Shown: in pieces, positions 1 to 42,986 of the stretch
Layout: each line of letters begins with the position of its first letter
How positions within the stretch are numbered: position 1 is the first letter of the stretch
Assembly: GCA_030530785.1 (NCBI GenBank)
Contig: JAUMUJ010000002.1
Location: 1-42,986, forward strand
Origin: Moraxella sp.
Lineage (GTDB): Bacteria > Pseudomonadota > Gammaproteobacteria > Pseudomonadales > Moraxellaceae
Direction: 5' to 3'
DNA length: 42,986 nt
Translations under genes and position numbers: made by a program
The notes under the pieces: generated by a model
Databases searched by the model: none
The model's input: the letters and a program-made list of their open reading frames with translations, nothing else
Told to the model about the DNA's origin: nothing

Positions 1-55
1 GAGCAGAGGACTCATAATCCTTTGGTCGCAGGTTCAAGTCCTGCTGGGCCTACCA
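1..55 (+). tRNA. tRNA with CAT anticodon (Ile2 or Met), 5' end cut off
   Basis: The 3' part of a tRNA: anticodon stem-loop GGACTCATAATCC with anticodon CAT, T-arm GCAGG-TTCAAGT-CCTGC, acceptor strand TGGGCCT, discriminator A and encoded CCA at 53-55. The window starts inside the D-arm side, so the acceptor 5' strand is missing. CAT can be elongator Met or Ile2 (lysidine-modified). The TTTGGTCGC variable loop resembles Ile2 species, but I cannot decide between them from this half. Confidence 0.9.
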
Positions 56-64
56 TGTTCATAA

Positions 65-90
65 GGGTTTGCATTTGCAAGCCCTTTTTT
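65..90 (+). terminator. Rho-independent terminator after the tRNA
   Basis: Stem GGGTTTGC / GCAAGCCC (one G-T pair) with loop ATTT, followed by six T. It lies 10 bases after the tRNA CCA end. Confidence 0.8.
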
Positions 91-202
91 ATTGTATCAA
101 TTCTGCCATTCTTTCTTTGGCGATGTTTTTGGGCTTATCTGCAAAAATGGTGGCGTTCTTAGATTTGGGCAGATTGGTATTGAGATGGTTGAGATAAGGT
201 CT
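89..202 (-). pseudogene. C-terminal remnant of an unidentified gene
   Basis: On the minus strand an open frame of 37 codons ends in TAA at 89-91 and reads RPYLNHLNTNLP, then KSKNATIFADKPKNIAKERM, then AELIQ. Residue choice and codon use look like real coding sequence. The frame has no ATG before the Met near its end, and the codons further upstream look non-coding before a stop near 270. I read it as the tail of a decayed or truncated gene. I do not recognise the family. The stretch from about 203 to 398 shows nothing else I can support. Confidence 0.35.
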
Positions 203-398
203 TGTTTGGCATACTGTTATGATAAACAAGACCTGAGAGCAGACATCAAAAAGCTCAACTAAACAAGGACTGGTTTGATATTAAACTTGCTGTTAGGCAA
301 GAAAATCCCCCTTGTTGTTTTTCATTTTGGTAGCCATAACGAACATATTTGATGAACCAATGTCATGAAGCAACATTTCAAAAGAATGGGTGGGTGTC

Positions 399-1085
399 TT
401 ATTTTGGTAAATCAAACAACAAAAATTCGGCAAATTCATCACTTTGGGCGATGATTTCGCTCTCATCAATGACAGCCACCGCATCGCCTGCTTGATACTG
501 CGTACCATTTATCACGATAGACCCTTTGGCGACTTGTAGCCAGTAAACTCTACCTTTATCAAGGCTGATGACTTGTTCATTATTCAGCTGATACCGCCAC
601 AGTTTCATGTCTTGATACACCATAAGTGACCCACTCTGACCTGTGGGCGACAGTATCAGCACGCCACCCATGTGGTCGTCAAAGCGTGTTTGTTCGTAGC
701 GTGGGGTTATGCCCATGTGGTTAGGGATTATCCAAATTTGATATAAGTGCAACCCGTCCTTGTCGCTTGGGTTAAATTCTGAATGGCGAACACCTGTCCC
801 TGCTGACATGAGCTGAAACTCGCCCGCTGGTACGGTTTTGCTATGACCCATGCTGTCCTTGTGAGCGACCGCCCCCGACAGCACATAGGTTAAAATCTCC
901 ATGTCCTTATGTGGGTGCATGCCAAAGCCTGTGTTTGGAGCTATCCAATCTTCGTTAATGACACGCAGGGCAGAAAAACCCATAAAATCAGGGTCATAAT
1001 AATCGGCAAACGAAAAGCTATGGCGACTTTTTAGCCAACCATGCTCAGCAAAACCACGCTCATGCGACAGTCTGGGGATAATCAT
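399..1085 (-). CDS. Pirin family protein (YhhW/quercetinase-like bicupin)
   Basis: 228 residues, close to the 231 of E. coli YhhW, which is a quercetin 2,3-dioxygenase in vitro. The N-terminal cupin has the metal ligands of the family: His57 and His59 in GMHPHKDMEIL, His101 and Glu103 in TGVRHSEFN. The C-terminal half (from about 135) is the second, degenerate cupin barrel. It is probably cytosolic, and its natural substrate in the cell is unknown for the family. The start MIIPRLSHERG is the usual pirin start. The gene stands alone, divergent from the small WG-repeat gene, with a weak TATAAT-like box at 1112-1117 on the minus strand. Confidence 0.9.
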   Translation of the reverse strand: MIIPRLSHERGFAEHGWLKSRHSFSFADYYDPDFMGFSALRVINEDWIAPNTGFGMHPHKDMEILTYVLSGAVAHKDSMGHSKTVPAGEFQLMSAGTGVRHSEFNPSDKDGLHLYQIWIIPNHMGITPRYEQTRFDDHMGGVLILSPTGQSGSLMVYQDMKLWRYQLNNEQVISLDKGRVYWLQVAKGSIVINGTQYQAGDAVAVIDESEIIAQSDEFAEFLLFDLPK

Positions 1086-1247
1086 AAAAGTACCTTGTTA
1101 AAATTTATCCTATTATAAATCTTTAAAAATAAGAAATAAATAGCGGTTTGGTTGATGTATCTTTTCTTGATAGGAAAAAATAAAACACACTTGTCAATAT
1201 CACCCAATTTGGTTATGATAATCCTGCACTATATTTGGGAAATTATC

Positions 1248-1526
1248 ATGAACATAAAACCCTTAATGCTCGCCTTATCCCTTTTACCCTTATCCGCTTT
1301 GGCGTGTGAAATATCACAAGTGATGAGGCATGATTATATCGGCTGTTTATCAGACGGGTTGGCACTCGTAGAACAAGAAGGCAAAAGGGATGTTATTGAT
1401 AAAACAGGCAATCTTGTTATTCCTATTCAATATGATTACGCTGGGGATTTTGAAAATGGTAAAGCCAAAGCATCCTTAAACGACGAATTCTTTTATATGG
1501 ACAAAACAGGCAAACGTATTGATTAA
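1248..1526 (+). CDS. Small secreted WG-repeat protein
   Basis: 92 residues from the ATG at 1248. A longer upstream frame exists, but this ATG begins a clear signal peptide (MNIKPLMLALSLLPLSALA, cleavage before Cys20). The mature part carries one and a half WG-type repeats: DVIDKTGNLVIPIQYDYAGDF followed by YMDKTGKRID. Such repeats form short beta-hairpins and usually occur in larger numbers, so this is a minimal member. Export to the periplasm is likely. The function is unknown. The gene is convergent with the LrgB-type gene, and a near-perfect palindrome lies between them. Confidence 0.75.
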   Translation: MNIKPLMLALSLLPLSALACEISQVMRHDYIGCLSDGLALVEQEGKRDVIDKTGNLVIPIQYDYAGDFENGKAKASLNDEFFYMDKTGKRID

Positions 1527-1588
1527 AACAACAGTGCTCAAATAGATATTTTAATTTCAACTTGAAATGGTGGTTTTTTTGGGGTTGT

Positions 1589-1610
1589 AAGGGCGGATAT
1601 ATTCGCCCTT
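1589..1610. terminator. Palindrome between convergent genes
   Basis: AAGGGCGGAT / ATTCGCCCTT, an almost perfect 22-base palindrome between the WG-repeat gene and the LrgB-type gene. It can act as a terminator for either, and it may belong to a dispersed inverted-repeat family (see findings). Confidence 0.5.
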
Positions 1611-1619
1611 GATAAATCA

Positions 1620-2318
1620 TTATTTTAACAACCAAAGTATCGCCACGGGTAACCACACTGCCGTTACCAAGCCATTGATGGCAAGCCCAAATGCCGAATA
1701 TCGCCCTGCGGTAGGGCTGATGGTCCATGCTTCTACCGTGCCGATGGCATGAGCGACCAGACCGAGTGCCAAGCCTTTTGCTCTGTCGTCCGTGATGTTT
1801 TTAAACAAAATACGGCACACCCCCGCCCCCAAAATCCCTGACACAATGATGATAAGGTTGGCAAGCACGAGTGGTGCATCAATGATTTGGGCAACTGACA
1901 AGCCCACAGGCGTGGTAACTGAACGTGTGGCAAATCCCAGTATCATCTCCATATTTAGGCTAAACAAATACGCCAAACTCATCGGCATAATCGCCCCAAC
2001 AAGGCTTGCCATGATGACGATGATAGACAGCTTTTTAATGGGCAAACCCTTAAAGTCCATGCCTGCAAGTGGCACGGCAAGCAGTACGGTGCTATACCCA
2101 AGCAAGCGGTCAAACACGGGCTTTGCATTGGCGTAGTAGGTGTGATAAGGCAGTTGAATGACCGCCAAAATGATGAGCGTCAGCACAATGGCGATGATAA
2201 TCATCGGTATGCCACGAAAGTATTTATTGATATAACGTAGCACATATTTTGCCCCGATGTGGGCGATGAGCGTAACGATAAAAGCGATAAAAATCGTGGT
2301 ACTGTCAAGTTTTGGCAT
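1620..2318 (-). CDS. LrgB family membrane protein
   Basis: 232 residues with about six to seven hydrophobic segments over the whole length, the usual size for LrgB/CidB (YohK in E. coli). Family hallmarks are the LLGYSTVLLAVPLAGM stretch and the FATRSVTTPVGLSVAQIID segment near residue 130-150, with the HAIGTVEAW stretch near 190. LrgB-type proteins act with LrgA-type partners in murein hydrolase control or in export of small organic acids. Which role applies here cannot be read from sequence. The start codon overlaps the end of the LrgA-type gene by 14 bases, so the two are surely one transcript. Confidence 0.9.
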   Translation of the reverse strand: MPKLDSTTIFIAFIVTLIAHIGAKYVLRYINKYFRGIPMIIIAIVLTLIILAVIQLPYHTYYANAKPVFDRLLGYSTVLLAVPLAGMDFKGLPIKKLSIIVIMASLVGAIMPMSLAYLFSLNMEMILGFATRSVTTPVGLSVAQIIDAPLVLANLIIIVSGILGAGVCRILFKNITDDRAKGLALGLVAHAIGTVEAWTISPTAGRYSAFGLAINGLVTAVWLPVAILWLLK

Positions 2319-2730
2319 GATTATTCTCTTTGTTGTGAGTGTTTCTTAGCCAATGTTGGGACAGTTTGGCAAATGCCCAAAGTGGTATCACGGTGCTAAG
2401 GATAATGACCGCCGACACAGCAAGTAAGTCCGACCCCAGCCCAAACAACAAAATTCCCGCTCCTGCCGACACAGGTAAAAACGCAAATCCACTGTCCACC
2501 AACAACACGTTTGCCGATGATGACAGCCAATTTGGCAAACCGCCCTTGATAAGCCGTACGCCCATGAGTACGATAAAGAGCGACACCAAACCAACAATGT
2601 TGGTGGCACTCGGCATTCCCAAAGCGGTGCAAATGACTAGGGCGAACTCACGCACACCGATGACGATACAGGTAGTGGCAAGCATACCGAGCCAAAAATC
2701 GGGGGATTTGGTGAGATAGGGGGATTTCAT
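2305..2730 (-). CDS. CidA/LrgA family membrane protein
   Basis: 141 residues with four predicted membrane helices (about 13-33, 41-61, 76-95, 98-118), the normal CidA/LrgA plan. The KGGLPNWL stretch after helix two and LLFVD-like VLLVDSGFAFLPVSAG are typical of the family. These proteins are called holin-like because of their topology. The C-terminus is polar and runs into the LrgB-type gene with a 14-base overlap. AAGGA lies seven bases before the ATG. Promoter and a candidate operator are at 2766-2794. Confidence 0.85.
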   Translation of the reverse strand: MKSPYLTKSPDFWLGMLATTCIVIGVREFALVICTALGMPSATNIVGLVSLFIVLMGVRLIKGGLPNWLSSSANVLLVDSGFAFLPVSAGAGILLFGLGSDLLAVSAVIILSTVIPLWAFAKLSQHWLRNTHNKENNHAKT

Positions 2731-2765
2731 GGTCGTCCTTGTAATGGGTGGGTTTTTATTAAAGC

Positions 2766-2794
2766 ATTATCCGCCTTATCGGTCAAGGCGTTAA
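2766..2794 (-). promoter_or_regulatory. Promoter of the lrgAB-type operon with inverted repeat
   Basis: Minus-strand TTAACG-N17-GATAAT. The 17-base spacer holds an inverted repeat CGCCTT-N7-AAGGCG (2772-2790), well placed for a dimeric regulator. LrgAB/CidAB operons are usually controlled by LysR or two-component regulators; none lies next to this one. Confidence 0.5.
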
Positions 2795-2833
2795 TAAAAA
2801 AATGATGATTATTTTTTCAAAAAATAACATAGG

Positions 2834-2854
2834 TTGGTCTAATAAAAAGACCAA
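2834..2854 (-). terminator. Terminator after the lipoprotein gene
   Basis: Perfect stem TTGGTCT / AGACCAA with a seven-base loop, 11 bases past the stop of the lipoprotein gene on the minus strand, followed shortly by a T-rich tract. Confidence 0.55.
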
Positions 2855-2864
2855 TCCATTTTTA

Positions 2865-3587
2865 TTAAAAATCAACAAAGTATATCTGAATGGGAAAAGT
2901 TACAATATCAAATGCCATCGTTAGAGGAATGAGTGCTTTTTTAGTGGTGCGTTCTATTTGTCCTTTGTGTTTACGAAATTCGTAATGGGTGATGGGTACA
3001 GGCTCTTTGAATCGGTGCGTTAAATTGGCATGATTTTGGGCAGATTGAATGGGAATAAAAGCGATATTATAGGCGGTATAATCACACACTAAGTGAGTTT
3101 TGTAGATGTGATGACTCAAAACATCAGAACAATAAAAATTTAATTTTCTTAATTGTTGTTTTTCGGTTTCTACATTTTTAACTTGATTTAAAGGTTTTTT
3201 AAAAGACAGTGAAATGCGTTCAGCACAACCAAAAGATGACGTGCAAACAAAGCCATTACCTGATTGTTTGACAGCGATTTGATGGTTTGTGGGTAAATTG
3301 ATGTGCAAATATCGCAAATCCATCGTATCTAGAATGCGTTTTAGTGAGTCGGTTTTGTCGTGATTGTGAATCAGGTAGCTGTGTTTTTGACCTGCCAACA
3401 CAAGAGCGTTTTCATAGCCTTGTATTGGTTTGTCGGGCTTGCCGATGGCGATGATGGTGTCGCTCATGTCGGTGGCAATCCAGCGTTTGTCTTTGGATTT
3501 ATTAATGCTTTGCTCTAAGGCACTACTGGCAAAACAGCCTGATAAGCAAAGTGTGAATAATGACACTAATACTACCGATAATTTCAT
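2865..3587 (-). CDS. Lipoprotein of unknown function
   Basis: 240 residues. The frame is open for 37 more codons upstream, but the start MKLSVVLVSLFTLCLSGC gives a textbook lipoprotein signal with lipobox LSGC (Cys18), and GGAG lies eight bases before it. The mature protein opens with a charged linker, and the rest is mixed alpha/beta with Cys pairs around residues 115-121 and 153-167. No family was recognised. A membrane-anchored periplasmic protein is the likely form. It stands between the lrg-type operon and the distal end of the CRISPR array; the 220 bases on its upstream side are AT-rich and hold nothing else I can support. Confidence 0.7.
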   Translation of the reverse strand: MKLSVVLVSLFTLCLSGCFASSALEQSINKSKDKRWIATDMSDTIIAIGKPDKPIQGYENALVLAGQKHSYLIHNHDKTDSLKRILDTMDLRYLHINLPTNHQIAVKQSGNGFVCTSSFGCAERISLSFKKPLNQVKNVETEKQQLRKLNFYCSDVLSHHIYKTHLVCDYTAYNIAFIPIQSAQNHANLTHRFKEPVPITHYEFRKHKGQIERTTKKALIPLTMAFDIVTFPIQIYFVDF

Positions 3588-3809
3588 GGTGCACTCCAAA
3601 TAAAATCCATGCTCTATGACAATTATTATAGGCTGAATTTGGGTGGGTGGCAAGTTTTTTATCAAATCACAATGGTGGGATTCTTGCCAAATGTACAACT
3701 TTCGTTATATTTAGTGTTGTCTTTAATATCGTAGCAATTTGATGATGTGTATTTACAAATTTATATCATAAAAATTAAAAATGGTTTTAAAGGATAATGC
3801 AATTTTAAA

Positions 3810-6734
3810 TCAATCACTTATCTATGCGATAAGGAGTGGTCTGTCATAATAGTTTCCTTATTACAGTATTACAGTTATTTCTAAGTTATCTATGCGATAA
3901 GGAACGCTTAACCGATTTTGCATGGGCAAGCGGTGCATTTCTAAGTTATCTATGCGATAAGGAACATAGCCCCATGCAAAGCATCCGCCCCCAGTACTTT
4001 CTAAGTTATCTATGCGATAAGGAACATGAAGCAGAGTTCATTAAAGAATGGTCTGATATTTCTAAGTTATCTATGCGATAAGGAACAGAATGAAATGCTT
4101 ACTTTTCTTTGGTCTGTTTTTCTAAGTTATCTATGCGATAAGGAACTAGAAGTATATCGTTGCTAATTTTGCCCCATATTTTCTAAGTTATCTATGCGAT
4201 AAGGAACAAATCCGTAAAATTCTAGTCGCCAAACCAAATTTTCTAAGTTATCTATGCGATAAGGAACGTTCAATGGCACACGCCAAGATTTGCTCAATAA
4301 TTTCTAAGTTATCTATGCGATAAGGAACGCCGTGTTCATCTTGACCACACAGCCTTTTTATTTCTAAGTTATCTATGCGATAAGGAACGGCGATGTGCTT
4401 GGCAATATTGATGAGCTACTTTTCTAAGTTATCTATGCGATAAGGAGCGCTTATCCACATGGGTCATGGTGTCCCTAATGTTTCTAAGTTATCTATGCGA
4501 TAAGGAGCTACAAATTGCCATTTCGTGCAAAAGTGAGAGTTTTCTAAGTTATCTATGCGATAAGGAGCATTTTATTTTATTTTATTTGGCAATCTATCAC
4601 TTTCTAAGTTATCTATGCGATAAGGAGCGATTTTTGATAATTCTTTAAATGCTCAAGTTTTTTCTAAGTTATCTATGCGATAAGGAGCCTCTGGAACATC
4701 ATTAGCAAGAGCCACAGCAGTTTCTAAGTTATCTATGCGATAAGGAGCTTTGTAGGGACTGCAAGACGGTTGGCTTGATTTTTCTAAGTTATCTATGCGA
4801 TAAGGAGCACTGGCTTACAGTAACAAGCACAAACTTTGCTTTTCTAAGTTATCTATGCGATAAGGAGCTACGCTTTAACGACACCAATTTTCTAAATTAA
4901 TTTCTAAGTTATCTATGCGATAAGGAGCAGGATACAAGCATACACACATAACCAAACTAGTTTCTAAGTTATCTATGCGATAAGGAACTTTTTGCCATTT
5001 TTGATTTTTTGGCGTTCTTGTTTCTAAGTTATCTATGCGATAAGGAACGGCTTGGTGTGTGGCTCTTTGCCTTTTTGGGTTTTCTAAGTTATCTATGCGA
5101 TAAGGAACAAGCAGTTAAAGAAAGTCGCCAAAATATTGTTTTTCTAAGTTATCTATGCGATAAGGAACCGTTCAAATTAGGTCGTAAGATGGGACTGCAT
5201 TTTCTAAGTTATCTATGCGATAAGGAACGCTAGATTAGATGCCAGATAGCCCCATTTTTGGTTTCTAAGTTATCTATGCGATAAGGAACGGCAGACTTGT
5301 ACAGCTCATTTTGGCGTTTTTTTTCTAAGTTATCTATGCGATAAGGAACAAGTACCTACCAAAAAGGGTATGGTAACACTTTTTCTAAGTTATCTATGCG
5401 ATAAGGAACAGAAAAGGTATTGACGGTTTATGTTTTGGGTTTTTCTAAGTTATCTATGCGATAAGGAACGTGGTAGAGTGCTTTTTTAACGGAGACTTAG
5501 GTTTCTAAGTTATCTATGCGATAAGGAACCTCAAGGCAATTTAAGCCATAAAGCCCCTTATTTTCTAAGTTATCTATGCGATAAGGAACTTGCGATTTGA
5601 TTTTCCGCTTTCGCTTCGGTCTTTCTAAGTTATCTATGCGATAAGGAACGGACTGTAAACACTGGCATTTTTCCCCTGTCAATTTCTAAGTTATCTATGC
5701 GATAAGGAACGAAAAAGAATAAATCACATGAAATTTTTAATTTTTCTAAGTTATCTATGCGATAAGGAACCAGTCTCGTCATCATCTTTGTTATCCCATT
5801 CGGTTTCTAAGTTATCTATGCGATAAGGAACACTTGATGGCAAATAAAAAGATTGAACTGTTATTTCTAAGTTATCTATGCGATAAGGAACTGATAGGGC
5901 TTGCCCTGTCTGTAACTGGCGTATTTCTAAGTTATCTATGCGATAAGGAACGTTTGCACTTGTACACTCATGCATACCACTGTCTTTCTAAGTTATCTAT
6001 GCGATAAGGAACGTGATATTCAGAAATCGGCTCAAAGCCTTGTGTTTTCTAAGTTATCTATGCGATAAGGAACAGCAAGACAAGATTATGACCGAGAAAG
6101 TACGGTTTCTAAGTTATCTATGCGATAAGGAACAGTTATAGCTTTATTCCAATTTGTGATTTTGTTTTCTAAGTTATCTATGCGATAAGGAACACTTAGA
6201 ACGCACTGCACGAATATCAACGTTATTTCTAAGTTATCTATGCGATAAGGAACTCTTTGGTTCGGATTTTCGGGGATACGCTCAATTTCTAAGTTATCTA
6301 TGCGATAAGGAACTAGGAGCCGATGGTGTATGGCGTGGTGAAAGTTTTCTAAGTTATCTATGCGATAAGGAACTTCAAATTTGATGCTTTGGTATGTGTG
6401 CTTATTTTCTAAGTTATCTATGCGATAAGGAACCACTTTTTGCTGTTTTGTGCAAACGTGACGGTTTTCTAAGTTATCTATGCGATAAGGAACATGTGTT
6501 CATAACGATTTCCTCACGGTTCTAATTTCTAAGTTATCTATGCGATAAGGAACCATAGAACGAGGAGACAATCCCTATGAGCATTTTTCTAAGTTATCTA
6601 TGCGATAAGGAACATCAAAGACAAGATTATCCACATCTGCCACTACTTTCTAAGTTATCTATGCGATAAGGAACTTTACATTATTAAATAATATTGAAAA
6701 TGTGGATTTCTAAGTTATCTATGCGATAAGGAAC
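3810..6734 (-). CRISPR. Type I-F-like CRISPR array, 48 intact repeats plus a degenerate end repeat
   Basis: 28-base repeats with spacers of 32 or 33 bases (38 and 9 of the 47 inner ones). In transcript orientation (minus strand) the repeat starts GTTCCTTATCGCATAG and ends ATAACTTAGAAA. It can form the stem TTATC / GATAA around loop GCATA, leaving the 8-base tail CTTAGAAA. This is the same geometry as the known I-F repeat (stem CTGCC / GGCAG, loop GTATA, tail CTAAGAAA). First intact repeat on the plus strand 3878-3905, last 6707-6734. The end repeat at 3810-3837 keeps its stem but has lost the CTTAGAAA part, which marks the old, leader-distal end and fixes the reading direction as leftward. 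Its neighbouring spacer is 40 bases. Repeats 10-18 from the left (4421-4928) carry a T-to-C change at repeat position 2; the rest read GTTCC. No intact cas gene lies in this window. Confidence 0.97.
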
Positions 6735-6855
6735 TAGAATTATACAACATAAAACCCACTTATGGCAAGGCTTAAAGTCATATTTTAGGCATTTACCCAA
6801 TGTTTTTTTGCCTGTTTATAAGCGTTTGATTATTATTAAGTTTTTAAATAGTCAA
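6735..6855 (-). promoter_or_regulatory. CRISPR leader with promoter
   Basis: AT-rich, gene-free DNA at the newest-spacer end of the array, between it and the terminator-like inverted repeat. On the minus strand TTGCCA-N18-TATAAT occupies 6768-6739, with the -10 box only four bases from the first repeat, so transcription would start inside that repeat. A second, weaker TTGACT-based promoter is possible near 6854-6827. Leader identity rests on position, composition and the array direction. Confidence 0.75.
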
Positions 6856-6892
6856 AAAATAAAGGGTATAGATCTTTTTCACCCTTTATTTT
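6856..6892 (-). terminator. Perfect 12-base inverted repeat, terminator upstream of the CRISPR leader
   Basis: AAAATAAAGGGT / ACCCTTTATTTT, perfect over 12 bases with a 13-base loop. On the minus strand it is followed by a run of T. It begins 18 bases after the stop of the Cas6f-like remnant, where the terminator of a cas operon would be expected. It would also insulate the array from leftward read-through. Confidence 0.7.
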
Positions 6893-6909
6893 AGCATAAT
6901 CAGTCTCAA

Positions 6910-6984
6910 TTACCAATGTGGAACGGTGGTTTTGTGTTTATCATTACTGTTATTGACACCGTAGGCACTCAATGCTTGTTTTTG
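6910..6984 (-). pseudogene. Probable cas6f (csy4) C-terminal remnant
   Basis: The minus-strand frame ending in TAA at 6910-6912 reads ALSA followed by YGVNNSNDKHKTTVPHW. Cas6f/Csy4 proteins end in a YGL-x(n)-VPWF-type tail (for example YGLSKGGFVPWF in Pseudomonas aeruginosa), and the gene normally sits just upstream of the leader on the same strand as the array, as here. The frame is closed by TGA and TAA codons just before 6984. The adjacent frame is open from 7235 down to 6969 (ending FMRNDKNKH), so a one-base shift near 6970 could join them, but I see no firm Cas6f motif in that upstream part. No csy1, csy2, csy3, cas1 or cas2-3 is present. The 345 bases from 6985 to the dusB start are otherwise without a gene I can defend. 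Confidence 0.5.
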
Positions 6985-7260
6985 TCATTACGCATGAAGT
7001 TTAAGGGTTGACATTTGGCTTCACCATCACTTGTCTTGTCGGGCAATTTGTATGGTGGCGAGCATTTGCTCATTATGAACGATGATTTAATACGCCACTT
7101 GATGACTTTTAAGGAATATGTGCGATGCATTTGTGGATACTCAGTCATCATTTGGTTGTTGCCTGAACTTGATGAATTAGGCACCAAAGCCTGCAATTCA
7201 TCAAAAATCCAAATAATGGCTGTATATTTAATCAATCTTATAGTTTACTACTTCACAACT

Positions 7261-7290
7261 TGGTTTAAAAAGTTGCAAATATGTTACAAT
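7261..7290 (+). promoter_or_regulatory. Extended -10 promoter of dusB
   Basis: TATG-T-TACAAT-type extended -10: TG at 7282-7283 and TACAAT at 7285-7290, 39 bases before the dusB ATG. The same TATGTTACAAT string precedes the MarC-type gene at 20981-20991. Confidence 0.55.
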
Positions 7291-7329
7291 ATTGATGATT
7301 TATCTCACTTTATACAAGTTTATCACAAT

Positions 7330-8361
7330 ATGACAGCAACAGAAAATCCGAAAAAACCCCTTGAAAATCAACATATTTTATTAAAACCTTTATATATCAA
7401 TGGTTTGAAAATTGATAATAGAATTTGGGTAGCACCGATGGCAGGTGTTACTGATAATCCCTTTCGCCGTCTTGCCAAATCCTTTGGGGCAGGTCATGCC
7501 ATCAGTGAGATGATTATCGCTGATACTGCTCTGTATGCCCGCAAAAAATCGCTGTATCGGGCGAACTTTTCGGGGGAGATTGCTCCCATCTCTGCCCAAG
7601 TGGCAGGTTCAGAGCCTGATAAGTTGGCAAAGGCGGTGCGATTTCAGGTAGAAAATGGGGCATGCATGGTGGACATTAACATGGGTTGCCCTGCAAAAAA
7701 AGTCTGCCGTAAGTTGTCGGGGTCGGCTCTTTTGCAAGATTTGGATTTGGTGGAGCGTCTGCTTGACAGTGCCGTAGAATCGGTGGCAGATTTGGGTGTG
7801 CCAATCACACTAAAAACACGGCTTGGTTTTACTAATGGTCAAGAAAATATCCTAACAGTGGCTAAGATTGCCGAAAATGCAGGCATTTCTGCTCTTGCCA
7901 TACACGGACGCACCCGAGAAGACTTTTATGCAGGCAATGCCCGTTATGAGCTTATCAGGCAAGTCAAGCAAACCTCTAAAATCCCCATCATCGTCAATGG
8001 CGACATTGACAGTCCCCAAAAAGCCAAATGGGTACAAGAGTACACAGGGGCGGATGCTGTCATGATAGGGAGAGCAGGGCAGGGGCGACCGTGGATTTTT
8101 CGGGACATTGCTCATTATCTTGCCACAGATGAGATTTTAGCCCCGCCCAGCGTGAGCGAGCTTCGTGAGATTGTGCTTAGCCATCTTGATGAATTGTATC
8201 AATTTTATGGAGAATATTCAGGCTGTCGCATTGCCCGTAAGCACATCGCTTGGTACACAGGCGGACTTGCCAACTCTAACGCCTTTCGGGAAGCGATGTA
8301 TCGTGAAGAGACGACCAGTGGTCAGTATCGGGTGGTTGATGAGTTTTTAAGGGGTGGTTAG
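7330..8361 (+). CDS. dusB: tRNA-dihydrouridine synthase B
   Basis: 343 residues. FMN enzyme that reduces uridines in the D-loop of tRNA with NADPH. The TIM-barrel start APMAGVTDNPFRRLAKSFGA (residues 35-54) and the catalytic motif NMGCPAKK (Cys120) place it in the DusB branch. HGRTREDFY and GDI near residues 190-225 and IGRAGQGRPWIF near 250-260 form the phosphate/FMN site. The C-terminal helical domain starts near 275. E. coli DusB has 321 residues. The frame is open 105 codons further upstream, but that part overlaps the promoter and shows no conservation, so I chose MTATENPK. In E. coli dusB heads an operon with fis; no fis follows here. Confidence 0.93.
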   Translation: MTATENPKKPLENQHILLKPLYINGLKIDNRIWVAPMAGVTDNPFRRLAKSFGAGHAISEMIIADTALYARKKSLYRANFSGEIAPISAQVAGSEPDKLAKAVRFQVENGACMVDINMGCPAKKVCRKLSGSALLQDLDLVERLLDSAVESVADLGVPITLKTRLGFTNGQENILTVAKIAENAGISALAIHGRTREDFYAGNARYELIRQVKQTSKIPIIVNGDIDSPQKAKWVQEYTGADAVMIGRAGQGRPWIFRDIAHYLATDEILAPPSVSELREIVLSHLDELYQFYGEYSGCRIARKHIAWYTGGLANSNAFREAMYREETTSGQYRVVDEFLRGG

Positions 8362-8483
8362 GCCTGAATTGGGCGATTTTTGGCTTTTGTATTGATGGAT
8401 TTTTATTTAACAACATCATGCTTGTAATTGATAATATTTATCATAAAAAGTGTCGGCAAAAGGTAGGATTTTGGCAGATTTTA

Positions 8484-8492
8484 TGCTAAAAT
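8484..8492 (+). promoter_or_regulatory. Extended -10 of the CoA-transferase gene
   Basis: TG-C-TAAAAT at 8484-8492, 55 bases before the ATG, inside the string GGCAGATTTTATGCTAAAAT. Almost the same string precedes pncA. Confidence 0.5.
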
Positions 8493-8547
8493 CACACCAG
8501 CATTTTGCTATCGGAAATTTATTTTTAGCATAACGGAGTTTAAGGTT

Positions 8548-10074
8548 ATGAGCATTGACCGTATTCGCCACGCAGGTCTGCGTGAAAAAGTGATGACTGC
8601 TGATGAGGCTGTCCAATTTATCCAAAATGGCATGATGCTTGCCATCACAGGTTTTACAGGGGCAGGCTACCCTAAGGCATTACCCACTGCCATCGCCAAT
8701 AAAGCCAAATCCGCTCACGCCAAAGGAGAAAAATTTAGCGTGGGCATGGTAACAGGTGCGTCTACCGCTCCTGAATGTGATGGCGTGCTGGCAGAAGCCA
8801 ACGCTCTACATTTTCGTTCGCCATTTCAATCCGACCCAACACTCCGTAACGGCATTAACGCAGGTAACATCGCTTACCAAGATATGCATTTATCACACGT
8901 TGAACAACAAATGCGCCAAGGTTTTTATGGCAAATTTGACGTGGCCATCGTAGAAGCAACCGCCATCACCGAAAACGGCGAGTTGATTTTTGCAATGGGT
9001 ATCGGTCATGGCGTGGAAGCGGTAAAAAATGCCGACAAAATCATCATTGAGATTAACTCTGCCCTAAGTGCAGGCTTGGAGGGTATGCACGACATTTATG
9101 GCGAAGTGGGTTTGCCACCGCACCGTAAGCCCATTCCCATCGTGGGTGCTTTTGACCGTATTGGTACGGCAGGCTTGGCGATTGATGTTGATAAAGTGGT
9201 TGCCATCGTCTTTACCAATGCAGGCGACCGTAATTCTAAATTTGCCGAGCCTGACGATGTCTCTAAGCGTATCGCTGCCCAAGTGATTGATTTTCTTGAT
9301 AATGAAGTCAAACAAGGTCGTCTTCCTAAGAGTCTGTTGCCCTTACAGTCTGGCGTGGGCAACGTGGCAAATGCGGTGATGGCAGGACTGCTTGATGCCC
9401 CATTTGATGATTTGACAGGTTATACCGAAGTGTTACAAGACGGTATGCTTGATTTGATTTTGGCCAAAAAAATGAAAACAGCATCTGCCACCGCCTTGTC
9501 ATTCAGTCCAGATGCGTTAGAGCGTTTTAACGAAAACATTGAGTTTTTAAAGGACAAGATTGTTTTACGTCCGATGGAGATTAGCAATCACCCAGAGATT
9601 ATCCGCCGTTTGGGGGTCATTGGCATGAACTCCATGATTGAAGCGGACATCTATGGTAACGTAAACTCCACCCACGTCATGGGTACTCGCATGATGAATG
9701 GTATCGGTGGTTCGGGCGACTTTACTCGTAATGGGTTTTTCTCGTTCTATGTCAGTCCATCTACCGCAAAAGGCGGGGCAATCTCTGCCATCGTGCCGAT
9801 GGTCAGCCATCATGACCACACCGAGCATGACGTGATGTTTATTGTTACTGAGCAGGGCATGGCGGATTTGCGTGGCAAATCACCAAAAGAACGTGCCAAA
9901 CTCATCATTGACAACTGCTCACACCCTGATTATCGGGATATGCTCCGTGATTATTATGACCGTGCATTGGTGGCAAGCCAAAAAGCAGGCGGTATCCATA
10001 CGCCACATATGTTGTTAGAAGCCTTATCATGGCATCAGCGTTTTGTGGAAACGGGCGATATGCGCATTAAATAA
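8548..10074 (+). CDS. Succinate/acetate CoA-transferase (acetyl-CoA hydrolase family)
   Basis: 508 residues, the length of AarC/ScpC-type class I CoA-transferases (about 505). The Glu that forms the acyl-enzyme in AarC is Glu294, and here Glu294 falls exactly in GYTEVLQDG. The glycine-rich stretch MNGIGGSGDFTRNG near residue 393-406 and GVGNVANAV near 269-277 are typical CoA-site motifs. The enzyme moves CoA between acetate and succinate (or propionate), a bypass of succinyl-CoA synthetase; some relatives only hydrolyse acetyl-CoA. It is cytosolic and stands alone, with a promoter before it and a strong terminator after it. Substrate preference cannot be read from sequence. Confidence 0.88.
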   Translation: MSIDRIRHAGLREKVMTADEAVQFIQNGMMLAITGFTGAGYPKALPTAIANKAKSAHAKGEKFSVGMVTGASTAPECDGVLAEANALHFRSPFQSDPTLRNGINAGNIAYQDMHLSHVEQQMRQGFYGKFDVAIVEATAITENGELIFAMGIGHGVEAVKNADKIIIEINSALSAGLEGMHDIYGEVGLPPHRKPIPIVGAFDRIGTAGLAIDVDKVVAIVFTNAGDRNSKFAEPDDVSKRIAAQVIDFLDNEVKQGRLPKSLLPLQSGVGNVANAVMAGLLDAPFDDLTGYTEVLQDGMLDLILAKKMKTASATALSFSPDALERFNENIEFLKDKIVLRPMEISNHPEIIRRLGVIGMNSMIEADIYGNVNSTHVMGTRMMNGIGGSGDFTRNGFFSFYVSPSTAKGGAISAIVPMVSHHDHTEHDVMFIVTEQGMADLRGKSPKERAKLIIDNCSHPDYRDMLRDYYDRALVASQKAGGIHTPHMLLEALSWHQRFVETGDMRIK

Positions 10075-10090
10075 ACGCATTTGCATAAAG

Positions 10091-10123
10091 AACACCCAAG
10101 TTTAACTGCTTGGGTGTTTTTTT
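10091..10123 (+). terminator. Rho-independent terminator
   Basis: Perfect stem AACACCCAAG / CTTGGGTGTT with an eight-base loop, then a T tract. It ends the CoA-transferase transcript. Confidence 0.9.
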
Positions 10124-10156
10124 GTGATAAAAAGTGTTTTTCGTTTTAAAATTGGT

Positions 10157-10162
10157 TATAAT
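10157..10162 (+). promoter_or_regulatory. -10 box before the lipoprotein pair
   Basis: TATAAT, 30 bases before the lipoprotein ATG at 10193 and just after the preceding terminator. The -35 region (near 10134, GTGTTT) is poor. Confidence 0.45.
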
Positions 10163-10192
10163 TGTTAGGTTTTTATGCCTGATGGAAATATA

Positions 10193-12613
10193 ATGTCAAG
10201 ATTTTGCTTAAAATTTTTGGTGGTGGCGGTAACAACGGCATTATTAAGTGCCTGCCAACATCATCAAACCATGTCAGCACAACCTGCCACCATGCAACAT
10301 AATGCAGTTGGTACGTCTGGTACGTCTTTATCTGACCAAGCCAAAGCACGGCTTATCCGTGCCGTACAAGAGCATTTAGGTCAAGAATACCACGCCGTAA
10401 CTGTGCACCGCACCCAAATGTTGCCTCTATATCAAGATGGTAGCCTAAATAAGGACGCTGACCCGATTTGGGGCAGTATCATGAAAGTGGGTGAGTTTAA
10501 ACGCAACCACACCAACGAACAAAGACAGCCTTATTTGACTGAGTTTGAATATGTGGGCGAACCAGACACGGGCGATGATGTCAAAGGCGAACTGCCTTAT
10601 TTGCGTTATGATGACGAAAAGGCAGGCGTGTCTGCCGAGACAGTCTCTCGTGCAACAGCAACAACAAACGAAATTTACCGAGATACCGATGATAAGATTG
10701 CACAGTTATTGGACGATACTAATGAATTGGTGGTACATTTTCATTTGATGTTTGATGAGAGCGGTGCAGGGCAAGAGCGACCGTCTTTGGCTGATGAACA
10801 ACAAAAATCCATACAAAAGCAGATTGTCGCCTTACAAAAAAACGCTCAGGGCTACCAAGTACAAGAGTTAAATGCCATCGGCGAGTGTTTAAATCATTAT
10901 GTCATCGGGGCAAAGGAGCTGTTGTCATCGTCAGCCAAGACCGAGACCAACACGGAGCTTTTGTTGCAAAATTATCAGATGTGTGCATCAGGTGTGGTAT
11001 TTAACAAAACGCTCATGCCTGCCACTTATATCAAAGAAGGTCATACCAAAAACCACCTAAACACCACCACCGAGCTTGCCAAATGCCAACGTAATGCCAT
11101 AAAAGAACAACGAAACTTTCGCTTGATGGGTAAAACCTATGTACATGATGATAAGGTCTATTTGGACAGCTATCTGAATTATGCCAGATGTGCCAGCGAT
11201 GTGCTTGGGGCGGATACTGACAGCATTAAAGACCTAGACAGTGCCAAATCTGAACTGTATGCCTTGCGTTATGTGGTCAGTGATGGTAAGTTGTCAGAAT
11301 ATGCAACTTATACTGACAAATATCAAGGGGTAACAGGTTGGCTTGATGCTTATCGGGACATGAAAGCACAAGGCGACACACCCAAAGACACCAAAGATGA
11401 CGAGCCAAACCGAACTTTTGGTAGATTTGGTGTTTATGGTAACATGATGGCAAATATGCTAGATTATATCAAGCACACGCCCGAACAGTTAAATGCCCAA
11501 AATCTATACCAATATAATAACACCACCATCACCAGTTTAACTCATCATAATCCGACCACTCGTCAGACCGCCATTTTGGGGTCATTGGACTTTGAATCGT
11601 CCACCGCTCGCCAGTCAGCACAGTTTCCCATTCGGTTGGATTTTAATGCAGGTGTGGCGACAGCGGACGTGTCGGCATTATTGCCTGTGGTGGCACTGGT
11701 TGCCCCCAAGCACGCCCCTTTGCCCAAAGACATACCCGATGGCTTGATGTATTTTAAGACCCCAAATGAGCTTGCCCAAAAAATCCCGAGTGCTGTCATT
11801 TATGATGCCATCAGTCGGGGGGTGGTGCTTGCTTTATCTGACATGGACAGCGAACGCTTTACACCGGTGGCAGGTCAAGACGACTTCGCCAAACAAGCGG
11901 GTGCTAAGCATACCATCAAGATACAGCTTGACACCAAAGAGATGGGTCAGTTGTATGCCACCATCGCCAAAAAAGTGGTGCTGGATTTAAACGATTATGT
12001 GGACACACACCCTGATATTTATCCAGACATTCAAGCAGATAAGCCCAATAGAGCCAAAGGCATTAAAAAGGGCGACAGCCAAGCCGATAAGGTTAAGGCG
12101 ATGATAAAGGACTTTGCCACACTTGGTATGGCACACCGTAGCAGTGATGTGGGTGGGCTTGTACAGGTCATTGAAGGGGTCTTGCCATTTAGGGTGGACA
12201 CAGCAACTTATGTTTATCTTGACGCACAAGGCAAGCTCATCGCCACCCAGAGTATGACCACTTTGCACGATGAAATGCACGATTATCGCTTAAAAAATGT
12301 CGCCCAAACCCGCTATGGTAAAGCAGTTTTTGATAATCATGCCTTGTCTGGTCAGTTTAAAAACGCCTTTAACACACCTGCTCAAATTGATGGTGTGGCA
12401 TGGGTAAAAAATGCCGTTGATGAATATCGTTTTGCTCAAAGAGCCAAAAATGTACGTTTGTCGTATCAATATGAAAACGATGAGCCAAAACCATCTGTCA
12501 AGGCAGATAACGCCTGTGCTAACATCGCTGATGACATCGCCAGTCGGGGCGGTCATGATGATGTTCGCCAAACGGCAGAAGCCTTTAAACAAAAAGAATG
12601 TGCCACACGTTAG
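10193..12613 (+). CDS. Large lipoprotein of unknown function (first of a pair)
   Basis: 806 residues from the ATG at 10193 (GGA eight bases before it; an in-frame ATG six codons earlier fits the signal peptide less well). Signal MSRFCLKFLVVAVTTALLSAC with lipobox LSAC (Cys21). The mature protein starts with a Gln/Ala/Ser/Thr-rich linker, then a mostly helical, charged region with paired Cys (GECLNHYV, YQMCASG, LAKCQRN, YARCASD). Around residue 480-500 it turns to strands (PIRLDFNAGVATADV), followed by alternating strand and helix to the end. I do not recognise a family. Anchoring in the outer or inner membrane facing the periplasm or surface is likely. The next gene starts eight bases after the stop and shares layout and some motifs, so the two probably form one operon and work together. 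Confidence 0.75.
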   Translation: MSRFCLKFLVVAVTTALLSACQHHQTMSAQPATMQHNAVGTSGTSLSDQAKARLIRAVQEHLGQEYHAVTVHRTQMLPLYQDGSLNKDADPIWGSIMKVGEFKRNHTNEQRQPYLTEFEYVGEPDTGDDVKGELPYLRYDDEKAGVSAETVSRATATTNEIYRDTDDKIAQLLDDTNELVVHFHLMFDESGAGQERPSLADEQQKSIQKQIVALQKNAQGYQVQELNAIGECLNHYVIGAKELLSSSAKTETNTELLLQNYQMCASGVVFNKTLMPATYIKEGHTKNHLNTTTELAKCQRNAIKEQRNFRLMGKTYVHDDKVYLDSYLNYARCASDVLGADTDSIKDLDSAKSELYALRYVVSDGKLSEYATYTDKYQGVTGWLDAYRDMKAQGDTPKDTKDDEPNRTFGRFGVYGNMMANMLDYIKHTPEQLNAQNLYQYNNTTITSLTHHNPTTRQTAILGSLDFESSTARQSAQFPIRLDFNAGVATADVSALLPVVALVAPKHAPLPKDIPDGLMYFKTPNELAQKIPSAVIYDAISRGVVLALSDMDSERFTPVAGQDDFAKQAGAKHTIKIQLDTKEMGQLYATIAKKVVLDLNDYVDTHPDIYPDIQADKPNRAKGIKKGDSQADKVKAMIKDFATLGMAHRSSDVGGLVQVIEGVLPFRVDTATYVYLDAQGKLIATQSMTTLHDEMHDYRLKNVAQTRYGKAVFDNHALSGQFKNAFNTPAQIDGVAWVKNAVDEYRFAQRAKNVRLSYQYENDEPKPSVKADNACANIADDIASRGGHDDVRQTAEAFKQKECATR

Positions 12614-12621
12614 GATATGAT

Positions 12622-14346
12622 ATGAATTTACCAAAAATTGCTTGTTTAATGATGGGATTGGGACTGTTGAGTGCTTGTGCCACCAAAACGCATCTTGCCC
12701 AGCCTGCCACATCGTCTGTATCGGTTTCTGCCAAAGATTCGTTAGCATCTGCGGTAAAATCCCAAATGTATCGCTCTTTTGGCTATCAGACGGACATTTA
12801 TGTGTCCAATCATGCTCGCCGTGAGCGATTGGCTGATGTGTCCGTAGGAGATAGTGCCACTCAAAGCTGTGAGACCCGTCATGATGATGCTTATGTGGTA
12901 CTTTTAAAAAAGGCTTATGGTGAAAAAGGCGAAAAACTGGATTTAAACACCGAATATCTTGATGAACAAAAAACCATTAAATCTGCGTATCAGGCGTGCG
13001 TGGCGGTGATTAATGAGAAAAAAGGTCGGTATGAACCTTTTGATTTTGACGCATTTTATCAAGAGAACCATGCCTTGTCTGCCGATGAAAAAGAAGCGAT
13101 GTTTTTAGGCAGTATAACTGCTCACATGGCAAATCAAATGGCACTTGATGATATGGCACAAGATGAACCATCAGAACCTGTGCTTGAAGCCAAAAAAGCC
13201 GAGCTGTTGGACGCTTATCTGTTACAGCCAAGCCATCTGTCGGTATCGGGGCATTATCGGCCACTAAAAGGGCAGTTTAGTGTCTTGCCTAGCATACAGT
13301 ATCACGCCAAAAACCTGCATTTGTCGGTCAATCAACCCGTGCATTTTGATTTAAATGCAGGCGGGGCATATTTGTGGGCGGATAATTTTGCGTTGGCAAA
13401 CAGCCAGTTTTTAGATAAAAGTTTGGGCGATAAGTGGTATAATAAATGGTTATTTCTACCCTTTAATGATGGCAGTTTGCCCGATGATTTTGTCAAAGAG
13501 TTTGTCAAAGCCTACCTAAATGCCAAAAAAGAGAGTTTTTTGACCACGCCATCTGATGATTTTCGCTGGATAAATGCCGATGAGTTAAGTGGTGTGTCCC
13601 ATTTGTCGGACAGTTTGCCTGCCTCCACATTGGCACTCATGACAAGCACGCCCCACATCATTCAAAGCACGCTGTCCACCAAAGATAAGGCGTATAGTGA
13701 TTATGTGTTTTATGAGGTTTTGTATAATACTCTCACCAAAAAATATCCTGATTTGGCGATAGAGCAAATCATGGGCTATAACATTCAGACGATGGAGCGA
13801 GACATCATTGATGGTGAGAGTGTCATCACGGTGCGTAATGCTGAGCAGACGGCGGACACCGACCCAAGCGAGCCTAAGATGAATGCCAAAATGCTGATGG
13901 CTGTTTGGCTGGCCAATATTAACCAAAAAGTGCAGGCTTACTATGCCAGTCAAGACCCTGACTTCCCTGAACAAGACCGCCCCCAGATGAGCGACCAACG
14001 CCCCGTTATTACGCATTATGGCTTAGATGGTGGTAGATTGTCTTGGGTCAGTCAGCGATATTATCTAAAAACGCAGTTAAAAGGTGGTCAATTTGCCAAA
14101 GTGCTGTCTGATGAGCCGATGGTGATTGATGTTTTCACAAAAATTCATCAAAATCCCAACCAAGTCAAGACCTTTGGGCATTTGCCAGTGCCTACCGCCC
14201 AAAACAGCGTAAATCTGCTCACCTATAAAGATGAGTTTTTAAACAATCTAAAAAATGGCAATGATAAATACCTACAAGCCATGCTAAGGCTGATTTTGGG
14301 TGGGCAGGACGAACCAAGTGAGCCAGAGCTGATTGATGAGCCTTAG
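12622..14346 (+). CDS. Large lipoprotein of unknown function (second of a pair)
   Basis: 574 residues. The start MNLPKIACLMMGLGLLSAC gives a lipoprotein signal with lipobox LSAC (Cys19), so I prefer it to the in-frame ATG eight codons earlier, which overlaps the preceding gene. After a Ser/Thr/Ala-rich linker comes a charged helical part (SAYQACVAVINEKKG near 130), then a strand-rich part around residue 205-260 (QPVHFDLNAGGAYLWADNF). This matches the order and the F-D-x-NAG motif of the first lipoprotein (RLDFNAGVATADV). I infer distant paralogues. No known family was recognised. The C-terminus is acidic (QDEPSEPELIDEP), and the same DEPSEP string appears near residue 183. A terminator follows the stop. 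Confidence 0.75.
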   Translation: MNLPKIACLMMGLGLLSACATKTHLAQPATSSVSVSAKDSLASAVKSQMYRSFGYQTDIYVSNHARRERLADVSVGDSATQSCETRHDDAYVVLLKKAYGEKGEKLDLNTEYLDEQKTIKSAYQACVAVINEKKGRYEPFDFDAFYQENHALSADEKEAMFLGSITAHMANQMALDDMAQDEPSEPVLEAKKAELLDAYLLQPSHLSVSGHYRPLKGQFSVLPSIQYHAKNLHLSVNQPVHFDLNAGGAYLWADNFALANSQFLDKSLGDKWYNKWLFLPFNDGSLPDDFVKEFVKAYLNAKKESFLTTPSDDFRWINADELSGVSHLSDSLPASTLALMTSTPHIIQSTLSTKDKAYSDYVFYEVLYNTLTKKYPDLAIEQIMGYNIQTMERDIIDGESVITVRNAEQTADTDPSEPKMNAKMLMAVWLANINQKVQAYYASQDPDFPEQDRPQMSDQRPVITHYGLDGGRLSWVSQRYYLKTQLKGGQFAKVLSDEPMVIDVFTKIHQNPNQVKTFGHLPVPTAQNSVNLLTYKDEFLNNLKNGNDKYLQAMLRLILGGQDEPSEPELIDEP

Positions 14347-14361
14347 TCATCAACCACAAAA

Positions 14362-14385
14362 AATACCCCAAATTGGGGTATTTTA
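14362..14385. terminator. Terminator between convergent genes
   Basis: ATACCCC / GGGGTAT with loop AAATT and T-rich DNA after it on the plus strand. It serves the lipoprotein operon and, read backwards, dapF. Confidence 0.8.
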
Positions 14386-14386
14386 T

Positions 14387-15280
14387 TTAGGGGGTATTAT
14401 CGGATGTTAGGCTGATGCCTGCTTGGGCTGCCAAACCGTCAGGGCTAAATACCCCTTCATAAACAAAGGACGTAGGACCTGTCATCATGACCGAGTAGCC
14501 CTCTTGATAACGCACGGCAAGACTGCCTCCATACAGCTGAGTGCGAATGTCCACACCTTCATCAAGCCAGCCTTCACGCACGCCGATGGCGACCGCTGCA
14601 CACGCTCCTGAACCACAGGCTTGGGTTTCGCCAACCCCACGCTCGTAAACCCGTAAGCGGACATGGCGTTGATTGACGATTTGTACAAAGCCGACATTAA
14701 CCCGTTCTGGAAAGGCTTCATGCGACTCAATCGCCTTACCAAGCCGTGCCACGTCTGCCGTTAGTACGTCATCCACTTGTATCACAGCATGGGGATTGCC
14801 CATGTTGCACACATATAAGGACACGGGCGTGTCATCTATCATCATGCGATAGGCGTTACCGACTTTGGTGATGGCTTTTGGGGCAAAGGGAATCTCATCG
14901 GGCTTAAATTTGGGCTTGCCCATGTCTACTTGCACCCAGCCGTAGCGGTCAGTGGTAAGCGCGATGATACCGCTTGCGGTCTCTACTCTTAGGCGTTGTT
15001 TAAAGGACAGTTTGCGAGCTTGGACAAAGGTGGCAAAGCATCTTGCTCCGTTACCGCATTGGGAGACTTCTTGACCGTCTGCATTAAAAATGCGGTATTT
15101 AAAATCCACATCGGGGCGAGTGGGTGGCTCTACGATGAGCAGTTGGTCAAAGCCCACCCCCAAATGACGGTCAGCAAGCAGTTTAACAAGGTCGGTGGTA
15201 AGATTCATACGCTGGGTAACTAGGTCAATGACCATAAAGTCATTACCCAACCCGTGCATTTTGGTAAATTCAATCAGCAT
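14387..15280 (-). CDS. dapF: Diaminopimelate epimerase
   Basis: 297 residues. Converts LL- to meso-diaminopimelate for lysine and peptidoglycan synthesis without a cofactor. The two active-site cysteines are visible: Cys75 in QCGNGARCF and Cys222 in [20 protein letters not shown] at the N-terminus and NMGNPHAV near 159-166 are family signatures. It is about 20 residues longer than the E. coli enzyme because of a C-terminal tail after the last strand ([19 protein letters not shown]). It is probably cotranscribed with the unknown gene upstream (72-base gap). Confidence 0.96.
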
Positions 15281-15352
15281 TTGTTATCCTTTTGTTTGTG
15301 GTTAAATGACTCTTGTATCTTATCACGTTATGTAAAAATTCCAAAGGAAAAT

Positions 15353-16000
15353 TTAATTCATATTTTGAGTGTGTTCAAGGCTTTTTTCGGTGATAGCGGT
15401 TTTTAGGTAAGTCAGTGCTTGGGGGGATTTGGCATTTAGGGTGTTTAAAATTTGAGTGGTGGCAAGAGCATGGCTATTAGGCAGGCGAGTGTAGGTGTCG
15501 CTTGGGTTGATGATAAATTCGTCATCAGACAGGTCAATGCTGACGAGCGTCTTGGTGGGATTTTTATGCAAAACGTTCACATTGCCTGACAACAAAAACC
15601 TCCCCGCTTCTTGTAAGATGAGTGCTGACGGGTCGTCTTGTGAAAAAATGGCTTGATGGTCTTTGGCGGTGTTGGTAAAACGCAAATGCAACGCAAGCGG
15701 AAAATCGTCTAACACAATCACCACCGACCCTGAGATTTTGATGTGAGTGGCAGGTGTGAACACGCCTTGTGGTAGTCCTAAAATTTGGCAGGCTTGACTG
15801 GCAGTTACAAGGTCGTTCATGTGATAAAAAAACTCACCAAGCGGTTTTTGGGCTTTTAGGTTGTCATCTAGGCGGTCATAATGAGCCAAAAACATCATGG
15901 GCAGGTCTTTTTGACAGATGAGAGTGTCTATTTTGACGTTATGTACCCGAAAGGGCAAATCATCTGTGATGAGTTCTTGGAGTATAAAAGTGTCGGTCAT
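15353..16000 (-). CDS. Conserved-looking protein of unknown function upstream of dapF
   Basis: 215 residues from MTDTFILQELITDD. AGGAAAA lies seven bases before this ATG, so I prefer it to the one ten codons upstream. There is no signal peptide or membrane segment. The N-terminal 60 residues are acidic and mixed. A strand-rich middle (ISGSVVIVLDDFPLALHLRF) is followed by another (NVNVLHKNPTKTLVSIDLSDDEFII), and the end is helical (ALATTQILNTLNAKSPQALTYLKTAI). No family was recognised, and there are no catalytic motifs I can name. Its place before dapF gives no firm hint of function. Confidence 0.65.
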   Translation of the reverse strand: MTDTFILQELITDDLPFRVHNVKIDTLICQKDLPMMFLAHYDRLDDNLKAQKPLGEFFYHMNDLVTASQACQILGLPQGVFTPATHIKISGSVVIVLDDFPLALHLRFTNTAKDHQAIFSQDDPSALILQEAGRFLLSGNVNVLHKNPTKTLVSIDLSDDEFIINPSDTYTRLPNSHALATTQILNTLNAKSPQALTYLKTAITEKSLEHTQNMN

Positions 16001-16080
16001 GTGCGTTTTCCTGTAAAAATTATCCATCATATCATAATTTTTGCCAAAAAAGCCAAATTTTGCTTGACGTTGGTGTTATC

Positions 16081-16109
16081 TTATCATTGGGCAGATTTTA
16101 TGATAAAAT
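16081..16109 (+). promoter_or_regulatory. Promoter of pncA
   Basis: TTATCA-N17-TAAAAT with an extended TG (16101-16102) before the -10 at 16104-16109. Confidence 0.5.
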
Positions 16110-16183
16110 GAATAATAAAGTTCATCGTCTCGTTGGTGGACTTGGTTAAATTGGGGATTATTACCTTATTTTTGGAGAGTGTG

Positions 16184-16798
16184 ATGAAAGCCTTATTGGT
16201 TGTAGATGTACAAAATGGCTTTGTGGGTGGTAATTTGGCGGTGGCAAACAGTCATGCCATTATCCCTGTGATTAACCGCTTAATTGCTCATTTTGACACT
16301 GTCATTTTGACCCAAGATTATCATCCTGCCGACCACATTTCTTTTTATCAAAATCATGACGGCAAAGCCCCGTTTGACACGATAGAGCTATCCTATGGTA
16401 CGCAAGTTCTATGGAATGCCCACTGCGTACAAGGCACATCAGACGCTGATTTTCATACCAGCCTACAAGCCGATAAAGCCGAGCTCATTATCCGCAAAGG
16501 TTTTCATCGGGACATAGACAGCTATTCGGCGTTTATGGAAGCAGATAGGGTAACCAAAACAGGGTTGGCAGGCTATTTGCGTGAGCGGGACATAGATGAT
16601 GTGTATGTGGTGGGCATTGCGACCGATTTTTGTGTGGCATGGACGGCAACAGATGCGGTGGCGTTTGGTTTTAAATGCACGGTCATCACGGACGCTACCG
16701 CCCCCATTGACATGAATGGGTCATTAGATAAGGCGATGGCGGACATGACAAACATGGGTGTGAAATTCATCACCTCAAAAGACATTTTAAATCAATGA
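16184..16798 (+). CDS. pncA: Nicotinamidase
   Basis: 204 residues from the ATG at 16184, with GGAG eight bases before it. Hydrolyses nicotinamide to nicotinate for NAD salvage. The triad of the isochorismatase-like fold is Asp8 (VVDVQNGF), Lys105 (IIRKGFHRD) and Cys150 (GIATDFCVAWTATDA). The metal ligands are Asp45, His47 (TQDYHPADH) and His80 (WNAHCVQGT). Length fits the family (E. coli about 213). It is a cytosolic, single-gene unit with its own promoter, divergent from the dapF side. Confidence 0.94.
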   Translation: MKALLVVDVQNGFVGGNLAVANSHAIIPVINRLIAHFDTVILTQDYHPADHISFYQNHDGKAPFDTIELSYGTQVLWNAHCVQGTSDADFHTSLQADKAELIIRKGFHRDIDSYSAFMEADRVTKTGLAGYLRERDIDDVYVVGIATDFCVAWTATDAVAFGFKCTVITDATAPIDMNGSLDKAMADMTNMGVKFITSKDILNQ

Positions 16799-16833
16799 CC
16801 TATAAATTTTTTTAAAATTTTATTAAAAAATAC

Positions 16834-16861
16834 TTGTCAAATTTTAAAAGTGGTATATAAT
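16834..16861 (+). promoter_or_regulatory. Promoter of tRNA-Leu
   Basis: TTGTCA-N16-TATAAT, 31 bases before the tRNA. It is a strong promoter typical of stable RNA, in very AT-rich DNA. Confidence 0.8.
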
Positions 16862-16892
16862 ACGCCACATCAAGACGAAATTTGATAAATCT

Positions 16893-16977
16893 GGGGTCGT
16901 GGCGAAATTGGTAGACGCACTGGATTTAGGTTCCAGCGGGGCGACCCGTGAGAGTTCGAGTCTCTCCGACCCCACCA
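16893..16977 (+). tRNA. tRNA-Leu (TAG)
   Basis: 85 bases with acceptor GGGGTCG / CGACCCC, discriminator A and encoded CCA. The anticodon stem CTGGA / TCCAG holds loop TTTAGGT, giving anticodon TAG. A long variable arm, as expected for a class II tRNA, and T-arm GAGAG-TTCGAGT-CTCTC are present. Confidence 0.97.
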
Positions 16978-16985
16978 TATATAAA

Positions 16986-17010
16986 AACCTGCTGTTTTGG
17001 CAGGTTTTTT
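16986..17010 (+). terminator. Terminator of tRNA-Leu
   Basis: AACCTGC / GCAGGTT with a seven-base loop, then T tract, eight bases after the CCA end. The 217 bases from here to rimO hold no gene; a small GGGAG / CTCCC hairpin lies near 17140-17160. Confidence 0.9.
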
Positions 17011-17227
17011 GCTATGTGAATTGAAAACAGATGAAAGGGGCAGGGCGTGTATCACACGCTGTGTTTATTTGCTCATTGTATGTAAAATTTGTGAACGTAG
17101 GGGTAGATTATATTTGCCTTGTGTGGGATACGATTTTTGGGAGAATGTGATTTGCTCCCACAAATCCACTTAAATATCATGTTTTATTCACCCAATTTTT
17201 ACCGAAATTTCCAATCAGCCAAATATC

Positions 17228-18754
17228 ATGACTGTTCAAACTTTTAATCCCAAAAATCCCAATCCTAGCGAAGTGGGTTATCATCATAAAGCCAATCATA
17301 ACCAAAACCGCACCATTGACCAAAGTGCCAATCTGCAAAGCACGGGGCTTATGCAGATAGCCGAGCCGAGCGATTTGTCTGGCGAAATCAACAAAACCCC
17401 CAAAGTTGGCTTTGTCTCCTTAGGTTGCCCCAAGGCATTGGTGGATAGCGAGCGAATCATTACCGAGCTTACCCGTGAAGGCTACCTTGTTGCCAAAGAT
17501 TATGATGGGGCGGATTTGGTGGTGGTAAACACTTGCGGATTTATTGAGTCTGCTGTCCAAGAAAGTCTTGATGCTATTGGCGAAGCGATTAGCAAAAATG
17601 GTAAAGTCATTGTAACGGGCTGTTTGGGTAAAGACGCTGAACGCATTCGTGCCATGCACCCTGCCGTGCTGGCGGTAACAGGGGCTCATGCGTATGATGA
17701 AGTCATCAAGGCGGTAACGCATCATGTGCCAAAACCTACCAAGTCAAAGGCTTATGACCCTAAAATAGACCTTATCAATGATGCAGGTGTGAAATTAACT
17801 CCTGCTCATTATGCGTACATTAAAATCAGTGAAGGCTGTAATCATCGCTGTACTTTTTGTATCATTCCGTCTTTGCGTGGCGATTTGGTGTCTCGTACCA
17901 TTGACAGCGTGATGAATGAAGCGGTCGCCCTAAAAAAAGCGGGGGTTAAAGAGCTACTCATCATCAGCCAAGACACGTCCGCTTATGGCGTGGATTTAAA
18001 ATATAAAATGGCGTTTTGGCAAGGCGAGCCTATCCGCACCAAGTTTTTTGATATGTGCCAAGCCCTAGCACGTCTGGGTATTTGGGTGCGTTTGCATTAT
18101 GTGTACCCTTATCCGCACGTGGATGATGTGGTGCAACTCATGGCGGACAGCATGAAAGCTAGTGGCGGTAGGGGTGGGCTTTTGCCGTATCTTGACATTC
18201 CGTTTCAGCACGCAAGTCCCAGCGTATTAAAGGCGATGAAACGCCCCGCCATGAGCGAGAACACCCTAGAACGCCTTAATAGATGGCGTAAGATTTGCCC
18301 CCAGATTGTCATTCGCTCTACCTTTGTGGTGGGCTTCCCAGGTGAGACCGAAGAAGATTTTGAATATCTGCTTGACTGGCTAAAACAAGCACGTCTTGAC
18401 CGTGTGGGCTGTTTTACTTATTCAGAAATTGATGGGGCGGTCGCCAATGACTTGCCAAACCCTATACCAGAGCATATTAAACAAGAGCGTTATGAGCGGT
18501 TTATGGCAGTGGCTCAAAAAATCAGCGAAGAAAAACTGCAAGAAAAAGTCGGACAAATATTGGTGGTGTTGGTGGATGAGATTGATGATGATGAAAACAT
18601 CGCCATTTGTCGCAGTCATGCCGATGCCCCAGAGATTGATGGTCATGTCTATGTGGACAACATTGATGAGACGGTCAAGGTGGGGCAGTTTCTCACCGTT
18701 ACCATTGATGAGGCCAGCGAGTATGATTTATTTGCCAGTTTTGTAACATCATAG
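17228..18754 (+). CDS. rimO: Ribosomal protein S12 methylthiotransferase RimO
   Basis: 508 residues. Radical SAM enzyme that adds a methylthio group to the conserved Asp of ribosomal protein S12. The N-terminal UPF0004 domain has Cys67 ([12 protein letters not shown]), Cys103 (NTCGF) and Cys132 (TGCLG) for one 4Fe-4S cluster. The radical SAM motif CNHRCTFC (Cys204, 208, 211) binds the second. A TRAM domain closes the protein. E. coli RimO has 441 residues; the difference is a polar, Asn/His-rich N-terminal extension of about 58 residues. No good ribosome binding site precedes the first ATG. An internal ATG at 17351 (MQIAEPSD) is an alternative start giving 467 residues. Confidence 0.95.
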
Positions 18755-18865
18755 TATGCTGTGTTATTTTAAGTAGCTTTTTATGCACTTTGTGATATTT
18801 TGCCTTGTGGTGATGGGTGTTATTTTGTAGAATGGCGAGCCAATACGATGAAATAGGTAGAATTT

Positions 18866-19183
18866 ATGACAAAATCTTTTGTGATGAAGAAGTGGTTCTT
18901 GGTCATATCATTGTCTTTGGTGTCTGTGTGTTTTAGTCATGCTCATGCCAATCAAAACGGACAAATAGAACAACAGATTCGTGCAGACAAAGATTATGAC
19001 ACCAATGTCGCCAAAGCCCGCAGTATGCTCCAAGCTCGTGGCTACCAAGTCAAAGAGATAAAGGCGGGTGCTGAAAACGGTCAAAAATGTCTTGAAGTAG
19101 AAGCCTATAAAGGAGCATCAAAATACGAAGTAAAATTGGACTATCCTAACTTAAAAATCATCAAAGAAAAACTGGATAAGTGA
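18866..19183 (+). CDS. Small periplasmic protein, PepSY-like
   Basis: 105 residues. AGGTAG precedes the ATG. A signal peptide ends near residue 28 (FSHAHA-NQ). The mature 77 residues follow the PepSY-type plan: helix with AKARSMLQARGYQVKEI, then strands with CLEVEAYKGASKYEVKLDYPNLKIIK. Such domains bind peptides or proteins and often inhibit proteases in the periplasm. The assignment is by fold pattern only. It ends one base before the convergent TetR gene. Confidence 0.65.
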   Translation: MTKSFVMKKWFLVISLSLVSVCFSHAHANQNGQIEQQIRADKDYDTNVAKARSMLQARGYQVKEIKAGAENGQKCLEVEAYKGASKYEVKLDYPNLKIIKEKLDK

Positions 19184-19759
19184 TTATTCAGTTTTTGCCA
19201 TATTCTCAATCAGCCCAAGCAGATACGCTTGCATCTTATGTAATTCATCATTTGTAACACCATTTAGCCATGCTCCGTCTATGGCACATCGCACCGCCAT
19301 CAAGCGAATGTCGCTGTCGGTGGTGGCGTGGGCGGTCAATTTTTGATTGAGCCAATTTAACCATAAGTCATTTGCCTGATTGTCGGCGGTCATGGCTCGT
19401 ATCAATCCTGCCCAATCGCTCATCAAACCAATCTTGTTATCACGACACAGTACGTTGATGTAGGCTTTGGTAAATGCTCCAAAACCGTCCGTCACTTGTG
19501 CCATGATGGCGGTATTAACTTGGGCAATAAATAGCTCAAAGACGCTGATAATCAGCTCGTCTTTGTTTTTAAAATGATGAAACAGACCGCCTTTGCTGAC
19601 ACCCGCTAGGTCGGCAACTTTTTGTAAAGACAGGTGGGCGATGCCATCTTTTAACATGATGTCTTTGGCACAGATAATGAGCTGATGGCGAAGTTGTTCG
19701 GGGTTGTTTTTGCGTTTGGGTTTTTGCAGGGCAGGGTAGTTGGTTATTAGGTGATTCAT
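19184..19759 (-). CDS. TetR/AcrR family repressor
   Basis: 191 residues. The N-terminal DNA-binding domain has its helix-turn-helix at about 44-63 (SLQKVADLAGVSKGGLFHHF), followed by KNKDELI, as in most TetR proteins. The C-terminal ligand domain is not specific enough to name an inducer. It is the second gene of a two-gene unit with the SMR exporter (16-base gap) and very likely represses that unit through the operator at 20141-20154. AAGGAAAA precedes the start codon. Confidence 0.9.
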   Translation of the reverse strand: MNHLITNYPALQKPKRKNNPEQLRHQLIICAKDIMLKDGIAHLSLQKVADLAGVSKGGLFHHFKNKDELIISVFELFIAQVNTAIMAQVTDGFGAFTKAYINVLCRDNKIGLMSDWAGLIRAMTADNQANDLWLNWLNQKLTAHATTDSDIRLMAVRCAIDGAWLNGVTNDELHKMQAYLLGLIENMAKTE

Positions 19760-19775
19760 AATTTTTCCTTAAAAA

Positions 19776-20117
19776 TCAATGAGTATGGCTGTTTGAAAAG
19801 ACATTCATGATAATCACGCCCACCACGATAAAGCCAATGCCAATCATGGCAGGCGTGTCTAGGGGTTGCTTTAACACAAATATGCCAATCAGGGCGGTTA
19901 AAACAATCCCCACTCCCGACCAGATGGCATAAGTCATGCCAAGCGGTATGACCTTGACCACATGGGATAACAGATAAAAAGCGATGGCAAAACAGATGAG
20001 CGTGATGGCGGTGGGCAAAAGTTTGCTAAACCCGTCTGATTTGACCAAAAATGTAGAGCCTGTAACTTCGCTGATGATGGCAAAGGCAAGTAGGGCGTAA
20101 GAGATGGATAATTGCAT
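19776..20117 (-). CDS. Small multidrug resistance (SMR) family exporter
   Basis: 113 residues with four helices (about 4-22, 33-52, 58-79, 85-105). Glu17 in IISEVTGS is the proton/substrate-coupling acid (Glu14 in EmrE), and Tyr63 and Trp66 in GMTYAIWSGVG match the conserved substrate-site aromatics. SMR pumps work as dimers in the inner membrane, exporting quaternary ammonium compounds, guanidinium or polyamines in exchange for protons. The EmrE/SugE/Gdx subgroup cannot be settled from the sequence alone. A TetR gene follows on the same transcript. Confidence 0.9.
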   Translation of the reverse strand: MQLSISYALLAFAIISEVTGSTFLVKSDGFSKLLPTAITLICFAIAFYLLSHVVKVIPLGMTYAIWSGVGIVLTALIGIFVLKQPLDTPAMIGIGFIVVGVIIMNVFSNSHTH

Positions 20118-20140
20118 GGCTAACCTTGTTTTTAAAAAAA

Positions 20141-20154
20141 ACCGACTGGTCGGT
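20141..20154 (-). promoter_or_regulatory. Operator of the SMR-tetR unit
   Basis: ACCGAC-TG-GTCGGT, a perfect 6+6 inverted repeat 24 bases before the SMR start codon. Size and form are typical for TetR proteins. Confidence 0.75.
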
Positions 20155-20211
20155 ATGTTTTATATTTTACAAAAAATTAGGCGGTCATGCAAGGGATTTT
20201 TAAATATCCAC

Positions 20212-20898
20212 TTATTGATAGCGGGTGGGGTCGGATACGCCTGCGTCCAAAAACCCTTGACGGCGTAAGACGCAACTATCACACACACCGCACGCTCGCC
20301 CATCTGTGTCGGCACGATAACATGAGACGGTTTGGGCATAATCCACACCAAGCGACAGCCCTAATTTGAGTGTTTCGGCTTTGGATAGGTGTTGTAGTGG
20401 GGCGATGATGGATAGGTGGTTGCCTTGCCTGCCTGCAACGGTCGCAAGGTTTGCCATCGTTTCAAAGGCTTGGATAAAATCTGCTCGGCAATCAGGGTAG
20501 CCCGAAAAATCCACCGAACTGACCCCGATGATGATGTGATTTGCCCCCGCAACTTCCGCTACCGCTAGGGCATAGGATAAAAAAATGGTGTTGCGAGCAG
20601 GCACGTAAGTGATGGGTACAGCGTCCGTGTCGCCTTGATAGTTAGGCACAGCGATGGTGGGGTCGGTCAATGCTGAACCGCCAAGTTGGGCGATGTCAAT
20701 GTCAATGATGCGATGAGATATGCCAAGTTGTTGGGTGATACGTTTAGCAAACACAAGTTCGCTACTGTGGCGTTGCCCATAACCAAAGCTGATGGCGGTT
20801 ACTGATTTAAAATTTGCCTTTGCCCAGTATAGACAAGTGGTGCTGTCAAGTCCGCCTGAAAATAGGACGACAGCGTGGTCATTGGTATGGTCGGTCAT
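20212..20898 (-). CDS. queC: 7-cyano-7-deazaguanine synthase
   Basis: 228 residues. Converts 7-carboxy-7-deazaguanine to preQ0 with ATP and ammonia on the way to queuosine in tRNA. The PP-loop SGGLDST is at 14-20, with FGYGQRHSSEL after it. Four zinc-binding cysteines near the end (Cys193, 203, 206, 209 in CYRADTDGRACGVCDSC) complete the family picture. It is a normal-length single gene. queD, queE and queF are not in the window. Confidence 0.96.
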   Translation of the reverse strand: MTDHTNDHAVVLFSGGLDSTTCLYWAKANFKSVTAISFGYGQRHSSELVFAKRITQQLGISHRIIDIDIAQLGGSALTDPTIAVPNYQGDTDAVPITYVPARNTIFLSYALAVAEVAGANHIIIGVSSVDFSGYPDCRADFIQAFETMANLATVAGRQGNHLSIIAPLQHLSKAETLKLGLSLGVDYAQTVSCYRADTDGRACGVCDSCVLRRQGFLDAGVSDPTRYQ

Positions 20899-20980
20899 GA
20901 TGTATTTAAAAAGTTGGATTTTATCATGAATTGGGTTGTTTGACGAATTTTTTATAAAGATACTTAAATTTTAAAAAGGT

Positions 20981-20991
20981 TATGTTACAAT
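20981..20991 (+). promoter_or_regulatory. Extended -10 before the MarC-type gene
   Basis: TATG-T-TACAAT ending at 20991, 23 bases before the start chosen for the membrane protein. Same string as in front of dusB. Confidence 0.45.
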
Positions 20992-21014
20992 AACGCAAAA
21001 AATAGGACGTGATG

Positions 21015-21644
21015 ATGAATGCAGAGCTGATAAAGATTATCTTGGCATTTGTGGTGCTGATAAACCCATTTAGTGCATTGGGGCTTTTTTTGAACATCAC
21101 AAAAGGGTACAATGCCAAAGACCGCCAAAAAGTCGCCCAAATCGCTTGTTTTACTGTATTGATGGCGATTAGTTTTTTTACGTTGTTGGGTGAAACGGTG
21201 CTAAAAGTGCTGGGCATTTCAGTAGGTTCGTTTCAAGTGGCGGGCGGAATTTTGGTATTTTTGATTGCTGTAAACATGATGAATGGTGGAGGCAATCCTG
21301 TCAAGCCTAACGAAAACGAAGTAGAGGTTGGCTCATCTTTGACAGCATCTGCCGTTGTGCCACTTGCCATACCGATGATGATAGGGCCTGGTGGGATTTC
21401 TACGGTGATTATTTATAGCAGTCAAATTAAAAGTGTCTTTGAGACGGTGATGGTGTTGATTGCAGGGTTTTTTATCAGCATTTTTTGTTACGCATCGTTG
21501 ATGATGGCAGGCAAAATTAGCCGTTTTTTGGGTGATACGGGGCTAAATATCCTAAGTCGTGTGATGGGTATGCTACTTGCGGCAGTGGCTATTGAGATTT
21601 TGGTGAATGGGCTTCGTACGTTGTTTCCGCAGATTTTAACGTAG
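21015..21644 (+). CDS. MarC/UPF0056 family membrane protein
   Basis: 209 residues from the ATG at 21015, seven bases after AGGA. Two more possible starts (GTG 21009, ATG 21012) lie directly before it. Six hydrophobic helices, with FVVLINPFSALGLFL at the N-terminus and PLAIPMMIGPGGISTVI in the middle, are the family hallmarks. MarC proteins are inner-membrane proteins of unsettled function; an early link to multiple antibiotic resistance was not confirmed. It is followed 24 bases later by trpG on the same strand, so it may share that transcript. Confidence 0.88.
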   Translation: MNAELIKIILAFVVLINPFSALGLFLNITKGYNAKDRQKVAQIACFTVLMAISFFTLLGETVLKVLGISVGSFQVAGGILVFLIAVNMMNGGGNPVKPNENEVEVGSSLTASAVVPLAIPMMIGPGGISTVIIYSSQIKSVFETVMVLIAGFFISIFCYASLMMAGKISRFLGDTGLNILSRVMGMLLAAVAIEILVNGLRTLFPQILT

Positions 21645-21668
21645 CTGATAAAATTGCTGGGAGAGAAT

Positions 21669-22292
21669 ATGATTTTAATGATAGATAACTATTGCAGTTT
21701 CACTTATAACATCGTGCAATATTTTGGTGAATTAAAACAAGATATTGTCGTAAAACGCAATGATGAAACCACGCTTGATGAAATTGTTGCTCTTGCTCCT
21801 AAGGCCATTATTTTGGGGCCAGGACCTTGTACGCCAACCCAAGCAGGTGTTACTATACCGATTTTGGAGCGTTTTGCTGGGCAGGTACCGATTTTAGGCG
21901 TGTGCTTAGGTCATCAAGCCATCGGGCAAGCCTTTGGCGGTAATGTGGTGCGGGCAGGCGAGGTCATGCATGGGCGATTGTCGGATGTATATCATCACGA
22001 TGTTGGGGTGTTTCACAATCTGCCAAACCCCGTGTCAGTGGTGCGTTATCATTCGTTGGTCATTGATAAAGCCATGTTGCCTGATTGTTTGGAAGTTACC
22101 GCTTGGACACAAAACGCCGATGGCTCTGTGGGTGAGATTATGGGCGTGCGTCATCGGCAGTTTGATGTTGAGGGGGTGCAATTTCACCCAGAGTCTATAT
22201 TGAGTGAACATGGCTATCAGCTGTTTAATAACTTCTTGACACGCTGTGGCTTGGCGGTGTTAAGTGATGATAATTTGCCCATTGTGGCTTAA
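21669..22292 (+). CDS. trpG: Anthranilate synthase glutamine amidotransferase component
   Basis: 207 residues from the ATG at 21669 (GGGAGA before it). A class I glutamine amidotransferase with Cys79 in LGVCLGHQ, His173 and Glu175 in QFHPES. It feeds ammonia to TrpE for anthranilate synthesis. In this group the same subunit often also serves PabB in folate synthesis, so the PabA role is possible. DNYCSFTYN replaces the more usual DNYDSFTYN near the N-terminus. It is first of trpG-trpD-trpC, 17 bases before trpD. trpE is not in the window. Confidence 0.93.
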
Positions 22293-22309
22293 TTTTTAAG
22301 GAAATAAAG

Positions 22310-23371
22310 ATGAATTTGGATAATGAGACCCATGATTTTTTGGTGGGGGTTTTAAATCAATTGGTTAATGCCCAAGACCTAAACCAAGACGACACCGCCA
22401 AACTCATGACCATCATCATGATGGGCAAGTGTCCCGATGTGCTACTGTCTGCCATCATCACCGCTTGGCGTATCAAGGGAGAGACGGTGGACGAAATTAC
22501 AGCGTCCGTGCGTGTCATGCGGTCATTGGCTCATGCGGTTCATCTGACGGCGGATAATGCGGTGGACATTGTCGGTACGGGGGGCGATGGAGCAAACTTA
22601 TTGAATGTCTCCACAGCGTCTGCCTTTGTGGTGGGAGCAAGTGGTGGCGTGGTTGCCAAACACGGCAGTACGGGAGTGTCAAGCCGTTCGGGTGCGTCTG
22701 ATTTGCTAACCTGTGCAGGCGTGAATCTTGCTCTTGACCCCAGTCAGGTTGCCAAATGTGCCGAGCAAACAGGCGTTTGCTTTATGTTTGCTCCCAATCA
22801 TCATCCTGCCATGCGTCATGCCAAAGCGGTGCGGGGTATGCTTAAAATTCGTACGATTTTTAATATTTTGGGGCCTTTGACCAATCCTGCGTCCGCCCCA
22901 AATGCCTTGCTTGGGGTGTATGATGCCACGCTTTGTGAAAAATTAGCCCTTGCGATGGGTAATTTAGGCAGTCGTCATGTGTGGGTGGTGCATTCTGATG
23001 ATGGCTTAGATGAGATTAGTCTTGCCACGTCCACCACTGTCGCTGAATATAAGGACGGGGCAGTTTCCACTTTTAAAATCAGCCCCACCGATGTCGGTAT
23101 TACCATACAGTCTTTGGACGGTTTGTCGGTGGCTTCGCCTGATGAGAGCTTTGAACTCATCAAATCTGCTCTGCAAGGTTCATCAGGCGACCCACGCACC
23201 CAAAAAGCGTGCGACATCATCGCCCTAAATGCAGGGGCAAGTTTATACCTGTCAGGAGTGTCAGACAGCTTTAAAGATGGTGTGGCTCTTGCCAAAAGCA
23301 CGCTAGCGAGCGGTAAAGTATGGCAAAAAATGCAAGAATTTGTCGCAGCTACCCAAAACTTTAATCATTGA
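22310..23371 (+). CDS. trpD: Anthranilate phosphoribosyltransferase
   Basis: 353 residues, usual length. Joins anthranilate to PRPP. The PRPP site GTGGDGANLLNVST (89-102) and KHGSTGVSSRSGASDLL (117-133) are fully conserved, as is the second-metal motif near 220-230 (HSDDGLDEI). Second gene of trpGDC, with AAGGAAA before its ATG. Confidence 0.96.
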   Translation: MNLDNETHDFLVGVLNQLVNAQDLNQDDTAKLMTIIMMGKCPDVLLSAIITAWRIKGETVDEITASVRVMRSLAHAVHLTADNAVDIVGTGGDGANLLNVSTASAFVVGASGGVVAKHGSTGVSSRSGASDLLTCAGVNLALDPSQVAKCAEQTGVCFMFAPNHHPAMRHAKAVRGMLKIRTIFNILGPLTNPASAPNALLGVYDATLCEKLALAMGNLGSRHVWVVHSDDGLDEISLATSTTVAEYKDGAVSTFKISPTDVGITIQSLDGLSVASPDESFELIKSALQGSSGDPRTQKACDIIALNAGASLYLSGVSDSFKDGVALAKSTLASGKVWQKMQEFVAATQNFNH

Positions 23372-23427
23372 TTTTTAAGGCGATGCCACACTCATTTATC
23401 CAATTTAAAATTTAAACAGGAAAAATC

Positions 23428-24246
23428 ATGTCCACCCCCACCATTTTACAAAAAATAGTCGCCACCAAACACCAAGAGATTACCCAAGCTCGTACCCAGA
23501 TTGGTCTTGATGAATTAAAACAAAAAGCACGCTCTGCTCCTGTTGTTCGGGGCTTTGCCAATGCCTTGCGAGCGGTGGGTCAAGACAGTATCGGTGTGAT
23601 TAGCGAGATAAAAAAAGCAAGTCCATCTAAGGGCATCATTTGCCAAAACTTTGACCCCATCGCCACCGCACAAGGCTATGAGACGGCAGGGGCGACCTGT
23701 CTGTCTGTCTTGACCGACCGTGAATATTTTTTGGGGCATGATGACTATCTTATCCAAGCCAAAAATGCTTGTGATTTGCCCATTTTGCGTAAGGATTTTA
23801 TGGTGGACGAGTACCATATTTATGAAAGTCGTGCTTTGGGGGCAGATTGCGTTTTGCTTATCATGGCGTGCCTTGATGATGAGATGGTGGCACATTTGCA
23901 CAAGGTGGCGACAGAGCTTGGCATGGACGTATTGATAGAAATTCATGATGAACATGAGCTGACCCGTGCGTTAAGACTACCTAAATCTGCCCACAATATC
24001 TATGGCATTAACAATCGCAATCTTAACACCTTTGATGTGGATTTAAACACGTCTATCCGTCTTGCCACAGTCTTGCGTAAAAATGTCGGCGATGACACTC
24101 TTATCGTCAGCGAAAGTGGCATTCATGGGGCAGATGATGTCCATCTGATGCAATCGCACGGCATTCATCACTTTCTTATCGGTGAGCAGTTTATGAAAAC
24201 AGATAATGCAGGACTTGCGTTGGAAAATTTATTAAAGAGCGTGTGA
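23428..24246 (+). CDS. trpC: Indole-3-glycerol phosphate synthase
   Basis: 272 residues, a monofunctional TIM-barrel enzyme (not fused to TrpF). Catalytic and binding motifs: EIKKASPSKG (residues about 51-60, catalytic Lys), LTDREYFLGH, LRKDF (general acid Lys), GINNRNLNTF and SESGI. It closes the indole ring before tryptophan synthase. 56 bases after trpD, with a strong terminator after it. Confidence 0.96.
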   Translation: MSTPTILQKIVATKHQEITQARTQIGLDELKQKARSAPVVRGFANALRAVGQDSIGVISEIKKASPSKGIICQNFDPIATAQGYETAGATCLSVLTDREYFLGHDDYLIQAKNACDLPILRKDFMVDEYHIYESRALGADCVLLIMACLDDEMVAHLHKVATELGMDVLIEIHDEHELTRALRLPKSAHNIYGINNRNLNTFDVDLNTSIRLATVLRKNVGDDTLIVSESGIHGADDVHLMQSHGIHHFLIGEQFMKTDNAGLALENLLKSV

Positions 24247-24253
24247 ACAAGGT

Positions 24254-24281
24254 AAAAGGGCAAAATTAAGCCCTTTTTTTT
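24254..24281 (+). terminator. Terminator of trpGDC
   Basis: AAAAGGGC / GCCCTTTT with an eight-base loop and T tract, eight bases after the trpC stop. Confidence 0.9.
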
Positions 24282-24304
24282 GCCAAAAGCACATGGCACG
24301 CATT

Positions 24305-24877
24305 TTAAGGAATGCGATAATGCCCTGTGATTTTAAACTTATAAAGAATGTTTTCTTCTTTGGTGCCTTGTCCGATGTTATGAATGATGAGTGGTATGCC
24401 CGTATTGGTCTTTTTGTCGGAGACGATGCCGATGTGTACTAAGCCTTTGGGTAAATCCCACGTTACGATGTCGCCCGCTTTAAACTCATGAGCCTTGTGG
24501 GTGCTTTTGACGGTATAGCCTTTGCGTTTAAAATAAGTGGCAATGTTTGGCACACGGCGGTGGTCTATGTTTTTATCAGGGGATTTTAGCCCCCACTTTT
24601 TGGGGTAGGCATGAAAATTGGCTTTCATGTCTTTGTGAATGAGTTCTTGTAAATCCATGCCCTGATGACGCAACGCCCGCACCACCACATCGGTGCATAC
24701 GCCTTTATGGATCGGCACATCGCCCATTGGGTAGGCAAGAGCAGTGTAGGCAGGGTCGTAGTAGATGGTTTTGCCAATTTGCGTGCGTGCGTCCTTGACC
24801 AATGTACTGCCCGAGATGGCAAAGGCGGACGTGCTGACAAGTAGGGTAAGTGTGCAAAATAGGTGGGATAATTTCAT
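24305..24877 (-). CDS. Secreted DUF1287 family protein (putative NlpC/P60-like hydrolase)
   Basis: 190 residues with a signal peptide (cleavage after STSAFA, residue 20). DUF1287 features: TIYYDPAY, the GVCTDVVVRALRHQG segment with Cys61, GDIVTWDL, LVHIGIVSD with His148 and IHNIGQG with His166. The Cys-His-His arrangement resembles papain-like NlpC/P60 cell-wall hydrolases, but the activity of this family has not been settled to my knowledge. Periplasmic location is likely. Single gene. Confidence 0.82.
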   Translation of the reverse strand: MKLSHLFCTLTLLVSTSAFAISGSTLVKDARTQIGKTIYYDPAYTALAYPMGDVPIHKGVCTDVVVRALRHQGMDLQELIHKDMKANFHAYPKKWGLKSPDKNIDHRRVPNIATYFKRKGYTVKSTHKAHEFKAGDIVTWDLPKGLVHIGIVSDKKTNTGIPLIIHNIGQGTKEENILYKFKITGHYRIP

Positions 24878-24914
24878 GGTGTTTCCTTAAAAATAGGTAT
24901 TGTTAATTGATTTG

Positions 24915-24962
24915 TAGGGGTAAAACACATTTGCTCTGTAATAATGAATGTATTTACCCCTA
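24915..24962. repeat. Inverted repeat element
   Basis: TAGGGGTAAA ... TTTACCCCTA, perfect 10-base arms 28 bases apart in the intergenic space between the DUF1287 gene and the ABC1 kinase gene. Similar GTAGGGG strings lie at 17097 and (as GTAAGGG) at 1587. Confidence 0.45.
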
Positions 24963-25002
24963 GTCAAAAAGCATCTTAATTGAACAATGCCACAAAATAA
25001 AA

Positions 25003-26355
25003 CTACACATATCGCCCCACAAGCCCCATGCTGTCTGTGCGTGCGTCTATGGCAGACAGTAGGGCGTATGCTCCGATGAATTTACGACTGATGAACATCA
25101 TCTCTTTGGGGGGTAAGGCGAACTCTAACGATGTCATGCCGTCTTTGGTGCATTTCATCACACGATTATAAAGGTCAGATTTTGCCCAAATGTAGTTGCC
25201 ATTATCCAAAAGTTCAGGTTGGGATAAATTTTTGGCACAAGCAAAAGGCTCACACGCCATCAAAAATACGTCTGCCATGTCATCTTTGGGCTTGCCTGTC
25301 AGGTTATCAAAAAACGGATAGCCCATCATGGCGTTTTTCATCATTGGTTTGTCTTGATAAAAACCTGCCACGAGTAGATTTTTGGCGATGCCAAGCAATT
25401 TGTCATCAAATTGTTTGATTGCCCCAAAGTCTAATAAAACCAACTTATCATGCCCATCATCATCAAGCCTGACCAGGTAATTACCAAAATTCGGGTCGGT
25501 TTGCATTTCACCCCAATCAAAAATCTCTTGCATGATGATGTTAATCGCCGACTGCCCCAAAGCGTTCCGTCTGTCTTGGGGTAGGGTTAATACTTGTGGG
25601 TCATTTAAGGCAAGCCCCGTCTCAAAACTCATGCAAATCAGACGGTCGGTAGAATAATTGTCATAAATGGTTGGTACGATGTAGCGTTTGTCATCGGCAA
25701 GGTATTGAGCAAAACGCTTGGTGGTGTCCGCTTCCATCTGATAATCCACTTCGCGGTACAAAAGCTGACGAATCTCATCAAACCATTCGTCCAAAACTTG
25801 GGTTTGGGGGAGTATGCCTGTTACCCGAAGCAATCTTTTAAAAACCGCCAAATCAGCGTCAATCGCTCCTGCGACATTGGGATATTGGACTTTTAAAACA
25901 ACCGTGCGCCCTGAATATTTGTGCAAGGCTTTATGGACTTGGGCAAGGCTTGCTGTGCCAATGGGGGTGCGTTCAATCTCAAAATCGTCCACCCGTTCGC
26001 CAAGCTGTGTTTGCAAGGCATCATAAATGACGTGCCATGCAATCGGAGTGGTGTTATCATCTAGGGTGTGTAAGGCGGATACCACCTGTGGTGGCAGTAT
26101 GTGTTCGCCGTACAATGCCAGCATTTGACCAACCTTTACGACCGAACCTTTTAATTTACCAAGCTCTGCCACCAGATAATCGGCCTGTTCCTGCATAAAA
26201 GTGTTTTTTTGTTCAAGTTTTTGGGCTTTGGATAAAAAAAGTCCAGACAGTCCTGTTTTTGCCCAGTTTTTACCGATGGTTAGGGAAGTTTTGGCAAGTG
26301 ATAATTGACGGTCAAGAGATGATGTTTTTAAAGCGTTTAAAGGTCTGTCAGTCAT
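25003..26355 (-). CDS. ABC1/UbiB (AarF) family atypical kinase
   Basis: 450 residues. The family motif KxGQ is KVGQ at 74-77 inside LKGSVVKVGQMLALYGEHILP, and the Ala-rich loop appears as TPIGTASLAQVHKA. The invariant Lys follows in VVLKVQYP, and DPNFGNYLV and LLDFGAIK carry the metal-binding residues. These proteins have a protein-kinase fold but usually show ATPase activity tied to ubiquinone synthesis or lipid handling. It has no C-terminal membrane helices like E. coli UbiB, so it is not clearly UbiB itself. Downstream of purD with an 81-base gap. Confidence 0.85.
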   Translation of the reverse strand: MTDRPLNALKTSSLDRQLSLAKTSLTIGKNWAKTGLSGLFLSKAQKLEQKNTFMQEQADYLVAELGKLKGSVVKVGQMLALYGEHILPPQVVSALHTLDDNTTPIAWHVIYDALQTQLGERVDDFEIERTPIGTASLAQVHKALHKYSGRTVVLKVQYPNVAGAIDADLAVFKRLLRVTGILPQTQVLDEWFDEIRQLLYREVDYQMEADTTKRFAQYLADDKRYIVPTIYDNYSTDRLICMSFETGLALNDPQVLTLPQDRRNALGQSAINIIMQEIFDWGEMQTDPNFGNYLVRLDDDGHDKLVLLDFGAIKQFDDKLLGIAKNLLVAGFYQDKPMMKNAMMGYPFFDNLTGKPKDDMADVFLMACEPFACAKNLSQPELLDNGNYIWAKSDLYNRVMKCTKDGMTSLEFALPPKEMMFISRKFIGAYALLSAIDARTDSMGLVGRYV

Positions 26356-26436
26356 GAGTGTGTGCTGATAAAATTTTACTTATTATAACAAAAACCGACA
26401 CAGTTTTTGTATCGGTTTTGAAGTTGGTTTGGTGTG

Positions 26437-27708
26437 TTATCGCTCAATGGCTCGCCAACCGATATCACGGCGGTACTGTTTACCATCAAAATCAATGGCT
26501 TGGCATACGGTTAGGGCATGAGTTTGGGCGGTTGCCACGTCTTTGCCCAGTGCCGTTACGCATAATACTCGCCCGCCATTGGTAAGGATTTGCCCGTTTT
26601 GTGCTTTTGTGCCTGCATGAAAGACTTTTAGGTCATTTTGTGCTTGGGGCAGTCCTGTAATCACATCGTTTGATGATGAGCCCTCTGGGTAGCCACGACT
26701 TGCCAAGATGATGCCCAGTGCCACATCATCTGTCCATTCTGCCGTGCTTGGAAGTTTGCCATCAAGACCTGCTAAAATTAAATCTACCAAAGATGACTGT
26801 AATCTCATCATGATTGGTTGGGTTTCTGGGTCGCCAAATCGGCAGTTAAATTCAATGACAGATGGGTCGCCTTTATCATCTATCATTAAGCCTGCATACA
26901 AAAATCCTGTATAAGGCGTGCCATTGGCTTTCATCTCATCAACAACAGGGCGGATAATCTGTGCCATGACTTTATCATGCACGTCTTTTGTAACGACAGG
27001 GGCAGGCGAGTAAGCTCCCATACCACCTGTGTTTGCTCCTTTATCGCCCTCAAAAATCCGCTTGTGGTCTTGGCTGGTCGCCATCGGTAGGACATTGTCG
27101 CCATCAATCATGCAAATAAAGGACGCTTCTTCGCCCGCCAAAAACTCTTCAATGACCACACGGCTACCTGCTTGCCCAAACTTATTACCACTTAGCATAT
27201 CATCAATGGCATCAAAGGCTTCATTTTCGTTCGTCGCCACAACCACGCCTTTGCCCGCTGCCAAGCCGTCTGCTTTGATGACAATGGGTGTGCCTTTGGT
27301 GCGGATAAATTCTTTGGCGGGGGCAACTTCGGTAAACACTTCATAAAAAGCGGTGGGAATGCCCACTTTTTTCATAAATTCTTTGGCAAAGGCTTTTGAG
27401 CCTTCAAGTTGAGAGCAATATTTAGAGCAACCCCACACACGCACACCTGCACTTTGTAAGTCGTCCACAATTCCTGCCACCAGTGGTGCTTCTGCCCCAA
27501 CCAGTACAAAAGCGATGTCATGGCTTTGGCAAAACGTGATGACGGCTTGATGGTCGGCAATGTCCAAATCCACATTTTGCAATTTGGGTTCGGTGGCTGT
27601 GCCTGCATTGCCACAAGCGACATAAACAGTGGCAACTTTGGGGTCTTTGGCACACGCCCACGCTAAGGCGTGTTCACGTCCGCCCGTGCCCGTTACTAAG
27701 ATGTTCAT
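26437..27708 (-). CDS. purD: Phosphoribosylamine-glycine ligase
   Basis: 423 residues, usual length. Second step of purine synthesis: joins phosphoribosylamine and glycine using ATP. Begins with the classic MNILVTGTGGREHALAWA. The ATP-grasp core shows VIKADGLAAGKGV near 145-157, EEFLAGEEASF and the metal/ATP motif EFNCRFGDPETQ near 285-296. No PurM or PurN fusion. It stands apart from purM/purN at 31-33 kb and purB at 36 kb, which read the other way or are separate units. Confidence 0.97.
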   Translation of the reverse strand: MNILVTGTGGREHALAWACAKDPKVATVYVACGNAGTATEPKLQNVDLDIADHQAVITFCQSHDIAFVLVGAEAPLVAGIVDDLQSAGVRVWGCSKYCSQLEGSKAFAKEFMKKVGIPTAFYEVFTEVAPAKEFIRTKGTPIVIKADGLAAGKGVVVATNENEAFDAIDDMLSGNKFGQAGSRVVIEEFLAGEEASFICMIDGDNVLPMATSQDHKRIFEGDKGANTGGMGAYSPAPVVTKDVHDKVMAQIIRPVVDEMKANGTPYTGFLYAGLMIDDKGDPSVIEFNCRFGDPETQPIMMRLQSSLVDLILAGLDGKLPSTAEWTDDVALGIILASRGYPEGSSSNDVITGLPQAQNDLKVFHAGTKAQNGQILTNGGRVLCVTALGKDVATAQTHALTVCQAIDFDGKQYRRDIGWRAIER

Positions 27709-27839
27709 AAAAATCCTTAGAAAATTGAGATAAAGGGTTTATTTTATCAAAAATTTCCCCAAAAATCTTATGATTTTGCTGTCTTTGTGGGTAAATTTTG
27801 GGCTTAACAATTGCCCTAGCTATTTTGTGGCAAATAACC

Positions 27840-27845
27840 TATAAT
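27840..27845 (+). promoter_or_regulatory. -10 box of the exonuclease III gene
   Basis: TATAAT 42 bases before the start codon, in the divergent space between purD and the exonuclease gene. No good -35 is visible. Confidence 0.4.
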
Positions 27846-27887
27846 GGGCGGTTTTATGTTATTGGCGATTTTTGGGAGATGTTCATC

Positions 27888-28703
27888 ATGACCGTGTTTG
27901 TCAGTTTTAATATTAACGGACTTCGTGCCAGACCGCACCAGTTGCGTGCGGTAAAAGATGTGCTTGGGGCGGATATTATTGGTCTGCAAGAAACCAAAGT
28001 CCATGATGAGGCCTTTCCCTTAAAAGATGTGGAAAGTCTGGGCTATCATGTGGAATTTTTTGGACAAAAGTCGCATTATGGGGTGGCGATTTTATCCAAA
28101 TTTGAGCCGATTTTTGTCCAAAAAGGCTTTCCTTTTGCCAATCCAGATGCCCAAAGACGGCTTATCCATGCCCGATTTGATGTCAATGGGCGTGAAATAG
28201 ATGTCATTAACGGCTATTTTCCGCAAGGCGAAAACCGAGACCACGAGATAAAATTCCCCATGAAACGTGCTTTTTATGCTGACCTAAATCGCTATATTGA
28301 CGAGCTAAAAGGGCAGGGGAGGGAGCTTATCGTCATGGGCGACATGAACATCTCTCCGCATGATAATGACGTGGGCATTGGTGATGTCAATGCCAAACGC
28401 TGGCTAAAAAACGGCACTTGCTCATTTTTACCCGAGGAGCGCGCGTGGTATGACGAGCTTTTAAATCGTGGTCTGCATGATACTTACCGTAAGTTTAAGC
28501 CTGACAGTGCGGATGAATTTAGCTGGTTTGATTATCGCTCAAAGGGTTTTGATGACGCGCCAAAGCGGGGATTGCGTATTGACCACATTCTTTGCACCGA
28601 CAAGCTCATCGCTGACTGCACGGACGCAGGGATTAGCTATGACATTCGTGGGCTAGAAAAACCGTCCGACCACGCTCCGATTTGGGCAAGATTTGGGATA
28701 TAA
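27888..28703 (+). CDS. xthA: Exodeoxyribonuclease III / AP endonuclease
   Basis: 271 residues from the ATG at 27888, nine bases after TGGGAG; earlier in-frame ATGs have no proper spacing. Mg-dependent EEP-fold nuclease for base excision repair. Active-site residues: Asn8 and Asn10 region (SFNINGLRA), Glu35 (LQETK), Asp152 and Asn154 (MGDMNISP), Asp261-His262 (PSDHAPIW). GYFPQGENRDHEIKFPMKR is the XthA-specific segment. E. coli XthA has 268 residues. The stop lies five bases before the next gene. Confidence 0.95.
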   Translation: MTVFVSFNINGLRARPHQLRAVKDVLGADIIGLQETKVHDEAFPLKDVESLGYHVEFFGQKSHYGVAILSKFEPIFVQKGFPFANPDAQRRLIHARFDVNGREIDVINGYFPQGENRDHEIKFPMKRAFYADLNRYIDELKGQGRELIVMGDMNISPHDNDVGIGDVNAKRWLKNGTCSFLPEERAWYDELLNRGLHDTYRKFKPDSADEFSWFDYRSKGFDDAPKRGLRIDHILCTDKLIADCTDAGISYDIRGLEKPSDHAPIWARFGI

Positions 28704-28708
28704 TTAAG

Positions 28709-29248
28709 ATGACCAAACTTATCTTGATAGACCAAGACGGTGTCTTGGCAGATTTTGAAAAATCGGTCAATATCATTTGGCAAAACCGATACGGCACACC
28801 ATTGCCAATCATTAACCGCACGCATTTTTATTTGCATGACGAATTACCACAACACACCGCCGAATTAAACGACATTTATGCCCAAAAAGGCTTTTTTGAA
28901 AATTTAGAGCCGATAGATGGAGCGATAACTGCCTTACGCGCTTTGCTACATCATGGTCTTGATGTGCGAATTTGCACCGCTCCCATACGAGCATATCGGC
29001 ATTGTGCGAGCGAAAAGTTTGCTTGGGTGGAGCGACATTTGGGGTCAGAGTGGACAAAACGCATCATTTTGACTAAGGACAAAACATGGGTGCGTGGCGA
29101 TGTGTTGATAGATGATAAGCCTGTCATCACAGGGTCGCTTGTGCCGATGTGGGAGCATTATTTATACGACCAGCCCTATAATAGAGCGATGGATAAGCCC
29201 AGAGTTAGCTGGTCTGACAAGCAAAGCTGGGCGTTTTTATTGGCGTGA
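28709..29248 (+). CDS. 5'(3')-deoxyribonucleotidase-like HAD phosphatase
   Basis: 179 residues from the ATG at 28709. HAD fold: motif I IDQDGVLADFE with Asp8 and Asp10, motif II Thr in RICTAPI, and motif IV DVLIDDKPV. The order and length fit the bacterial 5'-nucleotidase/NT5C family, which removes phosphate from deoxynucleoside monophosphates. No Shine-Dalgarno is seen; the start lies five bases after the xthA stop, so translation is probably coupled to it. Confidence 0.85.
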   Translation: MTKLILIDQDGVLADFEKSVNIIWQNRYGTPLPIINRTHFYLHDELPQHTAELNDIYAQKGFFENLEPIDGAITALRALLHHGLDVRICTAPIRAYRHCASEKFAWVERHLGSEWTKRIILTKDKTWVRGDVLIDDKPVITGSLVPMWEHYLYDQPYNRAMDKPRVSWSDKQSWAFLLA

Positions 29249-29355
29249 TTTGTCAAAAATTAGGTAAATTTTTGTCCGTTTTTAATCATAATTTATTTAA
29301 CATAATCCTTTTTGGTTAAAAACCTTTTTAAAAAATAATGATAGGATGGGGCGTA

Positions 29356-29395
29356 AAAAATCAACCCAAATTCTTTGAATTATGGGTTGATTTTT
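29356..29395 (+). terminator. Long perfect hairpin terminator
   Basis: AAAAATCAACCCA / TGGGTTGATTTTT, 13 perfect pairs with a 14-base loop and T-rich end. It ends the xthA-nucleotidase transcript and sits about 55 bases before the next lipoprotein start. Confidence 0.85.
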
Positions 29396-29449
29396 AGGAA
29401 AAATGGTGTAATATTAACTGCAAGCAGTCTATCATGTTTTGGAAATCAG

Positions 29450-29671
29450 ATGAAAAGTTTTTTTGTTATTTTTATGTTAATTTTTGGGGCGACTTGCTTG
29501 ACAGGTTGCGTACACAAGTTGGTTACTGTTCCCACAAAGGTTGCCTACAAGACCACCAAAGGTGTGGTAAAAGGAACGACAGCTGTTGTTAAAGCGGTGG
29601 TGCCCGATGGTGATGATGACGATGCGGACGGTGGCAAAAAAGACAAAAAGCACAAAAAAGACGAAAAATAA
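29450..29671 (+). CDS. Small lipoprotein
   Basis: 73 residues from the ATG at 29450 (GGAAA before it). Signal MKSFFVIFMLIFGATCLTGC with lipobox LTGC (Cys20). The mature part holds valine/threonine/lysine-rich near-repeats (VPTKVAYKTTKGVVKGTTAVVKAVVP), then an acidic run (PDGDDDDADGG) and a Lys-rich tail. Similar short lipoproteins are common in Moraxella and Acinetobacter. Function unknown. Its own terminator follows. Confidence 0.75.
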   Translation: MKSFFVIFMLIFGATCLTGCVHKLVTVPTKVAYKTTKGVVKGTTAVVKAVVPDGDDDDADGGKKDKKHKKDEK

Positions 29672-29686
29672 TGCTGTTTTTATTAA

Positions 29687-29717
29687 AAAACCTGCCTTTG
29701 ATTGGCAGGTTTTTTTT
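29687..29717. terminator. Terminator between convergent genes
   Basis: AAAACCTGCC / GGCAGGTTTT with a seven-base loop and T tract on both sides. It serves the small lipoprotein and the DUF2057 gene. Confidence 0.9.
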
Positions 29718-29722
29718 GTGGG

Positions 29723-30361
29723 TTATTTTTCTACCCATTGGCGGATTTTTTCACGCTCTTCATCGCTGGAATTTAACCACAGTTGCATAAAGCCATCTAG
29801 GTTGCTGTTTTTTTGGGTTGATGACACGCCTGCGGTGGCAGGTGCGGTCTGTGGCGTTTGGGGTTGGGTTTGGAGTGAAGCGATGGTTTGTTGGTTGGCG
29901 ACTACGCCTTTGTCTTTACCAAAAATCCCGCCAAGCCCTGATAAAATACCTTCTCTTTTTTCGCTGGTGCTTTCTTGGGCGATGATGTTGCCATTGTGAG
30001 TGATGGCAAGGCTTGGAGATTTGGCGTATTCTTTGGCTGACTTATAGCTGTTGGGCTGATTTGGCATGATGAGTTGATAGTTTTGATTGTCAGATAAATC
30101 TGCCATGACGGTGATGTTGCCTGACTTTAAATAGTCGTGATTGCCACTGGGTAAGTCAAACAGTCGGTCATAACGAGCGGTAATGACATGACGACCCGCC
30201 TGCAATGTAAATTCTCGCTTTAAGGGTTGTAGCAGATTATGGTGAATTTCTTGACCGTTAATGGCGGTAACTTTGATGTATTCATCAACACTCAGTTTGA
30301 CATCAGCAAAAGCAGTGGTGCAGACAATGGTACTGATGATGAATAATAAGGATTTTTTCAT
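29723..30361 (-). CDS. DUF2057 (YccT/UPF0319-like) secreted protein
   Basis: 212 residues. Signal peptide ends at TTAFA-D (residue 19). The N-terminal domain (VKLSVDEYIKVTAINGQEI to about residue 115, with ITARYDRLFDL) matches the DUF2057 pattern of YccT, a periplasmic protein implicated in curli control in E. coli. After about 120 the protein becomes a Gln/Thr/Pro/Ala-rich linker, and it ends with a helical SSDEEREKIRQWVEK. Function here is unknown. It follows the Hda-like gene by 23 bases and is probably cotranscribed with it. Confidence 0.78.
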   Translation of the reverse strand: MKKSLLFIISTIVCTTAFADVKLSVDEYIKVTAINGQEIHHNLLQPLKREFTLQAGRHVITARYDRLFDLPSGNHDYLKSGNITVMADLSDNQNYQLIMPNQPNSYKSAKEYAKSPSLAITHNGNIIAQESTSEKREGILSGLGGIFGKDKGVVANQQTIASLQTQPQTPQTAPATAGVSSTQKNSNLDGFMQLWLNSSDEEREKIRQWVEK

Positions 30362-30384
30362 AAGGATTTTCCTTGTGGGGTTGG

Positions 30385-31143
30385 TTATTGGTAACGCATG
30401 ATTTCCAAAGACAGGGTTTGTTCGGTGATGAGCTGTTTGGCTTCTTCAATGATTTTTTTGGGCACTTGCACCCGAGATAGGTGAGTTAGTAATGGAGAAA
30501 TGCTGTCTAGCACCGATACGATGTCTTTGGCATTTTGGGGACCTTTTTGGGTAAGGTGCTGTAAAATGTCGTCAGGCAGTCGCCAGTTTTTTCGGCGTAA
30601 AATGGCATGTATGATGGCGGTTCTGTCGTCTATGTCATCACCTATCGGTAAACGCAGTGCAGGCGGTATGGACAATCTGGTTTTTAAGTCGGGCAATGTG
30701 ATGGGTAACTCTATGGACGGATTGTCAGCGATAAATATCAGGTGCTTTTGTTGTTCTCTGACCCGATTGATAAGATGGAATAAGCCCTCTTCCCAATTGG
30801 CATGACCGCACACCGCTTGTATGTCATCTAAGATAATCAAATCAAAGGTTTCAAGCCCCATCAAAACCATGACATCATCGCCATTATTAATGACTTCGCT
30901 GAGCGATAAACAGACAGCGTTAGGGTTTTGTTGGGTGTAGTGGTTTAAGATGGCGATGGCCAAGTGTGTTTTGCCGACACCTGCATCACCAATGATAAAA
31001 AGCTCGCTAAACTTATCTTGGCACAGTGCGTCAATGGCATTGACGATGGGCAGATGACCTGCACCAAAAAAATCATCAAGACTGGCATCTTGGCGAACGT
31101 CCAAGTTGTCTAGTGATGGCTGAAAAGGGGTTTTATAAGTCAT
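30385..31143 (-). CDS. hda: DnaA regulatory inactivator Hda-like AAA+ protein
   Basis: 252 residues from the ATG at 31143; a TTG six codons earlier is also possible. A DnaA-like AAA+ domain without a DNA-binding domain: Walker A GDAGVGKTH (52-60), Walker B LIILDDIQAV, sensor-1-like LIFIADNPS and an arginine-finger region DLKTRLS. Hda with the DNA-loaded sliding clamp triggers ATP hydrolysis by DnaA after initiation. The N-terminal clamp-binding motif (QLSLP in E. coli) is replaced by PFQPSLDNLD, so the clamp contact may be weak or different. Two bases of distance to other DnaA-like loaders (such as DnaC-type) make Hda the best name, not a certain one. Confidence 0.82.
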   Translation of the reverse strand: MTYKTPFQPSLDNLDVRQDASLDDFFGAGHLPIVNAIDALCQDKFSELFIIGDAGVGKTHLAIAILNHYTQQNPNAVCLSLSEVINNGDDVMVLMGLETFDLIILDDIQAVCGHANWEEGLFHLINRVREQQKHLIFIADNPSIELPITLPDLKTRLSIPPALRLPIGDDIDDRTAIIHAILRRKNWRLPDDILQHLTQKGPQNAKDIVSVLDSISPLLTHLSRVQVPKKIIEEAKQLITEQTLSLEIMRYQ

Positions 31144-31353
31144 AGGGTTATTTAACAACAAAACTGTACTATATATAACACATTTTTACCATAAATGGCA
31201 AATCAATTGGTGATTTTATTTGTTTTTTTGGTGGGAGGTTGCTTTATTAAAACACACAGAAGACATAAAAATTCCCATCATCAGACAAAAAATGGTGTGT
31301 TCACAAAAATTTTTGTACCACTTGCCATAAACCTTAAAATCAAGCAAGGAATT

Positions 31354-31362
31354 TGCTATAAT
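31354..31362 (+). promoter_or_regulatory. Extended -10 promoter of purM
   Basis: TG-C-TATAAT, a consensus extended -10, 38 bases before the purM ATG. No clear PurR-type palindrome is seen near it. The 257 bases between hda and purM hold no gene I can support. Confidence 0.65.
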
Positions 31363-31400
31363 GGGCAAATTCTCTTATTTTACCTTGTTAAGGACATTTT

Positions 31401-32450
31401 ATGACTTCTCCATCTCATTCATTAAGCTACAAAGATGCAGGCGTGGATATTGACGCAGGTGAAGCACTGGTTCAGCGCATCAAATCTATCGCCAAAGCAA
31501 CCACACGCCCCGAAGTGATGGGGGGATTGGGTGGATTTGGGGCATTATGCCGTATCCCAACAGGCTATAAATCGCCACTTTTGGTTTCTGGCACGGACGG
31601 TGTCGGCACAAAATTAAAACTTGCCCTAGACCTAAACCGCCATGCAACCATCGGACAAGACTTGGTGGCGATGTGTGTCAATGATCTTTTGGTGTGTGGG
31701 GCAGAGCCGTTATTTTTCTTGGATTATTATGCCACAGGCAAACTTGATGTGGACGTTGCTGAGACGGTCATTCGGGGTATTGGAGATGGGTGCAAATTAT
31801 CAAATTGTGCCTTAATCGGTGGCGAGACCGCCGAAATGCCTGGTATGTACCAAGATGATGATTATGACTTGGCGGGCTTTTGTGTGGGTGTGGTAGAAGA
31901 GAGCGAAGTCATCACGGGGGCAAATGTTAAAAATGGCGATGTGCTCATCGCTTTGGCAAGCAGTGGTGTGCATTCTAACGGCTATTCGCTGGTACGAAAA
32001 GTGATGGACGTGTCCGGCATTGATGTTCATGTTCACACGCTAGATGATGGCGAAACGTTGGCAGATGCTTTGATGAAACCTACTCGTATTTATGTCAAAT
32101 CAGTAAACGCCCTACAAAAACAGCTTGGCAATGCCAACATTCATGCCATGGCTCACATCACAGGTGGTGGTTTGACTGAAAACTTGCCCCGAGTGTTGCC
32201 CGAGAACCTATCTGCCGAGATTGACCTGAGTACTTGGCAGTTTCCTGCGGTATTTCGCTGGCTACAACAAGCAGGTAATATCACCCAAAGCGAAATGGTG
32301 CGTACCTTTAATTGTGGGGTGGGTTTTGTGATTGTTGTTCCCAGCGATAAAAAAGACGAAACTTTGGCATTTTTGACCGCACAAGGCGAGACCGCTTGGC
32401 AAATCGGGCAAATTGTGGAGCGTGGCGATAAAGCGGTGATTTATGTTTAA
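31401..32450 (+). CDS. purM: Phosphoribosylformylglycinamidine cyclo-ligase
   Basis: 349 residues, usual length. ATP-dependent ring closure to aminoimidazole ribonucleotide. Signature segments: [16 protein letters not shown] at the start, [52 protein letters not shown] and [18 protein letters not shown] lies eight bases before the ATG. In most gammaproteobacteria purM and purN form a tight operon. Here they are 422 bases apart, with a perfect hairpin and a broken toxin-antitoxin locus between them. Confidence 0.97.
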
Positions 32451-32465
32451 GGATTGAATTTACTT

Positions 32466-32497
32466 AAATTGGGTTTGATAAAAATTAAACCCAATTT
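32466..32497 (+). terminator. Perfect inverted repeat after purM
   Basis: AAATTGGGTTT / AAACCCAATTT, 11 perfect pairs with a 10-base loop, 15 bases after the purM stop. The T tract after it is short, so termination may be partial, which would let purN be read from purM. Confidence 0.6.
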
Positions 32498-32501
32498 ATA
32501 T

Positions 32502-32871
32502 GTGCAAACTTTTAACACAGCATTATCGCCAAAAGTACAAGCGATATTACCCGCTTTGGAAAACCCAAAAATCGCTAAAAAACGTTTGGGGGTTTTTTAA
32601 GGGCGGTATGGTAATGAGTGATGATTTTGATGATTATTTGGGCGATGACTTTTGGTTTCCAGATGATGAGTTAATTAAAGAAATTGAAAAATATCATTAT
32701 TATGAAGTCCTTCCAATCGCTCAAACGCACATTTTAAACCTACAAACCCTTGAATTTCATCACAAAGACCCTTTTAACCGTATGATTATCAGCCAAGCCA
32801 TGTGCGAGCATTTGACGGCATTAACGGTGAGTGGTGAAATTGCAAAATATCTCATTGAGTTTATCAGCTAA
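32502..32871 (+). pseudogene. VapBC toxin-antitoxin remnant: antitoxin tail fused to toxin C-terminal half
   Basis: From 32502 one frame reads LSPKVQAILPALENPK then IAKKRLGVF and stops at 32600. At the T-run the next frame takes over as FFKGGMVMSDDFDDYLGDDF, the usual end of antitoxins paired with PIN toxins (LG-x-x-KG-x-x-x-MSDDFD-x-x-L-x-DF). Without a stop this continues as WFPDDELIKEIEKYHYYEVLPI, then LEFHHKDPFNRMIISQAM and LTALTVSGEIAKY. That is the C-terminal half of a VapC/PIN (Sll0205-type) toxin, including the HHKDPFNR acidic site. The toxin N-terminus with the first catalytic Asp is missing, so no active toxin is made. If translated from 32608 or 32614 the product is about 86-88 residues. 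It ends two bases before the purN ATG. Confidence 0.75.
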
Positions 32872-32872
32872 T

Positions 32873-33514
32873 ATGAAAACATTAAAAATCGCCGTCTTAG
32901 TCTCTGGTAATGGCAGTAACTTACAAGTCTTGATTGACCAAAGCAAGGCGGGTAGATTGCCCATTGACATTGTCGCTGTCGTGAGCAATAAAGCGAATGC
33001 TTATGCTCTAATCCGAGCCAAAAATGCCAATATCCCAACCTTTGTGATTGACAAAAATGAACACGGCAAAACCTATAAACGAGCCGAATTTGAACGGCTT
33101 GCTCTTGATGTTTTAGTACCGCTGGGCGTGGATTTGGTGGTATTGGCAGGCTTTATGAAAATCTTAACCCCACTATTTATCAATGGCGTCAAAGATGAGC
33201 TAAACGTCCCCATGATAAACCTGCACCCGTCTTTATTGCCCAACTATAAGGGGCTAGGCACGCATGAGCGAGTATTAAAGGCAGGCGAGCGGTATCATGG
33301 GTGTACGGTGCATTTGGTAACGGCAGAGCTTGATGCGGGGCAAATCCTTAGTCAGGCGGTGCTGTCTGTTCACCCAAGCGACACGCCTGCCACCCTACAA
33401 AACAAAGTACACGTCCTAGAACATCAACTTTTGCCACGCACGATAGATTTTATCGCTCGTGGTGTGATAGACGTGGATACTGTGGGCGATGTGTGGCGTT
33501 TTTGGGGTGATTAA
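32873..33514 (+). CDS. purN: Phosphoribosylglycinamide formyltransferase
   Basis: 213 residues (E. coli 212) from the ATG at 32873; a longer frame upstream overlaps the toxin remnant and is not conserved. Transfers formyl from 10-formyl-THF to GAR. Phosphate loop SGNGSNLQ (11-18), catalytic Asn116 and His118 (INLHPSLLPNYKG) and Asp154 (AELDAGQIL). No Shine-Dalgarno is visible, and the remnant's stop lies one base before the start, so translation may be coupled to the remnant frame. Confidence 0.96.
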   Translation: MKTLKIAVLVSGNGSNLQVLIDQSKAGRLPIDIVAVVSNKANAYALIRAKNANIPTFVIDKNEHGKTYKRAEFERLALDVLVPLGVDLVVLAGFMKILTPLFINGVKDELNVPMINLHPSLLPNYKGLGTHERVLKAGERYHGCTVHLVTAELDAGQILSQAVLSVHPSDTPATLQNKVHVLEHQLLPRTIDFIARGVIDVDTVGDVWRFWGD

Positions 33515-33542
33515 AAAAAGGGGGCAAATACCCCCCCCCCCC
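33511..33542 (-). terminator. Terminator with a 12-C homopolymer
   Basis: GGGGG-CAAATA-CCCCC with the C arm extended to 12 C (33531-33542). Read on the minus strand it is stem plus seven T, so it terminates the glutamate-synthase-like gene; purN ends inside it from the other side. Confidence 0.7.
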
Positions 33543-33545
33543 ATT

Positions 33546-35177
33546 TTAGGATAAGGATTTTTTTGGGTGAAAGCTGTCGGGGTCGGCAAGCTGCCACATC
33601 TCATCTAGCACCTTGCGTCCACAGTCGCCTGTCAATAGCGAACCTGTGGCAATGAACTGATAATGTTCTGACAGTAGTTTAACCCAACCATCAGGCTGAC
33701 GACGTGCCAGATGATGTGGACGAAGTTCTGTGGGGTGGTCAATGCCCACCGCTCCGATGATGTCGGCAAGAGATTTTAAGGTGTTGGCATGAAAGTTTTT
33801 TACCCTTTGGGCTTTGTCAGGAATATCTAGGGCTTTTTGGCGAGATTTGTCTTGGGTGGCAACCCCCACAGGGCATTTGTTAGTATGACACGCACGAGAC
33901 TGAATGCAACCTAAGGCAAACATAAAACCACGAGCCGAGTTGCACCAATCCGCCCCCAATGCTATCATCTTGGCGATGTCAAAACCGCTGACGATTTTAC
34001 CGCTCACGCCCAGTTTTATCTTATCACGCACGCCTGCTCCAACCAATGTGTTTTGCACAAAAATGAGTGCATCCACAAGGGGCATACCCACCGTATCCAT
34101 AAACTCCACAGGGGCAGCTCCCGTGCCACCTTCTGAGCCATCAATGACGATAAAATCAGGGTAGTTATTCTCTTCTATCATCGCTTTGACAATCGCCATA
34201 AACTCCCAAGGACTGCCAATACACAGCTTAAAACCCACAGGCTTGCCACCTGACAATTCTCTTAATTGTTGCCAAAATTTAACCAGCTCTCTGGGGGTGC
34301 TAAACGATGAATGACCTGCTGGCGACAGGCAATCTTTGCCCATCTGTATCTCACGGGTGGTGGCAATCTCAGCGGTGATTTTGGACGCTGGTAACACCCC
34401 GCCTTTACCTGGTTTTGCTCCTTGTGAAAGTTTAATCTCTATCATCTTAACCTGTTCAAGGGTGGCTTTTTGGGCAAAGCTGGTGGGGTTAAAATTACCA
34501 TGTTCATCACGACAACCAAAATATGCTGTGCCAAGCTCCCAGATTAAATCACCCCCATGCTTATGATAGGGGCTGATGCTCCCTTCGCCCGTGTCATGGG
34601 CAAATCCGCCCATCTTTGCTCCACGATTTAGTGCTTCTACCGCCGCCGCTGATAATGCCCCAAAGCTCATCGCCGAGATGTTAAATAAGGATAAATCATA
34701 CGGCTTTTGGCAATGCTCATTACCGATGCGTACAGTGAATTTGCTGTCGGTGATTTTTTTACTTAATCCTGAATGCAAAAACCACTCACTACCGATGGTA
34801 TTTAGATTATTGATGCTACCAAAAGCGGTGGTGCTGTCCAAATCTTTGGCACGCTGATATACCAGCGAGCGTTGTTGGCGAGAAAAAGGAACTTCGTCTT
34901 GGTCGGTTTCTAAAAAATACTGGCGAATCTCTGGGCGAAAATTCTCTAAGAAAAAACGGATATGTCCTGAAATGGGGTAGTTTTTGAGTACTGCATGGCG
35001 TTTTTGTAGTATGTCATGTGTGCCGATGAGCGTAAAAATCAGGGCAATGCCAAACAGCCACCAGTTGGCTATCCATGCTCCGATGATGGTCAAAACGATG
35101 GCTAGCCAATAAATGCTGTGGCGTGGCAACACCAAAAATTCATAATTTTTGGCACGATAGGGTCTAGGAGTATTCAT
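33546..35177 (-). CDS. FMN-binding glutamate synthase-like protein, membrane-anchored
   Basis: 543 residues. After the start come two hydrophobic helices (about 18-36 and 37-56), then a charged linker. From about residue 100 onward it is the FMN/glutamate-site domain of the large glutamate synthase subunit: SAMSFGALSAAAVEALNRGA, GEGSISPYHKHGGDLIWE, QGAKPGKGGVLP, DGSEGGTGAAP and the cluster Cys motif CIQSRACHTNKCPVG. There is no glutamine amidotransferase domain and no GltD next door. Such stand-alone proteins (YerD-like) are common but their reaction is not firmly known. The membrane anchor suggests a membrane-associated redox role (inference). Confidence 0.85.
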   Translation of the reverse strand: MNTPRPYRAKNYEFLVLPRHSIYWLAIVLTIIGAWIANWWLFGIALIFTLIGTHDILQKRHAVLKNYPISGHIRFFLENFRPEIRQYFLETDQDEVPFSRQQRSLVYQRAKDLDSTTAFGSINNLNTIGSEWFLHSGLSKKITDSKFTVRIGNEHCQKPYDLSLFNISAMSFGALSAAAVEALNRGAKMGGFAHDTGEGSISPYHKHGGDLIWELGTAYFGCRDEHGNFNPTSFAQKATLEQVKMIEIKLSQGAKPGKGGVLPASKITAEIATTREIQMGKDCLSPAGHSSFSTPRELVKFWQQLRELSGGKPVGFKLCIGSPWEFMAIVKAMIEENNYPDFIVIDGSEGGTGAAPVEFMDTVGMPLVDALIFVQNTLVGAGVRDKIKLGVSGKIVSGFDIAKMIALGADWCNSARGFMFALGCIQSRACHTNKCPVGVATQDKSRQKALDIPDKAQRVKNFHANTLKSLADIIGAVGIDHPTELRPHHLARRQPDGWVKLLSEHYQFIATGSLLTGDCGRKVLDEMWQLADPDSFHPKKSLS

Positions 35178-35274
35178 AATGTCGGTCTGTCATGCAAAAA
35201 AAAACCATTATAGTACATTTTACGACTTTTTAATATCAATGACCACAAATTGATGAAAAAGCCTGATGAATGGC

Positions 35275-35967
35275 TTAATACAGCTCTGTCTTATCACCAA
35301 ACTGCCCGATGATTTCACATTGGACTGATTTTGCCTGACAGTTTGCCATGAGATTTTTAAATTCAAGCTGTTCTTGACTAAATAGATAAGTATTATTGGG
35401 GCGAGTGGTCATAAATAGTTGATATTTTCCATTTGGCAGTTTGCCTTTTAAGATGGCGACAAGGCTTTCTTGGACATCATCGCTTTGTTTGGTAAGTTGG
35501 CAGTCGCTTTTTTTGCCATGTTTTTTGACGTATTTTTCGGCTTTTTCTAGGGAGATTGACGATAAAGGTTCGCCTTTGGTTTTGGCGATACAGGACGCTA
35601 GGGCAAATGTCTCATGACCGACCGCTAAGCGATAATGCGTTTGGCTGTCTCTCCAAGCAAAGCTGGACGCACCCACAGTCCCTGTGCTTGGACTGTATGC
35701 CACGGCAAATTTACCTTTATCCATCAAGATGGACGGAGTGCTTAAATCTATGGGTTTTTGATGGTAGGGATGTTGTTGGGCTTGGTAGTAGCCGTTTTGT
35801 TGCATGGCTTGCTGTTGCTGTTGCATTTGCCACGCCTGCTGTTGTTGGCGTACGCAGTTTCCATAGTTGGGCAAATTGGGTGAACACGCCAACGCATTTT
35901 GACCGATACCCATTGCCATAAACGCTACTGTGCCAAATAAGGCGGATTTAAAAAGGGGATATTTCAT
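35275..35967 (-). CDS. Secreted protein with Gln-rich segment (DUF4189-like)
   Basis: 230 residues from the ATG at 35967 (AGGAAAA before it); the frame is open further upstream, but that part overlaps a decayed gene. Signal peptide to residue 27 (NALA-CSP). Residues 40-58 are a glutamine/methionine run broken by Ala and Trp. The following part (FAVAYSPSTGTVGASSFAWRDSQTHY, FALASCIAKTKG) resembles DUF4189 domains in composition and Cys placement. C-terminal half mixed, with Cys in SDCQL, MANCQ and VQCEI. It is likely periplasmic or surface-exposed. Function unknown. Confidence 0.65.
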   Translation of the reverse strand: MKYPLFKSALFGTVAFMAMGIGQNALACSPNLPNYGNCVRQQQQAWQMQQQQQAMQQNGYYQAQQHPYHQKPIDLSTPSILMDKGKFAVAYSPSTGTVGASSFAWRDSQTHYRLAVGHETFALASCIAKTKGEPLSSISLEKAEKYVKKHGKKSDCQLTKQSDDVQESLVAILKGKLPNGKYQLFMTTRPNNTYLFSQEQLEFKNLMANCQAKSVQCEIIGQFGDKTELY

Positions 35968-35998
35968 AAAAATTTTCCTAAATAAAAAAACGGACCGC

Positions 35999-36306
35999 TT
36001 AGAGTGTGAGCACACGTCGTTGGCACGGATAACCACCGATGTGATGGCTTGGGGTCGTGTCGCTCATGGGCAGACGCCCTGTGTATGTCGCCAACAGATT
36101 GTCTTGATTGGGAATGGGTTTGCCAAAATCCGACACGGCATGGATAAATCTTAGGTTTAGGCGTGCCGTTGATTGTGATGTCGGCTTTATGGAGCAATGT
36201 CACCATACCAAGCAGGTGTAAGGGTAGCGACAGGCTCATTTGGTGTGGCGATTAATTGACAAGCAGATAAACTCATGACAATCTCTTGTGTGATTAAGCA
36301 TTTCAT
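35999..36306 (-). pseudogene. Frameshifted small gene, probable lipoprotein
   Basis: Between the Gln-rich protein and purB the minus strand has a frame starting at 36306: MKCLITQEIVMSLSAC, then QLIATPNEPVATLTPAWYGD and IAP, ending in TAA near 36190. Downstream a second frame reads LRFIHAVSDFGKPIPNQDNL, LATYTGRLPMSDTTP and SHHIGGYPCQRRVLTL to a TAA at 35999-36001. Both look like coding sequence and belong to different frames, so the gene seems broken by one or more indels between about 36150 and 36190. The first part fits a lipoprotein start (LSAC). Family not recognised. Confidence 0.45.
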
Positions 36307-36315
36307 TAAAATCAA

Positions 36316-36340
36316 AAATGGCGATACATGACCGCCATTT
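36316..36340 (-). terminator. Terminator of purB
   Basis: AAATGGCG / CGCCATTT with a nine-base loop, followed on the minus strand by TTGATTTT. It starts 28 bases after the purB stop. Confidence 0.8.
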
Positions 36341-36368
36341 TATAGAAAGATGTCTTTGATTGCAAAGA

Positions 36369-38956
<2,588 letters not shown>

Positions 38957-39033
38957 AAGGTTATCCTTTAAAATAAATGCCAAAGGGCGTGGCGACATTA
39001 TCGGTTAAAATGCCACGAATAGCAACCGAAAAT

Positions 39034-39708
39034 TTATGGCACAAGCTCAATTGTTCCTGATATGTGATAACGTAATGTGCTGTCGCCTGATGATAAAGTA
39101 GGCTCTCTTGCATCCATCATCTCTGACATGGCGACACTTTTTAGCATGGGGGCGTAGTGGGTGTTTTGCTCATCTAATTTGGCACTGATGAGCCGATATT
39201 CTTTTGCTCCAAAAGCTTCGGTTACATTTTGGGCATCTTGCTGAAAACGAGCAATCGCCATCTGCATTAGTGTGGTTTTGTGCTGTTGCCTGCTTTGTTC
39301 AGAGACATCAAAACTTAGGCTATCCATTGTCATGATGGTTTGTAATCTGCCAATAAGCTCGCCTGCTTGCTCAAAATTTTGGCTGTTTAATGTGATGGAC
39401 ACCGACCCTGTCAAACCGATGATTTTGCCGTTTTTGTCGTGTCTGGGGTGGGCGTATTGGTTACCTGTGGAGAGCTTGACATCGGGATAATTTTTGGCGA
39501 TGGACATGGCTTGTGATAAGGCATGATTTAAGGTAACAGACAGCGTTTTTGCGTCTGTGGCTTGGGCGGTTTTGCTGAGTGTGGCGTGTAATTCGTCATT
39601 GGCAATGCTTTGGCTAATCTCACTATTTAGGCTGATTTGCGGATAATTTTGGGCAAATGCAGGCGTGGCAACAAGACAAAATGCCCACAGTAAGGGTTTT
39701 AGTGGCAT
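39034..39708 (-). CDS. SIMPL (DUF541) domain periplasmic protein
   Basis: 224 residues. Signal peptide to residue 19 (ATPAFA-QN). The rest follows the SIMPL pattern: ISLNSEISQSIANDELHATL near the start, DVKLSTGNQYAHPRHD in the middle, and a C-terminal VTEAFGAKEYRLISAKLDEQ followed by YHISGTIEL. Family members (such as E. coli YggE) are periplasmic or outer-membrane associated and have been linked to oxidative stress, with no defined reaction. It lies 77 bases upstream of the L,D-transpeptidase gene on the same strand. Confidence 0.85.
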   Translation of the reverse strand: MPLKPLLWAFCLVATPAFAQNYPQISLNSEISQSIANDELHATLSKTAQATDAKTLSVTLNHALSQAMSIAKNYPDVKLSTGNQYAHPRHDKNGKIIGLTGSVSITLNSQNFEQAGELIGRLQTIMTMDSLSFDVSEQSRQQHKTTLMQMAIARFQQDAQNVTEAFGAKEYRLISAKLDEQNTHYAPMLKSVAMSEMMDAREPTLSSGDSTLRYHISGTIELVP

Positions 39709-39814
39709 GATTGCTCCTTAAAATGCAAAAAATGCCATTATAGCACATCGCATGAGATGTAAGCGTAAATTTTAACCGTTTGTCGGGGCTTGTGGTGGTG
39801 GTTTTAATTTTTTG

Positions 39815-39843
39815 TTGAATGCAACATGGTGTCAGCGTATAAT
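39815..39843 (+). promoter_or_regulatory. Promoter of glnA
   Basis: TTGAAT-N17-TATAAT, 35 bases before the glnA ATG. It looks sigma70-type. I see no sigma54 GG-N10-GC element close by, unlike the nitrogen-regulated glnA promoter of enterics. Confidence 0.75.
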
Positions 39844-39878
39844 GTGGCTTTCGTCTTTGATAATTTTTGGGAGTTTTC

Positions 39879-41288
39879 ATGTCAAATAAACTGCTTGACC
39901 TTATCCAATCTGCCGATGCCAAATGGGTGGATTTTCGCTTTACTGACACACAAGGCAAAGAAATGCACTTAACTTTTCCTGCTTACAGTGTGGATGAAGA
40001 CACCCTAGAAGATGGTAAAATGTTTGATGCATCTAGTGTGGCAGGCTGGAAAGGTGTAGAAAGCTCGGACATGATACTTCTGCCTGACCCTGATACGGCA
40101 TACCTTGACCCGTTTTTTGAAGTGCCAACGGTGGTGGTAACTTGTGATGTCATTGAACCTGATACCATGCAAGGCTATGCCAAAGACCCACGCTCCATCG
40201 CTCGCCGTGCTGAAATTTACCTAAAATCTACGGGGCTTGGCGACAAGGTGTTGGTCGGTCCTGAACCTGAATTTTTTGTGTTTGATGAAGTCAAATGGGA
40301 CATTGATATGTCGGGGGCAAGACACACTGTCATCAGTGAATCGGCAGCGTGGAGTACCAACAAAGACTATGCGTGGGGCAATCATGGTCAGCGTCCTACC
40401 GTCAAAGGGGCGTATGCGGTTGTGCCACCCATTGATCATCATCACGATATGAGGGCGGTGATGTGTGAGCGGATTGAAGACATCATGGGTTCAGGTCGCA
40501 TTGAAGTGCATCATCATGAAGTGGCAAGCGGTCAGTTGGAGATTGGCATTTCGTTTAATACGCTGGTTAAAAAAGCAGACGAAGTTCAGCAGTTTAAATA
40601 TGTGGTACAAAATGTTGCCAATCAATTTGGTAAAACCGCCACCTTTATGCCAAAACCCCTAGTTGGCGATAACGGCTCAGGTATGCACGTTAATATCTCC
40701 ATCTCAAAAGACGGCGAAAATACGTTCAGTGGTGATGAGTATGCAGGACTGTCTAAGACGGCTTTGTATTTTATCGGGGGGGTCATCAAGCACGCCCGTG
40801 CCTTAAACGCCATCACCAACCCCAGCACCAACAGCTACAAACGTCTCGTGCCACATTATGAAGCCCCGATTAAATTGGCGTATTCAGCATCTAACCGTTC
40901 GGCATCCATTCGTATTCCCCACGTCAATAGCCCAAAAGCGGTGCGGGTTGAAGTGCGTTTTCCTGACCCGTCTGCCAACCCTTATCTGGCGTTTTCTGCC
41001 ATTTTGATGGCAGGACTTGATGGCATTGAAAATAAGATAGATGCAGGCGAAGCGTCTGATAAAAACTTATACGATTTGCCCCCCGAAGAAGAAATGCTTA
41101 TCCCAACGGTTGCCGAAAACTTAGAAGTGGCATTAAACGCCTTGCGTGATGACCATGAGTTTTTGTTAAAAGGCGGGGTATTTACCAAAGAGATGATTGA
41201 TGATTATATCGCCTTAAAGATGAAAGAAGTTTGCCGTATCAACGAAGCGGTACACCCCTTAGAATTTGAGATGTATTATCGGGTGTGA
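39879..41288 (+). CDS. glnA: Glutamine synthetase type I
   Basis: 469 residues from the ATG at 39879, GGGAG before it. Makes glutamine from glutamate, ammonia and ATP as a dodecamer. Motifs: [16 protein letters not shown] near 47-62, [11 protein letters not shown], the metal/ATP site [10 protein letters not shown], and [12 protein letters not shown]. Tyr398 in [11 protein letters not shown] is the adenylylation site of the beta subtype, so control by GlnE is expected. glnL/ntrC are not next to it. Confidence 0.97.
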
Positions 41289-41382
41289 TAAATAATGGGA
41301 CAGACGGCATAAGTTTTATCTTGTGCCGTTTTGTTTTTGGATGGGATTTTAGTACAATGTTTTTTATTTTTGGAGAAAAGCG

Positions 41383-41874
41383 ATGTTAAGATTAACCGTT
41401 GGGCTGATGTTGGCAGGCGTGATTTATGTGCCGTCTGCTTTGGCATACACCATCAGCATTACCGAACCTAAGGTAGACAGAGCTTATCACAGACCTGCCC
41501 AAACGATAGAGGTGGTGGCAGATGTCAGTCCCCGCCTGCCCACAGGTTATACCACCGCCATTTTATTAAATGGCAAAGTGGTCGCTGATGGGCTGACCGC
41601 CAGTTTGCCCACGCATGAGCTAGATCCAAACAGTTATCAGTTGTCCGCCATCATCATGGATAAAAATGCCAAAACGGTTGCCAAAGATGAGCGGACAGTT
41701 TATGTCATTCAAAAAGCACGTCTTGCCCATGCCAAACAAAACGCCATCAAAGAGCGTGAGTCCTATGATGATTTGTCTTGGTACAAAAAAGCATGGATTG
41801 GCATTCACCCCAAAAAACAAGCCCCCCAAGATGTTAATGAACAAACCCCCACTTGGCACATTAAGAGCCAATAG
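41383..41874 (+). CDS. Periplasmic protein of unknown function downstream of glnA
   Basis: 163 residues; GGAG before the ATG at 41383. Signal peptide MLRLTVGLMLAGVIYVPSALA (residue 21). Residues 22-105 look like an immunoglobulin-like beta sandwich (ISITEPKVDRAYHRPAQTIEVVADVSP, TTAILLNGKVVADG, YQLSAIIMDKNAKTV, RTVYVIQKA). The rest is a charged helix and a basic, Pro-containing tail. Many Moraxellaceae have a small secreted protein after glnA, which supports it being a real gene. Function unknown. Confidence 0.72.
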   Translation: MLRLTVGLMLAGVIYVPSALAYTISITEPKVDRAYHRPAQTIEVVADVSPRLPTGYTTAILLNGKVVADGLTASLPTHELDPNSYQLSAIIMDKNAKTVAKDERTVYVIQKARLAHAKQNAIKERESYDDLSWYKKAWIGIHPKKQAPQDVNEQTPTWHIKSQ

Positions 41875-41943
41875 TGTTTAAATTGCCAAAGTTTGCCAAA
41901 CATATTATAATAAAAATTTATTCATGATAATTTGGGGTACGTT

Positions 41944-42843
41944 ATGGACTGGAAAGGTCGTAGACAAAGCACCAACATAGAAGACCGTCGTGGTGGCGGA
42001 GCAAAAAAAGCAGGCGGGATTGGTATTGGCAGTATCATCATCGCCTTGATTGTGTGGAAAGTGTTTGGTATCAGCCCTGAAACCACACTTGGGGTAACTC
42101 AGCAGATTAACCAAGCCACACAGTCTGGTTCTCCTGCACAAGAAACTGCCAGCCAAGCGGAGTCTCGTGAGTTTGTGGCAACGGTGCTGGCAGACACCGA
42201 AGATGTGTGGACACCGATTTTTCAGAAGTTAGGCGGTACCTATCGCCCACCAACACTGGTCATGTTCACAGGGTCGGTGCGGTCAGCTTGTGGTTCTGCC
42301 ACGTCCGCCAGCGGTCCTTTTTATTGTCCTGCCGACCAAAAAGTGTATTTGGACACGCAATTTTTTACCGACATGAGACGACAAATGGGTATCACAGGTG
42401 AGCAGGCAGGCAGTACTCAGCTGTCCACACAGGGGCAGGCGGGTGATTTTGCTCAGGCTTATGTTATCGCTCATGAAGTGGGTCATCATGTACAAACTTT
42501 GCTTGGCATTTCAAATCAGGTCCGCCAAGCCCAATCTCAAACCAGCCAAAAAAATGCCAATCAGCTGTCCGTCCGTCAAGAGTTACAGGCAGATTGTTTT
42601 GCAGGGCTGTGGGCTCATCATAACCACAAACGCACGCAGTTTTTACAGCAAGGCGACATTGAAGAAGCCTTAGATGCTGCCGAAAAAATTGGCGATGATT
42701 ACTTGCAACATAAAGCTCACGGACACAGCGTGCCTGACAGTTTTACGCATGGCACGAGCGAACAGCGCAAACGTTGGTTTTATCGGGGTTTTGAGTCGGG
42801 CGACATACAAAAATGCGACACCTTTGGGGTTGATAGGGTTTAG
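41944..42843 (+). CDS. YpfJ-type neutral zinc metallopeptidase
   Basis: 299 residues from the ATG at 41944, with GGGG ten bases before it. The N-terminal MDWKGRRQSTNIEDRRG is the family start, followed by one membrane helix at about 25-42, so the catalytic domain is probably periplasmic. The zinc motif HEVGH is at 177-181 (AYVIAHEVGHHVQTLLG), with ELQADCFAGLWAHH near 212-225 giving the third ligand. E. coli YpfJ has 287 residues. Substrates are not known. A terminator follows. Confidence 0.92.
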   Translation: MDWKGRRQSTNIEDRRGGGAKKAGGIGIGSIIIALIVWKVFGISPETTLGVTQQINQATQSGSPAQETASQAESREFVATVLADTEDVWTPIFQKLGGTYRPPTLVMFTGSVRSACGSATSASGPFYCPADQKVYLDTQFFTDMRRQMGITGEQAGSTQLSTQGQAGDFAQAYVIAHEVGHHVQTLLGISNQVRQAQSQTSQKNANQLSVRQELQADCFAGLWAHHNHKRTQFLQQGDIEEALDAAEKIGDDYLQHKAHGHSVPDSFTHGTSEQRKRWFYRGFESGDIQKCDTFGVDRV

Positions 42844-42856
42844 TGATTGATGTCTA

Positions 42857-42885
42857 AAAAACTTGATCGTTGGGTCAAGTTTTTT
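42857..42885 (+). terminator. Terminator after the metallopeptidase gene
   Basis: AAAACTTGA / TCAAGTTTT with a short loop and T tract, 14 bases after the stop. Confidence 0.85.
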
Positions 42886-42901
42886 GGTTTTTGATGACAA
42901 T

Positions 42902-42929
42902 AAAAAACCTACCATCATGGTAGGTTTTT
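42902..42929 (-). terminator. Terminator of tRNA-Asp
   Basis: AAAACCTACCA / TGGTAGGTTTT with a three-base loop and T run on the minus strand, five bases past the tRNA CCA end. Confidence 0.85.
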
Positions 42930-42933
42930 CATA

Positions 42934-42986
42934 TGGCGCAGCGGACGGGACTCGAACCCGCGACCCCCGGCGTGACAGGCCGGTAT
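42934..42986 (-). tRNA. tRNA-Asp (GTC), 5' end outside the window
   Basis: Minus-strand CCGGC-CTGTCAC-GCCGG anticodon stem-loop with anticodon GTC, T-arm GCGGG-TTCGAGT-CCCGT, acceptor strand CCGCTGC, discriminator G and encoded CCA. The window ends in the anticodon-arm region. Confidence 0.93.

Follow-up and report, generated by a model that had tools for sequence, protein, structure and literature searches.

We found a long CRISPR array without cas genes of its own in a Moraxella sp. genome, and we think it probable that it is a satellite (orphan) type I-F array working in trans with the Cas proteins encoded on another contig, C43. The window, by which we mean the whole stretch of 42,986 nucleotides analyzed, is contig C32:1-42986 of this genome (G000), the assembly of which comprises 1.91 Mb in 57 contigs and is 86.9% complete. 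Two long I-F arrays of the genome have a 28-nt repeat in common: one is on C43 beside an operon, and the other is in the window apart from any cas gene. The end of a cas6f gene, joined to a phage-like fragment, lies between the window array and dusB. The features of this region are as follows.

2865..3590, minus strand: lipoprotein-like gene (no Pfam match; five matches within its own genome)
3810..6734, minus strand: I-F CRISPR array, 48 canonical repeats and a degenerate terminal repeat, the leader end at 6734
6735..6854, minus strand: leader core (-1 to -120), 112/120 identical to the C43 leader
6739..6768, minus strand: promoter-like TTGCCA-18-TATAAT (11/12) just before repeat 1, a consensus match only
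6819..6831, minus strand: IHF consensus AATCAAACGCTTA at -97, in the phase of the other full-length leaders
6855..6892, minus strand: 12-bp perfect inverted repeat (arms 6856-6867/6881-6892), its 3' arm overlapping CCTTTATTTTT at -131
6910..6963, minus strand: last 17 codons of cas6f (YGVNNSNDKHKTTVPHW) and stop, from protein alignment and tblastn
6964..7037, minus strand: KilA-N antirepressor-like fragment, 60/75 columns identical to G000:C4:38191-39009 with one frameshift
7038..7255, no strand: stretch with a 10-bp inverted repeat (7169-7178/7195-7204)
7256..7329, plus strand: dusB upstream region, common to genome G017 (7256-7323, 78%); edge of the foreign stretch
7330..8361, plus strand: dusB (TIGR00737, 348.5 bits, cut-off 293.3)

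The window array and the resident cas operon

The canonical repeats of the window array are 28 nt long and come in two forms, 39 beginning with GTTCC and nine with GCTCC; all 48 are uniform save for this one T/C variant. The degenerate 49th repeat is at 3810-3837. There are 47 spacers of 32-33 nt, and the last interval measures 40 nt. The repeat length, the 32-nt spacers, a 5-bp stem and the CTTAGAAA 3' end are those of a type I-F array; the repeat stem is predicted to be weak (-2.5 kcal/mol, with z values of -1.4 and -0.8 against shuffles). The gene at 2865..3590 is called lipoprotein-like on the basis of what we take to be a lipobox.

The first-pass annotation, made from the letters of the window, had proposed that the array would depend on Cas proteins encoded elsewhere. 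All of the genes it suggested looking for, csy1-4, cas1 and cas2-3, were found on C43, in a complete I-F operon with an array of the same repeat. Their products, Cas1f, Cas3f (a Cas2-3 fusion), Csy1, Csy2, Csy3 and Csy4, all scored above the NCBIfam cut-offs, and a Cas2 domain was found in Cas2-3 (queried as 1019 residues), the reading frame of which is open throughout. The single csy4 of the genome is the one on C43. Because the assembly is 86.9% complete and divided into 57 contigs, a further cas locus could be missing from it. Among 22 genomes of the genus, 12 had csy4 and 14 had a match to the window leader stretch.

Compared with M. caprae (G002), the C43 proteins are 51% (Csy1), 72% (Csy4), 88% (Csy2) and 94% (Csy3) identical, and Cas2-3 is 92% identical over residues 310-1063; these uneven values suggest that alleles have been exchanged within the operon. 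As judged from open reading frame lists only, M. lacunata (G005, L066) has frames of 249, 273 and 635 residues where G002 has one cas2-3 frame of 1063, and another genome (G012, L065) has no frame of csy1 length between a 1013-residue cas2-3 frame and csy2.

Use in trans would proceed in the following way. The leader promoter would transcribe the window array, Cas6f encoded on C43 would cut its repeats, giving crRNAs expected to carry the CUUAGAAA handle, and Csy1-3 would take up these crRNAs. Cas1 and Cas2/3, together with IHF, would add spacers to the window array as well as to that of C43.

The cas6f tail and the phage-like junction

We aligned 12 Cas6f proteins of the genus to the region in a frameshift-aware manner, with 15 base-composition shuffles for each. 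The best alignments, with a score of 70, were those of the M. caprae and M. lacunata proteins, which matched the last 24 codons without an indel (QKQALSAYGVNNSNDKHKTTVPHW vs QTGVFNTYGITNINDETKASVPHW); the shuffle scores of these two proteins had a mean of 28 and a maximum of 37, and the maximum over all 12 queries was 46. The tail was the best alignment of six of the 12 queries (70, 70, 51, 46, 43 and 43), while the other six aligned best elsewhere at noise level (23-32). In tblastn, residues 178-201 of G002 Csy4 matched the tail with E=0.001, and Csy4 of G000 itself matched it with E=1.4. We limit the assignment to the last 17 codons, beyond which the 24-codon alignment extends. An apparent extension, QKQALSA, was rejected as cas6f since it is KilA-N-like, and none of the 12 Cas6f proteins found frameshifted remains of the gene above noise upstream of 6963. 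The suggestion that the frame ends like Cas6f is thus confirmed for 6910..6963 on the minus strand of 6900-7330, and upstream of codon Y (6963) a KilA-N-like phage sequence was found instead. The order proposed earlier, cas6f end, stem, leader and array, was also borne out: the distance from the cas6f stop to the first repeat is 175 nt in the window and 177 nt at the intact C43 locus.

The Cas6f protein of C43 aligned to the tail with a score of 43, below the 70 of the caprae and lacunata proteins. That the tail is closer to these alleles than to the resident one suggests that its source was not the present-day C43 locus; the block would then derive, we infer, from an earlier or foreign cas6f allele.

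Directly upstream of the 17 codons lies the 74-base KilA-N-like piece. Its counterpart on contig C4 has a Pfam KilA-N match (9.2e-22), and in PHROGs it matched a family of unknown function best (1.1e-58), then a transcriptional regulator (1.6e-40) and an anti-repressor (4.5e-30). The frameshift-aware protein score of the fragment against this gene was 76, compared with a maximum of 33 in 12 shuffles, and a second match was found in G006 (75% identity over 64 columns). The window frame at 6969-7235 (88 aa) had no Pfam, NCBIfam or PHROG match in hmmscan. We therefore describe 7037-6964 as similar to KilA-N genes, on the strength of DNA and frameshift-aware similarity to one gene. Similarity searches assigned no source to the DNA upstream of 7037.

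The sequence in front of dusB is common to G017 up to the edge at 7256. In G017, a reading frame interrupted by a stop codon lies past this edge, directly beside dusB (L073 7442-8142); a 159-residue part of it matched a phage integrase family (3.1e-8), second to a family of unknown function (6.9e-10), with no significant Pfam match. This integrase-like remnant suggests that a phage attachment site lies in front of dusB in the genus.

Origin of the window array

We favor the explanation that recombination moved a block comprising the array, the adjoining leader and 17 codons from the end of a neighbouring cas6f. The block would have landed at a phage-scarred place before dusB, joining a fragment of a phage antirepressor gene, and the cas6f codons would be a passive scar of this event. 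Three observations make such a move of the leader and array more plausible than the decay of an operon: the abrupt phage-like junction, the lack of any other cas fragment in the 43 kb, and a precedent in G013. The search for cas fragments was done by tblastn with Cas1, Cas2-3 (cut to 1019 residues) and Csy1-4 of G000 and with Cas2-3 and Csy1-4 of G002, and apart from the tail nothing better than E=0.09 was found in the window. In G013 (stretches C1:1272000-1286000, L068, and C1:1240000-1258000, L067), a second array lies about 24 kb from csy4 behind a 200-bp leader copy with 97% identity, and none of its 25 spacers is among the 59 distinct spacers of the other stretch. By eye, both G013 stretches seem interrupted by transposase-like sequence.

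The first-pass annotation had read the same region as the place where a cas operon was lost. According to this explanation, the space between dusB and the leader was once occupied by another complete I-F operon; a phage recombined into its cas6f, and the remainder was deleted. This would account for the usual order and spacing in which the cas6f end, the stem and the leader are found, and also for a cas6f allele other than the resident one. However, a decayed operon should have left further cas fragments upstream in operon order, none of which was found, and the Cas6f similarity stops at a piece of a phage-like gene. In addition, none of the dusB loci fetched from 18 relatives had a match to Csy3 or Csy4 beside dusB, where the first-pass annotation had suggested looking for an intact operon. 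These loci cover only about 1 to 8 kb of upstream DNA and the neighbourhood is not conserved, so the 18/18 result is weak when taken alone; a conserved ancestral cas site at dusB is likewise not supported because the upstream region differs between species in the seven of the 18 loci listed. Taken together, the data do not support the claim of loss at this site, and we regard it as unlikely.

Equally unlikely, in our judgement, is delivery by a temperate phage that acquired the leader-array block in a host whose cas6f was caprae-like; on decaying, the prophage would have left the block behind at its attachment site before dusB. The KilA-N-like fragment at the junction fits this explanation, as do the non-resident tail allele, the dusB-side boundary beyond which G017 has its integrase remnant, and two other I-F repeat pieces that lie among phage genes of the same genome. 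However, phage records had no match to 7300-6960, and the exact repeat was found in no viral contig. The attachment core, itself a guess from a motif upstream of dusB, has no second copy in the window or elsewhere in G000, and its one further match in G017 has three mismatches, although a second copy could be hidden by the incompleteness of the assembly or by deletion of one end.

The first of these pieces is a mini I-F array at G000:C43:83891-84162 (L061 1892-2163). It consists of three exact repeats, a fourth with a change, and three spacers, and is flanked by a tape-measure gene on one side and by a phage gene, phrog_4408, of unknown function on the other. It stands behind 64 bp of leader in which TTGAAA-18-TATAAT is kept by eye and the IHF consensus is absent. 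Its third spacer matches the adjoining phrog_4408 gene at 25 of 32 positions and has CC 5' of the match, a pattern that the available part of PMC6858448 describes for mini-arrays carried by phages, their target being the neighbouring gene in a related phage. At three or fewer mismatches, no target other than the spacer itself was found in the 22 genus genomes. The second piece is a solitary exact I-F repeat at G000:C3:9451-9478 (L062 2452-2479), 24 bases behind TTGAAA-17-TATAAT (one promoter-like match, vs 1.3 in shuffles). It precedes tRNA-Met and tRNA-Thr; the contig, 10 kb long, also carries a phage integrase gene and a BRO-N gene. The repeat is a candidate RNA anti-CRISPR by analogy with the RacrIF kind, as presented in the accessible portion of PMC10651486. 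With the mini-array and the solitary repeat, the genome offers a compact example of array traffic linking phage and host. A broader conjecture is that phages move leader-array blocks between Moraxella I-F systems, and that the window array originated in a host whose cas6f was caprae-like, reached a phage attachment site in front of dusB, was adopted by the resident Cas proteins and grew to 48 repeats while its leader was kept in step with the resident one; we hold this to be quite unlikely as well.

The leader of the window array

Returning to the array as a satellite probably used in trans, we compared its leader with those of the genus. Of the 195 aligned columns that precede the first repeat, 175 are identical between the window and C43 leaders. 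From -1 to -120, the window has 107-112 of 120 positions in common with four cas-linked leaders (89-93%), and the cas-linked leaders have 109-112 in common with one another (91-93%), or 119 (99%) for the G002/G005 pair. From the cas6f stop to -121 (58 columns), the window is identical at 44-49 columns (76-84%), compared with 52-56 (90-97%) among the cas-linked leaders. Changes unique to the window number 8/58 in the latter part and 4/120 in the former (Fisher p=0.02, a test from one locus), which gives a weak indication that the leader core was kept while the segment from the cas6f stop to -121 drifted.

The IHF consensus, which we take to be WATCAANNNNTTR, is at -97 in nine of 12 leaders and at -93 and -96 in two more with a less exact cut point, so that 11 of the 12 have it near -97. 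Promoter-like and terminator-like matches were given little weight: the region has three promoter-like matches, compared with 3.4 in shuffles. The 12-base stem described earlier as a terminator is present and perfect. The role is another matter, since the stem arm overlaps CCTTTATTTTT, which is found near -130 in 10 of the 12 leaders examined, some of them kilobases from csy4; this makes a terminator-only label doubtful. A terminator scan did not report the stem, the 13-nt loop of which exceeds the limit of 8 in the tool.

The leader may also be a mosaic. From -1 to -60 it is closest to the C43 leader (58/60), with which it shares GCC, and from -61 to -120 it is closest to that of M. caprae (53/57), a hint, from few sites, of exchange between leaders. 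A leader of 60 bp gave no detectable uptake in A. baumannii, and at least 100 bp were needed for a high rate, according to the available part of PMC9602844.

Spacers and growth of the two arrays

The window and C43 arrays have no spacer in common. Spacers W33 and C43-22 share an overlap of 27 nt, in which they lie on opposite strands; W37 and C43-3 overlap by 16 nt, and another pair by 13 nt, which was the longest overlap in 60 rounds of shuffled window spacers. The two arrays look as if they had been fed separately from the same invader. The order of the repeat variants from the far end, nine GTT, nine GCT and 30 GTT in the window vs 29 GTT and then 23 GCT in the C43 array (52 repeats), differs in a way that also fits separate growth.

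The 27-base core had no other site in the 22 genus genomes (three or fewer mismatches) and none in viral contigs. A match of a 16-base core in 57 viral contigs was rejected as chance because none of the 98 spacers of both arrays fits these stretches at six or fewer mismatches; this comparison covered stretches other than L001, L002, L003, L017, L093, L103, L118 and L119, which are arrays or flanks, and its 15 rows are the window array in L020. A plasmid match (Acinetobacter, 69%, in six pieces) was discounted as probably due to similarity of the repeats. The matching stretch, NZ_CP087336.1:47015-48906 of an Acinetobacter baumannii plasmid, is possibly a plasmid-borne I-F array. Phage records contained no target of the window array, and no protospacer was found for it; interference by the array is putative.

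These data bear on the alternative raised in the first-pass annotation, that the array is silent memory, copied here and no longer transcribed or updated: the drift from the cas6f stop to -121 and the lack of targets in phage records and, for the 27-base core, in genus genomes and viral contigs would fit it, but the uniform repeats, the conserved leader core and IHF phase, and the independent spacers directed at a target shared with C43 make it very unlikely.

Comparison with known arrays

Satellite arrays of this kind are known. In the available text of a survey of distant arrays with the same repeat (PMC12814883), such an array likewise has no adjacent cas genes, shares a genome with a cas-linked array of the same repeat and has different spacers; unlike these, the window array bears the 3' end of cas6f fused to phage-like DNA, a mark of the way in which it moved. 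The same text reports that acquisition frequencies are similar among arrays whose repeats are identical, whatever their distance from the Cas locus, and that arrays farther away are shorter for most types, I-F included. The window array is nearly as long as that of C43, contrary to this trend.

The orphan I-F CRISPR4 arrays of E. coli (Almendros et al. 2016, as treated in the accessible parts of PMC8616872 and PMC12814883) also have no adjacent cas genes. They belong to lineages that lost the I-F cas genes, and their spacers fit those genes (PMC8616872, available part). In contrast, the genome studied here has a complete operon. All 47 window spacers were compared with it, and none fits at seven or fewer mismatches; nor did any of the 47 fit the operon stretches of G002, G005 and G012 at six or fewer. 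Virus-borne mini-CRISPR arrays (Medvedeva et al. 2019, PMC6858448, in the part available) resemble the window array in being cas-less and beside phage-derived sequence. They have one or two spacers, whereas the window array has 48 repeats and a full leader; the mini-array on C43 fits that family better.

Among the matches listed in the literature on orphan I-F arrays and cas remnants, in a library without most subscription journals and with texts available in part, no title or opening of an abstract described a cas6f tail joined to phage DNA. The orphan array is of a known kind, and its junction between cas6f and phage-like DNA is informative. Orphan arrays are usually counted without knowledge of how they arose, and here the junction can be read: 17 cas6f codons joined to a phage-like piece suggest a move as a leader-array block, and a second species has a comparable copy. 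Together, the evidence from the genome, the leader and the spacers makes the use of such an array in trans testable.
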